Shown here: positions 1 to 64,000 of the stretch, one piece after another | How positions within the stretch are numbered: position 1 is the first letter of the stretch | Layout: every line of letters begins with the position of its first letter | Source of the DNA: an uncultured Flavobacteriaceae bacterium | GTDB taxonomy: Bacteria; Bacteroidota; Bacteroidia; Flavobacteriales; Flavobacteriaceae | Assembly: GCA_947495135.1 (NCBI GenBank) | Contig: CANLXN010000003.1 | Coordinates: 124,001 to 188,000, forward strand | Direction of reading: 5' to 3' | Length of the DNA: 64,000 nt | Program-made: the position numbers and the translations under genes | The notes under the pieces: model-generated | What the model was told of the DNA's origin: nothing | Seen by the model: only the letters and a program-made list of their open reading frames with translations | Databases searched by the model: none

Positions 1-1903
1 ACCAGTTATTCTTCCAATTTATATAACCATTCATCTCATATTGAATACGGTTATAATTACCGTCAAAATCGAATTGTGTAAATTGATTTAAACCTACGTT
101 TGCTTGTCGAAACCAAGTTGTTGGCTTATTCCAAAGGCGCCTCACATTGGTGTATTGTTGAATTCGATCCGCTCTTCTTAAAAATCCGATATCGTTCAAC
201 TCCAATTCTGGAGAGCGCCAATTACCTCCAACATTATATCGCCAATTACCTCCACCACCTTTACCAACTTCAAAGCTTCCTCCAGTACCTGTGAGGGATG
301 TTTTTGTTTCGTCCACTGCTACATGCCCTGCGTCTACTCTTTGAAACAGGTGGGTTAAAGAGTTTTGTGTAAGCGCTATGGCTTCCTCACTTCCCTTAAC
401 GTTACTAAAGGTAAACTTTCCATTCGCGTAGTATTTTCTTTCTTTCCAATTATGTTGGGCATCGAGTCCACCGGAGAAAGCAGACTCTCTTAGAAAATCT
501 AAATCACCTTCAAGATTGCGTTTAGTGTATGTCGCAATTCCTCCTATAAAACTATTGTTATTATTAAAGTCTTGCTGAAGACGCACTACTGAATAGCTCG
601 TAAGCGGCTCTACCAACTCTTCCCTGTTTTCACCTACTTCTTCTAAATTCTCTAGAACATCGTCTCTATTATCAAGTTCGATTTTTGCAAACTCCTTTGC
701 CGTAACACTTTGAAGGGCCCCTACAGATAGTCCGTTTTTGGTTTTTCCACTAAATTTAGCCGCTCCCAAAATGGTCGTATTATTTGGAAAATCTTCGAAT
801 TCCCCTTTACCTCCATCTGATGTAGTAAATCCTTGAGGTGTGCGCCCTATTCGTCTTGAAAAGAAAAGATTGTCTGCGCCTCCACCTACTCTAAAATCAA
901 ATACGTTTTTATTTTCGACAAAAAACGGGCGACGTTCTTCAAAAAATATTTCGAATCCATCCAGTGCAATCGCTCCTGGATCTGCATCTACCTGTCCAAA
1001 GTCAGGATTTATAGTTAGGTCGAGTGTGAGATCATTCGTAATTCCAATTTTTGCATCTAAACCAGCGGCCAGACCCGTATCACTGCCATCCCTAAAAGGA
1101 TTTCCAACTTCCTCTTCAAAGGTGTCTAATTGTCCCACTAAATAAGGCTGAATTTCCAATTGCTTTTGTGGCTTTATGCCTTTAATCCCTCTTAATTCTC
1201 CAAATTCGCTTACCCAACCAGGTGGGTTTGCAGGAATGGGCTGCCAAGTAGATCGTTCTTCATTTCTGAAATAACGCCGAGTAGATTGAATTCCCCATAG
1301 CTGCTCGTCGTCATTCCCAAAACGCAATTGACTAAGTGGAATTCTGAATTCTGCCGTCCATCCGTCGTCATTGATCGCCGTGCTAAGGTACCAGATTGGA
1401 TTCCAACTACTATCAAAATTTCCATTATTGGAAATAAACTCATCTCCTTTCACTCCAGAAACAGATGCTGTAAATGAAAACCCTGTTCTATCATCATTAT
1501 AACTATCGATATTCAACTCAACCCAATCCCCTGGAAAATCGTCACGACGTCCCATTCGTCTTTCAATGGTAGATGGGTCGGCTTGATAGCATTTAAAAGC
1601 GACATATAAGTTTTTATCGTCATAGGCAATCTTCATTTTCGTTTGCTCCGTTGGTGCACTACCGACATCAGGTTCAAACTCTACATAATCTGTGGTCCAT
1701 TCTACTTTATTCCATGCTGGCTCATCTAAAATTCCATCTATTACTATTCCTTCGGTTCCAGCGATTGAAGCCGTGGTGTAAGTACGTCTTTCATAGGAAA
1801 CAGTAGTGTCTTTCTTTTGCTCATTTGTAGCGGTATTTTGGGCGGTGGAGGCAGCAATTCCGAAGAAAAAAGAAAGAATTACTAGGTGTTTTCTAAAATT
1901 CAT
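1..1903 (-). CDS. DUF5916 / family 9 carbohydrate-binding-like outer-membrane protein, 3'-truncated by the window
   Basis: I translated the minus strand from the ATG at 1901-1903 and it stays open to the left edge, so about 634 residues are seen and the C-terminus is missing. The N-terminus is a signal peptide ending in STAQ (about residues 1-22). A family 9 carbohydrate-binding-like beta-sandwich follows (about 45-240; ILDEPAWNKVEW near its start). Next come the DUF5916 hallmarks NPDFGQVDADP (about 298) and EERRPFFVEN (about 320), and FSRRIGRTPQ. Family members are exported and predicted to form an outer-membrane barrel, often beside peptidases, with no established reaction. A Gly-rich loop lies near the visible end. 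No strong promoter is visible; an imperfect TAATCTTG is at 1944-1951. Family call is firm, function unknown. Confidence 0.9.
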   Translation of the reverse strand, partial: MNFRKHLVILSFFFGIAASTAQNTATNEQKKDTTVSYERRTYTTASIAGTEGIVIDGILDEPAWNKVEWTTDYVEFEPDVGSAPTEQTKMKIAYDDKNLYVAFKCYQADPSTIERRMGRRDDFPGDWVELNIDSYNDDRTGFSFTASVSGVKGDEFISNNGNFDSSWNPIWYLSTAINDDGWTAEFRIPLSQLRFGNDDEQLWGIQSTRRYFRNEERSTWQPIPANPPGWVSEFGELRGIKGIKPQKQLEIQPYLVGQLDTFEEEVGNPFRDGSDTGLAAGLDAKIGITNDLTLDLTINPDFGQVDADPGAIALDGFEIFFEERRPFFVENKNVFDFRVGGGADNLFFSRRIGRTPQGFTTSDGGKGEFEDFPNNTTILGAAKFSGKTKNGLSVGALQSVTAKEFAKIELDNRDDVLENLEEVGENREELVEPLTSYSVVRLQQDFNNNNSFIGGIATYTKRNLEGDLDFLRESAFSGGLDAQHNWKERKYYANGKFTFSNVKGSEEAIALTQNSLTHLFQRVDAGHVAVDETKTSLTGTGGSFEVGKGGGGNWRYNVGGNWRSPELELNDIGFLRRADRIQQYTNVRRLWNKPTTWFRQANVGLNQFTQFDFDGNYNRIQYEMNGYINWKNNW

Positions 1904-2039
1904 GGTTGTAAGTTGATAGATCGTTGTATAATAGACCAGAATTCAAGATTAGCGTGACAGTTTTAGTTGTTAATTAAGATAATTTTAACTTTTATAAAAA
2001 ATCCTGTTTCCTCCGCATTAAAATTTCAAGAACAGCACA

Positions 2040-2069
2040 TTGCTATTCAAATAAATAACATTACATTTG
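2040..2069 (+). promoter_or_regulatory. rplM promoter, Bacteroidota sigma-A type
   Basis: TTG at 2040-2042, 19 nt spacer, TACATTTG at 2062-2069: a full match to the Bacteroidota -33/-7 consensus. It predicts a leader of about 48 nt before the rplM ATG, long enough for translational feedback. Confidence 0.75.
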
Positions 2070-2121
2070 CAGCCCTTTTTGAAGGGAAAAAACTATTTAT
2101 TAATTATTGACAAAAAACTAA

Positions 2122-2577
2122 ATGGATACATTAAGTTACAAAACAGTATCTGCTAATAAGGCTACCGTTAACAAAGAATGGTTGCTAGTAGATGCGGACG
2201 GACAAACATTGGGTCGTCTTGCAAGCGAGGTTGCTAAAGTACTTCGAGGCAAACACAAACCAAATTTTACTCCACACGTAGATTGCGGTGACAACGTTAT
2301 CATTATTAACGCTGCTAAGATCAATCTAACTGGAAACAAATGGACAGATAAGGAATATATCCGTCACACAGGCTACCCTGGTGGACAGCGCTCATTAACT
2401 GCAAGAGAGTTATATGGCAAAGATCCAGCTAGACTTGTAGAAAAATCTGTAAAAGGAATGCTACCTAAAAATAAATTAGGTGCTGCTATTTTCAGAAATC
2501 TAAAAGTATATGCAGGCGCAGAGCACGATCAAGAGGCTCAAAAACCAAGAGTAATCACCTTTAACGACAAGAAGTAA
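2122..2577 (+). CDS. rplM: 50S ribosomal protein L13
   Basis: Structural protein of the large ribosomal subunit, an early 23S rRNA binder. The 151-residue product has the usual family length and the conserved core [19 protein letters not shown] (about 30-48), then [13 protein letters not shown] and HTGYPGG. The ATG at 2122 follows a consensus promoter. Its stop overlaps the start of rpsI by one base (TAATG), so the two are translationally coupled, the widespread rplM-rpsI pair. High confidence. Confidence 0.98.
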
Positions 2578-2963
2578 TGGATACAATTCACAAAATTGGT
2601 AGAAGAAAAACCGCTGTTGCTCGTATTTACCTTTCAGAAGGAAAAGGGAACATCACGATTAACAACCGCGAACTAGATAATTACTTTACTACTGCTACTT
2701 TAAGATATAAAGTACAACAACCATTGGCTTTGACCGATAACGAAAAAGCGTTTGACATCAAAGTGAATGTTTTTGGTGGTGGTATTACTGGACAAGCAGA
2801 AGCAATTCGCTTGGCTATTTCTCGTGCAATGTGCGAGTTAAACGAAGAAAACAGAGGACTTCTTAAGCCTGAAGGATTACTTACAAGAGACCCAAGAATG
2901 GTTGAACGTAAGAAATTTGGTCAGAAGAAAGCACGTAAGAAATTCCAATTCTCGAAACGTTAA
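2577..2963 (+). CDS. rpsI: 30S ribosomal protein S9
   Basis: Small-subunit protein whose C-terminal tail reaches the P-site tRNA. The 128-residue product opens with HKIGRRKTAVARIYL and ends with the diagnostic basic tail KKARKKFQFSKR, whose terminal SKR is nearly universal. It is coupled to rplM by a one-base overlap and shares its promoter. A 186-nt spacer with RNA structure separates it from rpsB. High confidence. Confidence 0.98.
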   Translation: MDTIHKIGRRKTAVARIYLSEGKGNITINNRELDNYFTTATLRYKVQQPLALTDNEKAFDIKVNVFGGGITGQAEAIRLAISRAMCELNEENRGLLKPEGLLTRDPRMVERKKFGQKKARKKFQFSKR

Positions 2964-3149
2964 TATTTATTCAATTCAATTGGGTGTCTCATTGGAGATG
3001 CCCAGTTGCTTTGGCTCAAGTTCATATTTTTATTTAATCAAGCTGTTCGTTTCTACCCTTGCCGGTAGAGGCATTAGTTTAGCATCTAAATCAAGTCCGC
3101 TCGACGGAACGATTGAAATCTAAATTTACAGAACGTAAACTAAAACAAA
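2964..3149 (+). promoter_or_regulatory. structured rpsB leader, candidate autoregulatory RNA
   Basis: Gene-free spacer before rpsB. Visible helices: an imperfect hairpin 2981-3004 (TGGG..CCCA and TCTC..GAGA); TCTACC 3052-3057 with GGTAGA 3064-3069; TTTAG 3078-3082 with CTAAA 3086-3090; a closing stem GTTCGT 3045-3050 with ACGGAAC 3104-3110 (one bulged G); and an alternative TCCG/CGGA helix at about 3096-3108 that excludes the closing stem. S2 is known to autoregulate rpsB in gammaproteobacteria through its leader. That this RNA does so is inference. No clear TAnnTTTG is present; TTGCTTTG at about 3006-3013 is a one-mismatch candidate. Confidence 0.4.
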
Positions 3150-3959
3150 ATGGCAAACAACAAAGAAGTTAAGGAACTCCTTGACGCTGGTGTACACTTT
3201 GGTCACCTAACTAGAAAATGGAATCCAAACATGGCTCCTTACATTTATATGGAGCGTAACGGGATTCACATTATTAATCTCTACAAAACTGCTGCTAAAA
3301 TCGAAGAAGCTAATGAAGCTCTTAAGAAAATTGCAGCCAGCGGAAGAAAAATTCTTTTCGTAGCTACTAAAAAACAAGCTAAAGACATCGTTGCTGAAAA
3401 AGCAAAGAACGCTAACATGCCTTACATCACAGAAAGATGGCCTGGTGGAATGTTAACTAACTTTGTTACTATCCGTAAAGCTGTTAAAAAAATGACTTCT
3501 ATCGACAGAATGAAGGCAGATGGAACTTTCTTGACTCTTTCTAAAAAAGAGCGTTTGGCTGTTGATCGTACAAGAGCTAAATTGGAAAAGAACTTAGGTT
3601 CTATTACAGACATGAGTCGTCTTCCTGGAGCTTTGTTTATCGTTGATACTACTCGTGAGCATATTGCAGTGGCGGAAGCTTTAAAACTGAACATTCCAAT
3701 TTTTGCGATGGTAGATACTAATAGCGACCCACGTCCTATTGACTATGTAATCCCGTCGAATGATGATGCTTCAAAATCTATTGAAAAAGTAATCTCTAGT
3801 GTAACGAACGCAGTAATTGAAGGTTTAGCTGAGAGAAAAGCTGGAAAAGATGGAAAAGAAGGTGCTGAAACTTCTAATGAGACAGCGCCAAAAGCAGAAA
3901 AAACAGTAAGAAAAAGAGCGACTAAAAAAGCTCCTGTAGCTGCTAAAGAAGAAGAATAA
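3150..3959 (+). CDS. rpsB: 30S ribosomal protein S2
   Basis: Small-subunit protein bridging head and body of the 30S particle and needed for S1 docking. The 269-residue product has the family signatures VHFGHLTRKWNPNMAPYIY (about 16-34), ERWPGGMLTNF (about 93-103) and PIFAMVDTNSDP. The last 45 residues are Lys/Ala/Glu-rich, a low-complexity extension beyond the usual core of about 225. It precedes tsf as in most bacteria, separated by a long-stem hairpin. High confidence. Confidence 0.98.
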   Translation: MANNKEVKELLDAGVHFGHLTRKWNPNMAPYIYMERNGIHIINLYKTAAKIEEANEALKKIAASGRKILFVATKKQAKDIVAEKAKNANMPYITERWPGGMLTNFVTIRKAVKKMTSIDRMKADGTFLTLSKKERLAVDRTRAKLEKNLGSITDMSRLPGALFIVDTTREHIAVAEALKLNIPIFAMVDTNSDPRPIDYVIPSNDDASKSIEKVISSVTNAVIEGLAERKAGKDGKEGAETSNETAPKAEKTVRKRATKKAPVAAKEEE

Positions 3960-3981
3960 ATTACAATTTCAGAAAGTAAAT

Positions 3982-4060
3982 AAGTCGTTTAGTTTTTTAT
4001 TCTGTCTCAACTTCTGCAGCATGCCAGGAGTGATAGAGATAAATTTAAACGACTTTTTTT
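3982..4060 (+). terminator. rpsB-tsf intergenic hairpin with U-run, attenuator-like
   Basis: AAGTCGTTTA at 3982-3991 is exactly complementary to TAAACGACTT at 4046-4055. The second arm runs into seven T's ending at 4060, and the apical region is about 54 nt. This looks like a partial terminator that would lower tsf relative to rpsB transcription. No TAnnTTTG promoter is seen between the genes. Confidence 0.55.
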
Positions 4061-4089
4061 AAATAATATAAATACTAAAACTTAATACG

Positions 4090-5055
4090 ATGGTAAAAGT
4101 AACCGCCGCAGAAGTAAACGAATTAAGAAAGAAAACCGGAGCTGGAATGATGGACTGTAAAAAGGCATTAGTTGAAGCAGAAGGAAATATGGATAAAGCA
4201 ATCGAAGTTCTTCGTAAAAAAGGACAAAAAATTGCTGAAAAAAGAGCAGACAGAGACTCTAGTGAAGGTGCTGTAATCGCACTAGTAAACGATGCCGCAA
4301 ACAAAGGAGTAATTGTTTCTTTGAATTGTGAAACAGATTTTGTTGCCAAAAACGATTCTTATGTGGCTATGGCCCGTAAAATGGCTGAAGTAGCATTAAA
4401 CACATCTTCAAAAGAAGAGTTCTTAGCTGCAGATTTCGAAGGAATGACTGTTACTGAGAAGCTAATAGAGCAAACAGGTGTTATTGGTGAAAAACTGGAA
4501 ATTGGTGGTTTCGAAATTTTAGAGGCTCCGTTTGTAGGTTCTTACATTCACGGAAATAAGATTGGTGCTTTAACCGGTCTTTCTGCAGCAATTGATGGTG
4601 CCGCTGAAATCGCAAAAAGCGTTTCTATGCAAGTAGCGTCTATGGGAGCAACCACACTTTCATACAAAGATTTCGATCCTGCATTTATCGCTTCTGAAAC
4701 GGAAGCAAGAATTGCCGTAATTGAAAAAGAGAATATCGAGCTCGGACGTTTAGGAAAAACGCTTAAAAACGTTCCCGAATACATCTCTATGGCTCAATTA
4801 ACTCCAGAGGTTCTAGCCAAAGCGGAAGAAGCTGCCAAAGCAGAACTAAAAGCAGAAGGAAAACCAGAACAAATCTGGGATAGAATTCTTCCTGGTAAAA
4901 TGGATCGTTATATCAGTGATAACACTACTCTTGATCAAGAACAATGTTTATTAGATCAAAACTTTATTATGGACGACAAGCAGAATGTTGCCGAGTTCGT
5001 TGCTAGTAAAGGTGATGTTAGTGTTGTTGGTTTTAAGAGAGTATCTTTAGCTTAA
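4090..5055 (+). CDS. tsf: translation elongation factor Ts
   Basis: Guanine nucleotide exchange factor that recycles EF-Tu-GDP. The 321-residue product has the N-terminal UBA-like module with the signature LRKKTGAGMMDCKKAL (about 12-27). The first core subdomain carries the EF-Tu-contacting NCETDFVAKND (about 79-89), and a complete second half follows ending in VVGFKRVSLA. It probably shares rpsB transcription through the preceding hairpin and ends at a strong terminator. High confidence. Confidence 0.98.
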   Translation: MVKVTAAEVNELRKKTGAGMMDCKKALVEAEGNMDKAIEVLRKKGQKIAEKRADRDSSEGAVIALVNDAANKGVIVSLNCETDFVAKNDSYVAMARKMAEVALNTSSKEEFLAADFEGMTVTEKLIEQTGVIGEKLEIGGFEILEAPFVGSYIHGNKIGALTGLSAAIDGAAEIAKSVSMQVASMGATTLSYKDFDPAFIASETEARIAVIEKENIELGRLGKTLKNVPEYISMAQLTPEVLAKAEEAAKAELKAEGKPEQIWDRILPGKMDRYISDNTTLDQEQCLLDQNFIMDDKQNVAEFVASKGDVSVVGFKRVSLA

Positions 5056-5075
5056 CACACAAACTATTTTATATA

Positions 5076-5110
5076 AACCGTTTCATACCAAGGTATGAGA
5101 CGGTTTTTTT
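5076..5110 (+). terminator. rho-independent terminator after tsf
   Basis: Stem AACCGT-T-TCATACC / GGTATGA-G-ACGGTT with a 2-nt tip and one G-U-type mismatch, followed by a T-run. It closes the ribosomal/tsf unit. Confidence 0.85.
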
Positions 5111-5173
5111 ATGCCCACTTATTTCAACAAAAGAAAACGCCCAGACTTTTAAGAATAATAACCAATGATTCAT

Positions 5174-5181
5174 TATTTTTG
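5174..5181 (+). promoter_or_regulatory. pyrH -7 element
   Basis: TATTTTTG fits TAnnTTTG and lies 17 nt before the pyrH ATG, just after the tsf terminator. No TTG is seen at the -33 distance, so the promoter is only partly supported. Confidence 0.5.
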
Positions 5182-5198
5182 TGACGTAAAATTCCACC

Positions 5199-5906
5199 AT
5201 GCAATACAAAAGAATACTTCTGAAGTTATCTGGCGAAGCCCTAATGGGTAACCGACAGTACGGTATAGATCCTGAAAGACTTCAAGAATACGCACAAGAT
5301 ATCAAACAAATTACCGAGATGGGCGTGCAAGTCGCCATCGTTATTGGTGGAGGAAATATCTTTCGAGGTGTTTCTGGTGCCAGCAGAGGAATGGATCGGG
5401 TACAAGGAGATCACATGGGAATGTTAGCCACCGTAATCAACGGATTGGCATTACAAAGCGCATTGGAAGATGAAGATGTTCCAACAAGATTGCAAAGTGC
5501 CATTAAGATCAACGAAGTGGCCGAGCCTTTTATTCGCAGAAAAGCAGTGCGACATCTTGAAAAAGGACGCGTTGTAATCTTTGGTGGAGGTACAGGGAAC
5601 CCTTATTTCACTACAGATAGCGCCGCGGTACTTCGTGCAATTGAAATAGAGGCAGATGTAATCCTTAAAGGAACCCGTGTTGACGGTATTTACACGAGCG
5701 ACCCTGAAAAAGACGATAGTGCAACCAAATTCGATTTTATCAGTTTCGATGATGTATTAAAAAAAGGACTGAAAGTAATGGATACAACCGCTTTTACTTT
5801 AAGTCAGGAAAACGAATTACCAATTATTGTATTTGACATGAATACCCGCGGCAACTTATTGAAGGTTGTTTCTGGTGAAAATATTGGAACAAAAGTAAAT
5901 TTATAG
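5199..5906 (+). CDS. pyrH: UMP kinase
   Basis: Phosphorylates UMP to UDP with ATP in the cytoplasm, supplying pyrimidine nucleotides. The 235-residue product belongs to the bacterial amino-acid-kinase-fold UMP kinases: KLSGEAL at the N-terminus (about 9-15), [10 protein letters not shown] (about 47-56), [16 protein letters not shown] (about 71-86) and [13 protein letters not shown] (about 130-142). The ATG at 5199 lies about 13 nt after the start point predicted from the -7 element. It sits upstream of frr, a common arrangement. High confidence. Confidence 0.97.
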
Positions 5907-6003
5907 GCTTCTCCAGAAGCGCCCCATTTAGAATTATAGACACATATTGTTTGGTTTGACAAGGATCGAAGACTCGATCGAAGTCAAATTTTTGGAATAA
6001 TTA

Positions 6004-6032
6004 TTGTATTTCCTAAGAAAAATTTAACTTTG
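6004..6032 (+). promoter_or_regulatory. frr promoter abutting the start codon
   Basis: TTG at 6004-6006, 18 nt spacer, TAACTTTG at 6025-6032: a full consensus. The frr ATG at 6036 is only 3 nt after the -7 element, so a transcript from here would be leaderless or nearly so. frr may also be reached from pyrH. Confidence 0.65.
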
Positions 6033-6035
6033 AAT

Positions 6036-6590
6036 ATGGAAGAAGAAATTCAATTTATAATCGACGGCACAAAAGAAGCCATGGCAAAGGCCTTAACGCA
6101 TCTTGACAAAAAGCTATCTAATATTAGAGCTGGAAAAGCATCTCCAGCCATGCTAAATGGTGTAATGGTTGACTATTATGGAAGCCCAACTCCACTCAGC
6201 CAAGTCGCTAATGTGAATACTCCAGATGGTATGACTATTACAGTGCAGCCATGGGAAAAGGGAATGATTCCTGAAATCGAAAAAGGAATACACCTTGCCA
6301 ACCTTGGGTTTAACCCAATGAACAATGGCGAAAGTGTAATCATTAATGTCCCACCACTTACGGAAGAACGCAGAATAGATTTAGCCAAGCAAGCTAAGGC
6401 AGAGGCTGAAGAAGCGAAAATTGGAGTTAGGAATGACCGTAAAAATGCTAACAACGATATTAAAGAGCTAGACATATCTGAGGATATGAAAAAAAACCTT
6501 GAAATTGATGTTCAGAATATGACCGATCTTCACATCAAAAAAATTGACGAAACCTTCGCTAAGAAAGAAGCGGAAATTATGAAGGTCTAA
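6036..6590 (+). CDS. frr: ribosome recycling factor
   Basis: Splits post-termination ribosomes together with EF-G. I prefer the ATG at 6036 (184 residues, typical for the family) over a TTG six bases upstream that lies inside the -7 element. Motifs are NIRAGKASPAMLNGVMVDYYG (about 31-51, the latter part contacting rRNA), PLSQVANVNTPD and TVQPWEK, with the long helical hairpin of domain I at the C-terminus. It follows pyrH and ends at a strong terminator. High confidence in the gene, moderate in the exact start. Confidence 0.97.
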   Translation: MEEEIQFIIDGTKEAMAKALTHLDKKLSNIRAGKASPAMLNGVMVDYYGSPTPLSQVANVNTPDGMTITVQPWEKGMIPEIEKGIHLANLGFNPMNNGESVIINVPPLTEERRIDLAKQAKAEAEEAKIGVRNDRKNANNDIKELDISEDMKKNLEIDVQNMTDLHIKKIDETFAKKEAEIMKV

Positions 6591-6616
6591 CTGGATGTTT
6601 CGTTAAACAAAACACA

Positions 6617-6646
6617 ATAAAGCGGCTTCATTGCCGCTTTATTTTT
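6617..6646 (+). terminator. rho-independent terminator after frr
   Basis: ATAAAGCGGC / GCCGCTTTAT, 10-bp perfect stem with loop TTCATT and a T-run. Confidence 0.85.
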
Positions 6647-6681
6647 ACTTTGTCTTCTAAAGCTAATTTTATTGTTGAATC

Positions 6682-7947
6682 ATGCGTAATGCGTTTTTTG
6701 CTATTCTTCTTTTCATTGCGCTACCTGCGATTGGACAAAAGCCCGCAATTGTTCAACAAGATTCGACCCAAACTACTAAAACAGTAAAAAAAGAAAGTCC
6801 TTTTTCTACAGGATTCTATCCCCTAGGGTTTTTCGATGTTGATCTTCGATACTTTATAAAATACAATAATTACGAAGCTTTTCGTTTCGGGTTTGGCGGA
6901 ATTACAAACGACAAACTATTTGAAAATTTCAAAATAGGCGGTCATATTGCCTATGGAATTAAAGATAAAGATTTCAAATACAGTCTTGGTGGAAACTATC
7001 GAATTAACAAAGAACACAACACTTGGATAGACCTCTATTATATCAATGACATTAATGAGATTGCAAGCCATAATTATCTTACAGACGCCAGAGTCTATTC
7101 GGTTTTTGAGCCACGTCTGGTTAATATTACACAATTTTACAAACACCGTACCTGGAAAACTTCTATCCAACATGAATTTAATTCGAAGATTTTAGGTGAA
7201 ATGCGTCTTTCCCGAATTAAGATCGATCAAATTGAAAATTATCGATTTTTACTGGATAATACCACTTTTAAAAATTACCATCTTGCTGAAGCAACCGCAT
7301 CTATTCGGATAAGTCCGAAAAGTAAATTCTTTACCACAGATGACGGTCGGGTTGAATATTATGACGGGCTCCCAAAGATAAGTGCGCAAATCACACAGGG
7401 AGTTGCAGGGATTGCAAAGAGTGATTTTACCTATACCAAATTTGGACTAAAACTAGACTACTATATTAAACGTACAAATCTCTCTTCTACCAATTTCATT
7501 TTGGAAGGTAATCTTGCACTAGGCGAGGTGCCACTTACCCACCTCTATCACGCCTATCCAAATAGCCCTACAAAAGATGAAATTTTGCAGCGTTTTTCGG
7601 TGGCCGGAGTGCGTAGTTTTGAGACCATGTATTTTGGAGAGTTCTTTTCAGATCGACTTACCACCCTTCAGGTAAAGCATAGTCTGAGGTATTTTAATTT
7701 TTCAGAGAAAATAAAACCAGAACTTGTTTTTATAAGCAGGCATGCCCTTGGAGATCTTAGCAACAAAGACAGACATCTCGGGTTTGAATTTGACACCCTC
7801 AATCAACTCTATAACGAAACAGGATTCGAATTCAACAAACTCTTCTTTGGCTTTGGCCTCAGCTTTGCATATCGCTATGGATTTTACAATCTTCCAGATT
7901 TTGAAGATAATATTTCTTTCAAGTTTACCTTTAATCTAAAGGTTTAA
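6682..7947 (+). CDS. DUF5686-like outer-membrane beta-barrel protein, short form
   Basis: A 421-residue exported protein with a signal peptide ending in AIGQ (about 1-18). The rest is rich in alternating aromatic/polar strands and ends in FKFTFNLKV, as expected for an outer-membrane barrel. Phrases such as YEAFRFGFGGITNDKLFENF and YGIKDKDFKYSLGG resemble the C-terminal half of DUF5686/CarboxypepD-regulatory proteins, which are usually about 800 residues. Here the N-terminal carboxypeptidase-regulatory-like part is absent and replaced by a short linker, so it looks like a barrel-only relative. No substrate can be inferred. The family assignment is from recalled similarity and is moderate. Confidence 0.7.
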   Translation: MRNAFFAILLFIALPAIGQKPAIVQQDSTQTTKTVKKESPFSTGFYPLGFFDVDLRYFIKYNNYEAFRFGFGGITNDKLFENFKIGGHIAYGIKDKDFKYSLGGNYRINKEHNTWIDLYYINDINEIASHNYLTDARVYSVFEPRLVNITQFYKHRTWKTSIQHEFNSKILGEMRLSRIKIDQIENYRFLLDNTTFKNYHLAEATASIRISPKSKFFTTDDGRVEYYDGLPKISAQITQGVAGIAKSDFTYTKFGLKLDYYIKRTNLSSTNFILEGNLALGEVPLTHLYHAYPNSPTKDEILQRFSVAGVRSFETMYFGEFFSDRLTTLQVKHSLRYFNFSEKIKPELVFISRHALGDLSNKDRHLGFEFDTLNQLYNETGFEFNKLFFGFGLSFAYRYGFYNLPDFEDNISFKFTFNLKV

Positions 7948-7992
7948 AACGAAAATCACCGAATAAAACCGAGTCACGAGCATTAGAATCCT

Positions 7993-8000
7993 TACCTTTG
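7993..8000 (+). promoter_or_regulatory. -7 element for the MMPL-type exporter
   Basis: TACCTTTG matches TAnnTTTG; no TTG at the -33 distance. It predicts initiation near 8005 and so supports the upstream TTG start codon at 8022. Confidence 0.5.
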
Positions 8001-8021
8001 CCCGACTTTTAGGTAGCAGAT

Positions 8022-10430
8022 TTGAATAAACTTTTTAGCATAGGTTTTTGGAGTGCAGTGGCACGTTTTATTCTTCGGAACAGAACGATGATCATTATTG
8101 TAATTCTGGCGATGACTGTTTTCATGGGAATGCAATGGAAACATATGCGTTTCACCTATAGTGAAGCTAACCTATTACCTGACGACCATGAATTTAACCA
8201 AGAATATCAGGAATTTTTAAACACCTTTGGCGAAGAGGGGAATTTGATCATTTTAGGAGTAAAGGACTCGACTATTTTTTCTTCTGAAATTTTCAATGCA
8301 TGGGCGAAGTTATCGAAAGATTTAAAAGGCTACGACGAAGTAGACCTTACCCTTTCTGTTACCGACCTACAAAAACTAGAAAAAAGAAAGGATACCGCGG
8401 CTTTTGTTGTAGTACCCTTTATTAAGGATTCTTTACCAACTCAAGAACAACTAGATCGCTACAAATACGAACTTTTTAACAAGCTTCCTTTTTACGAAGG
8501 CTTAGTATACAGCCCAAACAAAAAATCTGTTAGAACCGCCATTTATCTAAAGAAAGATATTGTAAATACCGCCGCACGTCGCAACTTTATTGTAGACGAT
8601 CTCATACCTCTTGTTGAAAAATTTGAAACCGAAACTGGTGTTAACGTATATATAAGTGGAATGCCCTATATAAGAACGCTTAACTCTCAAAATATCATTA
8701 ACGAGATAAGACTATTTATTGGAGCAGCCTTATTAGTGACGTCCCTCATTTTTTTCTTTTTCTTTCGATCGTTTAGAGCCACTTTCATTTCGATGATTAC
8801 TGTTATTATTGGTGTTATGTGGGCATTTGGAATATTAGGTCTTCTGCATTATGAAATAACCGTGCTTACCGCGCTCATTCCTCCACTGATTATTGTTATT
8901 GGAATTCCCAATTGCATATTTTTAATCAATAAATATCAACAGGAAATCAAACTTCATGGAAATCAGGCAAAATCGTTACAACGTGTAATTGCTAAAGTTG
9001 GAAATGCCACCCTTATGACCAACGTAACAACGGCTTCTGGTTTTGCAACTTTCATATTAACCAATAGCAAGCTTTTAAAAGAGTTCGGTATAGTGGCTTC
9101 CATAAATATCATTGCCATATTTCTACTAAGCCTCTTCATCATACCAATTATTTATAGCTACATGGCGGTTCCTAAAAACAAACACCTAAAACACTTAAAT
9201 AAAAGGTGGATTGGGAGTTTTGTAGACTGGACAGAACGCATGGTTCGCGGACATAGGATTGGCATCTATTTAGCCACTGTTATTTTACTTTGCACCAGTA
9301 TCATTGGTATTTTCAACATTAAACTTTCTGGTAGTTTAATAGAAGATATGCCAAAAAAGGCAGGCTTTTATAGCGACATTAAATTCTTTGAAAAAGAATA
9401 CGAAGGGATTATGCCATTAGAAATCCTAATCGATACCAAACGCAAGAAAGGCGTCATGAAACTTGCCACTCTTAAGCGGATGGACGAATTGCAGGATTAT
9501 ATAGAAGAAATTCCAGAATTCTCTAAGACCATGTCCATTGTTGAATTGGTAAAATATTCCAAACAAGCCTACTATAATGACAACCCTGAATATTATCAAT
9601 TACCTAACAGCCAAGAGCGCACATTTATCTTATCTTATGCTAAGAGTAGTGCAAACGGAACCAATTTACTTTCGAGTTATGTAGATACCACGGGGCAGTA
9701 CGCACGCATAACCACTTTTATGAAAGACGTTAAAACAGAGCGTTTTGACCGTGTAGAAGAAGATTTGAGAGCAAAAATTTCGAAAATCTTCCCAGAAGAT
9801 CGCTACGCCGTATCTATTACAGGAAAGGCATTTGTCTTTGAGAAGGGAACGAAATACCTTGTAAACAACCTTATTTTATCACTTTCCCTAGCCATTTTTC
9901 TAATTGCCATCTTTATGGCTTGGATGTTTAGAAACATGAAGATGATTTTGGTTTCTCTTATTCCCAACCTCCTGCCACTTCTTATCACAGCAGGACTTAT
10001 GGGCTATCTTGGTGTACCTATAAAACCCTCTACCATATTGGTCTTTAGCATTGCCTTTGGTATCTCGGTAGATGATACTATTCACTTCCTCGCCAAATAC
10101 AGGCAAGAATTAATTGCAAATGGTTGGAAAATTAAGAAGTCGGTTTACGCAGCACTTCGGGAGACTGGAGTGAGTATGTTCTACACTTCCATTGTTTTAT
10201 TCTTTGGTTTTGCCGTATTTACGATTTCAAGTTTCGGAGGTACTGTCGCACTAGGAGCCTTAGTTTCGGCGACTTTGTTATTCGCAATGTTGTCCAATTT
10301 ACTGTTATTACCCTCCCTTCTCTTATCACTGGAACGCAGTATTGCAAATAAGCAAACTTTCAAAAAGCCTGCCTTAGCGATTATCGAGGCATCAGATAAG
10401 GATGTGGACGCAGAATCACTGGATGAATAA
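8022..10430 (+). CDS. RND/MMPL-family exporter (SSD-like)
   Basis: An 802-residue inner-membrane protein with the duplicated 1+5 transmembrane layout of MMPL/Patched-like RND transporters. TM1 is near residues 22-38, then a periplasmic domain, five helices (about 225-385), and the second half with TM7 near 410 and helices about 620-770. [18 protein letters not shown] (about 675) has the conserved acidic pair of TM4/TM10 type; the first half has [14 protein letters not shown] at the equivalent position without the DD pair. Such proteins export lipids or hydrophobic compounds using the proton gradient; the substrate is unknown. The start is a TTG at 8022; the first ATG (8088) would cut into TM1. 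No adaptor or TolC gene is adjacent. Confidence 0.88.
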
Positions 10431-10537
10431 CTAAAAAAAAGTATATTTACCTCCTTCATAGCTCATTACTAATAGGAAGAGTTATTAAGGAGAAACCAAT
10501 AATAAGTAAAAAACATTTCAGCATAAAAATCTACACA

Positions 10538-11980
10538 ATGCAACCAAAAGAAATCATTGAATTATTAAGAAGCGAACCATCTCTCCACCCTGTTTCCATT
10601 TCTGGATGGGTTAGATCTTTTAGAAGTAATCGTTTTATTGCATTAAACGACGGATCCACAATCAAAAACCTTCAATGTGTTGTTGATTTTGAGAATTTTG
10701 AAGAAGATATTCTTGCAAAAGTAACCGTAGGTGCTGCAATTCAAGTTGAAGGACATTTAGTAGAAAGTCAAGGGCAAGGACAAACTGTAGAAATACAAGT
10801 GTCAAAAATTACCATTTTAGGAGAAGCCGACCCTGAAGAAGTTAAACTTACCATACTGTCACCAAAACGACATACTTTAGAAAAGCTAAGAGAGCAAGCA
10901 CATTTGCGGGTAAGAACAAATACGTTTGGTGCGGTAATGCGATTGAGATCTAAACTGGCTTTTGCAGTGCATGAATACTTTCAAAAAAACGGTTTCAATT
11001 ATATGCACACTCCTATTATTACTGGAAGTGATGCAGAGGGAGCAGGTGAAATGTTTCGTGTTTCGGGCCTTGACCCTAAAAACCCTCCTTTGGATGAGAA
11101 TGGTGCAATTAATTACAAAGAAGATTTCTTCGGAAAGGAAACCAACCTTACGGTAAGCGGGCAATTAGAGGCAGAAACGTATGCAATGGGACTTGGAAAA
11201 GTATACACTTTTGGCCCTACTTTTAGAGCCGAAAATTCCAACACCTCTCGTCATTTAGCCGAATTCTGGATGATAGAACCAGAAGTTGCTTTTAACGATC
11301 TTAATGATAACATGGATCTTGCAGAAGATTTTATAAAATATGTACTTCAATACGCACTTGACAATTGCCAAGACGACCTAGAGTTTTTAGAGAATCGCTT
11401 GTTGCAAGAGGAGAAAAGTAAGCCACAAAGTGAACGCAGTGAAATGAACTTGCGAGATAAGCTGAGCTTTGTTCTAGACAATAATTTTAAGCGTGTTAGT
11501 TACACAGAAGCAATCGATATTTTAAAGAATTCTAAACCAAACAAGAAAAAAAAATTCAAATATCTTATTGAAGAATGGGGTGCAGATTTACAAAGCGAAC
11601 ATGAACGTTTCTTAGTAGAAAAACATTTTAAATGCCCAGTGATCCTTTTTGACTATCCTGCAAAAATCAAGGCGTTCTATATGCGCCTGAATGAAGATGA
11701 AAAGACCGTAAGAGCTATGGATGTACTTTTTCCTGGCATTGGTGAAATTGTTGGAGGTTCTCAAAGAGAAGAGCGTTATGACGTCTTAAAATCGAAAATG
11801 AAAGCGATGGACATTTCGGAAGAAGAATTGTCGTGGTATCTAGACTTGCGCAAATTCGGTACTTGCGTTCACAGTGGATTTGGACTTGGCTTCGAACGTC
11901 TAGTTTTGTTCGTGACAGGAATGGGGAATATTAGAGATGTAATTCCTTATCCAAGAACACCTGGCAATGCCGACTTTTAG
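10538..11980 (+). CDS. asnS: asparaginyl-tRNA synthetase
   Basis: Charges tRNA-Asn with asparagine (class IIb). The 480-residue product has an N-terminal OB-fold anticodon-binding domain (about 15-110; [19 protein letters not shown]). The catalytic core has motif 2 around [21 protein letters not shown] (about 229-249) and motif 3 [12 protein letters not shown] (about 446-457). The usual AsnRS insertions are present. The ATG at 10538 begins at the expected OB-fold position. An imperfect -7 (TATATTTA, 10443-10450) lies upstream, and a terminator follows. High confidence. Confidence 0.97.
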
Positions 11981-12077
11981 TCGAATACTAAACGCAAAAG
12001 GCCTATGAGAGAAGTAAAAAAACATTTTCTGCTTCACACCTAGATCTTTTGAAGAAAAATACTCACAACTTTATATT

Positions 12078-12117
12078 AAATCCAGCTACTTATAGTCTTA
12101 TGTAGTTGGATTTTTTT
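12078..12117 (+). terminator. rho-independent terminator between asnS and rpoN
   Basis: AATCCA-G-CTAC / GTAG-T-TGGATT stem with a 12-nt loop and a seven-T run. rpoN starts 26 nt later and so needs its own promoter; TAATTTTA at 12118-12125 is an imperfect candidate. Confidence 0.8.
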
Positions 12118-12142
12118 AATTTTAGCAATAAGAAAATCATTC

Positions 12143-13603
12143 ATGCTAAAGCAACAGTTAAATTTTAAATTATCTCAGAAGCTTTCTCCTCAACAAATTC
12201 AGTTGATGAAGCTTATTCAATTGCCTACTCAGGCGTTTGAACAGCGCATTTCGCAAGAAATTGAGGAAAATCCTGCGCTCGATAATGGCAAAGATGAAGG
12301 AGATAAGCTGGATGATGACTATAACAATGAAGAGTACGAAGACTACGACGATGGTGGAGAGGTAATTGAAACAGATATCAATGTTGACGATTATTTAAGC
12401 GATGACGAAACTCCAAGTTACCGTCTGTCTGCAAATAATTACAGTGCTGATGATGAAGAGAAACAAACTCCCTATGCCTCTGGCACATCTTTTAATCAAT
12501 TTCTACTACAACAACTTAGAACGCATCGCTTTACAGAACAACAGGAGGAAATTGCTCAGTTTCTAGTAGGGAGCGTAGATGAAAGTGGCTACATCAGAAG
12601 AGAACTTCAGGATATAGTAGACGATCTTGCGTTTACCCAAAACATATATACTTCCGAAGAAGAAATAGAAAAAGTCTTAAAAGTTGTGCAAGGGCTCGAC
12701 CCTGCCGGTGTTGCAGCACGAGACCTCCGCGAGTGTTTATTGATTCAACTAGGTCGAAAAGGAGATACCCCATCTGTATCTTTAGCCACACGAATTTTAA
12801 GTGAAACCTTCGACCATTTCACTAAGAAACACTACAAGAAGCTAATCTCAAAATTTGATGTAACCGAAGATCAATTAAGAGATGCTATTCATGAAATAGA
12901 AGGATTAAATCCGAGACCAGGAGGTACTTATTCTGGAAATAGCCGAATGGTGGAGCATGTGGTTCCAGACTTTGCTATAAAAATTGTCGAAGGACAGCTA
13001 GAATTGACCTTGAATGGAAGAAATGCACCTGAACTTCACGTTTCTCGAGAGTACACAAATATGCTGAAGGGCTATAAAGACACTAAGGAAAAGTCCAAAT
13101 CCCAAAAGGATGCCGTCATGTTTATAAAGCAAAAATTAGACGCGGCCAAATGGTTTATTGACGCCATTAAACAACGCCAACAAACGCTTTTTGTTACAAT
13201 GAATGCCATTATGCATCATCAAGAAGAATTTTTTCTGTCTGGCGACGAGCGTAAGTTAAAGCCAATGATTCTAAAAGACATTGCTGATAAAATAAACATG
13301 GATGTCTCTACCGTTTCGAGAGTTGCAAATAGTAAATACGTTGATACGCCCTACGGCACCAAATTAATTAAAGAATTTTTCAGTGAGTCGATGAAAAATG
13401 ATCAAGGGGAAGACGTATCCACCAAGGAAATTAAAAAAATACTAGAGATTACGATTTCAGAAGAAAACAAAAAGAAACCTTTAACCGATGATAAGTTGGC
13501 AAAGATTCTTTTAGAAAAAGGATATCCAATTGCCAGGCGTACCGTTGCAAAGTACCGAGAGCAACTAGACTTGCCGGTGGCCCGACTTCGAAAAGAGATC
13601 TAA
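12143..13603 (+). CDS. rpoN: RNA polymerase sigma-54 factor
   Basis: Alternative sigma factor for -24/-12 promoters requiring AAA+ activators. The 486-residue product has the Gln/Leu-rich activator-interacting region I (LSPQQIQLMKLIQLPTQAF, about 13-31) and a strongly acidic region II (about 50-95). The core-binding and HTH regions follow, and the diagnostic RpoN box ARRTVAKYRE is at about 464-473. The stop overlaps the next gene's ATG by one base (TAATG), so the downstream membrane protein is coupled. High confidence. Confidence 0.97.
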   Translation: MLKQQLNFKLSQKLSPQQIQLMKLIQLPTQAFEQRISQEIEENPALDNGKDEGDKLDDDYNNEEYEDYDDGGEVIETDINVDDYLSDDETPSYRLSANNYSADDEEKQTPYASGTSFNQFLLQQLRTHRFTEQQEEIAQFLVGSVDESGYIRRELQDIVDDLAFTQNIYTSEEEIEKVLKVVQGLDPAGVAARDLRECLLIQLGRKGDTPSVSLATRILSETFDHFTKKHYKKLISKFDVTEDQLRDAIHEIEGLNPRPGGTYSGNSRMVEHVVPDFAIKIVEGQLELTLNGRNAPELHVSREYTNMLKGYKDTKEKSKSQKDAVMFIKQKLDAAKWFIDAIKQRQQTLFVTMNAIMHHQEEFFLSGDERKLKPMILKDIADKINMDVSTVSRVANSKYVDTPYGTKLIKEFFSESMKNDQGEDVSTKEIKKILEITISEENKKKPLTDDKLAKILLEKGYPIARRTVAKYREQLDLPVARLRKEI

Positions 13604-14208
13604 TGAATAACTTCCTCCGTTTCGGCGCCTATTTACTCCATCCGCTTTTTATGCCCTTAGCGGGTTGCTTCATCTATTATATTATTACCCCTCGTTTTAT
13701 AGATTCGGATATTATCCGGACAAAACTATTTGCTATAACAATTATCACTCTATTTATTCCTATTGTTATTTTTCTTTTGCTGAAAAACATTGGTTGGATT
13801 AAGTCTTTGGAGTTGGAGGAAGTAAATGAACGCAAAATACCTTTAATGATTCAATGCGTTTTATTATTGCTTATCATTAAAATGGTATTTGATCCCTACG
13901 ATAGTCCCGAAATGTACTATTTCTTTGTTGGTATTCTATTCTCTACAATTTCTGCCCTATTACTGGTCCTGTTTAAAATTAAGACAAGTCTTCATCAGAT
14001 GGGAATAGCTGGTGTAACCATGTTTATAATTGCACTTAGTATTCATTTTAAGGTGAACATGCTCACATGGATTGGATTATTGTTAATTGGAAATGGGTGG
14101 GTGGCGTCCTCCAGACTGCACACCAAATCGCACACCATCCCGGAACTGGTTCTGGGACTTGCAGTAGGCTTTATTCCACAATTGATGATGCTCAATTTCT
14201 GGTTATAG
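13603..14208 (+). CDS. integral membrane protein with PAP2-like C-terminal signature
   Basis: A 201-residue protein with about six transmembrane segments. Near the C-terminus SSRLHTKSHTIPELVLG (about 169-185) resembles the last motif of PAP2 phosphatases (SR-x5-H-x3-D) but with Glu in place of the usual Asp. SLHQMG (about 129-134) is a weak counterpart of the middle motif. PAP2 enzymes dephosphorylate lipid phosphates such as undecaprenyl-pyrophosphate; activity here is unproven and the first motif is not obvious. It is translationally coupled to rpoN. It converges on the next minus-strand gene with only one base between stop codons. Confidence 0.65.
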   Translation: MNNFLRFGAYLLHPLFMPLAGCFIYYIITPRFIDSDIIRTKLFAITIITLFIPIVIFLLLKNIGWIKSLELEEVNERKIPLMIQCVLLLLIIKMVFDPYDSPEMYYFFVGILFSTISALLLVLFKIKTSLHQMGIAGVTMFIIALSIHFKVNMLTWIGLLLIGNGWVASSRLHTKSHTIPELVLGLAVGFIPQLMMLNFWL

Positions 14209-14209
14209 A

Positions 14210-14917
14210 CTATAAAATATAAAAGATCACTCCCAGTTTCAAAGCTCGAAAACTAATTTCTTCTTGTGTCTCTGTTACCCGTGCATTCTTGAAAAGTGGA
14301 TTGAGGTTATAGTACGCATAAAAATTGAACGTGCTATATCCAAAGGAAAGCGTTGCTGCAAACTGAAGTGGCTCGAACTCTTCAATACTTGTTTGTGAAA
14401 CCTCATTATTGGGTTGCTTAAAACTACTTCTATACCAGTAGGTGTAATTTGCTCTAACACCGCCGTAGATACGCCAAAACTTATAATTAGACGCAGAAGA
14501 AGTACGCCATCGAAACTCCAAAGGAATTTCTAATGCCGCCGTACTTAACCGGTTGAAACTATAATCGATTTCAGAATCTAATACGCTAAATAGTGTTTGT
14601 TCGTTTTCTTCCTCGCCAATAAACAATGTGCTTCCGTACCTATCGAAAGCCATTCCTAACCCTACAGCAAGAGCCATAGTCCTTTCCTCATTAATGGGCA
14701 TATCTCGAAGAAAACCAAAATTCACTCCCCCAGACACTCCCTTAAGATTTACTCCATCTGGAACATTGGTAATTAAGTTATACGTTACACCTACATAGAA
14801 CTGATCTTCCCTATATCGCTCATCGAGGTCTATACTAGGAATAGAATCCTGGGCAAGTAACAAAGTACTCCAAAAGAGTGAAGTAACTAATAAGAAGTAA
14901 TGCGGGTACTTAGGCAT
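14210..14917 (-). CDS. outer-membrane beta-barrel protein (PorT-like superfamily)
   Basis: A 235-residue exported protein: signal peptide ending LLLAQ (about 1-23), then strands typical of small eight-stranded barrels (GVTYNLITN, GVSGGVNFGF, FWRIYGGVRANYTYWYRS) and a C-terminal strand ending in VIFYIL. It resembles PorT-like/OMP_b-brl proteins of Bacteroidota, but I cannot say it is the T9SS PorT itself. It lies downstream of exbD on the same strand, yet a terminator (14942-14976) separates them, so it probably has its own promoter. Confidence 0.75.
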   Translation of the reverse strand: MPKYPHYFLLVTSLFWSTLLLAQDSIPSIDLDERYREDQFYVGVTYNLITNVPDGVNLKGVSGGVNFGFLRDMPINEERTMALAVGLGMAFDRYGSTLFIGEEENEQTLFSVLDSEIDYSFNRLSTAALEIPLEFRWRTSSASNYKFWRIYGGVRANYTYWYRSSFKQPNNEVSQTSIEEFEPLQFAATLSFGYSTFNFYAYYNLNPLFKNARVTETQEEISFRALKLGVIFYIL

Positions 14918-14941
14918 AAGTTAAAGATAATGCTATTATGT

Positions 14942-14976
14942 AAAATAAAAAACGCCTTGAAAAGTTCAAGGCGTTT
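14942..14976 (-). terminator. terminator of the exbB-exbD operon
   Basis: AACGCCTTGAA / TTCAAGGCGTT, 11-bp perfect stem with a 3-nt loop. On the minus strand it is followed by a T-run (GTTTTTTATTTTA). Confidence 0.85.
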
Positions 14977-15002
14977 ATATATTTAAGGACGGTAAGCTAG
15001 TT

Positions 15003-15470
15003 TTATTCTAACTCGTTACCACCCGCAGTGATATAAATAAGTTTCAACATATTTATTTCACGTAGTTCTTGTTTAATATCACTTACCAAACCAGTGTTTG
15101 TTTCACCATCCACTTTAAGGGCAACCATTACTTTATCTTGAAGTGCTGGCAAAAGTTTTCCACGTAAAGCTTCTAAGGCGAACCTAATGTTCTTGATCTC
15201 GGTAAACTTATCTCCTATCTGTATCTTACCTTCCTCACCATATTGCTTATAACCAGGACCTGGCTTTCCAGCATAGATAAAGATGGATCGATCTTTCTTG
15301 AGCTTTTCAACTTGATCGGCCTTCGGAAGTTTATTCTGAACGAATATACTATCATCCCTAAGCACAGTTACCACCATAAAGAAGAATAACAGCATAAATA
15401 CAATATCAGGAAGTGATGCAGTATTTACCGCAGGGATTTCACCCCCCTTTTTCTTTTTAAATTTTGACAT
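15003..15470 (-). CDS. exbD: ExbD/TolR-type biopolymer transport protein (second copy)
   Basis: Inner-membrane component of the ExbB-ExbD proton channel that energises TonB. The 155-residue product has a basic cytoplasmic start (MSKFKKKKGGEIPAVNTASLPD), one TM helix (about 22-39) holding the conserved Asp of LPDIVFMLLFF, and a periplasmic domain. It is the last gene of the operon, 12 nt after the first exbD. The many TonB-dependent receptors in the window are plausible clients. High confidence for the family. Confidence 0.92.
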   Translation of the reverse strand: MSKFKKKKGGEIPAVNTASLPDIVFMLLFFFMVVTVLRDDSIFVQNKLPKADQVEKLKKDRSIFIYAGKPGPGYKQYGEEGKIQIGDKFTEIKNIRFALEALRGKLLPALQDKVMVALKVDGETNTGLVSDIKQELREINMLKLIYITAGGNELE

Positions 15471-15482
15471 CTTTATAAGTTT

Positions 15483-16106
15483 TTAAGATCCTGCTTTCTT
15501 TGGTTCTGCCTCTGACAATTTCAACGGTATAAGTTTCTGAACAGTCTCTAGCTTCTCCTTAATATCGTCTTCCTTGCTGCTTGGTATATCTCCTGCATCC
15601 AAACTTTTCTTCATTTCAGTAAAATCCCATCCGTACAATCGCTGCGACTCTCTATTTCTCAGAAAGTTGTATGCAGCCACTAGCTCATTCTGAACAGTGA
15701 TATACATTTTGTAAGAAGTAAGTCTGTCATTTTGAACAGAGATCACCGCCTTATCAGGATTGTCTGACGAGTCTGGCGAATGCGCACCTTTACAATAGTT
15801 ACAATGTTCAGGACTCGAAGATGGTGCTCCACCATTATCTATAAAGTCAATAGCTGCTTGGCGCAAGTTCTTTACGTCCATCAATTCCTCTTCCACCAAT
15901 AACTGATCATTTCGATTCACGTTAACGACGAATAAGTTCTTTTGTTTGATAATTGGTGGATCTTCAACATCCTCAATAGGAGGTAGCTGTCTTGCAATAC
16001 CCTTGTCTTTTTCGATGGTAGTAGTTACCAAGAAAAAGATGAGCAGCAAGAATGCTATATCTGCCATAGATCCCGCGTTTACCTCGGGTGATGATCTTCT
16101 AGCCAT
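15483..16106 (-). CDS. exbD: ExbD/TolR-type biopolymer transport protein (first copy, extended)
   Basis: A 207-residue ExbD with one TM helix (about 14-31) and the channel Asp in SMADIAFLLLIFF. It is longer than the about 140 residues of classical ExbD. The periplasmic part carries an insertion with SPEHCNYCKGAHSP (about 100-113), where the two Cys could form a disulfide, followed by a charged C-terminus. Its ATG overlaps the preceding stop by one base. Paired unequal ExbD proteins are usual in Bacteroidota. The role of the insertion is unknown. Confidence 0.92.
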   Translation of the reverse strand: MARRSSPEVNAGSMADIAFLLLIFFLVTTTIEKDKGIARQLPPIEDVEDPPIIKQKNLFVVNVNRNDQLLVEEELMDVKNLRQAAIDFIDNGGAPSSSPEHCNYCKGAHSPDSSDNPDKAVISVQNDRLTSYKMYITVQNELVAAYNFLRNRESQRLYGWDFTEMKKSLDAGDIPSSKEDDIKEKLETVQKLIPLKLSEAEPKKAGS

Positions 16107-16543
16107 TATTTACCTGTTAGTTTTTTAACTCCGCTTAATACCATAGCACCAATTGCCGCTATTGCAAGTAGATAGAACGTATATAATCCCGCTCCAACCC
16201 ATTTAGACGTACTTCCAGTAATAGGCTCGTCATCAACAAGTGGTAAACCTTCAATACTGTCTGTAGCCATCACATAAGAAATGATAACTACCAATAGGAA
16301 TACCCCAACAGATAGCAATGTTTTCTTAATGTTTCCTTCAAAGATTCCCTTAAGTACAAATACTAGTACAAAAAGAAGTACAATAGCTAGTACTATATAC
16401 CCTACGTACATAAGAGGATCAACGCCTTCGCCACCAGCGGCTTTAATAGCCTCATCACCTTTGTATACGATCATGAACCATAGGACCATACCCAATACAC
16501 CGAGGATTGCAGCTACTATTTTTAATATTTTATATAAACCCAT
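16106..16543 (-). CDS. membrane protein of the exbB-exbD operon, unknown function
   Basis: A 145-residue protein with about four hydrophobic segments (about 7-26, 45-67, 75-92, 115-137) and no recognised motif. It lies between exbB and the first exbD, 18 nt after exbB and overlapping exbD by one base, so it is co-transcribed and coupled. Similar proteins occupy this position in other Flavobacteriia, which suggests a part in assembling or tuning the ExbBD channel. That role is inferred from position only. Confidence 0.8.
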   Translation of the reverse strand: MGLYKILKIVAAILGVLGMVLWFMIVYKGDEAIKAAGGEGVDPLMYVGYIVLAIVLLFVLVFVLKGIFEGNIKKTLLSVGVFLLVVIISYVMATDSIEGLPLVDDEPITGSTSKWVGAGLYTFYLLAIAAIGAMVLSGVKKLTGK

Positions 16544-16561
16544 TATATATGTGTTTTAAAA

Positions 16562-17365
16562 TTACTTTTTGTTTTTGTAGTCTACCAACATATCAATTAA
16601 TGTGATAGATGCATCTTCCATACTGTTTACAATACTATCGATCTTAGCGATAATGTAATTGTAAAAGATTTGAAGAATAATAGCCACAATAAGTCCAAAT
16701 ACAGTTGTTAAAAGTGCTACTTTAATACCTCCTGCTACTAATGAAGGATTCATATCACCTGCAGACTGAATCTTATCAAATGCCTGAATCATACCTATTA
16801 CCGTACCCATGAAACCAAGCATTGGCGCCAAAGCGATAAACAATGATATCCAAGAAACGTTTTTCTCTAGCTGCCCCATTTGAACACCTCCGTAAGAAAC
16901 TACCGCTTTTTCCGCAGCTTCTACACTTTCAGTCGCTCGATCAAGACCTTGATAGTAAATAGATGCAACAGGTCCCTTTGTATTTCTACAAACTTCCTTC
17001 GCAGCTTCAATTCCACCGCTGTTCAATGCATCCTCTACATTGTTAGCCAATTTCTGAGTATTGGTGGTAGACAGGTTTAAATAAATAATTCTCTCGATCG
17101 CAATTGCTAAACCAAGAATTAAACATAACAATACAATTCCCATAAATCCTGGACCTCCTTCAACGAAGCGCTCCTTTAGATCCTGATGGAATCCTTTAGA
17201 TTCAGCTTCTGAAGAACCAGCTTCATCTTGAATAATTGTTACGGTTGATGCTGTTACTAATAACTGTGCATTAGTTGGCATTGTTTGTACAGCGCTTGCA
17301 GTTGCGTTACTTGTTCCTGCAAAAACCATTGCTGCAATTGCTAGAATAGAAAATAATTTTTTCAT
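16562..17365 (-). CDS. exbB: ExbB/TolQ/MotA-type proton channel protein
   Basis: Pentameric inner-membrane partner of ExbD in TonB energisation. The 267-residue product has an N-terminal hydrophobic, signal-like segment (about 1-24) ahead of the first canonical TM helix (about 72-92). The MotA_TolQ_ExbB domain has SLFIALAPMLGFMGTVIGMIQAF (its latter part GTVIGMI is diagnostic) and GGIKVALLTTVFGLIVAI. It is the first gene of a four-gene operon. High confidence. Confidence 0.94.
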   Translation of the reverse strand: MKKLFSILAIAAMVFAGTSNATASAVQTMPTNAQLLVTASTVTIIQDEAGSSEAESKGFHQDLKERFVEGGPGFMGIVLLCLILGLAIAIERIIYLNLSTTNTQKLANNVEDALNSGGIEAAKEVCRNTKGPVASIYYQGLDRATESVEAAEKAVVSYGGVQMGQLEKNVSWISLFIALAPMLGFMGTVIGMIQAFDKIQSAGDMNPSLVAGGIKVALLTTVFGLIVAIILQIFYNYIIAKIDSIVNSMEDASITLIDMLVDYKNKK

Positions 17366-17400
17366 TGCTATCGACTTAAAGTTTGTTTTAGTTAAAGGTT

Positions 17401-17432
17401 TAAAGATATAAAAATAATTAGTTAATGTGCAA
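17401..17432 (-). promoter_or_regulatory. exbB promoter
   Basis: On the minus strand TTG (complement of 17430-17432), 21 nt spacer, TATCTTTA (complement of 17401-17408). The last base differs from TAnnTTTG. Predicted leader is about 30 nt. Confidence 0.5.
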
Positions 17433-17749
17433 TAATTATGCGATTGTGCCGAGCTTTCTCACAATTCTTTTCAAAATTTCTCTTGTTTTATCAAAAAAGC
17501 TAAAATTTGACATCTGACTTCTAACGAGTTACTTAAAAAGAGCTGTCTTTCGACTTTAATCCGGATTATAATAAATTTTGTAGGTAAATTTATTATGAGA
17601 AAAGAATTGAAACTAGTTTCCATCTAACCTATATATTGAGACATCTGAAATACTAGTAAAATACAAGTCCTTAACTATTATTGTTTGGATTGGGAAGTCC
17701 AAAATAACAATTAAGTAAGCATTTTAAAAGACTTACTTAATTGCTGTTG
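17433..17749. other. intergenic region between exbB and tRNA-Ser
   Basis: No ORF with coding character is seen. It contains an inverted repeat at 17711-17740 serving as the probable tRNA terminator; the remainder is A+T-rich with no recognised feature. Confidence 0.5.
17711..17740 (-). terminator. probable terminator downstream of tRNA-Ser
   Basis: TTAAGTAAG (17711-17719) and CTTACTTAA (17732-17740) form a 9-bp stem. On the minus strand the hairpin is followed by a T-rich run. It lies 10 nt beyond the tRNA 3' end. Confidence 0.55.
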
Positions 17750-17837
17750 CAGAGAGGAAGGGATTCGAACCCTCGATACGCTTTTGGCGTATACACACTT
17801 TCCAGGCGTGCGCCTTCGACCACTCGGCCACCTCTCT
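17750..17837 (-). tRNA. tRNA-Ser (anticodon GGA)
   Basis: An 88-nt class II tRNA. The acceptor stem is AGAGAGG/CCTCTCT with discriminator G. The anticodon loop CTGGAAA gives GGA, reading UCC/UCU. The long variable arm (TACGC CAAAA GCGTA) is typical of serine tRNA, and the T-arm has GGTTCGAATCC. CCA is not encoded. It lies downstream of asparaginase on the same strand. Confidence 0.96.
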
Positions 17838-17921
17838 AGATCCCAATCGGTTTTTTTGACCAAAAAGGGTTGCTAAATAACAAAAAAAAATACTGCGACA
17901 CTATAAATAAATCGCATTTAT

Positions 17922-18950
17922 TTATTCCATTTCTCCGCGAATGGAAGTTTCGAAAATTGTTTTGAAGCTCGGGCCAGAAATTTCCTGTCCTAACAAATAC
18001 ATCATTTTAGAAAGTGCTGCTTCGGTGGTAATATCCTTTCCAGAAACAATTCCAGCCTTTTTTAATTCAACACTGGTCTCATATAAACCCAAAGAAACTG
18101 AACCTCCAGCACATTGGGTTACATTAACAACAGGAATGCCTCTTTTAATAACTGCCTTCAAGCTATCAACGAACCAAGACTCGGTAGTAACGTTACCACT
18201 TCCATAAGTTTCTAATACCAGTCCTTTTAAATTGGGGAATGAAAACAAATGCTCAACAACCGCTGCACTCATGCCGGGGAACATTTTGACCAACATAATT
18301 TCAGATTCCAGATTTTTATGAACTTTCAATTTTTTTCTTCTATTTGGCACTAACAGATCGTCTACATTCACGGTTAAATGAACTCCACTTTCTACCAATT
18401 CGGGATAATTTAAAGACGCGAAAGCTTCGAAATGCTCAGCATTTATCTTGGTAGTTCTGTTGGCTCGATATAGTTTGTACTCAAAATAAAGACCCACTTC
18501 TGCAATTTGCGGTCTTCCTTTATCCTGTAATGCTGCAATTTGAATAGACGTAATGAGGTTTTCCTTAGCATCTGTCCTCAAATCACCAATAGGCAATTGT
18601 GATCCAGTAAAAATAACTGGCTTGGCAAGGTTCTCGAGCATAAAACTAATGGCTGAAGCTGTATAAGACATGGTATCGCTTCCATGTAGTACCACAAAGC
18701 CATCAAAAGTTTCATAATTTTCTTCAATAATAGTGGCCAGATTCACCCAATAAGTAGGGTTCATATTAGAACTATCAATAGGCTCCTCAAAACTTTGCGT
18801 TTCAATACTGCAATCCAATAAATTTAGTTCAGGAATGTGCTTTAAAAGATCGTTAAAATTGAAATTACGCAAAGCGCCAGTCTCAAAATCTTTAATCATA
18901 CCAATAGTACCACCAGTATATATGAGGAGTATGTTCGACTTGGTTTTCAT
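17922..18950 (-). CDS. ansA: type I (cytoplasmic) L-asparaginase
   Basis: Hydrolyses L-asparagine to aspartate and ammonia. The 342-residue product lacks a signal peptide and has both catalytic threonine motifs: YTGGTIGM (about 11-18) and VLHGSDTMSYTASA (about 87-100). GSQLPIGDLRTDAKENL follows. No ankyrin extension is present, so it matches the bacterial type I enzyme in length. It begins 21 nt after tatD on the same strand, so the two probably form one transcript. High confidence. Confidence 0.93.
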   Translation of the reverse strand: MKTKSNILLIYTGGTIGMIKDFETGALRNFNFNDLLKHIPELNLLDCSIETQSFEEPIDSSNMNPTYWVNLATIIEENYETFDGFVVLHGSDTMSYTASAISFMLENLAKPVIFTGSQLPIGDLRTDAKENLITSIQIAALQDKGRPQIAEVGLYFEYKLYRANRTTKINAEHFEAFASLNYPELVESGVHLTVNVDDLLVPNRRKKLKVHKNLESEIMLVKMFPGMSAAVVEHLFSFPNLKGLVLETYGSGNVTTESWFVDSLKAVIKRGIPVVNVTQCAGGSVSLGLYETSVELKKAGIVSGKDITTEAALSKMMYLLGQEISGPSFKTIFETSIRGEME

Positions 18951-18971
18951 AATCGCTTTTACTTTATGTTA

Positions 18972-19736
18972 TTAAATGCCGAATACCTGTTTAGAATTTT
19001 CAGTGGTAATTCTAGCAACTTCATTTTCCGAAATTCCATAAACCTCAGCCACTTTCTTGCAAACCAAGGACAAATAACCACTTTCATTTCGTTTTCCTCT
19101 ATAAGGCACGGGCGAGAGATAAGGGGAATCGGTCTCGAGCACGATATCTGAAAGATCGATTTCATTTAAAAATTGATCAATCTTGCCATTCTTAAAGGTA
19201 ACCACTCCTCCTATTCCCAGCTTCATCTTAAAGCCAATTGCACGTTGCGCTTGCTCTAAAGTTCCCGTGAAGCAATGAAAAATTCCAAATAAATCATTTC
19301 CTTTTTCCTCTTCCAAAACCTCAAAAATCTCATCAAAAGCATCCCTACAGTGTATTACTATTGGCAAGGATAGTTTTTTAGCTAATTGAATTTGTCTTCT
19401 GAAGGCAATTTTTTGAATCTCCAAAGTAGACGTATCCCAATACAGGTCGATTCCTATCTCACCCACTGCAAAAAAGCTGCGATTCTCAAACTGCTCTTCC
19501 ACGTGCTTCAATTGGGCATCATAATCCTCTTTTACAGAAGTTGGATGTAGGCCCATCATTAAAAACACCTCATTCGGAAATGTCTTTTCCAATTGGTACA
19601 TGGCTTGAGTATAGCTGCTGTCTATTGCCGGAATAAAAAATCGAGACACACCGTTATCTCTGGCCCTCTGCACCATTTCGATCCGATCTTCATCGAACGC
19701 TTCGCTATATAAATGAGTATGAGTATCTGTAAGCAT
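18972..19736 (-). CDS. tatD: TatD-family metal-dependent hydrolase/DNase
   Basis: A 254-residue TIM-barrel amidohydrolase-type enzyme. Metal ligands are recognisable in DTHTHLY (about 3-9), GEIGIDLYWD (about 92-101), HCRDAFDE, HCFTG and ETDSPYLSP (about 202-210). TatD enzymes act as Mg-dependent 3'-5' exonucleases. The start at 19736 matches the family N-terminus, and a perfect -7 element ends only 5 nt upstream. It is divergent from the retropepsin-like gene. High confidence for the family. Confidence 0.93.
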   Translation of the reverse strand: MLTDTHTHLYSEAFDEDRIEMVQRARDNGVSRFFIPAIDSSYTQAMYQLEKTFPNEVFLMMGLHPTSVKEDYDAQLKHVEEQFENRSFFAVGEIGIDLYWDTSTLEIQKIAFRRQIQLAKKLSLPIVIHCRDAFDEIFEVLEEEKGNDLFGIFHCFTGTLEQAQRAIGFKMKLGIGGVVTFKNGKIDQFLNEIDLSDIVLETDSPYLSPVPYRGKRNESGYLSLVCKKVAEVYGISENEVARITTENSKQVFGI

Positions 19737-19741
19737 AAGCG

Positions 19742-19749
19742 CAAAGCTA
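19742..19749 (-). promoter_or_regulatory. tatD -7 element next to the start codon
   Basis: TAGCTTTG on the minus strand, 5 nt before the tatD ATG, predicts a leaderless or near-leaderless tatD-ansA mRNA. TATCTTTA at 19763-19770 on the plus strand is the probable divergent -7 for the retropepsin gene. Confidence 0.5.
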
Positions 19750-19781
19750 GCATTTTGTTCTTTATCTTTACGAAAAAAACT

Positions 19782-20216
19782 GTGTCATTACGAAACTATC
19801 TCACCGGAGAAAATTTCAGAAGAATCCCTCTGAAAAAACTTAAAACCGGGCATTACAAACTTTCAGTAAAAATCAATAACACACGTGGAAATTTCATCCT
19901 TGACACAGGCGCGTCTACAAGTTGTATTGGATTTGATAGTATTCAGCATTTCTCATTGCATACAGAAGAAAGTGACATTAAGGCTGCCGGGGCGGGAGCT
20001 ATAGATATGCTTACCAAAATCACCACTGGAAACTCTATCGGTATCGGTTCAGTTACTGTTGAAAATCTAGATTTCATTCTATTCGACTTAGGACATGTTA
20101 ATGCCGCCTTAGAACAAGCAGACGAAGAACCAATTCACGGGATATTAGGGGCCGATCTTCTCAAAAGGTTACGCGCGGTGATTGATTACGGAAGAAATTG
20201 CTTCTATATCAAGTAA
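19782..20216 (+). CDS. small retropepsin-like aspartic protease
   Basis: A 144-residue single-domain clan AA protein. It has the catalytic loop FILDTGASTSCIG (DTGA, about 41-53), a Gly/Ala-rich flap region and the C-terminal HGILGADLLKRLRAVIDYG typical of retroviral-type fold proteins, which work as dimers. I chose the GTG at 19782 because TATCTTTA lies 12 nt upstream. The longer reading from 19713 runs into the divergent tatD coding sequence and adds a lysine-rich stretch unlike the family. No signal peptide is seen. Its natural substrate is unknown. Confidence 0.82.
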   Translation: MSLRNYLTGENFRRIPLKKLKTGHYKLSVKINNTRGNFILDTGASTSCIGFDSIQHFSLHTEESDIKAAGAGAIDMLTKITTGNSIGIGSVTVENLDFILFDLGHVNAALEQADEEPIHGILGADLLKRLRAVIDYGRNCFYIK

Positions 20217-20269
20217 ATGTAACTGCTTTAAGATATTTTATTTATCTTTATCTACTCCTCGACGAATCT

Positions 20270-22297
20270 ATGCTTAAAACAAACTTAACACTATCCTCAG
20301 TAGTTTCCCTGCTACTTTTAACCCTTTCTGCCTCTGCACAGAAAGAGATCTCTTACTCCGAAATTTTAGCAAATTCTACCGTTCCATTAGAGCGATTCGA
20401 AGCACTGGACTCCCTTATAAGCACAAATAGAAGAAAGAATTTAGACAATTTTATTGACTACAGCCTCCAGTACATTGCACTGGCGAAGGAATTAGACAGT
20501 ATCGAAGCTGCGGCCAGAAAAGTGATTAACATTAGCTATAGCCTAACCGCTATCAAGAACGAACCCAAAGAAGTGGTACGGCTTATCGATGGAATATTAG
20601 CTAGAAAATATAAAATGAAGGATAGTTTTCTTATAGGTAGCCTGTACCTTAAAAGAGGCGCTGCCAACGCTCGCCTAGACCTTCCTCAAGCGATAATAGA
20701 TTATGAAAATGCCATCGATAACTACACTTCTAAAGATTCGGTTTACGTAGCGGATGCCTACCTCTTTAGCGGACAAACGTATTCGAACATGGGCAAGTTT
20801 GTGCCCGCAGGAGAAAACTATAAAAAGGCATATGAGTATTTTGAAGCACTGGAGGATTATGAGTATATGAATTATGCTCGTCAAGGAATCACAGCCATGT
20901 TTAGTATGAACGGCTTTTACGACAAGGCCAAAGAGGAGCGCGATTTTAATATCAAAAAAATTAAGCAACTTGGACTAGAACATCATCTACCTACAACATA
21001 CTACAACCAGGCATTGGATTACAAGAAGATGGGGAAGCCTGATTTATATCTGGAAAACCTAAAAAAAGCAGACAGTGTTATTAACGAATTACCTCCAGAA
21101 AGGATTAATCCTCGAAGTAAGATTTATGTCTATTCAAAATTGTCTGCCTATTTTTCTGAAAACAACAATTTAAAAGAGTCCAACAAGTACCTCTCCTTGT
21201 TGAAGGATAATTTTAAACTCGGATCCGATGATCTTGTAAATAAAGTACACCACAACGATGCAATGGCCCACTACTATTTAGCAAACAAAGATTATAGAAA
21301 CTCGCTCGAATATGCTGAAAGAAAATTGGCCAATGCCAGAGTACTGGGATACGAAGAAGATATACTAGACTCTTACGAATTACTTGCCAAAGTGTATTCA
21401 GCCAGCGGCAACTATAAAAAGGGACTTGAAAACATGGATCGGTTTTCTGCGTTAAAAGATTCCATTTACAACAAGACAACTGCCAATACACTCGCCTACT
21501 ATCAAACCCTCTACGAAACAGAGAAGAAAGAAAATGAACTTATTGAAAAGAGTACAAGTATTCAACTCTTGGAAAAGGACAACGAATCTGCTAAAAAACG
21601 ACTTATTAATATGAGTATTATTCTCATTAGCGTTTTTGGCATGATTATTCTATTTCGAAACAGGATGCGCATCAAAGGCAAAAAGGTACTTCAGGAAAAA
21701 TTTAGTCAGGAATTACTCGTTTCTCAAGAAGAGGAACGGAAGCGAATTTCGAAAGACCTTCATGATGGCTTAGGTCAGCGTTTGTTGCTTATAAAGAATA
21801 AGGTGCATAGATCGCAAGATGATGAAACAAAAAAATTAGTGGAAACGGCCATCGACGAAGTTCGAGCAATTTCTAGAAACCTGCATCCTTTTCAGTTACA
21901 AGAACTTGGAATCACAAAAGCGATCGAATACACGCTTAATCAAATAGATGAAAATACGACGCTCTTTATTTCTTCTGAAATAGATAATATCGATAACCTT
22001 TTCAGTAAAAAACAAGAAGTCAATATTTATAGAATTGTACAAGAATGTCTCAACAACATTATAAAGCATGCCAAAGCTGAAGCAGGGAAGGTAGTTGTGA
22101 AGAGAGAACACAATGTGGTAACTGTATCCATTAGAGACAATGGTGTAGGCTTTAACTTTACCGAAAAATATGATAACATACGATCCCTTGGATTAAAAAC
22201 TTTACTCGAGAGAACAAAATTCTTAAACGGGCAAATGAAGATCCAATCGAAAAAAAATAATGGAACCTTACTCGAATTTCAATTTCCCGTAGCGTGA
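20270..22297 (+). CDS. TPR-containing sensor histidine kinase (NarL/LytS-type, HisKA_3)
   Basis: A 675-residue membrane histidine kinase. It has a signal peptide (about 1-24, ending SASAQ), a long periplasmic domain of helical repeats resembling TPRs (about 25-430), a TM helix (about 445-463), then HisKA_3 with the phospho-His in SKDLHDGLGQR (about 500). The HATPase_c domain has the N-box VQECLNNIIKHA and G-box DNGVGF. I chose the ATG at 20270 because it starts the signal peptide and TATCTTTA lies at 20243-20250. The stop overlaps the response-regulator start by four bases. The signal is unknown. Confidence 0.92.
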   Translation: MLKTNLTLSSVVSLLLLTLSASAQKEISYSEILANSTVPLERFEALDSLISTNRRKNLDNFIDYSLQYIALAKELDSIEAAARKVINISYSLTAIKNEPKEVVRLIDGILARKYKMKDSFLIGSLYLKRGAANARLDLPQAIIDYENAIDNYTSKDSVYVADAYLFSGQTYSNMGKFVPAGENYKKAYEYFEALEDYEYMNYARQGITAMFSMNGFYDKAKEERDFNIKKIKQLGLEHHLPTTYYNQALDYKKMGKPDLYLENLKKADSVINELPPERINPRSKIYVYSKLSAYFSENNNLKESNKYLSLLKDNFKLGSDDLVNKVHHNDAMAHYYLANKDYRNSLEYAERKLANARVLGYEEDILDSYELLAKVYSASGNYKKGLENMDRFSALKDSIYNKTTANTLAYYQTLYETEKKENELIEKSTSIQLLEKDNESAKKRLINMSIILISVFGMIILFRNRMRIKGKKVLQEKFSQELLVSQEEERKRISKDLHDGLGQRLLLIKNKVHRSQDDETKKLVETAIDEVRAISRNLHPFQLQELGITKAIEYTLNQIDENTTLFISSEIDNIDNLFSKKQEVNIYRIVQECLNNIIKHAKAEAGKVVVKREHNVVTVSIRDNGVGFNFTEKYDNIRSLGLKTLLERTKFLNGQMKIQSKKNNGTLLEFQFPVA

Positions 22298-22926
22298 TAA
22301 ATAAATCAATAATAATAGCAGACGATCACCCCCTTTTACTAAAGGGGCTTAGCGATTTTATCATCGAAAAAGGCTACAACCTTATTGGTGGCGGCAATGA
22401 TGGTAGAGAAGCTTTTAACCTCATTAATAAATTGAAGCCAGATATTGCTATCCTCGATATCCAAATGCCGTTTATGTCTGGTATTGAAATCGCAAAAAAA
22501 TGTAACAGCAATGGCATCAAAACCAAAATTGTACTAATTACTTTCCACAAGGAAAAAGAGCTGTATGCTCAAGCAAAGGATTTGAACATTTTCGGTTATA
22601 TCTTAAAGGAATTTGCCTTAGAAGAAATTGAAAACTGTATTCAAACAGTTTCGCAAGGAAATCCCTATTTCAGTCCAAAAATCAAAGAACTTTTGGCCGA
22701 GAACATGATCGACGACGGCACCTTGAACGTACTTACTCCATCAGAAAAAAAGATCTTAAAGCTTATTGCAAAAGATAAGACCAATAAAGAGATCGCGTCA
22801 CAGTTATTTATCTCTTATCGAACTGTTGAGAAACATCGAAGTAATATTATTGTAAAATTAAAGTTGGAACCTAAAACCAATAGCCTTCTTATTTGGGCAA
22901 AAGAGCACCACGATAAATTACAATAA
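22294..22926 (+). CDS. LuxR/NarL-family response regulator
   Basis: A 210-residue response regulator. The receiver domain has the acidic pair ADDHP and phospho-acceptor Asp55 in IAILDIQMP. The LuxR-type HTH (about 146-200) has LTPSEKKILKLIAKDKTNKE and the recognition-helix region SYRTVEKHRSNI. Translation begins at a GTG inside the GTGA overlap with the kinase stop, so the two are coupled as a dedicated pair. A bidirectional terminator follows. Target genes are not apparent. Confidence 0.94.
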   Translation: MINKSIIIADDHPLLLKGLSDFIIEKGYNLIGGGNDGREAFNLINKLKPDIAILDIQMPFMSGIEIAKKCNSNGIKTKIVLITFHKEKELYAQAKDLNIFGYILKEFALEEIENCIQTVSQGNPYFSPKIKELLAENMIDDGTLNVLTPSEKKILKLIAKDKTNKEIASQLFISYRTVEKHRSNIIVKLKLEPKTNSLLIWAKEHHDKLQ

Positions 22927-23140
22927 GTCTCTACTCAAATTTACGTGTTTGCACGTATTTACTTTCTGCTTTTAATTACACATCTTTACACCATGAGAAA
23001 AGCGTAAAAACTGTATTCGGAAAATATCACAAGACGAATTACACCAGCTGTACTTTCGGATTTTCCAAGCTAAAAAAGCAGTATACTTTGATTCATATTT
23101 TTAAGTTAATTTATTTGCAGCAACTAACTAGATTAAATTT

Positions 23141-23167
23141 AAAACCCGACAGCAATGTCGGGTTTTT
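23141..23167. terminator. bidirectional terminator between the response regulator and odhB
   Basis: AAACCCGACA / TGTCGGGTTT with loop GCAA and T-runs on both strands, between convergent genes. The rest of 22927-23193 shows nothing recognisable. Confidence 0.85.
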
Positions 23168-23193
23168 GACTTTATATATGTATGTTCTATAAA

Positions 23194-24408
23194 CTATAGT
23201 TCTAAAGCTCTTTTTACGTCATTATTCATTAGTAAGTCGGTCGGACTTTCAAGTGCTTCCTTTACAGCCACTAAGAATCCTACAGACTCTCGGCCATCGA
23301 TAATACGGTGATCATAACTCAAAGCAACAAACATAATAGGCGCAACTACTATTCCTCCGTCCTTAACTATTGGACGTTCCACAATATTATGCATCCCAAG
23401 AATACCAGATTGCGGTGGATTAATAATTGGTGTAGACAACATACTTCCAAAAACTCCTCCATTAGAAATGGTAAAAGTACCGCCCGTCATTTCATCAACC
23501 GTAATCTTTCCATCTCTTGCTCTTATTGCCAAACGCTTTACTTCACTTTCAACACCTCTAAAGGTTAAATTCTCAGCATTGCGAATTACTGGAACCATTA
23601 AACCTTTTGGTCCTGAAACTGCGATTGAAATATCCTTAAAATCATGTTTTATTTGATAATCTCCATCGATCATAGAGTTTACATCTGGATACAGTTCCAA
23701 TGCTCTAACAACCGCAAGAGTAAAGAATGACATAAAGCCAAGACTAACACCGTGCTTCGCCTTAAATTCCTCCTTGTATTGAGCTCTAAGCTCAAATATT
23801 GGTCCCATGTCTACTTCATTAAAAGTAGTTAACATTGCCGTTTCGTTCTTAGCGGCCACTAAACGTTCTGCTACTTTACGGCGCAGCATTGAAAGCTTCT
23901 TGCGCTCTGTTCCGCGCGAACCGTTCCCTGGAGTACCCATGGAAGGTGTAGCTTTTTGAGCATCATCTTTTGTAATTCTACCGTCTCGACCTGTTCCAGA
24001 AACGCTCTTTGGGTCAATCCCTTTTTCATCCAACAACTTCTTAGCGGCTGGAGACGGAGTTCCTGTGGCATACGAATCCTTTGCTGGCGACTTCTCTTCT
24101 TTAGCAGGTTTTTTCTCTTCTGCTGGAGTAGATTTCTCAGCTGGAGCATCACTTGCAGCACCTTCTGGCTTGGCAGCGTCTGTATCTATCAAGCACACTA
24201 CCGCACCTACTTCAACAGCATCACCTTCTTCGGCTTTCAAGGTGATAATACCACTTGCTTCGGCCGGAAGTTCAAGAGTTGCTTTATCGCTATCAACTTC
24301 AGCAATAGCCTGATCTTTTTCAACATAGTCGCCATCTTCAACTAGCCACTGTGCTATTTCTACTTCTGTAATGGATTCTCCCGGAGAGGGAACTTTCATT
24401 TCTAACAT
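23194..24408 (-). CDS. odhB: 2-oxoglutarate dehydrogenase E2 (dihydrolipoyllysine succinyltransferase)
   Basis: Transfers the succinyl group from E1 to CoA in the TCA cycle. The 404-residue product has an N-terminal lipoyl domain with the lipoylated Lys42 in EVDSDKATLELPAE. A Pro/Ala/Lys-rich linker (about 80-115) and the peripheral-subunit-binding domain (about 116-153) follow. The catalytic domain ends with LSYDHRIIDGRESVGF, carrying the His-Asp active site. It lies directly downstream of the E1 gene on the same strand. High confidence. Confidence 0.96.
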   Translation of the reverse strand: MLEMKVPSPGESITEVEIAQWLVEDGDYVEKDQAIAEVDSDKATLELPAEASGIITLKAEEGDAVEVGAVVCLIDTDAAKPEGAASDAPAEKSTPAEEKKPAKEEKSPAKDSYATGTPSPAAKKLLDEKGIDPKSVSGTGRDGRITKDDAQKATPSMGTPGNGSRGTERKKLSMLRRKVAERLVAAKNETAMLTTFNEVDMGPIFELRAQYKEEFKAKHGVSLGFMSFFTLAVVRALELYPDVNSMIDGDYQIKHDFKDISIAVSGPKGLMVPVIRNAENLTFRGVESEVKRLAIRARDGKITVDEMTGGTFTISNGGVFGSMLSTPIINPPQSGILGMHNIVERPIVKDGGIVVAPIMFVALSYDHRIIDGRESVGFLVAVKEALESPTDLLMNNDVKRALEL

Positions 24409-24454
24409 AATATTTCTATTATTTTCCGCATAACGGAAACCTTACTATTTTTTA

Positions 24455-27199
24455 TTATTGAGGTGTATCAAACACACTATCAATTACTTCTTTGTGTCGC
24501 GCCTTAGAACGAGTACTACTTCCCGCCGCAGGCGAACTATAAACTCTTCTAGAAGCCACTCTTAGTTTCACTTGGTCAAAATTCATAAGCATAAATCCCC
24601 ATGCGCCCATATTTCTTGGCTCTTCTTGCGCCCAGACATAGTCTTTTACATTAGGATACAGTGCTATCAAGTCTTCCAATTGTTTCTGAGGAAGTGGAAA
24701 TAACTGTTCTATCCTAACAAGCGCAACATCGTTTCTTTTTTCTGCCTCTCTTCGTTCTAACAAATCATAATAGAACTTCCCAGTACAAAAAACCAACGAA
24801 GTGACTTTTTTCTTATCTACCTGCGCATCGTCTATTACTTCTTGGAACTTTCCAGTTGCCAACTCCTCTTTCGTAGAGACTACCAATGGATGACGCAATA
24901 AACTCTTGGGTGTAAAAACTACCAAAGGTTTTCTGAAATTCCATTTCATCTGTCTTCTTAGCAAATGATAGAAATTGGCAGGTGTAGTTACATCTGCCAT
25001 AATCATATTGTCTCTTGAACAAAGCTGTAGGTAACGTTCCATACGTGCACTTGAATGTTCTGAACCCTGTCCCTCGTAACCGTGAGGCAGCAGCATTACT
25101 AAACCATTTTGAGTTTTCCACTTAGACTCGGCCGCAGAAATATACTGATCTAGCATAATTTGAGCTCCGTTAGAGAAATCCCCGAATTGAGCTTCCCAAA
25201 TAGTCAACGTTTTTGGCGCAGCCATAGCGTAACCATAATCAAAACCTACAACTCCATACTCACTTAAAAGCGAATTATAGATGTACATTTTACCTTCAAC
25301 TCCAAGGTTATTATGCAGGTTTACCTCCTCCGCATCATCTTCGGTTTTTATAACTGCATGGCGGTGAGAAAAAGTTCCTCGTTCCACATCTTGCCCAGAC
25401 ATTCGAACATTAAACCCTTCTTCCATAAGCGTAGCATATGCAAGCAACTCACCCATAGCCCAATCCAGTTGATTGGTTTCTGTGTAACGTTTATTCCTAT
25501 CGTCTATGATACGTTGTATTTTCCTAATAAATTTTTTATCTGCTGGAAGTTTTGTAATCCCTTCGGCCAAAACCCCTAATTTCTTCAAAGGAAAAGTGGT
25601 ATCGACTTCAGCAAGGATATCCTCTAGATTTCCTAATTCATAGTCTTTCCAATCATCTGCCAAAATCTCGGTAATGACGGTTTTATCTTTCTTTCTGGAG
25701 GCTTCTAAATTTTCCTCCAAACCTGCTTTGTAATCAGATTCTAATTGCTTTACGTATCCATCATCTATTACACCTTCAGATTTAAGGCGACTAACGTAAA
25801 TATCGCGCGGATTCTGATGCTTGGAAATAGCCTTATATAATTTCGGTTGGGTAAATCTAGGTTCATCACCTTCATTATGCCCGTACTTTCTGTATCCTAA
25901 AATATCAATAAAGACATCTCGACCAAACTTCATTCTGAATTCTAGAGCAAAACTAAATGCATGACAAACTGCTTCAACATCGTCCGCATTTACATGTAAT
26001 ACAGGCGATAAGGTTACCTTTCCAACATCGGTACAATAGGTAGAAGACCTAGCGTCCAAATAATTAGTAGTGAAACCAACCTGATTATTAGCGACGATAT
26101 GAATGGTTCCTCCAGTTCGGTATCCTTCAAGTTGAGCCATTTGCACTACCTCATATACTACACCTTGTCCAGCAACCGCAGCATCACCATGAATAAGAAT
26201 TGGAAGAATTGCCTTTTCATTTCCACCCAATTTATTATCTAATTTAGCCCTTGCAATCCCCTCTACTACTGCGTTTACAGTTTCAAGATGCGAAGGGTTT
26301 GGAGCCAAATCCATGCGTACTTTCTTTCCACCATCGGTTTCAAGGAAGCTCGTCCAACCCATATGGTATTTAACATCACCATCGAATAATTCGGCTTCAT
26401 CGTATTCTTTACTGTCAAATTCACTAAAAATAGCCTCCGGAGATTTTCCAAAGATATTTGCCAGTACATTTAAACGGCCTCTATGTGCCATTCCCACTAC
26501 AAATTGTTCGATACCTATCTCCGAACCTTTTTCCATTAAAGTGTCGAGTCCAGGAATTAAAGCATCAAGTCCTTCAATAGAAAAACGCTTTTGTCCTACG
26601 TACTTTGAGTGCAGAAACGTCTCGAACGACAGTGCCTGGTTTAACTTTTTTAATATATGTTTTTTCTCTTCTGAAGAGTATTTCGGGTGATTATCGTTAT
26701 TGTTTAACCAATTCTGAATCCATTTAATTTCGTCAGGATTTCGGATATACATGTACTCGATACCAATGGCATCACAGTAAATGGCTTCCAAATGATTCAC
26801 AATTCCTCTTAAGGTAGTTTTTCCAAGGCCTAAAACTGATCCAGCCTCAAATTGAGAATCCATGTCAGATTGATTCAATCCGAAATTTTCTAAAGCAAGT
26901 GTAGGGGTATATTGTCGACGATCGCGAACTGGGTTGGTCTTGGTAAATAAATGACCACGAGTTCGATATCCATCAATTAAATTAATGACCTGAAATTCCT
27001 TTAGTACATTATCTGGAACACCATTTACACCAGGCTCTATACCAAGCGCTTCTAATGAACCACTGTCCATACCAAAATCAAAACCTTGAAAAAAGGAACG
27101 CCAACTGGGTTCTATACTATCAGGAAATTGGAGGTACTTATCGTAAAGTTCAGCGATATAAGAAGGGTGAACCGCATTGAGAAATGAAAATCTATCCAT
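24455..27199 (-). CDS. sucA: 2-oxoglutarate dehydrogenase E1 component
   Basis: Thiamine-diphosphate enzyme decarboxylating 2-oxoglutarate. I chose the ATG at 27199 (914 residues), where MDRFSFLNAVHPSYIAELYDKYL matches the E1 N-terminal E2-binding helix; the extra 22 upstream residues of the longer reading are hydrophobic and implausible. Motifs are GMAHRGRLNVLAN, HGDAAVAGQGVVYE, GYRKYGHNEGDEPRFTQP and LPHGYEGQGSEHSSAR. A -7 candidate TATTTTTG (minus strand, 27236-27243) lies 36 nt upstream. The odhB gene follows by 46 nt. High confidence. Confidence 0.96.
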   Translation of the reverse strand: MDRFSFLNAVHPSYIAELYDKYLQFPDSIEPSWRSFFQGFDFGMDSGSLEALGIEPGVNGVPDNVLKEFQVINLIDGYRTRGHLFTKTNPVRDRRQYTPTLALENFGLNQSDMDSQFEAGSVLGLGKTTLRGIVNHLEAIYCDAIGIEYMYIRNPDEIKWIQNWLNNNDNHPKYSSEEKKHILKKLNQALSFETFLHSKYVGQKRFSIEGLDALIPGLDTLMEKGSEIGIEQFVVGMAHRGRLNVLANIFGKSPEAIFSEFDSKEYDEAELFDGDVKYHMGWTSFLETDGGKKVRMDLAPNPSHLETVNAVVEGIARAKLDNKLGGNEKAILPILIHGDAAVAGQGVVYEVVQMAQLEGYRTGGTIHIVANNQVGFTTNYLDARSSTYCTDVGKVTLSPVLHVNADDVEAVCHAFSFALEFRMKFGRDVFIDILGYRKYGHNEGDEPRFTQPKLYKAISKHQNPRDIYVSRLKSEGVIDDGYVKQLESDYKAGLEENLEASRKKDKTVITEILADDWKDYELGNLEDILAEVDTTFPLKKLGVLAEGITKLPADKKFIRKIQRIIDDRNKRYTETNQLDWAMGELLAYATLMEEGFNVRMSGQDVERGTFSHRHAVIKTEDDAEEVNLHNNLGVEGKMYIYNSLLSEYGVVGFDYGYAMAAPKTLTIWEAQFGDFSNGAQIMLDQYISAAESKWKTQNGLVMLLPHGYEGQGSEHSSARMERYLQLCSRDNMIMADVTTPANFYHLLRRQMKWNFRKPLVVFTPKSLLRHPLVVSTKEELATGKFQEVIDDAQVDKKKVTSLVFCTGKFYYDLLERREAEKRNDVALVRIEQLFPLPQKQLEDLIALYPNVKDYVWAQEEPRNMGAWGFMLMNFDQVKLRVASRRVYSSPAAGSSTRSKARHKEVIDSVFDTPQ

Positions 27200-27310
27200 A
27201 ATTGGAATAAATAGGGCTACTTTAGTAAAACAACACAAAAATACAACAAATAGAATAACTACCATTTTTTAATAGCTATATTTATATCACAAAATCTTAA
27301 AACAACGATC

Positions 27311-27838
27311 ATGAATAGAAGACAAATTCACTTTAGAAAGTTTATTCTACTTCTATGCCTAGGAATTTTTTCAACATTAAGTGCTCAAGATCAAGACGAA
27401 CCTCGATTCTTGGACAATGTGCGTTTTGGGGGAGGTTTAGGTTTTAGTTTCGGAAGTGACTTTTTCAGCGGAACCTTGGCTCCTAGTGCTATCTATCAAT
27501 TTAACAATCAATTTTCACTAGGAGTGGGTCTAAACGGAACCTACAGCAGTTTAAAAAACGAGTATACCTCCACCGTCTTAGGTGGAAGTATTTTATCGTT
27601 ATACAATGTTATTCCTGAAATACAAATTTCAGCCGAATTTGAGCAGCTCAACGTTAGCAGAAATTATGATGACCGATTAGGGTTTGAAAATGACAACTAT
27701 TGGTATCCAGCTCTTTTTATGGGAGCAGGCTATACAAGTAACAACGTCACTCTTGGTATTCGATACGACGTTCTTTACGACGATCAACGTAGCATCTATG
27801 CAAATGCCTGGGCGCCTTTTGTTCGGGTCTTTTTTTAA
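27311..27838 (+). CDS. small outer-membrane beta-barrel protein, unknown function
   Basis: A 175-residue exported protein with a signal peptide ending STLSAQ (about 1-25). It then shows alternating barrel strands (FGGGLGFSFGSDFF, APSAIYQFNNQFSLGVGLNG, YPALFMGAGYTSNNVTLGIRYDVLY) and a C-terminal aromatic ending FVRVFF, as for small outer-membrane barrels. It is divergent from sucA and convergent with the polyprenyl synthase. No specific family is recognised, and the position beside sucA does not indicate a metabolic role. Confidence 0.72.
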   Translation: MNRRQIHFRKFILLLCLGIFSTLSAQDQDEPRFLDNVRFGGGLGFSFGSDFFSGTLAPSAIYQFNNQFSLGVGLNGTYSSLKNEYTSTVLGGSILSLYNVIPEIQISAEFEQLNVSRNYDDRLGFENDNYWYPALFMGAGYTSNNVTLGIRYDVLYDDQRSIYANAWAPFVRVFF

Positions 27839-27907
27839 AGGCAATGAAGAATTTCTCTGTAAGAAATGACCCGTAAATAGCGCTTCATTTCTTAAGCGAA
27901 TAAACTC

Positions 27908-28882
27908 CTAAACAGTTCGTTTCATAAGCCATGAGCCAAACTCTTGAAATTTATCCTTGTTCACTACTGAAATTTTAATGTCTTCTAAAATAGTAAAGGC
28001 ATTTTGAGTGTAGTTTTCAATCTCCTTAATGGCCGCATCGGCAGCGCCTGAAGAAATAAATATTTCTTTTACTGTTTTAATTTTTTCTGAAGGATCCTTC
28101 GGATTGATGCTAAATAAATGTTGTAATGTCTTAGCTTCATCTTTCGAGCTATTTTGCAAGGCAGTTAGATAAAGAAAGGTCTTCTTATTGGCAATAATAT
28201 CACCCCCAACCTGCTTTCCGAAGGTATCAGGATTCCCAAAAGCATCCAGATAATCGTCTTGCAACTGAAAAGCAATCCCTAGATCCCGTCCAAAATTATA
28301 AATTCCTTCCTTACAAGCAACAGAGGCACCAGCAACAATAGCTCCCATCTGCATGGACGCACCTACAAGTACCGCAGTTTTATACTCAATCATCTTTATA
28401 TATTCTGAAAGCGTCACATCATCACGAGTTTCAAAATCAACATCATACTGCTGCCCTTCACATACTTCAATAGCTGTTTTACTGAAAAGCTTTGCAAGTT
28501 CCCTAAACAATTCAGGTTCATAACCTTCAAAAAGTTGATACGCCAAAATAAGCATAGCATCGCCACTTAGGATCCCGGTGTTAATATCCCACTTTTCGTG
28601 CACGGTTTCTTCCCCGCGACGCAGCGGAGCATTGTCCATGATATCGTCATGAATTAAAGAAAAGTTATGAAACAACTCTACCGCAAGAGCTGCGTTCATT
28701 GCTTCTTGATAATCAGCACCAAAGAAATCGGCAGTCATTAAGGTGAGTACAGGACGCAGTCGTTTTCCACCCAAAGTAAGAATATATTTTACTGGTTCGT
28801 AAAGCTGGCTCGGCTCTTTCACAGTTACCGCATCTTCTAAATGATTGCTGAGCGCATCATTGTATTTAATTAAAAAATCCAT
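27908..28882 (-). CDS. trans-polyprenyl diphosphate synthase
   Basis: Condenses isopentenyl diphosphate onto allylic primers for quinone or related isoprenoid side chains. The 324-residue product has both Asp-rich motifs: LIHDDIMDNAPLRRG (first, about 77-91) and FQLQDDYLDAFGNPD (second, about 205-219). GGKRLRPVLTLM lies near the N-terminus. I chose the ATG at 28882; the alternative TTG at 28900 overlaps the -7 element. Product chain length cannot be read from sequence alone. Confidence 0.93.
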   Translation of the reverse strand: MDFLIKYNDALSNHLEDAVTVKEPSQLYEPVKYILTLGGKRLRPVLTLMTADFFGADYQEAMNAALAVELFHNFSLIHDDIMDNAPLRRGEETVHEKWDINTGILSGDAMLILAYQLFEGYEPELFRELAKLFSKTAIEVCEGQQYDVDFETRDDVTLSEYIKMIEYKTAVLVGASMQMGAIVAGASVACKEGIYNFGRDLGIAFQLQDDYLDAFGNPDTFGKQVGGDIIANKKTFLYLTALQNSSKDEAKTLQHLFSINPKDPSEKIKTVKEIFISSGAADAAIKEIENYTQNAFTILEDIKISVVNKDKFQEFGSWLMKRTV

Positions 28883-28897
28883 TCGCAAAATTTGGTG

Positions 28898-28905
28898 CAA
28901 AAGTA
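28898..28905 (-). promoter_or_regulatory. -7 element of the polyprenyl synthase
   Basis: TACTTTTG on the minus strand, 15 nt before the ATG at 28882. No TTG at the -33 distance. It supports the shorter gene start. Confidence 0.5.
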
Positions 28906-29158
28906 CGGATTAGATATGAGATGAAGTTGATGAGATCTTAGACATTTTTATCAAAAGTAGTAATCTACAATGGCGGTATGAATGTAGATGATAAAAAAGC
29001 CTTCAAACCTTTTAAATAGATAATAATCAAATCATTAACGAAAGTTCAGTTCAACAACATTGGCTCGAAAACCACCTTGAGCACTAGACGAACAGCACCT
29101 AAAACCATGCGTCCTGCATTCCCCATATTAACAGAATGTTAAATAATTGCAAAACTTA
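28906..29158. other. divergent intergenic region
   Basis: Between the polyprenyl synthase and TetR genes. No ORF or RNA feature was recognised apart from the promoter elements at both ends and the TetR-type operator starting at 29159. Confidence 0.5.
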
Positions 29159-29186
29159 GGAAACTTTTAATGTTTTTAAAGTTTCC
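29159..29186 (+). promoter_or_regulatory. perfect inverted repeat, candidate TetR autoregulatory operator
   Basis: GGAAACTTT (29159-29167) and AAAGTTTCC (29178-29186) are exact inverted 9-mers with a 10-nt spacer, 28 bp overall. The repeat ends 5 nt before the -7 element and covers the -33 position, the classic place for repression by the TetR protein encoded just downstream. Confidence 0.65.
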
Positions 29187-29191
29187 TTACT

Positions 29192-29199
29192 TACTTTTG
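29192..29199 (+). promoter_or_regulatory. -7 element of the efflux operon
   Basis: TACTTTTG lies 9 nt before the TetR ATG at 29209. No TTG is present at the -33 distance, where the inverted repeat lies. Confidence 0.55.
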
Positions 29200-29208
29200 T
29201 CGCTGTTT

Positions 29209-29814
29209 ATGAAAGAGAAGATTATACAAAAAGCGACCGAATTATTTCTAAATCTTGGATTTAAGAGTGTCACAATGGATGATATCGCCAACGAAATGGG
29301 GATTTCAAAAAAAACCATTTATAGTCATTTTGGAAATAAAGAAAGCATTGTAGCAGTAGTTATTGATCAAATTTTCGAACATGTTTGTTCAGATATAGAT
29401 CACATCTGTTCCCACGAACAAAACCCGATAGAAGAACTATACGAAATTAAGAAAAGGGTGATGGAACATATGCGCAATGAGAAATCTTCTCCATGGTTTC
29501 AACTTCAAAAGTATTATCCTAAAATTTATGCATCCATAAAACAGCGTCAATTTACCTACATGCAGGATTGCGTCGTGGAGAACTTAACTAGAGGATTGAA
29601 GCAAGGACTTTTTAGAGACAATATCGACGTTCAATTTGTATCAAGAATATATTTTAACGGAGTAACAGGAATTAAAGACGCTAACCTTTTTCCCCCGTCA
29701 ATGTTTGAAGGGATTGCATTGCATGAGATGTTCCTTGAATATCACCTTAGAGGTATTGTAACACCAGAGGGAAGAAAAATTTTAAATCAAACTATACAAT
29801 CAAACCTAGAATAA
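29209..29814 (+). CDS. TetR/AcrR-family transcriptional regulator
   Basis: A 201-residue regulator with the N-terminal HTH MKEKIIQKATELFLNLGFKS followed by TMDDIANEMGISKKTIYSHFGNKE (about 21-44), the classic TetR DNA-binding motif. The C-terminal half is a ligand-binding helical domain with no informative similarity. I chose the ATG at 29209 because it starts the HTH and follows the promoter. The gene heads an efflux operon, its stop overlaps tolC by one base, and a palindromic operator overlaps its promoter. It is therefore probably a local repressor released by an efflux substrate. Confidence 0.92.
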   Translation: MKEKIIQKATELFLNLGFKSVTMDDIANEMGISKKTIYSHFGNKESIVAVVIDQIFEHVCSDIDHICSHEQNPIEELYEIKKRVMEHMRNEKSSPWFQLQKYYPKIYASIKQRQFTYMQDCVVENLTRGLKQGLFRDNIDVQFVSRIYFNGVTGIKDANLFPPSMFEGIALHEMFLEYHLRGIVTPEGRKILNQTIQSNLE

Positions 29815-31163
29815 TGAACAGATTTATCATTATAATACTAATCGCTCTGCTACCCGCTGGTAGTTACGCTCAGACGAAGGACTATAGTTTTTCATTGGAA
29901 GAAGCCATCTCTTTTGCGATAGATAGCAACTACACGGCCATTAATGCTCGTCGAGACATCGCGAAAGCTATTAAGCAGAAGTGGGAAACTACCGCAACTG
30001 GATTACCCCAAATTAACGGGAATATCTCATATCAAAACAATTTAAAGCTACCAGTAACACTGATTCCTGGAGAAATTGCAGGAGGTGATCCTGGCACATT
30101 TGTACCGGTAACTTTTGGAACTGCACAAAATGCTTCAGCAACAGCAACGCTAGATCAACTAATTTTCGATGGAAGTTACTTGGTTGGCTTGCAAGCCGCT
30201 AGAGCTTTTCTTGACTTTTCTGAAAATGCTTCTGAAAAAACAAATTTAGAAGTGAGAAAAGGAATTATCAATGCCTATGGGAGCGTTCTCCTTTCTGAAG
30301 AGCTTGTCGCTATTTTCGAAAAAAACAAAGTTAACCTAGAGAAAAATCTTTATGAAACGCGTAAAATATATGAAAACGGCCTTGAGGAAGAGGAAAGTGT
30401 AGAGCAATTAGAAATAACACTACTAGATATAGAAACTCAACTAAGCAATGCGAAACGCTCTACAACTATTGCACGAGATATGTTTAAAGTTGGTCTCGGT
30501 CTCGATTTGGACGCCAAGGTTGTATTGAAAGACGGTTTGGACCAATTAGCTCAGGAAAACATACAACTAGAGTTCATGGAAAAAACACTTAATGTTGGAG
30601 AAAACATAGACTATAAAATTGCTTTTAATCTTACCGAGCAACGAAATTTGGAACTAAAACTTGAGAAAAGTCGAGCACTTCCTTCACTCTCTGCCTTCAT
30701 TAATTACGGAACAAGCGCTTTTAGAGACGACTTTTCATTTTTTGACAGTAGTCAACCATGGTTTCAATCTTCACTTATTGGAGTAAACATGAACATTCCC
30801 ATTTTTAGTAGCGGAATGCGATCTGCCAAAACACAAAGAGCGAAAATAGCACTAGATCAGGCAGAAACAGAATTAGACGAAGCCGCAAAGAACATACAGC
30901 TAGAGGCGAATACAGCGCAGAGCAACTATAAATTCGCCATAGAAAATTACGACAACTCTAAGAAAAATTTAAATCTAGCAGAGCGAATTGAAAAAAAGAA
31001 CCAAATCAAATTTACCGAAGGACTGTCGACCAGTTTTGAATTAAGACAGGCCCAACAGCAATTATATTCTGCCCAACAACAGTATTTTCAGGCGATGTTG
31101 GAAGTCATAAACTCTAAAGCAAACTTAGAGACTATTTTAAACACGCCTCAATTAAAAAATTAA
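29814..31163 (+). CDS. TolC-family outer-membrane efflux protein
   Basis: A 449-residue exported protein (signal peptide about 1-20, ending GSYAQ). It has the two outer-membrane-efflux repeats of the TolC fold, each with long alpha-helices such as NAKRSTTIARDMFKVGLGL and TQRAKIALDQAETELDEAAK. It forms the trimeric outer-membrane channel for the adaptor and RND pump encoded next. The ATG overlaps the tetR stop (TAATG) and the adaptor follows closely. High confidence for the family. Confidence 0.93.
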   Translation: MNRFIIIILIALLPAGSYAQTKDYSFSLEEAISFAIDSNYTAINARRDIAKAIKQKWETTATGLPQINGNISYQNNLKLPVTLIPGEIAGGDPGTFVPVTFGTAQNASATATLDQLIFDGSYLVGLQAARAFLDFSENASEKTNLEVRKGIINAYGSVLLSEELVAIFEKNKVNLEKNLYETRKIYENGLEEEESVEQLEITLLDIETQLSNAKRSTTIARDMFKVGLGLDLDAKVVLKDGLDQLAQENIQLEFMEKTLNVGENIDYKIAFNLTEQRNLELKLEKSRALPSLSAFINYGTSAFRDDFSFFDSSQPWFQSSLIGVNMNIPIFSSGMRSAKTQRAKIALDQAETELDEAAKNIQLEANTAQSNYKFAIENYDNSKKNLNLAERIEKKNQIKFTEGLSTSFELRQAQQQLYSAQQQYFQAMLEVINSKANLETILNTPQLKN

Positions 31164-31248
31164 TCAAATGAAGCATAGCACGAACCAATCAAGAACGCGA
31201 CTTCTCAACCTATCCAACAAGAAACTACTAAATAAAAAACGACCACTC

Positions 31249-32421
31249 ATGAGAACAACACTTTACCTATTATTCATCTCTTTTCTCTTAACTTCTTGCG
31301 GAGGTGATAAGGCCGAACAATCTGTTGACAAAATCATCGCAGAGGGCAACGTGGAAAACCTTAAAAGCAAAAAAGCAGAGTTAAAAGCTGAGATTACAGC
31401 CCTCAATGCTCAGGTTGCACAACTGGATGAGGTACTTAAAAATAATGACAAGTCTAAAAAAGAAGTTCTCGTCACTGCTCAAACCGTAAAGGATACTATT
31501 TTCAGACATTTTGTAGAGGTTCAAGGAAATGTGGAAACAAAACAAAATGTGCTCATCTATCCAGAATACCAAGGGACATTGACTCGGGTTTATGTGAAAG
31601 AAGGGCAGCGAGTAAGTAAAGGACAAACTCTTGGAAGCATTGACGACGGAGGCCTTGGAAGTCAGGTAGCGCAGTTGGAGGCACAATCTGCTTTAGCCAA
31701 AACCACCTACGAACGTCAAAAGAGATTATGGGAGCAAAAAATTGGTTCGGAGATTCAATTCCTGCAAGCGCAAACTCAGTACGAGAGTGCGAACAGCGCT
31801 GTAAAACAGTTAAAAAGTCAATTAGGTAAAACCGTCATTCGCGCGCCGTTCTCGGGAGTAATTGATGATGTAATTACCGATCAAGGAACAGTAGTGGCAC
31901 CCGGACAAGCAGTTTTCAGAATTGTTAATTTGAGAGATATGTTCGTTAGCGCAGAAGTTCCAGAGAGTTATTTAGCGAGCGTAGTTAAAGGTAAAAGTGT
32001 CGCCGTCAATATTCCAGTTTTGGGTAAAACAATCGAATCTAAAGTGAGGCAAACAGGTAATTATATCAATCCAGCCAATCGAAGTTTCAAAGTAGAGGTG
32101 GGTATTCCTAGTAAAGATGGCTCCATTAAGCCCAACTTAACGGCACGTCTTTCGATCAATGACTACACTGCAGAAAAAGCAATATTGATTCCTCTAAACG
32201 TAATTAATGAAGATTCTGAAGGGGCACAATATGTATATACCGCAGAAAAAAATGGCGAGGATGCAAAACAAGCCATTGCTAAACGTAGAATTATTAAAAC
32301 GGGTAAAACTCAGGGCGGACAAATAGAAGTCTTGGAGGGATTAAGTTCAGGAGAACACATCATTGTTAAAGGTGCCCGTAGTGTAAAGGATAATCAGGAA
32401 GTACGAATTCTAAATTACTAA
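31249..32421 (+). CDS. RND efflux periplasmic adaptor lipoprotein (membrane fusion protein)
   Basis: Links the RND pump to TolC. The 390-residue product from the ATG at 31249 begins with a lipoprotein signal, MRTTLYLLFISFLLTSCGG (lipobox LTSC). A coiled-coil stretch (about 30-70), the lipoyl/barrel-sandwich halves (VYVKEGQRVSKGQTLGSID and IRAPFSGVIDDVITDQGTVV) and a beta-barrel follow. An upstream in-frame ATG at 31168, 4 nt after tolC, would add 27 basic residues before the signal; I prefer 31249 but cannot exclude 31168. Confidence 0.92.
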   Translation: MRTTLYLLFISFLLTSCGGDKAEQSVDKIIAEGNVENLKSKKAELKAEITALNAQVAQLDEVLKNNDKSKKEVLVTAQTVKDTIFRHFVEVQGNVETKQNVLIYPEYQGTLTRVYVKEGQRVSKGQTLGSIDDGGLGSQVAQLEAQSALAKTTYERQKRLWEQKIGSEIQFLQAQTQYESANSAVKQLKSQLGKTVIRAPFSGVIDDVITDQGTVVAPGQAVFRIVNLRDMFVSAEVPESYLASVVKGKSVAVNIPVLGKTIESKVRQTGNYINPANRSFKVEVGIPSKDGSIKPNLTARLSINDYTAEKAILIPLNVINEDSEGAQYVYTAEKNGEDAKQAIAKRRIIKTGKTQGGQIEVLEGLSSGEHIIVKGARSVKDNQEVRILNY

Positions 32422-32424
32422 TAG

Positions 32425-35400
32425 ATGAACGCCAAAAAGAAAAAACAAGTCGATAAGGAATTCATCCTCTCTAGCTGGGCGATTGACAATCCTACTATTA
32501 TATATGTATTGGTGACGCTCTTTTTAATCTTAGGGTTAACTGCTTACTTCTCCATGCCGAGAGAAAATTTCCCTGAGATTAATGAGACTAAAATCTATAT
32601 TTCTGCGCCCTATCCAGGAAACACGGCTGAAGATATTGAACGTCTTATTGTAGATCCATTAGAAGATAAATTACAAAACATTTCTAACGTTGTTGAAATT
32701 ATTTCCACGGCTCAGGAAGATTATGCGATTATCACGGTAGAATTTGATGAAACGCTCGACGTGCAAACCGCAAAACAAAAGGTAAAAGACGAAGTAGATA
32801 GTGAAACATCCACCGAAGACTGGCCAACTTTCAACGGTGCCAAGGTAGAACCCAATGTTTTCGATTTGAGTATTTCAGAAGAGACCCCAATTCTCAATGT
32901 AAATATTTCAGGGGATTATCCTGTTGAAAAATTAAAGGAATATGCAGAATATCTGCAAGATGAAATAGAAGCACTTGGAGAAATAAAAGAAGCAACCATA
33001 CGTGGCGCGCAAGATTTGGAAGTAGAGGTTTCAGTAGATATTTATAAAATGATGGCTGCTCAAATTAGTTTTGACGATATCATTAATACCATTAGAAACG
33101 AAAACAATACGATCTCTGCCGGAAATATCATTTCGTCTGGACAAAGAAGAACTCTTCGTGTATTAGGTGAAATAGTTTCACCAGATGAATTGAAAAACTT
33201 TGTGATAAAGTCGGAAAAAGGTTCGTCTGTTTATTTAAAAGACGTTGCGACTATAAAATTTGGAGAGCAGGATAAAACAACGTTTGCCCGTGATCTCACC
33301 CTTGAAAAAGGGGAAAGTGTTACCGCTGAAAAAGTGAGCGAAAGTGTAGTAATGCTAGATGTAAAAAAGCGAACTGGAAAGAACATGATCGAAGCAGTGG
33401 AAAAAATCAATACGATTTTAGAAACCGCTGCAACCGATGTATTTCCGCCAGATGTGAAGGTAACTACGGCAAACGATCAAAGTGCTAAGACAGAAAATCA
33501 GGTAAACGATTTGGTGAATAATATCATTTTTGGAATTATACTGGTAGTTGGCGTCTTAATGTTCTTTTTAGGATTTAGAAACGCATTGTTTGTTGGGTTT
33601 GCAATTCCAATGTCTATGTTCATGAGTTTTATGATTCTCAGTTTGCTAGGATACACCATGAACACCATGATACTTTTTGCCCTAATTATGGGGCTTGGAA
33701 TGCTGGTTGACAATGGTATTGTGGTAGTTGAAAATGTATATCGATTGATGGACGAGGAAGGTATGTCCAGAATTCAAGCTGCGAAAAAAGGGATTGGTGA
33801 AATCGCATTTCCAATTATTATTTCAACCTTAACTACAGTAGCCGCTTTTGTACCCTTAGGGATGTGGCCTGGAGTAATGGGACAGTTTATGATCTACTTC
33901 CCTATTACCTTATCGGTTGTACTCGGATCCTCACTCTTTGTCGCCATTTTCATAAATTCCATGCTGGTATCTCAGTTTATGAAAACGGAAGAAACACCTT
34001 TAACCAGAAAATTTTTAATTCGAACTTCGTTAATAATGTTACCTGTTGGGCTTCTCATCTTGTTTGTGGGAGGCAGTATAAAAGGATTGGGAACATTGGT
34101 TCTTGCCACCATTGCATTTATGTGGTTATATAGATACGTACTCATGGGTGCTGCTGAAAATTTTCAGAAAAATTTCCTTCGTTGGTTGGAAAAAAAGTAC
34201 CAGAATTTCTTGAGCTGGGCTATAAAGGGTTGGAAGCCTGTATTTTTTGTGGGCGGAATTTTTATTCTACTTTTCGCTACGTTTGGTGCCTTTGGCGGTT
34301 CCGTTGCATCCCAACGTACGAAAATTGAGTTTTTCCCCGACAATAAACCGAATCAAATAATTGTATACGTTGAATATCCTGAAGGAACAGCTATCACAAA
34401 GACCAATGAAATTACAAAAGAAATAGAACGCCGGGTTTATCGTGTCTTTAATGAGGAAACGTATTTGAAAGGTGGTGATTATAACTTTTTAGTTGAAACT
34501 GCCGTATCTCAGGTGGGTGAAGGAGCAGGAAATCCACAAACCGATGGCGGTAGTAGCGCAGAAATGCCACACCGAGCGAAGGTAACTGCAACCATGAGAG
34601 AATATAAGTTTAGAGAAGGAGAAGATAGTGAAGTGCTTCGATCTAAAGTTCAGGAAGCTGTAAAAGGAATTTATCCGGGAGTAGCTATCTCTGTTGAAAA
34701 AGACGCCGTTGGCCCGCCTGCAGGCTATCCTGTAAACATTGAATTAGAAGGTACAGATTACAATGAGCTTATCGCTGCAGCCGAATCAATGCGAAACTAT
34801 ATAAATAGTAAGAACATTCCTGGAATCGATGAATTGAAAATAGATGTAAATAAAGGAAAACCAGGTACTCAAGTAATTGTAGACCGTGAAAAGTCTGGAG
34901 AATTAGGAGTCGCTGCTGGTATGGTAGGAAATCAATTAAGACGCTCCATCTTTGGAGACAAAGCTGGCGTGTTTAAGAAAGATGGTGAAGACTACGATAT
35001 ATATGTCCGTTTCAAAGAAGATCAGCGCTACGATAACTCTGCCCTTTTTAACCAGAACATTACATTTAGGGATCAAGCAACAGGGCAGATCAAAGAAATA
35101 CCCGTTACTGCGGTTACTCGAACGAGAAACACTTCTTCTTTTAGCGCAATTAAACATAGAGATACGCGTAGAGTTGTTACTGTTTACTCTGCGTTAGAAC
35201 CAGGTTATACCGATGCTGGCGCAATTGTTAGTCAGGTACAGTCCGAAATGAGCAGTTCAGCAGCTCAAGACTTAATTCCTGGTGATATAAAAGTAAACTA
35301 TACTGGACAAATAGAGGAACAAGGAGAACAAATGGCTTTTTTAATGGGAGCGTTTTTTGCAGGACTTGGATTAATCTTTTTCCTATTGATTTTTCAATTC

Positions 35401-35985
35401 AGTTCTATCTCAAAACCACTCATCATTATGATCGCGATATTCCTAAGTTTTATTGGGGTATTTGGAGGAATTTTGATAACAGGAGCTCCTTTCGTTATAA
35501 TGATGACGATGATGGGAATTATTTCATTAGCGGGGATTGTTGTTAATAATGGAGTAGTATTATTGGACTATACGCAACTCCTTATTGATCGTCGCATTGT
35601 AGCGCTAGATTTAGAAGATAATGCATTGCTTCCAGTCGCTGATGTAAAAGAAGTGATCGTAAATGCTGGTCGCGCTCGTTTGCGTCCTGTAATACTAACA
35701 GCTATTACCACTGTTTTAGGACTAATTCCATTAGCAATTGGTGTAAATATCGATTTCTTTGGATTGTTTCAAAGTGGAGATGCCGGTTTCTATCTAGGAG
35801 GAGATAATGTAATTTTTTGGGGGCCATTGGCTTGGGCCGTAATCTATGGATTGATTATTGCCACCTTCCTTACGTTAATCATTGTTCCGTTACTTTTCTA
35901 TATCATATACAGAATAAAGATCAAAGTTCGCAGCTGGAGAAGTAAGCCAGAAAAAATCGCGGAAGAGATAAAAACAGCCGCTTAG
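32425..35985 (+). CDS. RND efflux permease (HAE1/AcrB-like), enlarged
   Basis: A 1186-residue inner-membrane proton antiporter, larger than the about 1040 of AcrB. The TM4 region has MGLGMLVDNGIVVVENVYRL (about 421-440) with the acidic residue used for proton relay. The second half has GIISLAGIVVNNGVVLLDY. An unusual stretch at about 525-620 inserts two extra hydrophobic segments (SLIMLPVGLLILFVGG and GLGTLVLATIAFMWLY) between TM6 and TM7. It starts 3 nt after the adaptor stop, and the operon ends at a bidirectional terminator. Substrate unknown. Confidence 0.93.
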   Translation: MNAKKKKQVDKEFILSSWAIDNPTIIYVLVTLFLILGLTAYFSMPRENFPEINETKIYISAPYPGNTAEDIERLIVDPLEDKLQNISNVVEIISTAQEDYAIITVEFDETLDVQTAKQKVKDEVDSETSTEDWPTFNGAKVEPNVFDLSISEETPILNVNISGDYPVEKLKEYAEYLQDEIEALGEIKEATIRGAQDLEVEVSVDIYKMMAAQISFDDIINTIRNENNTISAGNIISSGQRRTLRVLGEIVSPDELKNFVIKSEKGSSVYLKDVATIKFGEQDKTTFARDLTLEKGESVTAEKVSESVVMLDVKKRTGKNMIEAVEKINTILETAATDVFPPDVKVTTANDQSAKTENQVNDLVNNIIFGIILVVGVLMFFLGFRNALFVGFAIPMSMFMSFMILSLLGYTMNTMILFALIMGLGMLVDNGIVVVENVYRLMDEEGMSRIQAAKKGIGEIAFPIIISTLTTVAAFVPLGMWPGVMGQFMIYFPITLSVVLGSSLFVAIFINSMLVSQFMKTEETPLTRKFLIRTSLIMLPVGLLILFVGGSIKGLGTLVLATIAFMWLYRYVLMGAAENFQKNFLRWLEKKYQNFLSWAIKGWKPVFFVGGIFILLFATFGAFGGSVASQRTKIEFFPDNKPNQIIVYVEYPEGTAITKTNEITKEIERRVYRVFNEETYLKGGDYNFLVETAVSQVGEGAGNPQTDGGSSAEMPHRAKVTATMREYKFREGEDSEVLRSKVQEAVKGIYPGVAISVEKDAVGPPAGYPVNIELEGTDYNELIAAAESMRNYINSKNIPGIDELKIDVNKGKPGTQVIVDREKSGELGVAAGMVGNQLRRSIFGDKAGVFKKDGEDYDIYVRFKEDQRYDNSALFNQNITFRDQATGQIKEIPVTAVTRTRNTSSFSAIKHRDTRRVVTVYSALEPGYTDAGAIVSQVQSEMSSSAAQDLIPGDIKVNYTGQIEEQGEQMAFLMGAFFAGLGLIFFLLIFQFSSISKPLIIMIAIFLSFIGVFGGILITGAPFVIMMTMMGIISLAGIVVNNGVVLLDYTQLLIDRRIVALDLEDNALLPVADVKEVIVNAGRARLRPVILTAITTVLGLIPLAIGVNIDFFGLFQSGDAGFYLGGDNVIFWGPLAWAVIYGLIIATFLTLIIVPLLFYIIYRIKIKVRSWRSKPEKIAEEIKTAA

Positions 35986-36010
35986 TTTATATAGAATATT
36001 TCAGAAATAA

Positions 36011-36045
36011 AAAACCCTTTCAGCTATTAAACTGAAAGGGTTTCC
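36011..36045. terminator. bidirectional terminator between the RND operon and the susD-like gene
   Basis: AAACCCTTTCAG / CTGAAAGGGTTT, 12-bp perfect stem with an 8-nt loop. The T-run is strongest on the minus strand. Confidence 0.85.
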
Positions 36046-36067
36046 TTTATTAATTTGCATTGTAAAT

Positions 36068-37402
36068 TTAGTTCTCCTCTGCTAACGGAACTGGTAGTCT
36101 ATCAAATATTTGATCTCCAGGTCTCGGCTCATTTGCCGGCAACGTATTGGTAAGACCATAGCGACGTAAATCGTACATTCTATGGTTTTCTCCCCAAAGT
36201 GAGTAACGTCTCTGATTCAACAATTCAGTGGTTAGCTCAGCCGTAGAATTACCACCAGTGTAGTTTGAAAGACCTGCACTATTTCTAATTCTATTAATTC
36301 CTGCAACGGCATTACCTGTATTACCAGCTAAAATATTTGCTTCGGCATAAATTAGAACTAACTCCTCATTTCTCAGGATGTCCACAGGCGATAAAGGGCT
36401 GTCGTACAAACGAGTTTCAAACTCAGCAAATAATCCATCTAAGGAAGCAGTTGGGTCTGGTGTTGGAGCAGACTTTGCTGCAACTCTTGCATCACCAGCT
36501 TCGGCATCATTTACCCAGTCTGGATGTACAATAATGTTATCTCCAATATTAGTGTCTCCACCTGCAGGAGAAGGAACTTTAAATACACCATTTTGAGCGT
36601 CATTACCTCCAGCTCCAAATGCGTGCTTTGGCCCAACAGTTAGGTCTCCATTAAGACTAAAGTAGGAATTATTAAGAGCAGAAAGTGCTCCGCTTCCATC
36701 TCCAGCATACACAGCTGCCATCGCGGCTACTGCTCTGTTAAACTCTCTCATAGAACCAGCGTCGTCAAAACCTTCAAAGCCTTCACTCAAATTGAAAACG
36801 ATGGAAGCATTTCCTAATTCTGAATTGGCTTCATCTAATAATGTACGAATTGCAGCAAGAGCCGCTGTTTCGTCCAATATAGGGCCGAGGTTCTCCTCAT
36901 CTGCAACATCTACTCTAGCCTGCCCATAAGACTTCACCATTTGTATCAATTCGTAAGCAATAACAGTTTTAGCAAAACCAGTATATCCATTTTGCTCTGA
37001 AGCAGTAACAGCACTAGTGTTGCTAGCGGCTTCTATCAACAAATTCGCGTTTTTCACACAACGATAGCTTCCGTTCCATTGACCTGTACTATAAAAAGAG
37101 TTATTGTCTAATCCAATACCATTCTTTCCTAACAAATCTCCCGTGTTACGCGGATCTGCGTCAAAAAGGTATAATTCTCTTCCCAAGGTTCCACTTGCAG
37201 TTGTTTCAATTGCCAAGCCATTTCTGAAAGATGCCTCAACACCAACAACGAGTTCATTTAATTGACCAATAGATGCCTCGGAAGCAACTCCGTCAACACT
37301 TGGTCCATTTGGGTCTACCTGTTCTTCAAAACTACAAGAGACGGCAAGCATTGTAGCTGCTGCCATGCCAAATAAGGTTATTTTTCTATATAAGTTTTTC
37401 AT
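36068..37402 (-). CDS. SusD/RagB-family nutrient-binding lipoprotein
   Basis: Surface lipoprotein lid of a SusCD uptake complex. The 444-residue product from the ATG at 37402 has a lipoprotein signal (MKNLYRKITLFGMAAATMLA, then VSC). SusD-type helical repeats follow, including YAEANILAGNTGNAVAGINRIRNSAGL and the C-terminal LWGENHRMYDLRRYG. A TTG six bases upstream is less likely as start. It is encoded 11 nt after the susC-like gene on the same strand. The ligand is unknown: no glycoside hydrolase or sulfatase is nearby. Confidence 0.93.
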   Translation of the reverse strand: MKNLYRKITLFGMAAATMLAVSCSFEEQVDPNGPSVDGVASEASIGQLNELVVGVEASFRNGLAIETTASGTLGRELYLFDADPRNTGDLLGKNGIGLDNNSFYSTGQWNGSYRCVKNANLLIEAASNTSAVTASEQNGYTGFAKTVIAYELIQMVKSYGQARVDVADEENLGPILDETAALAAIRTLLDEANSELGNASIVFNLSEGFEGFDDAGSMREFNRAVAAMAAVYAGDGSGALSALNNSYFSLNGDLTVGPKHAFGAGGNDAQNGVFKVPSPAGGDTNIGDNIIVHPDWVNDAEAGDARVAAKSAPTPDPTASLDGLFAEFETRLYDSPLSPVDILRNEELVLIYAEANILAGNTGNAVAGINRIRNSAGLSNYTGGNSTAELTTELLNQRRYSLWGENHRMYDLRRYGLTNTLPANEPRPGDQIFDRLPVPLAEEN

Positions 37403-37413
37403 AATCAATTTAA

Positions 37414-40347
37414 TTAAAAGTTAACATTTAAGTGAAAATACACTTGTGTAGCACTTGGGAATGGAGTTACCTCAATTCCACTAGATAATCCTGCACCACC
37501 GTTAACAGAAGTTTCCGGATCGTAGCTACTGTAATCTGTCTCAGTAAATAAGTTTCTTCCAGAAGCTCCAAGTTTTACACCTTCTACAGTTCCTCCAAAG
37601 ATATTCTCCACTAATTTACTAGGAACTCTATAGTAAAGTGCCGCTTCTCTTAATCTCAAGTATCCTGCAGGCTCCACAAATCGCAATGCATTTGTTGGAG
37701 AGGCGAGACGATCTTGTCCTGCTTGCGTTTCAAGATCTGGCGAAACCTGACCTAAATCTGTTAAGAAACGAGATAGGTTTAAATTCTCTCCACCTTCTTT
37801 TAACTGCCATAAGAAAGAAATATCCCATTGCTTAAAGATCGTTATATTATTGCTCCAAGCCATTTGAAAGTCTGGTTCAACATCACCTACTTGCGTTAAT
37901 ACTCCATCAATGTTTCCAACAAGCTGTGTTACTGGCTTACCTTCTTCTATAAAGAATGTACCTAAACCTGTTCCAAAACCAGCACCTGGCTGGGCGAATG
38001 CAGGAACATCTAAACGAGTAACCTCAGATTGGTTTTTATACCATTGAACACGCGTATTCCAAGTAAAGTTTTCACTTTTCACCACATCTGCTGAAATAGC
38101 TAATTCTATACCCTTATTCTCAAGATCTGCTAAATTAGTACGTTCCTGTGTAAATCCTGAGGAACCTGGAAGTGCTCTTGTTAAAATAAGATCATCTACC
38201 TGCTTATTGTAGTAAGTAGCTTCTAAATTAATTCTGCTATCCAAAAATCCTAAATCTACACCAAATTCAAGTTCACTTGCTGTTTCTGGTTGAATATCTG
38301 GATCTCCTTTTAGACCTGCTAAAGTTTGTCCAACAGGACCGTCTCCAGCCGTTGTACTTGTATAACTTGTAAAGGTAGAACCAAACTGCGCTGGGTTACC
38401 TGTTTCACCATAAGCACCACGAACCTTAAATTGATTAATAGCTTCTAAATTCCAAAAATTCATATTGGCTAAGTTTACTGCCAATGACGCTTTTGGAAAA
38501 CCATAGAACTCGTTTGGATCACCATTTCTCGTAGATTTATCTAAACGATATCCAATGGTAGCAATGAATTGATCCTTATAGTTACCTTCAACTTGTCCGA
38601 ACATACCAAAATCTTTCTCTCTTGAAAGGAACTGGTTGAAACTCTGAGCAGCAGAATTATCTATACTTGTCTGATTTGCCAAAAGTCCTTGTCCAATACT
38701 CAAAAGGTTATTTACATCTTGGTACAGGTACGTCATACCAGCCTGAGTAGTCAATCCAAGATCACCGCCCATAGCATCATGATCCCAAACACCAATCACC
38801 TGTGTATTCAGTTGAGTAAAGTTGTTATTACCCTCAGCAATAAATCCAGGGTTCAAAGTCCCTTGCTGAGACTGATGGGTCTCTGGAACATATACGTATG
38901 TTTGGTTAGACAGAATATCTGCACCCCCACTAACAATTAACTTAACTCTGTTCGTATCTGTAGTTAAGATTTTTGTGTTTAAAGTTAAACCTTGAATAAA
39001 TCGATTGTTTGTATCCTCATTCTTAGCTCTGTCTCTAACAAAAAGTGAGTTTCCAGCAAAAGTTGGGTTATTTGGATAGTTCCCTTGTGCATCTGGAAAT
39101 AGATTATTCCAAGGTCGTGTAAACGCTAAGGTATATCCATAACTTAAACCACCTTCATTCTCATTTCCAGTAAACGATCTACTTGCATTACTTCTCACGT
39201 AGTTACTTGTAGAAGTAAGGTCGAAAGTATTAGAGATTTTATGATCAATATTTGCTCTCATAGAGAATCGATCAAAGCCAGTGTTTTTAATAATACCTTC
39301 TTCGTCTCTAAAACCACCACCTACATAGAATTTAGTTTTTTCACCACCACCGGTAGCACTTATACGGGTTTCATTAATAAAACCTGTTTCCCCATAAATG
39401 ATATCTTCATAGTCGTATAATTGACCATTAGTAGCCAAAACTGCTTCAAATTTTTCTCTTTCGGCAGCTCCAAAAACATCTTCCACAGATTGTGCGGTCC
39501 AAGGACGCATTCCAAGTCGGTTTGCAATTTTATTTACCCCAACGTCTTGGCTAAAGTTAATTTTGGTTTTCCCTCTCTTACCACGCTTAGTAGTAATAAT
39601 TATTACCCCCGCGTTACCACGCTGTCCGTAGATAGCAGCAGCAGAAGAACCTTTTAAAATTTCAATATCTTCAATGTCATTTGGATCTAAATCGGCTAAA
39701 CGGTTTGCTCCGTTCTCTTCGTTTGCTCGGTTCGCTCCAGAAGCGAATCTCAAACCAGAAGGAATTTCTACATTATTAATATAAACTCCATCCACAATAA
39801 TTAAAGGTTGGTTGTTACCATTAATAGAAGAAATACCACGAAGACGCAATGCAAAACCACCTCCTGGCGCACCAGAAGAAGCTGTAATATTAACCCCAGT
39901 AACTTTACCATATAAAGCTCCATCCACTGTAGTTTGTCCTGTAGTTCCAACAAGCTCTTCCGCAGTTACAGATGAAACTGCGTTTGCAGCATTTGACCTT
40001 TTAATAGAAGTACCCAAACCAGTAACAATAACTTCATCCAATGCCTGAGCAGATTCTTGCATAGTAACATCTACGGTTCCTTCAGCAGAAACCGATTGTT
40101 CGACTGTGGTATAACCCAAAGAAGAAAATTCTAATGTTACTGGCAGAGTCGCCACATCAATGGAATAAGTACCATCAAAATCTGTTGTAGTACCATTAGA
40201 GGTTCCCTTTTGAATCACGTTTGCAAATGCAACAGGATCCCCATTGTCCGTGCTCACTTTCCCCGAAATTGTATTTTGCGCAAAGGCAATACAAGGGAAC
40301 AGTAATAAAAACAGGAGCATCCTGTAATTAAAGTTCTTTTGTTTCAT
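37414..40347 (-). CDS. SusC/RagA-family TonB-linked outer-membrane transporter
   Basis: A 977-residue TonB-dependent receptor: signal peptide (about 1-23, ending AFAQ), a CarboxypepD_reg-like domain (about 25-100; NTISGKVSTDNGDPVAFANV) and a plug domain (about 115-235) with the SusC hallmarks LRGISSINGNNQPLIIVDG and IEILKGSSAAAIYGQRG. A 22-strand barrel ends in VYFHLNVNF. It is paired with the SusD-like lipoprotein and powered by TonB-ExbBD. No consensus promoter is visible in the 566-nt upstream region. Substrate cannot be assigned. Confidence 0.95.
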   Translation of the reverse strand: MKQKNFNYRMLLFLLLFPCIAFAQNTISGKVSTDNGDPVAFANVIQKGTSNGTTTDFDGTYSIDVATLPVTLEFSSLGYTTVEQSVSAEGTVDVTMQESAQALDEVIVTGLGTSIKRSNAANAVSSVTAEELVGTTGQTTVDGALYGKVTGVNITASSGAPGGGFALRLRGISSINGNNQPLIIVDGVYINNVEIPSGLRFASGANRANEENGANRLADLDPNDIEDIEILKGSSAAAIYGQRGNAGVIIITTKRGKRGKTKINFSQDVGVNKIANRLGMRPWTAQSVEDVFGAAEREKFEAVLATNGQLYDYEDIIYGETGFINETRISATGGGEKTKFYVGGGFRDEEGIIKNTGFDRFSMRANIDHKISNTFDLTSTSNYVRSNASRSFTGNENEGGLSYGYTLAFTRPWNNLFPDAQGNYPNNPTFAGNSLFVRDRAKNEDTNNRFIQGLTLNTKILTTDTNRVKLIVSGGADILSNQTYVYVPETHQSQQGTLNPGFIAEGNNNFTQLNTQVIGVWDHDAMGGDLGLTTQAGMTYLYQDVNNLLSIGQGLLANQTSIDNSAAQSFNQFLSREKDFGMFGQVEGNYKDQFIATIGYRLDKSTRNGDPNEFYGFPKASLAVNLANMNFWNLEAINQFKVRGAYGETGNPAQFGSTFTSYTSTTAGDGPVGQTLAGLKGDPDIQPETASELEFGVDLGFLDSRINLEATYYNKQVDDLILTRALPGSSGFTQERTNLADLENKGIELAISADVVKSENFTWNTRVQWYKNQSEVTRLDVPAFAQPGAGFGTGLGTFFIEEGKPVTQLVGNIDGVLTQVGDVEPDFQMAWSNNITIFKQWDISFLWQLKEGGENLNLSRFLTDLGQVSPDLETQAGQDRLASPTNALRFVEPAGYLRLREAALYYRVPSKLVENIFGGTVEGVKLGASGRNLFTETDYSSYDPETSVNGGAGLSSGIEVTPFPSATQVYFHLNVNF

Positions 40348-40841
40348 AATTATTAAGTTTTAGTTATTTCATCGAATTTACTTTTAATTCTTTAGTTAAA
40401 CCAACGATTTTCTGATTTTTTTTCAATGATTTGCGGACTGTCCTAGTTAATTCATAACACCTTCCAAGTGAGGAAGATAAAATTCTGTGAAAAATTTGGA
40501 ATAACTAAATGAAAAAAAGCATGTTAAGTCAATGAGCTACACATCCTAGTTTAAGTATCAACTAACAGTCTTAACGCTATTCATTTCTACACCTCCCATA
40601 CTCATTATACTTATCTTAATTAAAATTGACATCATTTTTGCAAAGTCAAATACTATTTATCCCAAAATAAACAGTAAACAACAGTTCGTCTGCATTCAAC
40701 ACTTGAAAACGAATCTATAGGCATAGAAGAAAAATAAGCAGTTTTCGAACAAGATGTTTTATCGCCTAAGCGATGCTTGCTTGATTGGGTCAACTGAATT
40801 CGTTACGACTACATCTGTTAGATACAGAGATTATTCATCAA
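40348..40841. other. long intergenic region upstream of susC-like gene and aspS
   Basis: No convincing ORF or stable RNA is seen. It contains a short hairpin CTTCC/GGAAG at 40461-40476 without a T-run and an ATCGC/GCGAT hairpin near 40761-40774. No TAnnTTTG is evident for the susC-like gene, so it may depend on an activator or alternative sigma factor. Confidence 0.45.
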
Positions 40842-40876
40842 TTGTCTTAGTAAATAGTAGAATCTTGTTAAATTTG
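40842..40876 (+). promoter_or_regulatory. aspS promoter
   Basis: TTG at 40842-40844, 24 nt spacer (at the long end), TAAATTTG at 40869-40876. Predicted leader is about 33 nt. Confidence 0.55.
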
Positions 40877-40913
40877 CAACCTCCTTCAGAAAAAGGAATT
40901 CAAAAACGACAAA

Positions 40914-42668
40914 ATGTATAGAACTCATACCAACGGTCAGCTTCGAGCTGAACATATAAATGAAACAGTGACCCTTTCAGGATGGGTTCAAAAATCAAGA
41001 AATAAAGGTTTCATGATCTGGGTAGATTTAAGGGATCGCTATGGGATTACTCAACTCATTTTTGATGAAGAACGCACTCCTAAAGAAATGATGGAAGTCG
41101 CAGCTAACCTGGGTAGAGAGTTTGTGATTCAAGTTACGGGAACTGTTATAGAACGAGAGTCTAAAAACCCCAATTTACCAACTGGAGATGTTGAAATTCT
41201 TGTTTCTGAAATTTTAATACTCAATAAATCACTTACTCCACCATTCACAATTGAAGACGAAACCGATGGCGGTGAAGATCTTAGAATGAAATATCGCTAC
41301 CTAGATATACGTAGAAATCCAGTACGGGAAAGTTTGATGTTTCGTCATAAAGTAACGATGGCCGTTCGCAACTTTTTATCTGAAAAGAGCTTTATAGAAG
41401 TGGAAACACCATACCTTATTAAATCGACTCCCGAAGGAGCAAGAGATTTCGTAGTGCCGAGCCGAATGAACGAAGGACAGTTTTACGCGCTTCCCCAATC
41501 GCCTCAAACGTTTAAACAACTATTGATGGTTGGAGGAATGGATAAATACTTCCAAATCGTAAAGTGTTTCCGCGATGAAGATCTAAGAGCAGATAGACAA
41601 CCGGAGTTTACTCAAATCGATTGTGAAATGGCATTCATTGAACAAGAAGATATCTTAAATACTTTTGAAGACCTTACTAGACATCTTTTGAAAGAAATTA
41701 ACGGTGTTGAAATAGGTGACTTTCCTAGAATGACTTATGATGATGCTATGAAAAAATATGGTAACGATAAACCCGATATCCGTTTCGGAATGGAGTTTGG
41801 TGAATTGAATGCCGTAGCTCAACATAAAGACTTCAAAGTATTCAACGATGCTGAATTGGTTGTAGGTATTGCTGTCCCTGGCGGAAATACTCATACGAGA
41901 AAAGAAATAGATAAACTTATTGATTGGGTAAAGCGCCCGCAAGTTGGGGCACTGGGAATGGTTTATTCTAGATGTAATGAAGATGGAACTTATAAATCTT
42001 CGGTGGACAAGTTTTACGATCAAGAAGATTTGTCCAAATGGGCTGAAGCTACAGGAGCTAAACCTGGTGACTTGATTTGTATACTTTCAGGAGAAACAAA
42101 CAAAGTACGTGCACAGTTAAGTGCATTACGCATGGAATTAGCCGAACGACTTGGACTCAGAAAGGCAACCGAATTTGCACCTCTTTGGGTTATCGACTTC
42201 CCTCTATTAGAATGGGATGAAGAAACTAGTCGCTATCACGCGATGCACCATCCCTTTACTTCTCCAAAACCAGGACAGATGGAATTGCTTAAAACGAATC
42301 CAGGCGACGTAAAGGCGAATGCATACGACCTTGTGTTAAATGGAAATGAAATTGGAGGAGGTTCTATTCGAATACATGATAAGGACATTCAAGCAACCAT
42401 GTTCGATTACTTAGGGTTTACTCCAGAAGAAGCAAAAGAACAATTCGGATTTTTAATGGATGCTTTCCAATATGGAGCTCCACCACATGGCGGATTAGCA
42501 TTTGGGTTGGATCGATTGGTTGCAATATTGGGAGGACAGGAAACCATTCGCGACTTTATTGCTTTCCCAAAGAACAATAGTGGACGAGATGTAATGATCG
42601 ACGCGCCTGCCTTTATTGATGAAGAACAATTGAAGGAACTAAATCTACAACTTACCTTGTCTAAATAA
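40914..42668 (+). CDS. aspS: aspartyl-tRNA synthetase
   Basis: Charges tRNA-Asp (class IIb). The 584-residue product has the N-terminal OB-fold ([20 protein letters not shown], about 23-42), motif 2 ([18 protein letters not shown], about 219-236) and the bacterial-type GAD insertion domain (about 285-415). Motif 3 is [15 protein letters not shown] (about 529-543). Length is as expected for bacterial AspRS. Because asnS is also present, Asn-tRNA need not be made by amidation. High confidence. Confidence 0.97.
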
Positions 42669-42726
42669 TTAACCTTAATCAAAAGCATCGCTACCTTTAC
42701 TTAAAAAAGGGCAATACCTTCTCAAA

Positions 42727-42972
42727 ATGCGCTATCTTTTAATAGTCATATTTTTTCTGCTAGTAGCCACCTTCTCTTATGGATATTATGTGCGCGACGA
42801 AAATTTAAGTACCAGTGAATTTTGCATTGGAATTTCTGTAGCTGGATTGTTCTTTTTATGGATGCCCCTTTTTATTTATCACAGGTGGAGAAATAAGGAT
42901 GTAAAAAATTACATGCTCACTAAAGAAAACATTGAAAAAATGCGAGGAGAGTCTAAAGATAAAAAGGTGTAA
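42727..42972 (+). CDS. small two-helix membrane protein, unknown function
   Basis: An 81-residue protein with two hydrophobic helices (about 2-21 and 35-57) and a basic C-terminal tail rich in Lys and Glu. It begins 58 nt after aspS on the same strand with no terminator between, so it may be co-transcribed. No family is recognised. Coding status rests on a plausible start, two-helix pattern and position. Confidence 0.6.
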   Translation: MRYLLIVIFFLLVATFSYGYYVRDENLSTSEFCIGISVAGLFFLWMPLFIYHRWRNKDVKNYMLTKENIEKMRGESKDKKV

Positions 42973-43029
42973 ATCAGTGACTCTTTGCAAAAATTTTAGT
43001 ATTTCTTCACAATCGCAGAAGATTTCTAT

Positions 43030-43037
43030 TACCTTTG
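43030..43037 (+). promoter_or_regulatory. cspA-type gene -7 element
   Basis: TACCTTTG, 31 nt before the ATG; no TTG at the -33 distance. It implies a leader of about 27 nt, much shorter than the cold-responsive leader of E. coli cspA. Confidence 0.5.
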
Positions 43038-43068
43038 CTTCTTATTATTAATTATTATTTTTATTACA

Positions 43069-43266
43069 ATGGAAGGAACAGTAAAGTTTTTTAACGAGTC
43101 TAAAGGTTTCGGTTTTATCACTAATGATGACACTGGAAAGGATATTTTCGTTCACGTAACCGGTCTTAACGGGGAAGCCCTTAACGAAGGTGACAAAGTA
43201 GAATATGTTGAAGAAGAAGGAAGAAAAGGAATGGTTGCGGCACAAGTGCGCGTGATCCACGACTAA
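43069..43266 (+). CDS. cold-shock domain protein
   Basis: A 65-residue single cold-shock domain: GTVKFFNESKGFGFITNDD contains RNP1 (KGFGFI), and DIFVHVTGL is RNP2. It is an OB-fold RNA/ssDNA chaperone. Length is normal for the CspA family. It has its own promoter and a strong terminator, so it is a monocistronic unit. Whether it is cold-induced cannot be told. Confidence 0.95.
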   Translation: MEGTVKFFNESKGFGFITNDDTGKDIFVHVTGLNGEALNEGDKVEYVEEEGRKGMVAAQVRVIHD

Positions 43267-43290
43267 GATATATCTTACACCAACCAAACA

Positions 43291-43318
43291 AAACCCTCAA
43301 CCTAGTTGGGGGTTTTTT
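43291..43318 (+). terminator. rho-independent terminator after the cold-shock gene
   Basis: AACCCTCAAC / GTTGGGGGTT, 10-bp stem with one G-U pair, 3-nt loop and a T-run. Confidence 0.82.
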
Positions 43319-43413
43319 CTTTACTCTCTATAGCCTTGGCGAAGGAGAGACTCTACTATTCCAAGTCTTCGCGAAGGAAACTTTACTCCCTCATTTACAG
43401 GAAAGGAGACTCA

Positions 43414-43863
43414 TTAATTCAAATTACGCTTCTCAATAAAGAATTTTTTCAAAAGCGATGATGCTTCTTGCTCCAGTACTCCTCCAGTCATCTTCGTTTT
43501 TGGGTGTAGTTTGGTTCCCATAGCAATACAACCTCTTTGTTCATCCCTAGCACCATATACAATAGTTGGAATCTGGCTCCAAAATAAAGCTCCTGCACAC
43601 ATTTGGCAAGGCTCAATGGTTACATATAGAGTGCAATCTTTTAAATACTTACCTCCCAAATAATTAGCCGCGGCAGTTATAGCCTGCATTTCAGCATGCG
43701 CTGTAACATCATTGAGCAACTCTGTAAGATTATGCGCTCTCGCAATTATCTGATTGTTAATTACGACTACAGCGCCAATGGGTATCTCACCTTTTTCATA
43801 AGCAACTTCTGCCTCTTGGAGCGCACGCTTCATAAAGTAAGTATCGTCGTAGGGTTTTATCAT
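43414..43863 (-). CDS. tadA: tRNA-specific adenosine deaminase
   Basis: Deaminates A34 to inosine in tRNA-Arg(ACG). The 149-residue product has the zinc/catalytic motif HAEMQAI (about 56-62) and PCQMCAGAL (about 87-95) of the cytidine/deoxycytidylate deaminase fold. I chose the ATG at 43863; the upstream TTG at 43884 lies within the -7 element. Related guanine deaminases share the fold, but the FMKRALQEA start and IPIGAVVV match TadA. High confidence. Confidence 0.93.
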   Translation of the reverse strand: MIKPYDDTYFMKRALQEAEVAYEKGEIPIGAVVVINNQIIARAHNLTELLNDVTAHAEMQAITAAANYLGGKYLKDCTLYVTIEPCQMCAGALFWSQIPTIVYGARDEQRGCIAMGTKLHPKTKMTGGVLEQEASSLLKKFFIEKRNLN

Positions 43864-43881
43864 TTCCAATGTTTTACTTAT

Positions 43882-43916
43882 CAAAATTAAAGGAAAAGAA
43901 TAAAGAAAAAAGACAA
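43882..43916 (-). promoter_or_regulatory. tadA promoter
   Basis: On the minus strand TTG (43914-43916), 24 nt spacer, TAATTTTG (43882-43889). Leader is about 14 nt to the ATG at 43863. Confidence 0.55.
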
Positions 43917-44011
43917 AACGAGAAGTAATTTAGTAATACCACATTTAAGTTTATAAGTTTTAAACCCTTGTCCAATCGTATTTCAATATAGTAACTCACA
44001 ATTAAACCGCT

Positions 44012-44019
44012 TATCTTTG
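44012..44019 (+). promoter_or_regulatory. dxs -7 element next to the start codon
   Basis: TATCTTTG ends 4 nt before the GTG start at 44024, predicting a leaderless mRNA. No TTG at the -33 distance. Confidence 0.5.
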
Positions 44020-44023
44020 CTAA

Positions 44024-45796
44024 GTGCAAAACAATCTTCTAAATACTATTCAATTCCCTTCTGACCTGCGTAAGATTGCTCAGGAAAATCTACCTCAGCT
44101 CGCTACCGAATTAAGAGAATTCATAATCAATATGGTCGCTACAAAAGAAGGGCATTTAGGCGCTAGTCTAGGGGTGACCGAATTGACAATTGCTTTACAC
44201 TACGTCTTCGATACCCCCAACGACCTATTGGTTTGGGATGTGGGTCATCAAGCTTATGGACATAAAATTTTAACGGGTAGAAAGGACCTATTTCATACAA
44301 ACAGGCGTTTAAACGGAATTAGTGGATTTCCGAAAATTTCAGAAAGTGAATACGACGCTTTTGGAACTGGACACAGCAGCACTTCCATTTCGGCAGTTCT
44401 GGGGATGGCCATTGCTTCGAAAATTTCGGGGTTCATAAATAAACAACATATTGCCGTAGTTGGAGATGCGTCCATTGCTAGCGGAATGGCATTTGAAGCG
44501 CTTAATCATGCTGGTGTGACAAACACCAATATTTTAATCATATTAAATGACAATGCAATTGGTATCGACCCAAGTGTTGGAGCTCTTAAAAGTTATTTTA
44601 CCAAAGTAAATCTGGACGGAGCGCCAGAGACCGATAATATTTTCGAGGCATTGAATTTTAAATACTCCGGCCCCGTAGATGGCCACGACCTACCAAAATT
44701 AATTGCAGAATTAGAACGCCTCAAGCTAGAAGACGGACCTAAACTTTTGCATGTCATCACTAAAAAAGGTAAAGGACTTAGACAAGCGGAGGAGGATCAG
44801 GTAAAATACCATGCCCCTGGAAAATTTAATGCCCTTACTGGAGATTTACTTCCAAAGAGTACGGATAATCTCCCTCCAAAATTTCAAGATGTATTTGGAA
44901 AGACACTCGTAGAATTAGCATCGAAAAACAAAAATATCATAGGAATTACCCCAGCCATGCCAACTGGAAGTTCATTAAAATATATGATGGACGTCTTTCC
45001 AGAGAGGGCCTTCGACGTAGGAATAGCAGAACAACATGCCGTGACCTTTGCGGCTGGTTTAGCAACACAGAGAATGACTGTTTTCTGCAATGTTTATTCT
45101 ACTTTTCTACAGCGAGCGTACGACCAGGTAATCCACGATGTTTGCCTGCAAAATCTTCCTGTTATTTTTTGCTTAGATCGTTCAGGATTGGTGGGTGAAG
45201 ACGGAGCTACGCATCATGGCATCTTCGACATCGCCTATTTAAGGTGTATTCCGAACCTCATCATTTTTGCTCCTAGGAATGCGATTGAACTACGAAATAT
45301 TTTATACACAGCCCAATTAGGTTTAGATCATCCAATAGCCATTCGGTATCCACGTGGAAGAGGCCGTATTCTAGATTGGAAAAAGGACTTTTCTAACATT
45401 GAAATTGGCAAAGGTGTATGTTTGAAGAAAGGTAAGAACATTGCAGTACTCAGCTTTGGTACTTCGGCCACAGACGTGAGTAGAGCATTAGAAAGTTTTT
45501 CAGAGAACGAACAAATTGGACATTTCGATATGCGGTTTGTAAAACCCTTGGATCAATCTCTTTTAATCGAAATTTTCAGTAGTTATAAAAACATTGTTAC
45601 CATTGAAGATGGGATTGTTAGCGGTGGTTTTGGAAGTGCAATTGCTGAATTCGCCTTAAAAAACAATTATAAGAACCCCATTAAATTACTCGGCATTCCA
45701 GATGCGTTTCCAGAACAAGGAACTGTAGAGCAACTAAAAGAACTAAGTGGTATTTCTTCGGAAAAGATCGTGATCGAACTACAAAAGCTGATGTAG
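44024..45796 (+). CDS. dxs: 1-deoxy-D-xylulose-5-phosphate synthase
   Basis: Thiamine-diphosphate enzyme making DXP from pyruvate and glyceraldehyde-3-phosphate, the first step of the MEP isoprenoid pathway. The 590-residue product has the N-terminal GHLGASLGVTELTIALHYVF, FGTGHSSTSISA, the TPP motif VVGDASIASGMAFEALNHAG and the catalytic-Glu segment VGIAEQHAVTFAAGLA. It is shorter than the about 620 of E. coli Dxs, with a reduced loop after the TPP motif. The start is a GTG; no upstream ATG fits. It may supply the polyprenyl synthase of this window. Confidence 0.94.
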   Translation: MQNNLLNTIQFPSDLRKIAQENLPQLATELREFIINMVATKEGHLGASLGVTELTIALHYVFDTPNDLLVWDVGHQAYGHKILTGRKDLFHTNRRLNGISGFPKISESEYDAFGTGHSSTSISAVLGMAIASKISGFINKQHIAVVGDASIASGMAFEALNHAGVTNTNILIILNDNAIGIDPSVGALKSYFTKVNLDGAPETDNIFEALNFKYSGPVDGHDLPKLIAELERLKLEDGPKLLHVITKKGKGLRQAEEDQVKYHAPGKFNALTGDLLPKSTDNLPPKFQDVFGKTLVELASKNKNIIGITPAMPTGSSLKYMMDVFPERAFDVGIAEQHAVTFAAGLATQRMTVFCNVYSTFLQRAYDQVIHDVCLQNLPVIFCLDRSGLVGEDGATHHGIFDIAYLRCIPNLIIFAPRNAIELRNILYTAQLGLDHPIAIRYPRGRGRILDWKKDFSNIEIGKGVCLKKGKNIAVLSFGTSATDVSRALESFSENEQIGHFDMRFVKPLDQSLLIEIFSSYKNIVTIEDGIVSGGFGSAIAEFALKNNYKNPIKLLGIPDAFPEQGTVEQLKELSGISSEKIVIELQKLM

Positions 45797-45841
45797 GAAA
45801 GCTTCACCAAAAAAAGAATCGAGCAAAATACAGTATATAAA

Positions 45842-45868
45842 AAAAGCCTCCTGAATTTCAGGAGGCTT
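45842..45868. terminator. bidirectional terminator between dxs and the M36 peptidase
   Basis: AAGCCTCCTG / CAGGAGGCTT, 10-bp stem with loop AATTT. The T-run is long on the minus strand and weak on the plus strand. Confidence 0.85.
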
Positions 45869-45890
45869 CATTTTACAAGTCATTCAATGC

Positions 45891-48470
45891 TTATCTGATG
45901 ATAAGTTTTGAAGTATGAGAATAGCTACCTCCATCGATCTTGATTACATACACACCTGTAGTAAGGCCAGTAGCATCAATAGATGTTTGGTTTCCAATTT
46001 CAATAGTTGTAGTATAAACTCTTCTACCATTCATGTCGAAGATAGATACTTCTGTTTCACCTAAGCTTACTGCAGAGTTGATGTTAATTACACCAGCAGA
46101 TGGATTAGGATAAATCTTAAAGTTCTTGTCGAAGTTGTTATCTTCTGAACCAAGATCACAGAAACTTGGAAGATCGTAAGCTTCTACTTGATCAGCTCTA
46201 CTAAATGCACTTCCTTGATCTGCACTAAATCCAATACCTCTACCAGCAAAAGCTTCCCAGATAAGACATCTGTTTACTCCACCGTTCGCCAATTCATCAG
46301 CTTCGATAATTGCATCACGACCGTCGATAAATCCTGGGCTACAAGGTTGTAACTTCATACCGTCCATTACTAATTGCATTGCAATATTGTTTCCACCAGT
46401 TCCAGTATAAAGATCTGAGTCGAATCCGTATTGATCAATCAACATCCACGTCATGTCCCAAAGAGCAGTTGCCCAAACAAAACCAATACCGTGTGGCTGA
46501 CTTACATTGTTATTAGTATCTGCATACGTATAATCGTTTACTGCGAAGTCTATACTATAAGGAGCCTCTCTAATTCCGTTTGGATTTCCTGAAGCGTAAG
46601 CCGCAAGACCTCTAACGTCCTCACCAGTATCACCAGCTTGCATAGTCATTATAAGACCTAAGTAATCACTCCATCCTTCACCCATTTGCTCAGCATTACC
46701 TAAACAGCTAGTGTTAACAGGACCTCCCGTAAGACGGTTAGATACACCGTGACCATATTCGTGAGCTACAATTTCGTTATCAAGATCTCCATCGATATCT
46801 GGAGTAACATTCTCACCAGAAATTGTTCCATTAACTGTTGCAACTAATAGTTCAGCGATAAGCGCCTCACCATCTACATCAGAAATCATGAAAAGTGGAA
46901 TAGTAACACCTGCACCATCAGCTCCAGGAGCCATCCCGATAGGGTCACCAGCTACATTATTTACCATAATTACTGCTACAGCACCTTCGTTTTGAGCAGC
47001 TAAGGACTTAAATCCAAATTCACATTCTCCACGACGAATTACGGCAATTTTACCAGCAAGGTCACCTCCATTAGTAATAGGGTCACATGCATCGTTAGGA
47101 TCTGTAGAAGTTCCAGAATCATCATCTTCAATTAACACAAGGTCTTCAGTAAGTGGTGGCACTGGAAGTGCTCCTCCAAATATAGCAGGTACACCAGAAT
47201 ATACTCCAGCTAAAGGACCGTTGTTAACCGTTAAGATATCTATAGGACCACTAGCAGAAGTCCAGTTAAACATTTGCATTCTTGGATTTGCTCCATCTGG
47301 AGGAGTCGCAAAGTTTGCATTGTTAGTTCCAGAACCGTCTTGACCATCTGCGTTCACAGAGTCACTACCGTTTCCAGGGTTTCCGTAGTTGTTTTCTTGG
47401 AAGTTTCCACTTTCTTCATCAAAACCATATTGGTAAGTGAAATCGTGTATAATATTGTTCCAGTAGAATAAGTTAGTAAGCGAAGCTTCTAAGTATGTTA
47501 CTGGCTGCATTGTAAGATCGTAAGGGAAATCAAAGTTTAGACCACTTCCTCCATCTGGAGAAGTACCTGTACCATTGTTTCCATCAAGATCGTCTTGAGC
47601 GTACACATTGTTACCTCTAGTGATAGTGAATTCTGCTCCTGCAGCACCATCCGTATCATGCCATCCAAATGGAGATGCAATTGCATCTGCTGGATCTCCA
47701 ACAAGCACATCTGCACCGTCTAATGGGCTGCTAAACGGAATAGGAAATACTCTATACTGAGTCCCACCTGCTTCATCAACAATCATAGAAGGACCAGCAC
47801 TGTTAAATAACTCGTTAGTTCCTCCAACAGCATGAGAGTGATCACCCTCACCGAAATCACAGCTTACTACGTAGTCATTCTTAGCCAATAACTGTCCGTT
47901 TTGAGCATCGATTCTTGCGTTGTAATAGTGACTTGCATCTAATAAGTAGATACTAACTTCCCAAGAAAGACGAATAGAATTGTCGTCCATTGGTTGGTAT
48001 ACTAAACGTACTGGGATATTGTTTAACGAAATGTTTCCGTTAGAAAACAAATAGTTGTTTCCTTCACTTTCCAAAAGCTCTAAAGCAGACGGAGAAGATA
48101 AACCTAATGCGTTTGCTGCCTTAGTAACGGCAGTTGTTGCATTAAGAGAAGGTGTAGTAGTGTTCACACGAGACTGAACGTCTGCCTCGAAAGAAGAACC
48201 CATATTTACTACAGCACCATTTTTGATAGCGAAACTTGATGTAGTATTAAAAATGTCGATACCGTTATGCTGTTGAGTAGCATACACCATATCTACCTTC
48301 ATACTTTTAGAAGTAGATTGAGAACCAATAGCAATGGTTTCAACATCTCCCTCTAACAAACCTAGTTGAGCGCGATTGTTAGATAAATGTGATTGGATTA
48401 CTTGGGAGTAATCTTGGGCACCCGCAACACTTACCAAAAGGAAAGCAAACAGGTAGAGTAATTTTTTCAT
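45891..48470 (-). CDS. secreted M36 (fungalysin-type) metallopeptidase with PA domain and T9SS C-terminal domain
   Basis: An approximately 859-residue secreted zinc protease. It has a signal peptide (about 1-18, ending VAGAQ) and an FTP-like propeptide (about 40-190). The catalytic domain has HEYGHGVSNRL (about 565; HExxH) and a downstream zinc-ligand Glu region, EQMGEGWSDYLGL. A protease-associated domain is inserted at about 430-545 (KIAVIRRGECEFGFK). The tail FKIYPNPSAGVININ...GVYVIKI...KLIIR is a type A sorting domain that targets the protein through T9SS. The ATG at 48476 is two codons upstream and equally possible. Confidence 0.94.
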   Translation of the reverse strand: MKKLLYLFAFLLVSVAGAQDYSQVIQSHLSNNRAQLGLLEGDVETIAIGSQSTSKSMKVDMVYATQQHNGIDIFNTTSSFAIKNGAVVNMGSSFEADVQSRVNTTTPSLNATTAVTKAANALGLSSPSALELLESEGNNYLFSNGNISLNNIPVRLVYQPMDDNSIRLSWEVSIYLLDASHYYNARIDAQNGQLLAKNDYVVSCDFGEGDHSHAVGGTNELFNSAGPSMIVDEAGGTQYRVFPIPFSSPLDGADVLVGDPADAIASPFGWHDTDGAAGAEFTITRGNNVYAQDDLDGNNGTGTSPDGGSGLNFDFPYDLTMQPVTYLEASLTNLFYWNNIIHDFTYQYGFDEESGNFQENNYGNPGNGSDSVNADGQDGSGTNNANFATPPDGANPRMQMFNWTSASGPIDILTVNNGPLAGVYSGVPAIFGGALPVPPLTEDLVLIEDDDSGTSTDPNDACDPITNGGDLAGKIAVIRRGECEFGFKSLAAQNEGAVAVIMVNNVAGDPIGMAPGADGAGVTIPLFMISDVDGEALIAELLVATVNGTISGENVTPDIDGDLDNEIVAHEYGHGVSNRLTGGPVNTSCLGNAEQMGEGWSDYLGLIMTMQAGDTGEDVRGLAAYASGNPNGIREAPYSIDFAVNDYTYADTNNNVSQPHGIGFVWATALWDMTWMLIDQYGFDSDLYTGTGGNNIAMQLVMDGMKLQPCSPGFIDGRDAIIEADELANGGVNRCLIWEAFAGRGIGFSADQGSAFSRADQVEAYDLPSFCDLGSEDNNFDKNFKIYPNPSAGVININSAVSLGETEVSIFDMNGRRVYTTTIEIGNQTSIDATGLTTGVYVIKIDGGSYSHTSKLIIR

Positions 48471-48736
48471 AGTCATAAAGTTTAAGAAAAATTAGTAATT
48501 AATTAATGGTCAATTTTTGATTTAATGTTATTAATTCGGTCAGGCCGATAAATATAATATCTTATTGACAAAAAAAGCGGCTAAATACTGTTAATTTTAA
48601 GGTTATGGTTAGATTTATATGAGATATTTATCAATAATCACATTGTTTTAATAGAAGTGCTTCAATTAAAGCAAGAGAACAGGGTGAAGTCTCGCAACCC
48701 GCTTTTAGTCATGGCTACATAAGCACCACCTAAATA
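48471..48736. other. intergenic region
   Basis: Upstream of the M36 gene and downstream of the dGTPase gene. On the minus strand TTG, 16 nt, TAATTTTT near 48490-48516 is a weak promoter candidate. Nothing else is recognised. Confidence 0.35.
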
Positions 48737-50068
48737 CTATAGATTTCCTTTTATCTTTTGAAATAGTTGTAACGCATTTCCATCGGTTAATCGGGATACA
48801 TAATTACAACATTCCATTAAATAGGAATAAACCGAAGTAGAATCTGCTAGGTTGCCATCAAAGCTTTTCAATAATAATTTATCATAATGACGGGCCTTTC
48901 CATTAAACATATTTTCAAAAGCAGTGGTGTATCCATCGAGTAATGTTGATAATATCTGATATCCAGCAATCTCTTTCTCCACAACTTCTGTACTCTGATA
49001 AACCTTCTCTACTGAAATTTTAATGATATCATTTATTTGCGCTTCATATTTACTTTTGTCGAGTAATGCTTCTGAAAATTTCCCACTCAAAATAGCGTCT
49101 TCATTTTTCAAAAATACTGACACAGCCTCATTAATAAGCGTACTTATTGCGAGCGATCTCAAATAAGCGAGACGATCCGAAGATTTTGTTAAGCCATTGT
49201 ATTTCTCTTTATTGATCGTATCCTTTACTAATTTTATGAGGTACTCTAATGCAAATTCCTCGTCAATAAGCCCGAGGTTAATTCCATCTTCAAAATCGAT
49301 AATTGTATAGCAAATGTCATCTGCCGCTTCCACTAAGAAGGTCAGTGGATGGCGCGCATATCGTTGGTTCTCATATTTCAGAAGACCAAGTTCTGCTGCA
49401 ACCTCTTCGAAAGAAGCAACATCACATTGAAAAATCCCATACTTCTTATCGGCTATATGCGCAGTGGGCTTCTTTGGGAGAGACTGTTTAGGATATTTCA
49501 TAAATGCCCCTAACGTAGCATAACTTAGTCTCAAACCACCAGTTACACCATTCTTGGATTCAGAAAGAATTTTAAATCCGTTAGCATTTCCTTCAAAGTC
49601 GATTAAATCCTGATACTCTTTATCACTCAAAGTTGCTTTAAATCGTTTCCCTTTTCCGTTGGAAAAATAATCCCCGATCGCCTTTTCTCCACTGTGTCCA
49701 AAAGGAGGATTTCCAATATCGTGTGCCAACGCTGCTGCAGCTACTATGGCGCCAAAATCGTTGAATTGATACCCGTGCGTTTCCTTAAGTTGTGGATGCC
49801 TTTCAAGAAGTGCCTTCCCTACAGCTCGTCCTAACGATCTTCCAACGACGGAAACTTCTAAACTATGAGTTAGCCGCGTATGAACAAATGATGTTTGCGA
49901 CAGTGGAATTACCTGAGTTTTGTCTTGCAAACTCCGAAAAGCTGAAGAAAAAATAATTCGATCATAATCCACCTCAAACCCCAATCTGGTCTCATCTTGT
50001 TCAATCCGAAGTCGTTTATTAATATCTCCCTGTCTTCTTAAGGAAAGAAGTTGCTCCCATTGCATCAT
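48737..50068 (-). CDS. dgt: deoxyguanosinetriphosphate triphosphohydrolase (HD-domain dNTPase)
   Basis: Hydrolyses dGTP (possibly other dNTPs) to the nucleoside and triphosphate, controlling dNTP pools. The 443-residue product from the ATG at 50068 has FRSLQDKTQVIPLSQTSFVHTRLTHSLEVS (HD His, about 60-75), HDIGNPPFGHSGE (His-Asp, about 122-134) and a helical C-terminal half. The longer reading from 50149 adds a 27-residue tail not typical of the family, so I use MMQWEQLLSLRRQGD as start. The symbol follows the family. High confidence. Confidence 0.9.
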   Translation of the reverse strand: MMQWEQLLSLRRQGDINKRLRIEQDETRLGFEVDYDRIIFSSAFRSLQDKTQVIPLSQTSFVHTRLTHSLEVSVVGRSLGRAVGKALLERHPQLKETHGYQFNDFGAIVAAAALAHDIGNPPFGHSGEKAIGDYFSNGKGKRFKATLSDKEYQDLIDFEGNANGFKILSESKNGVTGGLRLSYATLGAFMKYPKQSLPKKPTAHIADKKYGIFQCDVASFEEVAAELGLLKYENQRYARHPLTFLVEAADDICYTIIDFEDGINLGLIDEEFALEYLIKLVKDTINKEKYNGLTKSSDRLAYLRSLAISTLINEAVSVFLKNEDAILSGKFSEALLDKSKYEAQINDIIKISVEKVYQSTEVVEKEIAGYQILSTLLDGYTTAFENMFNGKARHYDKLLLKSFDGNLADSTSVYSYLMECCNYVSRLTDGNALQLFQKIKGNL

Positions 50069-50176
50069 AGTAAATAGAAAATTTGAACTGCAAGATACAA
50101 GTTTACACCTATCTAAACGTAGATAATTTAAATGTAAACTCCTTAACATTTTCGTAACCTATCAATCACGAATTGG

Positions 50177-50220
50177 TAACATCCCATTAACATGATCTTT
50201 ACAAAGGTATTTCATCTTTG
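50177..50220 (+). promoter_or_regulatory. 11-nt-spaced TAACAT direct repeats (Pho-box-like) and -7 element of the TonB receptor gene
   Basis: TAACATC 50177, TAACATG 50188, TTACAAA 50199 and the degenerate TTTCATC 50210 recur every 11 nt. The last runs straight into TTTG 50217-50220 (CATCTTTG, one mismatch to TAnnTTTG). No TTG -33 element is present; the repeats occupy its place, as expected for an activator-dependent promoter. The start codon is 23 nt downstream. Two other promoters in the window (58131, 59412) have the same phase. Confidence 0.65.
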
Positions 50221-50243
50221 CCCCGAGAAACTTAAATATTAAA

Positions 50244-53030
50244 ATGAAAAATTTATTATTACTATTATTACTCGTTACCAGCACCGCAGTCTTCGCACAA
50301 GGCACTGGATCTATCGTTGGAGCCCTTACCGACAAAGATTTTAACAACGAACCACTTGCTTTTGCCAATGTTATTATCAAAGGCACCAACACAGGAACTA
50401 CTTCAGATTTTGACGGTTTATACTCCTTAGAAAACTTGGAGGTTGGAATGTATACTATTCAATACAGCTTCGTAGGATATGAGACTGTTGAAATCCCTAA
50501 CATTAAAGTAGAAGCCAACAAAATTACTACCGTAAATGTTCCCATGGGAGCCAGTGCCGCTCAACTGGAACAAGTAGTAATAAAGACAACCACTAAAAGA
50601 GAAAGCGAAGTCGCTTTACTATTAGAACAAAAGAAGGCCACTACCATTAAACAGAGTATTGGTGCTGCAGAGCTTGCTCGAAAAGGCGTAGGCGATGCTG
50701 CAGGAGCAGTTACCAAGATCTCAGGAATTTCACGTCAAGAAGGTGGTAATAATGTATATGTCCGTGGATTGGGCGATCGTTATTTAAACACCACTTATAA
50801 TGGTCTTTCCCTCCCATCCAATGACATCGAAAAGAAGAATATGGACCTCAATCTATTTTCTTCCGATGTAATTCAAAATGTTGCGGTAAGCAAGGCGTAT
50901 GCGACCGATTTCTACGGAGATTTCGCAGCGGGTAATGTAAACATCACGGCAAAAGACTACGCCGGTAAAGGATTTATAGATATTGATCTGGGAAGCGGAT
51001 TTAACTCCCGTTCTATTGGAGAAGAGTTTGTAAAAAGTGAAGGAACAGGCAAATTTGGATTTTATAATAGGTACGACAACAATCCTTTTGCAGTGGTACT
51101 TTCTCATGGAGTTGACCCAGTAGATGCTGGATCACCAGTACGCTTTAACGGTAGCTTTGCAGGGGGAACTTCCATTCGATTTAACGACGATTCTAAATTA
51201 AGCTTCTTCGGAACTGCTTCTTTCGATAACAATTTCGAATACAGAGAAGGGCCGCAGGTAGACTTCACTACTATTGAGAAAAAACGGTTCGACGCCTCCG
51301 AAATCTACGAATACTCTACCACTACCACGGCAATGGCAAATATTATCTACAAAATAGATAGCGACCATAAGTTAAGTTACAATTCGCTCTTCATCAACAG
51401 TGGAAGCGATGAAGTTGGTTTCTTTGGAACAGATGGTCAAGGAACCAATAGAGATGCTATTTTAAATACAGACAAAGGATTCTACCAAATGAATGTTCAG
51501 TTTGATCAAGACATGATCTTTGTGAACCAACTACTAGGTAGCCACCAATTAGATGAGACCCTAGATTTCGATTGGGGCTTCGGTTATAATGTAGTAGACT
51601 CTCGCCAGCCAGATAGAAAGCGTATTAGCTTAGAGCGATTTGATTTAGCCTTGGACAACGATCCAACTACCAACCCATCCTTCTTTAATAATATCCCATT
51701 CGACAACCAACGCTACTTTCAGGATATTAAAGACAAGGAGATTAATGGAAGAATGAACATGGGAATTACTGCTTCTGAAAATCTCAAATTTAATGTTGGG
51801 TACAACGGAAGAACCAAAGAAAGAAACTTTGAAAATATTAGATACGGTTACGATTTCATCGAACCAAATACTCCCGCTTTAGATGTCACCAATTTTAACG
51901 ATGTATTCGACTTTAGAAACACTGGGACAGTTTATAACACATTCGTGTTTAACCCGCTAGACCCAGCCAACGGTTTAGGAAGTACCAACCTCCCCGGAAA
52001 TGCCGAAAATACATATGAAGGGAACTTAGGAGTACACGCCGGTTACTTAAACGCTGAAGTAAAATTGGATTCTACTTGGACTATTGTTCCAGGTGTTAGA
52101 TTGGAGTCGCTACAGCAAGATATTGTCTATGATGTAATTAACCTATTACCTACCGATCCTGGATTTAGAAGTGCAAGCGAAACATATGTATTACCAAGTT
52201 TAAATGTAAAATATGGATTAAATGAAGACCAAAATTTACGCTTTTCTTTCAGTAAAACCGTTTCCTTTCCAGAATTTAAAGAAGTTACTCCTTTTGTCTA
52301 TGAAGACGTTACCCAACGTGTTGGTGGTAATCCAGACCTTTTAAACGATCCTTCGTTCTCTGAAATCTACAATGTGGACTTAAAATATGAATGGTTCTTC
52401 GGAAAAAGTGAAATATTCTCTGCCGCTGCATTCGCCAAGCAAATCAACGATCCAATTAACAAGGTTATCGCAAATGACGCCACAGGTACCCAGCGTTTCT
52501 TTAGAACAGGAGAAAAAGCCGAAGTACTTGGAGCGGAATTGGAGGTTAGAAAGAACCTACTAGTAGATGAGGATGATCAAACAGAATTAAGCATTGGTTT
52601 CAATGCCACTTACATGTACACCAAACAAGACTTACGTAGCTCACAAGGCTTATTCTCTACCACTTTTGAAGAAGGTAGAAGTGAAGAAATTCAAGGAGCA
52701 TCTCCTTTTTTGATCAATGCAGACATTAGCTACAGCCCCACTTTTGGAAGTTACAAACCAGTTGCCAACATGGTATTTTCCTACTTCAGTGATCGCATCG
52801 ACGCTATTGGTGCAGGACAACTAGGAAACATCATTGAAAAAGGTGTCCCTACATTGGATTTGGTATGGAAGAATCAAATTGGTGAGCACTTTGAGATAAA
52901 TGCAAGCGCAAAAAATCTATTGGATCCAAGCATTGAACGAATTAGAGAAACTCCAGAATTGGGTGATATCATTATTTCAAGCTATCAACGAGGAATGAAC
53001 CTTGCTTTGCAACTAAAATATAAATTCTAA
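50244..53030 (+). CDS. TonB-dependent outer-membrane receptor with CarboxypepD_reg-like domain
   Basis: A 928-residue receptor: signal peptide (about 1-19, ending VFAQ), CarboxypepD_reg-like domain (about 22-105; IVGALTDKDFNNEPLAFANV) and a plug (about 120-240) with VYVRGLGDRYLNTTYNGL. A large barrel ends in QLKYKF. It is not of the SusC type: it lacks the SusC plug signature and is followed by a beta-helix lipoprotein, not SusD. Its promoter has the same 11-nt repeat array as the porin and PiT genes, so I infer a role in acquiring phosphate or phosphorylated compounds. The substrate is unproven. Confidence 0.9.
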   Translation: MKNLLLLLLLVTSTAVFAQGTGSIVGALTDKDFNNEPLAFANVIIKGTNTGTTSDFDGLYSLENLEVGMYTIQYSFVGYETVEIPNIKVEANKITTVNVPMGASAAQLEQVVIKTTTKRESEVALLLEQKKATTIKQSIGAAELARKGVGDAAGAVTKISGISRQEGGNNVYVRGLGDRYLNTTYNGLSLPSNDIEKKNMDLNLFSSDVIQNVAVSKAYATDFYGDFAAGNVNITAKDYAGKGFIDIDLGSGFNSRSIGEEFVKSEGTGKFGFYNRYDNNPFAVVLSHGVDPVDAGSPVRFNGSFAGGTSIRFNDDSKLSFFGTASFDNNFEYREGPQVDFTTIEKKRFDASEIYEYSTTTTAMANIIYKIDSDHKLSYNSLFINSGSDEVGFFGTDGQGTNRDAILNTDKGFYQMNVQFDQDMIFVNQLLGSHQLDETLDFDWGFGYNVVDSRQPDRKRISLERFDLALDNDPTTNPSFFNNIPFDNQRYFQDIKDKEINGRMNMGITASENLKFNVGYNGRTKERNFENIRYGYDFIEPNTPALDVTNFNDVFDFRNTGTVYNTFVFNPLDPANGLGSTNLPGNAENTYEGNLGVHAGYLNAEVKLDSTWTIVPGVRLESLQQDIVYDVINLLPTDPGFRSASETYVLPSLNVKYGLNEDQNLRFSFSKTVSFPEFKEVTPFVYEDVTQRVGGNPDLLNDPSFSEIYNVDLKYEWFFGKSEIFSAAAFAKQINDPINKVIANDATGTQRFFRTGEKAEVLGAELEVRKNLLVDEDDQTELSIGFNATYMYTKQDLRSSQGLFSTTFEEGRSEEIQGASPFLINADISYSPTFGSYKPVANMVFSYFSDRIDAIGAGQLGNIIEKGVPTLDLVWKNQIGEHFEINASAKNLLDPSIERIRETPELGDIIISSYQRGMNLALQLKYKF

Positions 53031-53188
53031 TAAATAGAAAATATAAGCGGTAACCGCGATTCGGAAATTTCAGAATAACCAAAAAACTAATATCAATCAA
53101 ATGAGCTTAGCCAGGATTTAAAACAAAACGTACTTAATAGCTAGGCACATTTATTTTATCAATTTAACAAACACTAAAAAAAAGAAAA

Positions 53189-54370
53189 ATGAACACAAAA
53201 GTTTTATTACTGAGCTTAGCTCTTACGGCAAGCATCTTTACTTCTTGTGAAAGTGACGATACGGCACCTATCATAATCGAAAATGAACAAGGCGGAGGCG
53301 GAGGTGGAGACACTCCAACAGACACCAATATTGGCGGACTCCAAAACACCGACTTAACACTAGCAGCGGCAACAGAATACACGCTTACCGAAGCTTTAAT
53401 CATGACTGAAGGAACCACTCTAACTATTCCAGCAGGGGTAGTAATTAGAGCAAATCAAGGGGCTGGTGTTTATATCGCCATTGCCCAAGGAGCCACTATT
53501 TTGGCAGAAGGAACTTCTACAAGCCCAATCGTTTTAACATCGAATGTCCCTACTCCTAGCGCTGGTGACTGGGGTGGACTTATTGTACTAGGGAAAGCGC
53601 CTATTAACTCGGTAGCAGGTGGTGATGCCACTTCCACTAGTGAGATTGGAGGATTACCTTATGGAGGAAGCGAAGTTTCAGATAATTCTGGAATCATTAA
53701 ATACGTCCGTGTTGAGTATTCAGGTGGAGCGGCAGACGCTTCTTCCGAAAACAATGGCTTCTCTTTTTATGGCGTAGGAAATGGTACTACGGTTGAATTT
53801 ATCCAAGCATTTGAAGGTAAAGACGACGGAATTGAATTCTTTGGTGGAACCGTAAACGCGAGTAACATTTCAGTGGTAGGAGCGCAAGACGATTCGGTTG
53901 ACTGGACTGAAGGTTTTACAGGTACCTTGACCGATGTTTACATCGAACACAGAGTACAACATGACAAGGGTATTGAAGCAGATGGTTTCAACTCGGACAT
54001 TGGAAATAACTCTAATCCAGTATTCTGGTCTAAGCCAACAGTAAACAACCTCACTATTATTGGAAGAGGTTCTGCTACAGAAAATGAAGCGGTTCGCCTT
54101 CGAGAAGGAACACAAGGTATTTTCACCAATGTTTCGATCCAAGGGTTTGAAGAAGCATTCGATCTTGATGGGAATACAGGCGAAAGTCCAACAGGGCAAG
54201 GCGTTATAGATGGTAATCTAACCGTAACAGATTACAATTTCTCAGACGTTCTTGTAAACATGAAGAACGATACAGAATTCACTTTCACAGAAGGTGATTT
54301 CCTTACTGGAAGCAACACCGCAACTGGTACGGATTACAGCAGTTGGAATACGGGTTGGACTCGTAACTAA
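53189..54370 (+). CDS. beta-helix surface lipoprotein paired with the TonB receptor
   Basis: A 393-residue lipoprotein: signal MNTKVLLLSLALTASIFTSC with lipobox FTSC, a low-complexity Glu/Gly/Thr linker (about 30-46), then repeated beta-strand units with polar turns (VYIAIAQGATILAEGT, GDWGGLIVLGKAP, IEFFGGTVNASNISVVG) typical of a right-handed parallel beta-helix. It follows the TonB receptor by 158 nt without a terminator, and a strong terminator lies after it, so they probably form one operon. By analogy with SusD it may capture ligand on the surface. The ligand and the catalytic potential are unknown. Confidence 0.82.
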   Translation: MNTKVLLLSLALTASIFTSCESDDTAPIIIENEQGGGGGGDTPTDTNIGGLQNTDLTLAAATEYTLTEALIMTEGTTLTIPAGVVIRANQGAGVYIAIAQGATILAEGTSTSPIVLTSNVPTPSAGDWGGLIVLGKAPINSVAGGDATSTSEIGGLPYGGSEVSDNSGIIKYVRVEYSGGAADASSENNGFSFYGVGNGTTVEFIQAFEGKDDGIEFFGGTVNASNISVVGAQDDSVDWTEGFTGTLTDVYIEHRVQHDKGIEADGFNSDIGNNSNPVFWSKPTVNNLTIIGRGSATENEAVRLREGTQGIFTNVSIQGFEEAFDLDGNTGESPTGQGVIDGNLTVTDYNFSDVLVNMKNDTEFTFTEGDFLTGSNTATGTDYSSWNTGWTRN

Positions 54371-54385
54371 CTTTTAGTTTCTCAC

Positions 54386-54420
54386 GAAAGGGCTCTCGTT
54401 TTGAGAGCCCTTTCATTTTT
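54386..54420 (+). terminator. terminator after the beta-helix lipoprotein gene
   Basis: GAAAGGGCTCTC / GAGAGCCCTTTC, 12-bp perfect stem with a 5-nt loop and T-rich tail. Confidence 0.88.
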
Positions 54421-54430
54421 TATAGCCACT

Positions 54431-54470
54431 AAAAAACCCGTTTCTAATATTAGAAACGGGTTTTCTTTTC
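54431..54470. terminator. bidirectional terminator before carbonic anhydrase
   Basis: AAAACCCGTTTCTAA / TTAGAAACGGGTTTT, long nearly perfect palindrome. T-runs on both sides; it ends the minus-strand SulP-carbonic anhydrase transcript. Confidence 0.85.
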
Positions 54471-54488
54471 TTCGGAAATTTTCACGCT

Positions 54489-55115
54489 TTAGTAGAAGAT
54501 AACTTCTCCGGTGCTTATGTTATACATTCCACCAACTATAGCAATTTCTCCTGCTTGTTCCATTTCATCTAAAACAGGACTCTCCTTACGAATACGATCC
54601 ATAGTCATTTCCACATTCTTTTTCGCTACTGCATTTACAAAATCTATGTTACCAGAATTTCTAAGTGATTCATCCACGGGTTCGGTTACAGCCTCTACCG
54701 CAGGCTCAATTTTATTAATTAAAGCCGTTAGATTACCTAATCTAGCATGATCGCAAGCTCCTTTAACCGCTCCACAAGCTGTATGTCCTAAAACCATGAC
54801 TAGTTTAGTTCCTGCCAACTTGCAGGCAAACTCCATACTTCCTAAAATATCTTGATTCACAAAATTACCAGCAATACGGACGCTAAAAATATCTCCAATA
54901 CCCTGATCAAATATCAATTCAGACGAAACTCGTGAATCTATACAACTCAATATAGTGGCAAAAGGAAATTGCCCCTTACTAGTATCCTGCATTTGTTCGA
55001 TCAAGTTCCTATCGGCCATATGGCGTTCCTGAAATCTGCGGTTTCCCTCCTTCAATTGCTCTATTGCAGATTGAGGTGTGATTGAAGCCTGGGTTTCTTT
55101 AGTATGTGCTTTCAT
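54489..55115 (-). CDS. beta-class carbonic anhydrase
   Basis: Interconverts CO2 and bicarbonate with zinc. The 208-residue product has the beta-class ligands in LSCIDSRVSSE (Cys and the Asp-Arg dyad, about 57-67) and GHTACGAVKGA (His and Cys, about 116-126). No signal peptide is seen, so it is cytoplasmic. It begins 11 nt after the SulP stop on the same strand, so bicarbonate uptake and interconversion are probably coupled. High confidence for the family. Confidence 0.95.
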   Translation of the reverse strand: MKAHTKETQASITPQSAIEQLKEGNRRFQERHMADRNLIEQMQDTSKGQFPFATILSCIDSRVSSELIFDQGIGDIFSVRIAGNFVNQDILGSMEFACKLAGTKLVMVLGHTACGAVKGACDHARLGNLTALINKIEPAVEAVTEPVDESLRNSGNIDFVNAVAKKNVEMTMDRIRKESPVLDEMEQAGEIAIVGGMYNISTGEVIFY

Positions 55116-55125
55116 AGTATCTATT

Positions 55126-56712
55126 TTATGATTCTTCTAATTTTGGTCTAAGTTTAAAAAATTGAATAAAGCTTTCGGGGTTCTCAACAGTACCTCGTTC
55201 CGAAACTAAATTGATGGTGATGTTTCTGTTTTTCGCTTTCCCAGAAAAATCCTCCAAAATCTCAATAATATCATTATCAAGATAACGTGTTTTTCTTACA
55301 TCCAGCTCTAGATAAGAGTTTTCTGGCAACCTATCCAGCTCTTTCAAGATCGCTCCCTTATTAAAAAAGGTTACTTCTTCTGCAAGGGTCATCTTCATTT
55401 TCGATTTACCATTACTCACATCTTCTTTATGAAGAAAGTGAGAATTTTGATAGCTCTTAATCAAAATTACAACAATTCCTACACCAAGACCAAGCACAAT
55501 TCCCGTGAGCAGGTCGGTAAAAATAATTCCAAGTACGGTAACCACAAAAGGAACAAATTGCTTCCAACCCAATTTGTACATAGTTTTAAATAATGCTGGT
55601 TTTGCCAACTTATATCCAACTATAAATAAAATTGCCGCTAAAACAGACAATGGGATCATGTTAAGTAGCCTCGGAATTAAAATTACGGAAATAAGTAAAA
55701 AGAATCCATGGATGATTGCTGAAGCTTTAGACTTACCACCAGACTGGATATTGGCAGAACTTCTTACAATTACTTGGGTAATTGGCAAACCACCCACCAA
55801 ACCAGAAATAACATTCCCAGTTCCTTGAGCAAATAATTCACGATTGGTAGGAGTTACTCTCCTATCTGGATCTAACTTATCTGTGGCTTCTACGCATAGC
55901 AATGTTTCAAGACTCGCTACCAACGCAATAGTAAAACCTACAACCCACACATCTACTCTGCCAATAGCCGCAAAATTTGGCAAACTAAACTGCGCAATAA
56001 ATGAAGAGGCGTCTTCTGGAATAGGAACACTCACAAGGTGTTCTGCAGAGATCTCCCAAGTAGGATTATCTTTCGTAAGTACATAGTATACAATTCCAAC
56101 AACCACTGCTACCAACGGACCTTGAATTAATTTAAAAATTTTACTTTTTTTGGTTAGTACTCGATCCCATAAAATAAGGATTAGCAAACCAATAACAGCT
56201 ACTACTGTTGCTCCTGGGCTTATCAGATTGATCGCGTTAAAGATTTCTGAAAAGGTATTTTCCCCATCAATTTGAAAGAAAGCGAAATCCCCTTCCGGGT
56301 CTTGATCATAGCCAAAAAAGTGTGGTATTTGTTTTAGAATAATGATGATCCCAATACCTGTGAGCATTCCTTTAATTACAGATGAAGGGAAATAATATCC
56401 AATAATACCAGCTTTCAATGCTCCGAATACAATTTGAATTATTCCTCCTAGCACTACGGCAACTAAAAAGTTTTCATATCCACCCAACGTGCTAATCGCT
56501 GTAAGCACAATTGCGGCTAATCCTGCGGCAGGACCACTTACCCCTATTTGAGAACCACTTAAGGATCCTACAACAATTCCTCCAATAATACCGGCGATTA
56601 AACCTGAAAACAAAGGAGCTCCACTAGCCAAGGCTATCCCTAAACATAATGGTAACGCGACAAAAAATACAACGATACTTGCTGGAAGATCGTTTTTAAT
56701 AGTTTTAAACAT
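55126..56712 (-). CDS. SulP-family anion transporter with STAS domain (probable bicarbonate transporter)
   Basis: A 528-residue membrane protein (ATG at 56712; an alternative start is three codons upstream at 56721). About 12-14 TM segments carry the SulP signatures LPLCLGIALASGAPLFSGLIAG (its latter part near 25-45), GVSGPAAGLAAIV and the C-terminal STAS domain (about 430-525; YLELDVRKTRYLDND). SulP proteins move sulfate, bicarbonate or other anions. The downstream carbonic anhydrase argues for bicarbonate, as proposed for similar pairs in marine flavobacteria. Substrate is inferred. Confidence 0.92.
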   Translation of the reverse strand: MFKTIKNDLPASIVVFFVALPLCLGIALASGAPLFSGLIAGIIGGIVVGSLSGSQIGVSGPAAGLAAIVLTAISTLGGYENFLVAVVLGGIIQIVFGALKAGIIGYYFPSSVIKGMLTGIGIIIILKQIPHFFGYDQDPEGDFAFFQIDGENTFSEIFNAINLISPGATVVAVIGLLILILWDRVLTKKSKIFKLIQGPLVAVVVGIVYYVLTKDNPTWEISAEHLVSVPIPEDASSFIAQFSLPNFAAIGRVDVWVVGFTIALVASLETLLCVEATDKLDPDRRVTPTNRELFAQGTGNVISGLVGGLPITQVIVRSSANIQSGGKSKASAIIHGFFLLISVILIPRLLNMIPLSVLAAILFIVGYKLAKPALFKTMYKLGWKQFVPFVVTVLGIIFTDLLTGIVLGLGVGIVVILIKSYQNSHFLHKEDVSNGKSKMKMTLAEEVTFFNKGAILKELDRLPENSYLELDVRKTRYLDNDIIEILEDFSGKAKNRNITINLVSERGTVENPESFIQFFKLRPKLEES

Positions 56713-56771
56713 AAAATACACATATTATCTCCGCACAAACACGAAGGATTTAACTTATTAGCAAACGAATA

Positions 56772-57071
56772 TTAAATGCTATGTTTTGGCGGAGGAAGAA
56801 GGATTTTCTGTAAATAGTTACCATCTTTGTCTAAGTAAAAGGTACTCGACAATTTCCTAGGCTTAGCATCGGCTTGGGCAACAAAAAATAGATCAAATTG
56901 AAGGATTTTTTCTTCTGCATCCTTTTCTATTTTTTCACTGCTCTCTTCTTCAGAAGTGTCCATAATGGAAATAGCACCCTCATTTGCCTCTATTAAAGTA
57001 AAAATAGGCGGTGCCAGCATTGAAAGAATCAACGTAGTTGAAAAAAGAAGATGGTAAGAAGACCTCAACAT
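56772..57071 (-). CDS. small membrane/exported protein upstream of sulP, unknown function
   Basis: A 99-residue protein with one N-terminal hydrophobic segment (about 5-26), then a Glu-rich acidic stretch (SEEESSEKIEKDAEEK) and a Lys/Pro-rich end (LLPPPKHSI). No family is recognised. It heads the probable sulP-carbonic anhydrase transcript and is 59 nt upstream of sulP. A full-consensus promoter ends 4 nt before its ATG, suggesting leaderless translation. It could be a small accessory of the transporter; that is position-based only. Confidence 0.62.
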   Translation of the reverse strand: MLRSSYHLLFSTTLILSMLAPPIFTLIEANEGAISIMDTSEEESSEKIEKDAEEKILQFDLFFVAQADAKPRKLSSTFYLDKDGNYLQKILLPPPKHSI

Positions 57072-57075
57072 CTAA

Positions 57076-57109
57076 CAAAAATAGATTTGATTTCGAATAA
57101 TGATGACAA
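57076..57109 (-). promoter_or_regulatory. promoter of the sulP-carbonic anhydrase transcript
   Basis: On the minus strand TTG (57107-57109), 23 nt spacer, TATTTTTG (57076-57083). The element ends 4 nt before the ATG of the first gene. Confidence 0.6.
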
Positions 57110-57208
57110 CAATATGTTAAAAATTCTTTAAAATTACTTCTCCCTCACCAACTGTACGGGCACCACTCGCTCGTTAAAAGAACCAAATATTTACGCTATT
57201 GGCCATTA

Positions 57209-57237
57209 ATTGGGTGCAATATCAAATTGCACTCAAT
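57209..57237. repeat. near-perfect 12-bp inverted repeat, possible operator or RNA hairpin
   Basis: ATTGGGTGCAAT (57209-57220) and ATTGCACTCAAT (57226-57237) with spacer ATCAA and one G-T mismatch. The core is TGCAAT-N5-ATTGCA. There is no T-run on either side, so it is not a terminator. It lies about 140 nt upstream of the sulP-unit promoter. Confidence 0.55.
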
Positions 57238-57282
57238 AAAAATGTAATATCTCTGTGCATTACTCCCCTTAGGAATGCCAAT

Positions 57283-57306
57283 AAAAAAGCTCCCTGCGGG
57301 AGCTTT
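57283..57306 (-). terminator. terminator of the MORN-like gene
   Basis: AAAGCTCCC / GGGAGCTTT with loop TGC. On the minus strand followed by TTTTTT-ATT. Confidence 0.82.
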
Positions 57307-57338
57307 ATATTTTAAAAGAGAAATTATTTTAGGTTACA

Positions 57339-57713
57339 CTAATTACTAACCACTCTAGTATCTTTCATTTCCCAAGTTCTTACCTCAGCGATTCTAGAAT
57401 CTTTATAACTAACTTGTTTCATTTCATTACCTTGAAAAAAAGACCAAGTTCCAACTTTCTTACCTCCTTCATAATTAGCTACTGCCGTTTTATTTCCAGC
57501 AGTGTCGTAACTAATCCATTCTCCTTGAAGTTTATTGTCTTTATCGTAGAATCCTGTTTGAGCAATTATACCATTGTCATGATAAAGAGTAGCTTCAATA
57601 AGGTCTCCATTCATCACATAAGAATCTTTCTTGTCACACACTTTTTTACATTCTTGAGCGAATGCTGTGTTTACCATAAATACCGCTGCTAAAATCAATA
57701 TTGTCTTTTTCAT
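57339..57713 (-). CDS. MORN-repeat (YwqK-like) exported protein
   Basis: A 124-residue protein with a signal peptide (about 1-19, ending AFAQ). Three tandem MORN-like units follow: ATLYHDNGIIAQTGFYDKDN, LQGEWISYDTAGNKTAVANY and KVGTWSFFQGNEMKQVSYKD. YwqK-like proteins of this type have no agreed function. Two Cys near the mature N-terminus (ECKKVCDKK) could form a disulfide. A full -7 element is upstream at 57740-57747, directly beside a four-unit 11-nt repeat array, so it may share control with the divergent phosphate genes. Confidence 0.82.
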   Translation of the reverse strand: MKKTILILAAVFMVNTAFAQECKKVCDKKDSYVMNGDLIEATLYHDNGIIAQTGFYDKDNKLQGEWISYDTAGNKTAVANYEGGKKVGTWSFFQGNEMKQVSYKDSRIAEVRTWEMKDTRVVSN

Positions 57714-57739
57714 CTCTTGTAGGTTTTAAATTCTTTTCT

Positions 57740-57747
57740 CAAAGTTA
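57740..57747 (-). promoter_or_regulatory. -7 element of the MORN-like gene
   Basis: TAACTTTG on the minus strand, 26 nt before the ATG. No TTG at -33; the 11-nt repeat array begins 10 nt upstream. Confidence 0.5.
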
Positions 57748-57756
57748 AAGAATTAG

Positions 57757-57796
57757 TAACAATTCTGAAAACATTACGTAACATTAAATTTACATT
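57757..57796 (+). repeat. four-unit 11-nt-spaced TAACAT-type repeat array
   Basis: Heptamers TAACAAT 57757, AAAACAT 57768, TAACATT 57779 and TTACATT 57790 recur every 11 nt with 4-nt linkers. The units match those at 50177, 58070 and 59346. Here they are oriented away from the MORN-like gene, whose -7 element is 9 nt away. No -7 element follows closely on the plus strand. Confidence 0.6.
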
Positions 57797-57922
57797 AGAT
57801 GTGTAACTTATTTATTATCAATTAATTAAATATAATAATTTAACATTGAAAACTATACGTTTCGAATTCAATCTTAATAATTTGGTAATAATAAGGTTAC
57901 AAACAAAGAACATTCCTTTGGT
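57797..57922. other. gene-free A+T-rich region upstream of the candidate small RNA
   Basis: No ORF. Weak 11-nt-phased units TAATAAT 57886, TTACAAA 57897 and GAACATT 57908 precede the -7 element at 57923. Their phase to TTTG is one base off that of the three stronger promoters, so their significance is uncertain. Confidence 0.4.
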
Positions 57923-58021
57923 TAACTTTGTTCTTGCCTTAGGGCGAAAACACGATAAATCGTTTAGTTTTTGTCGACTAGATTAATTGTGTAAGGGCTG
58001 CCTATCTAGGTAGCCCTTTTT
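57923..58021 (+). ncRNA. candidate small RNA antisense to the porin leader (about 87 nt, with -7 element and terminator)
   Basis: TAACTTTG at 57923-57930 predicts a start near 57935. The transcript would hold hairpin 1 (CGAAAAC with GTTTTTG, and ACGA-TAAA-TCGT above it, about 57945-57973). It then ends in a rho-independent terminator (AAGGGCT-G-CCTA / TAGG-T-AGCCCTT, then five T's, 57993-58021). No ORF fits. Positions 57957-57976 are complementary to the porin leader 58106-58127, with 14 contiguous pairs plus 6 more after a 2-nt bulge. The -33 element is weak. No expression evidence is available. Confidence 0.55.
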
Positions 58022-58069
58022 ACATTTTACCAAGTTAATATATTTTAATGTTTAAAGTTAAACTTCCCA

Positions 58070-58102
58070 TAACATTAATTTAACATTCGTTTAAGTTATT
58101 TG
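58070..58102 (+). promoter_or_regulatory. 11-nt-spaced TAACATT repeats (Pho-box-like) and TTTG of the porin promoter
   Basis: TAACATT 58070, TAACATT 58081 and TAAGTTA 58092 (weaker) recur every 11 nt and abut TTTG 58099-58102. Another weak unit, TAAACTT, is at 58059. There is no TTG -33 and no TA at the usual -7 place, so activation by a regulator bound to the repeats is expected. The leader is about 24 nt. Confidence 0.65.
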
Positions 58103-58130
58103 CAGCGACAAAAACTAAAAACGATTTTTC

Positions 58131-59333
58131 ATGTATGTACGTTACCTGTGTATCGCAGTATTTTTATGCTTCTCTTACACTTCAAAAGCTCAAGAGATTA
58201 GTGATACTAAATTTGGCAAGGGACTTATTAACTTTGTTGCCAAGGACAGCTCCTTTAGTGTAAAATTTGCTCCTCGAATTCAAGGGCGCTATAATGTTAA
58301 TTGGGATCATAATGGTGACACCTATGGCACTGGAGAATCTAATTTCCTTATTCGTCGCTCTCGTCTAAAATTTAGCGGTTTCGCTTATTCTACCAAATTA
58401 AAATATAAAATAGAGTTAGGACTTTCGAATCGAGATCTTTCGGGAGCTAATCAATTCAATAGAAACACGCCTCGTTATATCCTTGACGCGGTCGTTATGT
58501 GGAATTTCTATGAAAATTTCGTATTGTGGGCTGGACAAACAAAACTTCCAGGAAACGTTGAACGAGTAGTTTCTTCAGCAAACATGCAGCTTATTGATCG
58601 TTCTCTTTTGAACAGTCGCTTTAATATTGACCGGGATGTGGGAATCCAATTACGTCACCATGCCAATCTAGGTGGAGATTTCATGATTCGTGAAAAACTC
58701 GCTATTTCACAAGGAGAAGGAAGAAATGTCACCGAAGGTAACGAAGGAGGTCATCAATATACAGCAAGACTAGAATTTCTACCTTTTGGAAAATTTGCCT
58801 CCAAAGGAGATTATTCTCAGGGAGATCTAAAGCGTGAACAAAACGCAAAACTAATGGTGGGTCTTACATACGATTTAAATCAAGATGCGGTAAAAACACG
58901 AAGTAATTTGGGTTCTTACATGTTCTTATCAGACGGTTCACTTTACGAAACAGATATTACCACCTTTTTCGCAGATGCAATGTTTAAATACAAAGGATTT
59001 GCCTTTATGGGGGAATATGCCTTGAGAGATGCCGCCGATGCAGTTGCAGTTGAGGTAGACGGAACACCAACAGGAGACATCGTATTAACTGGAAGCGCAC
59101 TAAATACACAAGCCAGTTATTTATTTAAAAACAATTATGAAGTAACAGGACGTTACACAACGACTAATTTCGAAGATATAACAGGAAGAGCTCCGGAAGA
59201 TCAATACACTTTAGGGGTATCGAAGTACGTAGTTGGACATAAACTGAAAATACAAGCCGATGTAAGTTACAGTACGGCAGATGGCAACGAAGATGGGATT
59301 ATGTTAAGAACCGGATTCGATTTACACTTTTAA
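58131..59333 (+). CDS. OprO/OprP-type (phosphate/polyphosphate-selective) porin
   Basis: A 400-residue outer-membrane porin with a signal peptide (about 1-20, ending SKAQ). It has the OprO/P-family pattern: a KFAPRIQGRYN strand, FLIRRSRLKFSGFAYSTKLKYKIELG (about 81-106), VLWAGQTKLPGNVERVVSSANMQ (about 137-160; cf. the family's G-Q-x-K-x-P segment) and a C-terminal strand ending RTGFDLHF. The family takes up phosphate or pyrophosphate in Pseudomonas. The PiT transporter follows 60-80 nt downstream with its own repeat-bearing promoter, which supports phosphate as substrate. Anion selectivity is not proven by sequence. Confidence 0.88.
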   Translation: MYVRYLCIAVFLCFSYTSKAQEISDTKFGKGLINFVAKDSSFSVKFAPRIQGRYNVNWDHNGDTYGTGESNFLIRRSRLKFSGFAYSTKLKYKIELGLSNRDLSGANQFNRNTPRYILDAVVMWNFYENFVLWAGQTKLPGNVERVVSSANMQLIDRSLLNSRFNIDRDVGIQLRHHANLGGDFMIREKLAISQGEGRNVTEGNEGGHQYTARLEFLPFGKFASKGDYSQGDLKREQNAKLMVGLTYDLNQDAVKTRSNLGSYMFLSDGSLYETDITTFFADAMFKYKGFAFMGEYALRDAADAVAVEVDGTPTGDIVLTGSALNTQASYLFKNNYEVTGRYTTTNFEDITGRAPEDQYTLGVSKYVVGHKLKIQADVSYSTADGNEDGIMLRTGFDLHF

Positions 59334-59345
59334 TAAACAAAGAGA

Positions 59346-59389
59346 TAACAATTTGGTAACAAATGGCCTCATGGAAAATGAGACATTTG
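59346..59389 (+). promoter_or_regulatory. 11-nt-spaced TAACA repeats (Pho-box-like) and -7 element of the PiT gene
   Basis: TAACAAT 59346 and TAACAAA 59357 are 11 nt apart and lie 40 and 29 nt before TTTG 59386-59389 (GACATTTG, one mismatch to TAnnTTTG), the same offsets as at 50177/50188. The element ends 4 nt before the ATG at 59394 and 22 nt before the ATG at 59412. Confidence 0.6.
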
Positions 59390-59411
59390 CACCATGGAAG
59401 CACTTTTTTCA

Positions 59412-61658
59412 ATGGACAATATTTATTTATTAATGCTCGTAGCGTTAACCATCCTAGCGATAGCAGATATCGTGGTTGGAGTGAGTAATGACGCAATTAA
59501 CTTCTTAAACTCGGCAATTGGCTCGAAAGCCATTTCAATACGAACTATCATGATAGTCGCAAGTTTAGGAATTTTTATAGGAGCCGTTTATTCAAGCGGT
59601 ATGATGGAGGTCGCACGTAAAGGAATTTTTGTGCCCGCCATGTTTACCTTCGATGAGATTATGATGATCTTTATGGCGGTGATGATTACGGACATCCTAC
59701 TTCTGGATTTCTTTAATACTTTAGGCTTACCTACGTCAACAACGGTTTCTATCGTTTTTAACCTCCTAGGAGCAGCAATCGTAATTTCGCTCATTAAAAT
59801 TAGCGGAACAGACGGCGCCACATTTGCAGATTTAGGGAGCTACATAAACAAGGAAAAAGCAATCGAAATTATTACAGGTACTTTAATGTCTGTTGTAATT
59901 GCCTTCACAGTTGGAGCACTCGTACAATGGGTTTCTCGTAGAATTTTTAGTTTTCAGTTTGAGAAAAAAATGAAAAGCTTTGGAGCTATCTTCGGAGGCG
60001 TAGCATTGGCTGCCATTACCTATTTCATTTTTATGAAAGGTCTCAAAGGATCTCCTTTTTACAGTAGTTTAAAAGGAATTTTAGAAGGAAACGAATTTTT
60101 AGTCATTCTTGGAAGTTTCGTGTTCTTTACATTATTCTCCTTCGCTTTTCAAAAAATCACAAAAAAGAGTATTTTACTCGTTGTAATTGCGGTAGGTACT
60201 TTTGGACTAGCGCTTGCCTTCTCTGGTAACGACTTAGTGAACTTTATTGGAGTACCAATGGCTGCATATCACTCTTATGAGGCGTGGGTAGCAAGTGGGC
60301 TTCCGGCGACAGAAATGACCATGGAAGTTCTAGAAAAGAAAATGCCCGCAGAACCATTTCTTTTATTTATTGCAGGTGGAATAATGGTTGTGACATTGTG
60401 GTTTTCTAAAAAGGCAAAAACCGTAGCAGAAACTGAAATTAGCTTGTCGCGACAAAACGAGACACATGAGAAATTTGAGCCAAACATGTTATCCCGAGGT
60501 ATTGTAAAGGGAATGAGCTGGCTATCCAATAGCTTGAGTGGTGTTATACCTAAATCGGCTCAAGCTAGAATCGAAGCAAGTTTTACCAGACCAGATACAG
60601 CAGCACTAACTAAAGATCAAAGTATCGATGCTCCTGCATTCGATATGATTAGAGCTTCCGTTAATTTAATGGTGGCTGGGGTATTAATCTCCATCGCTAC
60701 TGCCATGAAATTACCGCTATCTACCACCTACGTTACCTTCATGGTGGCAATGGGAACTTCCTTGGCCGATAGAGCCTGGGGTAGAGAAAGTGCAGTTTAC
60801 AGAGTAGCAGGAGTTTTAAATGTAATTGGAGGTTGGTTCTTTACTGCTTTTGGCGCATTAATCGCAGCAGGAACTGTTGTGTTCTTAATTAATTGGAACA
60901 AGCAGGTAATGATTCCAATCCTGTTGCTGCTCACGGCAGTTCTATTAGTGAGAAACTACCTTTCTCATAAAAGAAAAAGCACCACCAAAGTAGATCCTAA
61001 AAGTTTAAAGAAATCAGAGAGTAGCACCGTACAGGGTATTATCACCGAAAGTGCAGATAATATCTCGAATGTAATTTCTAGAACGAATAAAATTTATACC
61101 GACGTTTTAAAAGGGCTAGCGAAGGAAGATAGTAGCAAACTAAAAAAGAGTCGAAAAGGTGTAGAGAAATTAGACGAAGAAATTGAGTCGCTAAGAGATA
61201 ATATCTTTTACCTTATCAAGAACTTGGATGAAACCTCTGTTCGTGGAAGTAGTTTCTATATAACAATTCTGGCGTATCTAACAGACATTGCTCAATCGCT
61301 GGAATTTATCTCCAAAAAGAGTTACAAACACGTTAACAATAACCACAAGAAGTTACGCTTTAACCAGATTAAAGATCTTCAAGAGATCGACGATTCGTTA
61401 TCTGGGCTTCTAGGTGAAATCGTAGAAGTATTTGACAGTCGCAAGTTCGAAAGAATTAGCTACGCAATTACCAGGCGAGAAGAGATTGATAGTATGATCG
61501 CAGACAAGATCAACAAACAAATTGAACGTACAAGAACCGAAGAATCAAGTCCAAAAAATACTTCCCTATATTTCAATATTTTGTTGGAAACCAAGGATTT
61601 AGTTACTGGAATTATGGACTTAATGGAAGAGTACTACAATAGTTATAAAAAGGAGTAG
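59412..61658 (+). CDS. PiT-family inorganic phosphate transporter fused to a PhoU-like (DUF47) domain
   Basis: Low-affinity phosphate:cation symporter of the inner membrane. The N-terminal part (about 1-515 of 748) holds the two PiT repeats: DIVVGVSNDAINFLNSAIGSKA (GxSNDxxN motif), LGLPTSTTVSIVFNLLGAA and the second copy LPLSTTYVTFMVAMGTSLADRAWG. The C-terminal 215 residues are soluble, helical and PhoU/DUF47-like (VKGLAKEDSSKLKKSRK-type heptads). In many bacteria that is a separate gene regulating PiT. I prefer the ATG at 59412 (MDNIYLLM) because the -7 element ends just before the 59394 ATG. A terminator follows. Confidence 0.92.
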   Translation: MDNIYLLMLVALTILAIADIVVGVSNDAINFLNSAIGSKAISIRTIMIVASLGIFIGAVYSSGMMEVARKGIFVPAMFTFDEIMMIFMAVMITDILLLDFFNTLGLPTSTTVSIVFNLLGAAIVISLIKISGTDGATFADLGSYINKEKAIEIITGTLMSVVIAFTVGALVQWVSRRIFSFQFEKKMKSFGAIFGGVALAAITYFIFMKGLKGSPFYSSLKGILEGNEFLVILGSFVFFTLFSFAFQKITKKSILLVVIAVGTFGLALAFSGNDLVNFIGVPMAAYHSYEAWVASGLPATEMTMEVLEKKMPAEPFLLFIAGGIMVVTLWFSKKAKTVAETEISLSRQNETHEKFEPNMLSRGIVKGMSWLSNSLSGVIPKSAQARIEASFTRPDTAALTKDQSIDAPAFDMIRASVNLMVAGVLISIATAMKLPLSTTYVTFMVAMGTSLADRAWGRESAVYRVAGVLNVIGGWFFTAFGALIAAGTVVFLINWNKQVMIPILLLLTAVLLVRNYLSHKRKSTTKVDPKSLKKSESSTVQGIITESADNISNVISRTNKIYTDVLKGLAKEDSSKLKKSRKGVEKLDEEIESLRDNIFYLIKNLDETSVRGSSFYITILAYLTDIAQSLEFISKKSYKHVNNNHKKLRFNQIKDLQEIDDSLSGLLGEIVEVFDSRKFERISYAITRREEIDSMIADKINKQIERTRTEESSPKNTSLYFNILLETKDLVTGIMDLMEEYYNSYKKE

Positions 61659-61681
61659 TATTTCTGAAATGTGAATTTAAA

Positions 61682-61722
61682 AAACCTCGACGTTTCCATG
61701 GAAATTTCGAGGTTTCTTTTTT
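61682..61722 (+). terminator. terminator after the PiT gene
   Basis: AAACCTCGA / TCGAGGTTT with an inner TTTCC/GGAAA stem and a T-run. Confidence 0.85.
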
Positions 61723-61758
61723 ACTGAAATTTGTACCTTTCCTATTAAACTCTAAAAC

Positions 61759-62466
61759 ATGAAATACCTTCTATTTTCCGTCTTGACCTTTTTCACGCTT
61801 CTAAATAGTTCGGCACAACAAATTACAGGAACAGAGCTACTAGACAAAGCCATCCAATATCACGATCCCAACGGAAAGTGGGAAAGCTTCAACGGCACAT
61901 TGAATGTTGTGATGGAAACTCCAAATAACCCCAGCAGAGATAGTGAAATACGCATTAATCTTCCGCAAGAATATTTCAGTGTAACAGCAAAAAGGGATAC
62001 TGTTACAACAACTTACACCCTTGACAAGGAAAAGTGTACTACATCCATCAAAGAAGTTCAACCCGACGCAAAACGCACACCTTGTGAAACGGCCGAACTC
62101 TATAAAAACTACTACACCTACCTCTACGGTCTTCCGATGAAACTTAAAGACCCTGGAACAAATATTTCAGAAAAAGTACTGAAGAAAACCTTCAAAGAAA
62201 AGGAATACCTCGTCTTAAAGGTAAGCTATGAAGAAGCCGTAGGGAGCGATGTTTGGTTTTTCTACTTCGATCCTTCCACTTATGCTATGGAGATTTATCA
62301 GTTTTATAAGGGAGCACCCGATGCTCAAGGAAAGAACACTGGCGAATATATCTTACTAACGGAGGAAACGACCATCAATGAAATCAAATTTCCAAAAAAT
62401 CGAGCTTGGTACTACAATAAAGACGATAAATATTTAGGTACAGATAAGCTGCAAACCAACGAGTAA
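61759..62466 (+). CDS. DUF6503-like exported protein
   Basis: A 235-residue protein with a signal peptide (about 1-20, ending SSAQ). The mature start ITGTELLDKAIQYHDPNGKWESF and the later RNLPQEYF-like, YYTYLYGLPMKLKDPG and YKGAPDAQGKNTGEYILL segments match the recalled pattern of the DUF6503 family of Bacteroidota, which has no known function. It is probably periplasmic and lipocalin/LolA-like in layout. The chromate-transporter-like gene starts 3 nt after its stop, so the two are co-transcribed. Confidence 0.75.
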   Translation: MKYLLFSVLTFFTLLNSSAQQITGTELLDKAIQYHDPNGKWESFNGTLNVVMETPNNPSRDSEIRINLPQEYFSVTAKRDTVTTTYTLDKEKCTTSIKEVQPDAKRTPCETAELYKNYYTYLYGLPMKLKDPGTNISEKVLKKTFKEKEYLVLKVSYEEAVGSDVWFFYFDPSTYAMEIYQFYKGAPDAQGKNTGEYILLTEETTINEIKFPKNRAWYYNKDDKYLGTDKLQTNE

Positions 62467-62469
62467 TTG

Positions 62470-63603
62470 ATGTCTAAGTCGAATAATTTAAAAGAAGTAG
62501 CGTCGGTATTTTTCAAACTCGGCCTATTCGCCTTTGGAGGCCCAGCCGCTCATATTGCCATGATGGAAGATGAAGTGGTCACTAAACGCAAATGGATGAC
62601 AAGGGAACACTTTCTTGATCTTATTGGCGCGACCAATCTCATTCCTGGGCCTAACTCCACAGAAATGACGATGCATTGCGGTCATGAAAGAGCAGGAAGT
62701 AAGGGGCTCTTTGTTGCAGGTATTAGTTTCATTTTCCCAGCCGTCCTCATCACTGGTTTTTTGGCATACCTATATGTAACTTACGGAAAATTACCTCAGG
62801 TTGCTCCTTTTGTTGCGGGAATTCAACCTGCAGTTTTAGCAATTATAGCCTCCGCCGTCATAAAGCTGGGCAAGAAAGCAATTAAGAGCTGGGAACTGGC
62901 CATCATTGGACTCTGCGTTTTGGCTGCGAGTTTATACGGAGTAAATGAAGTATTTGCATTACTGCTGGGTGGAATTCTTGGAGGTATCTATTTTTTTCTG
63001 AAAAGTAGAATTAATAAAACCACAGCGAATAGTATTTCACCGCTGTTCATTTTTATGACCTCCGAAGTAGTCACTAAGCTCAGCACCTTAAAAATATTCC
63101 TCAGCTTTCTAAAGGTAGGAAGCATTTTATACGGAAGTGGCTATGTACTATTTGCCTACCTCGATGCAGAACTAGTTACTACAGGATTATTAACTCGTCC
63201 AGCACTTATTGAAGCAATTGGGATTGGCCAATTTACTCCAGGTCCAGTGCTATCGACTGCTACATTTATTGGTTATCAATTAGGTGGCTTATGGGGATCT
63301 ATTGCAGCCTCTGCTGGAATCTTTCTGCCATCGTTTCTATTTGTTTGGATACTTAATCCTTTAATTCCTAAAATGCGCAAATCAAAAATCCTACGCTACT
63401 TTTTGGACAGCGTAAATATTGCAGCGGTGGCTGTCATGCTTTCTGTCCTCTTTTTGATGAGTAAGGAAACACTATTGGATTGGAGGGCCATCGTTATTGC
63501 ATTAGTAAGTGCGATCCTTGTTTTTAAATTTAAAAAGGTGAGTGTGATTTGGGTAATTATTATTGGAGCCGTATTGGGATATTTACTTCAATTTATCTCA
63601 TAA
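62470..63603 (+). CDS. chrA: chromate transporter (CHR family, long form)
   Basis: A 377-residue inner-membrane protein with two homologous CHR domains. The first is FKLGLFAFGGPAAHIAMMEDEVV...IPGPNSTEMTMHCGHERAGSK (about 14-75). The second is LKVGSILYGSGYVLFAYLDAELV...IGQFTPGPVLSTATFIGYQLGG (about 213-276), each with the family's G-G-P/PGP motifs. The family exports chromate, but many members act on unknown anions, so the physiological substrate is uncertain. I start at the ATG 62470; a TTG directly before it is less likely. A bidirectional terminator follows. Confidence 0.88.
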   Translation: MSKSNNLKEVASVFFKLGLFAFGGPAAHIAMMEDEVVTKRKWMTREHFLDLIGATNLIPGPNSTEMTMHCGHERAGSKGLFVAGISFIFPAVLITGFLAYLYVTYGKLPQVAPFVAGIQPAVLAIIASAVIKLGKKAIKSWELAIIGLCVLAASLYGVNEVFALLLGGILGGIYFFLKSRINKTTANSISPLFIFMTSEVVTKLSTLKIFLSFLKVGSILYGSGYVLFAYLDAELVTTGLLTRPALIEAIGIGQFTPGPVLSTATFIGYQLGGLWGSIAASAGIFLPSFLFVWILNPLIPKMRKSKILRYFLDSVNIAAVAVMLSVLFLMSKETLLDWRAIVIALVSAILVFKFKKVSVIWVIIIGAVLGYLLQFIS

Positions 63604-63630
63604 AAAAAGGAAGGCAAACGCCTTCCTTCT
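63602..63630. terminator. bidirectional terminator between chrA and nrdA
   Basis: AAGGAAGGC / GCCTTCCTT, 9-bp stem with loop AAAC. A long T-run is on the minus strand and a T-rich tail on the plus. Confidence 0.85.
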
Positions 63631-63668
63631 TTCTTTAACACTTAATTGTAATTCTCCCAATAGGAAAA

Positions 63669-64000
63669 TTAAGAACCGCACATTAGGCAATCATCATCTG
63701 GCCCTCCGTTTTGTGATTTATTCATCATTTCACGGAACTCCGCAGGAGTCATTGGCTCGGTTGAAACGCCGTCCGGTTTTACGGTGGTTGCTGCAACTTT
63801 TTCTGCAGTTGCGGGTGTTGCAATAGCTGCCACAGGTTCTTTTTCCACCTCTTTTTTCAAGGTGAACTTAATAGCATCTACTGCACTCTTAGTACGTAAA
63901 TAATACATTCCTGTCTTTAGTCCACTCTTCCAAGCATAGAAGTGCATAGAAGTAAGTTTTGCCATATTTGCGTTTTCCATGAACAGGTTTAACGATTGAG
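63669..64000 (-). CDS. nrdA: ribonucleoside-diphosphate reductase alpha subunit, C-terminal part (5'-truncated by the window)
   Basis: The minus-strand frame is open to the right edge, showing the last about 110 residues. It begins [20 protein letters not shown] (conserved near the end of the class I catalytic barrel), continues [19 protein letters not shown], and ends DDDCLMCGS, the mobile CxxC tail that re-reduces the active site. An Ala/Thr/Pro/Lys-rich linker (about 55 residues) precedes the tail. It reduces NDPs to dNDPs with NrdB. Symbol by family; high confidence. Confidence 0.94.

Follow-up and report, generated by a model that had tools for sequence, protein, structure and literature searches.

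Antisense sRNAs such as MicF and MicC of Enterobacteria repress porins, a short RNA pairing with the 5' leader of the porin mRNA. To our knowledge, few sRNA targets are known in Bacteroidota. Riemerella anatipestifer is a relative within the Flavobacteriales. In the portion of a review available to us, the PHO box is described as built from 11-nt direct-repeat units, two per box (PMC4415409). The accessible text on R. anatipestifer gives TTTAACA as the core obtained for PhoP by DAP-seq (PMC9603813), and the corresponding excerpt on F. johnsoniae describes a PhoBR cluster, Fjoh_0541-0549, with genes for a glycosyltransferase, OprP, PhoR, PhoB, a TonB receptor and a lipoprotein (PMC8115612). For the sRNA Rfp18, the targets reported in the available part of the source are metalloproteases (PMC9723704).

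We analyzed a 64,000-nt stretch of DNA from an uncultured Flavobacteriaceae bacterium (the window). Its plus strand encodes a TonB-dependent receptor with a CarboxypepD_reg domain (928 aa, 50244..53030), a partner lipoprotein (393 aa, 53189..54370; so called from its N terminus, with no Pfam match), a phosphate-selective porin O/P family protein (400 aa, 58131..59333) and a PiT-family (PHO4) phosphate transporter (59394..61658). The true PiT start is probably 59412, since the relatives' reading begins near MDNIY. Of 80 loci, 79 have a PiT match 3' of the porin, and the common order in relatives is TonB receptor, lipoprotein, sRNA (see below), porin and PiT.

The preliminary description had reported direct repeats with an 11-nt period, phased to the -7 element TTTG, at the receptor, porin and PiT promoters, and we found every unit where it had been placed. 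In the receptor promoter (50144..50220, plus strand; TTTG at 50217-50220), TAACATC (50177), TAACATG (50188), TTACAAA (50199) and TTTCATC (50210) lie 40, 29, 18 and 7 nt before TTTG, and the array extends further 5' in unchanged phase with TAACATT (50144), TAACCTA (50155) and TCACGAA (50166) at offsets 73, 62 and 51. The porin promoter (58059..58102, plus strand; TTTG at 58099-58102) has TAACATT (58070), TAACATT (58081) and TAAGTTA (58092) at 29, 18 and 7, with an additional unit, TAAACTT (58059), at 40. In the PiT promoter (59346..59389, plus strand; TTTG at 59386-59389), TAACAAT (59346) and TAACAAA (59357) occupy 40 and 29. Each promoter thus carries at least two 11-nt direct-repeat units, all at offsets of 7 modulo 11, in the place of a -35/-33 element. 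The normal TTG -33 element is absent, as had been claimed: in all three promoters the interval 18-32 nt before TTTG is free of TTG starts; the receptor promoter has a TTG at 44 nt and the PiT promoter one at 33 nt.

A chance origin of these repeats is unlikely. In 20,000 dinucleotide shuffles per 75-nt upstream stretch, at least two TAACA at offset 7 modulo 11 occurred at frequencies of 0.0001 (receptor), 0.0005 (porin) and 0 (PiT), for a phase that had been taken from the same sequences. By itself, the pair TAACA-N6-TAACA is not unusual in the window (13 matches with at most one mismatch versus 8.35 expected; 9 of 100 shuffles reach 13), and it was rejected as a genome-wide marker, with 19 exact matches versus 17 for the reversed-pattern control. 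Addition of TTTG after a free 13- to 24-nt spacer gave 12 genome matches versus 3 in the control, 4 of the 12 falling at the receptor, porin and PiT promoters. A phased triple box with TTTG, a pattern composed after inspection of the window promoters, matched twice genome-wide, at the receptor and porin promoters only (control, 0). The specific feature is the phase relative to TTTG, not the bare repeat pair. Of the other in-phase genome matches, L030 is flanked by two genes of the opposite strand and L033 lies 5' of a gene without an established phosphate link.

The repeats and their phase are also retained at these promoters across many Flavobacteriaceae. Residue 7 modulo 11 holds 84 of 114 [TAG][AT]AC matches in 26 of 30 receptor promoters, 151 of 214 in 68 porin promoters (12 of 80 rows, without the leader motif, were excluded, and one locus with a cut-off porin start was left out of the 80) and 74 of 147 in the PiT promoters of 41 of 79 loci (25 had no placed in-frame ATG and 13 no TTTG in range).

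The preliminary description did not mention an sRNA gene upstream of the porin. We predict one there on the plus strand (57934..58024, ~91 nt, both ends being estimates), with a 5' hairpin, a stem (P1) around a seed hairpin, and a terminator. The seed hairpin UAGUU-UUUGUC-GACUA, with UUUGUC as its loop, spans 57965..57980, and the intrinsic terminator hairpin with its U-tract spans 57993..58021. The predicted fold has -36.1 kcal/mol and a z score of -6.05. By sequence, the element has its own promoter and intrinsic terminator and is noncoding, its longest inner frame being 8 codons. The predicted promoter (57886..57930, plus strand) carries degenerate units TAATAAT, TTACAAA and GAACATT at 41, 30 and 19, followed by TAACTTTG, with TTTG at 57927-57930.

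Over terminator and seed hairpin, pairing was retained in 95.6% of alignment cells, with 95 double-change cells versus 27.6 in shuffled alignments; all but 3 of them are located in the terminator. The alignment (A2) excluded 7 near-identical sRNAs of 65, had several row ends trimmed by hand, and shows an invariant seed by construction, because the set was chosen by the string TTTTTGTC; one seed match was judged spurious. At least five pairs joining both sides of the seed formed P1 in the minimum free energy structure of 53 of 58 sRNAs, with changed sequence. P1 is based on single-sequence folds, and RNAalifold on A2 gave the terminator only, because MAFFT leaves P1 unaligned. A covariance model matched in 135 of 299 family genomes. 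Outside Flavobacteriaceae, a class-wide search covering part of the class with stricter filters gave six weak matches in 395 genomes, which we rejected as this sRNA: none has the seed string, and five are terminator-like. No Rfam 15 family reached its gathering score in the element (best weak scores, 23.2 of 64 and 20.1 of 81.9 bits), and no description of this sRNA or this box was found in CC-licensed PMC text, supplements excluded. PF17209 (Hfq) had no match in this genome; the control rings were found in 5 of 14 genomes.

In the leader of the porin mRNA, the candidate site for pairing is CGACAAAAACTAA (58106..58118, plus strand), and the predicted pairing continues towards the start codon at 58131. 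Seed and leader motif were both present in 64 of 80 rows and both missing from 10, and 4 of 68 rows had the leader motif without a recognized upstream sRNA seed. The best reading of the element is an sRNA that would pair with the porin mRNA and likely repress it. Coverage of the start codon was discarded as evidence of repression: it was seen in 62 of 64 cognate duplexes, yet likewise in 1,131 of 1,258 noncognate and 477 of 640 shuffled ones.

The sRNA probably belongs to the PhoB-box regulon alongside the porin. It is somewhat doubtful that a genuine porin-pairing sRNA would instead answer to another regulator, stabilize the mRNA or have its main targets elsewhere. The boxes at its promoter are indeed degenerate: offset 29 is occupied in 49% of 57 promoters, and in this genome the repeats are one base off the usual phase, the TTTG being the nearest one chosen, which may be wrong in some rows. 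The phase preference is nevertheless identical, since residue 7 holds 56 of 122 matches in the 57 of 65 sRNA promoters having TTTG and 60 nt upstream. In G152, G191 and G022, the sRNA is retained next to PiT without this porin, and other targets are therefore possible. A search for such targets in this genome gave 31 matches to CGACAAAAA-N0-30-ATG versus 57 in the control; among these 31 places, the continuation CGACAAAAACTA occurs at the porin only, and the porin target is the 5' end of a short leader, both of which speak for the porin-directed reading. Four places were inspected: L157 is followed by an open frame of 194 aa or more, and at the other three (L158-L160) the longest frames that begin at an ATG close by have 2 to 33 aa. 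Applied to eight relatives, GACAAAAACT-N0-30-ATG gave 56 matches versus 142 in the control, so the motif as such is not enriched. Among six GACAAAAACT places read, L299 corresponds to the G153 porin leader; L300, in G022, is a leader-like site 5' of a lipoprotein-like gene.

Direct repeats are bound by many OmpR-family regulators. The PhoB-like regulator of this genome, on contig C4, has TIGR02154 and RespRegPhoBBctds as top profiles, neither of which reaches its curated cut-off (218.7 of 296.2 and 207.9 of 270). The boxes could on this account serve another member of the OmpR/PhoB family rather than the phosphate regulator, which we consider unlikely given the identity of the target genes: boxes stand at porin O/P, PHO4 genes and phoB. 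As the preliminary description had anticipated for phosphate genes, the exact repeat pair occurs, besides the three window promoters, between the PhoB-like regulator gene and its divergent neighbor. Upstream of phoB, GTTA-N7-GTTA was found in 26 of 30 genomes (other spacers from 3-12 gave 0 to 4), with the 11-nt spacing unchanged and the orientation inverted relative to phoB. The best receptor match was directly divergent from phoB in 11 of 60 genomes searched. Moreover, the excerpt on F. johnsoniae reports Fjoh_0545/0546, a TonB receptor and lipoprotein beside phoB, as log2 8.0 and 9.9 up in low phosphate (PMC8115612); they are likened to the window pair by placement. The related R. anatipestifer PhoP core, as given in the accessible text (PMC9603813), points the same way. 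Speaking against the phosphate reading, OprP (Fjoh_0542) is listed in the F. johnsoniae excerpt without induction (log2 -1.3, p 0.245; PMC8115612). A PhoB-type regulon at the receptor, porin and PiT promoters appears well supported by the link of the box to phosphate genes and by its conservation, in line with the PhoB/PhoP-type control of porin, PiT and receptor-lipoprotein pair first proposed.

We then consider the pairing itself. Cognate duplexes had a mean of -21.74 versus -18.70 for shuffled partners (0 of 10,000 permutations, kinship ignored). With the shared core removed, the values for 23 genus representatives were -5.51 versus -3.28 (0 of 20,000 permutations, again ignoring kinship), and the orientation controls on this set gave 1,509 and 2,298 of 20,000. 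Among 5,000 permutations of the reversed control with 64 rows, 35 attained the observed value, and relatedness therefore contributes some signal. Only 4 of the 23 genera had their own leader ranked first or tied (median rank, 4), and after removal of the core this held for 3 of 23 genera and 5 of 64 rows; cognate preference is an average effect across the set. The core is changed on both sides in G074 and G294, of the same genus, where seed GTTTTAGTC accompanies porin leader GACTAAAAC; in G182, seed GTTTTAGTC occurs with GACTAAAA 5' of a different porin-like gene. To judge from these sequences, the conserved complementarity includes a compensatory change of seed and target core in one or two lineages.

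Two DNA operators could produce part of this picture: the putative sRNA contains GTTTTTGTC and the porin leader its inverted copy GACAAAAAC, and if a single protein such as a looping repressor bound both, the two opposite-orientation sites would likewise remain identical and covary as the common binding motif drifts. The almost invariant core, in part a product of how the set was selected, would suit such sites. We regard this as very unlikely, because the block additionally has a -7 promoter, a covarying terminator and an enclosing stem with changing sequence, because the flank complementarity is antiparallel and absent from the reversed controls (genus set), and because the two elements are split between contigs in G153 and separated by ~3 kb in G109. 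That the element is a 5' leader or attenuator of the porin, as the position of the seed ~130-240 nt 5' of the porin start at most loci might suggest, is highly improbable, since a terminator closes the element, a separate conserved promoter for the porin follows downstream, and in the same two genomes the element is located away from the porin.

Overall, we find it likely that the receptor-to-PiT locus is a single phosphate-uptake cluster with PhoB-type phased boxes, in which an independent ~91-nt sRNA brakes the porin under the same switch. The 11-nt repeats, phase-locked to the Bacteroidota -7 element, would stand in for the -33 element, and PhoB from contig C4, the most likely regulator, would turn the genes on at phosphate shortage. 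The RNA would be transcribed from its own gene directly 5' of the porin, from a promoter with a related, weaker array, and its seed hairpin would pair with the 5' end of the porin mRNA, expected at or near CGACAAAA. As the duplex can extend across the short leader, the most likely effect would be a block of translation initiation. A porin brake made under the same switch would constitute an incoherent feed-forward loop, which, if true, would place such a brake within the Bacteroidota Pho regulon. More tentatively, this may be a Flavobacteriaceae-wide, Hfq-free sRNA, co-switched through PhoB boxes, whose loop seed silences the phosphate porin and which is sustained by further targets. The analysis offers a Flavobacteriaceae phosphate operator with which any genome can be scanned and an sRNA-target pair with covariation support in Bacteroidota, and it makes Hfq-free mRNA finding by sRNAs directly testable in culturable strains.

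Compared with known systems, the window boxes share 11-nt direct-repeat units with the E. coli PhoB and Bacillus PhoP boxes, but have (T)TAACAT as the unit, reach up to seven units, are phased to the Bacteroidota TTTG -7 element, and serve a porin, PiT, a receptor-lipoprotein pair and probably an sRNA. Unlike those regulons, this genome has no PstS above the Pfam cut-off; its sole PF12849 match, below cut-off, reads as a LysR-type regulator and was rejected. The R. anatipestifer PhoPR core resembles the window unit, whereas the accessible account has no 11-nt phasing, porin or sRNA (PMC9603813). The F. johnsoniae cluster differs in gene order and in its uninduced OprP, and the main text as available uses neither "pho box" nor "motif" as a term (PMC8115612). 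Likened by description to MicF and MicC, which are Hfq dependent in the MicF type, the window sRNA differs in that its genome gave no Hfq match, it adjoins its target, and its seed lies in a hairpin loop. Rfp18 of Flavobacterium is set apart, by description, through its metalloprotease rather than porin targets; according to the available part of its source, it is structured, conserved in flavobacteria and predicted to pair through a stem-loop, as is the window sRNA (PMC9723704).

Direct reading of the sequence placed the 11-nt-period TAACAT-type repeats (boxes) exactly where the preliminary description had them, at the promoters of the TonB receptor (with its lipoprotein partner downstream), the phosphate-selective porin O/P family porin and the PiT (PHO4) transporter. 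The receptor array is longer than was described, with extra units at offsets 73, 62 and 51 nt before TTTG, the Bacteroidota -7 element, in phase with those at 40, 29, 18 and 7. The porin promoter has an additional weaker unit, TAAACTT, at offset 40. Two in-phase TAACA arose by chance at frequencies of 0.0001, 0.0005 and 0 across the three upstream stretches (20,000 shuffles each). Genome-wide, the bare repeat pair was no rarer than its reversed control (19 vs 17), indicating that the signal lies in the phase to TTTG. Three units fixed to TTTG, with at most one mismatch, matched twice in the 4.29-Mb genome (control, 0), at the receptor and porin promoters; since the pattern was derived from these promoters themselves, this shows specificity, not discovery. 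The annotated PiT start, 59394, lies 4 nt past TTTG; the true start is probably 59412, since the relatives examined start near MDNIY.

A porin-alignment search yielded 80 named loci, 79 of them usable, to which the window was added. As had been anticipated, the repeats and their phase are kept in orthologous promoters, with residue 7 modulo 11 favoured at receptor, porin and PiT. For [TAG][AT]AC matches, this residue accounted for 84/114 at receptor promoters (26 of 30 with TTTG), 151/214 at porin, 74/147 at PiT and 56/122 at the predicted sRNA described below, the rows compared being related and hence non-independent. Of the 68 porin promoters that have both the leader motif and TTTG, 85% carry a [TAG][AT]ACA unit at offset 29 and 82% at offset 18. 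A PiT match lies downstream of the porin in 79/80 loci, and of the 41 PiT promoters with a placed start and TTTG, 73% carry a unit at offset 40 and 61% at 29.

The proposed link of the box to phosphate regulation was supported by the genome scan, in which the exact pair occurred, besides the window promoters, between a PhoB-like response regulator gene (PhoR-like kinase next) and a divergent T9SS protein gene. The product of the latter (L020:9304-11010, on contig C4 of the window's own genome, G000) is secreted and carries a T9SS sorting tail; the box separates its gene from phoB. GTTA-N7-GTTA, the box inverted, was found within 230 nt upstream of phoB in 26/30 genomes; other spacers from 3 to 12 gave 0 to 4 genomes, and the reversed string none. 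By coordinates, phoB and the best receptor match are immediate divergent neighbours in 11 of the 60 genomes searched. Fjoh_0544/0545 of F. johnsoniae appear divergent likewise; low phosphate there raises the receptor by log2 8.0 and the lipoprotein by log2 9.9, with no induction of OprP (PMC8115612). The same paper states that PstSABC is missing from plant-associated Bacteroidetes, in line with which no PstS above cut-off was found in the window's genome. Given the box at phoB, the receptor-phoB divergence and the low-phosphate induction in F. johnsoniae, the boxes are likely under PhoB control.

A second conserved block is visible in orthologous porin upstream regions. In the window it corresponds to 57934-58024, a predicted sRNA gene missed by the preliminary description, whose fold (MFE -36.1 kcal/mol, z -6.05; 0/200 shuffles as low) has a hairpin at its 5' end, a stem (P1) that encloses the seed hairpin UAGUU-UUUGUC-GACUA, and a terminator. 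Among 58 aligned copies out of 65, seed stem and terminator have standard pairs in 95.6% of cells, and double changes occupy 95 cells vs 27.6 when shuffled, all except 3 in the terminator. P1 joins the two flanks of the seed by at least 5 pairs in 53/58 MFE structures, despite freely varying sequence there. The covariance model matched 135/299 family genomes and 114/236 genera; outside Flavobacteriaceae, among 395 genomes of the class, it gave just six weak matches, all without the seed. No Rfam 15 family reached gathering score and literature searches returned no description; the sRNA could belong to the numbered Rfp series reported for F. psychrophilum. One genome (G172) has two copies, L255 and L256; L255 has lost the porin, as after rearrangement, and retains a promoter of the porin type, a leader and a remnant resembling a signal peptide. 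In the window, a further 11-nt repeat run (57760-57810, + strand; TAACATT at 57779, TTACATT at 57790) lies upstream of a small MORN-like gene at 57713 (- strand). Its units are inverted with respect to the gene and do not keep phase with the TTTG of the sRNA.

At the 30 best sRNA loci, the porin is downstream in 29 and the lipoprotein upstream in 25; across the 79 named loci, a lipoprotein match was found upstream in 48, with 42 of these on the same strand, and a receptor match in 50. From these counts, the commonest order is receptor - lipoprotein - sRNA - porin - PiT, some loci having intervening genes. Small genes also intervene in the window's cluster, as do what we take to be carbonic anhydrase-like and SulP-like genes (54489-56721, - strand). 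In G007, of the window's genus, neither the porin nor an sRNA model match was found; receptor, lipoprotein and PiT are still there.

The porin leader starts with a predicted sRNA pairing site (58106-58118, CGACAAAAACTAA), the complement of the seed UUAGUUUUUGUCG. Both seed and leader motifs occur in 64 of 80 rows, neither in 10, the leader alone in 4 and the seed string alone in 2 (L112, judged spurious, and L103, with a degraded leader). Cognate pairs had better energies on average than shuffled partners. This advantage persisted when the shared core was taken out and each genus was represented once, a set in which reversed controls had no such effect; in the 64-row reversed control, the observed value was reached in 35/5,000 permutations, so that relatedness contributes some signal. 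The preference is modest per species, the own leader being best or tied in 4/23. Compensatory change is clearest in G182 and in two genomes of one genus, G074 and G294, where the seed core became GTTTTAGTC and the leader GACTAAAA(C), in what may be one event or two. At L258 and L307 of G182, the gene behind the sRNA is read as another, porin-like one (334 aa) and bears the matching changed leader. At L240 and L236, pairing is maintained through G-U. sRNA and porin lie on different contigs in G153 and about 3 kb apart in G109. Three genomes retain the sRNA with no adjoining porin of this type (G152 and G191, judged from the neighbourhood; G022, which has weaker porin matches elsewhere), which counts against a single target.

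With porin leaders short (17-26 nt from GAC to ATG) and the pairing site placed where the mRNA is expected to begin, occlusion of translation initiation is the likeliest outcome. A predicted duplex covering the start codon was dropped as evidence, as controls mostly cover it too. No Hfq was found in the window's genome. Because the sRNA promoter carries a repeat array related to the boxes but weaker, we propose that the sRNA would act as a phosphate-coupled brake on the porin, its sign and trigger being inferred. Porin-repressing sRNAs and PHO boxes are of known kinds; as far as our searches show, the wiring and the lineage here are new.
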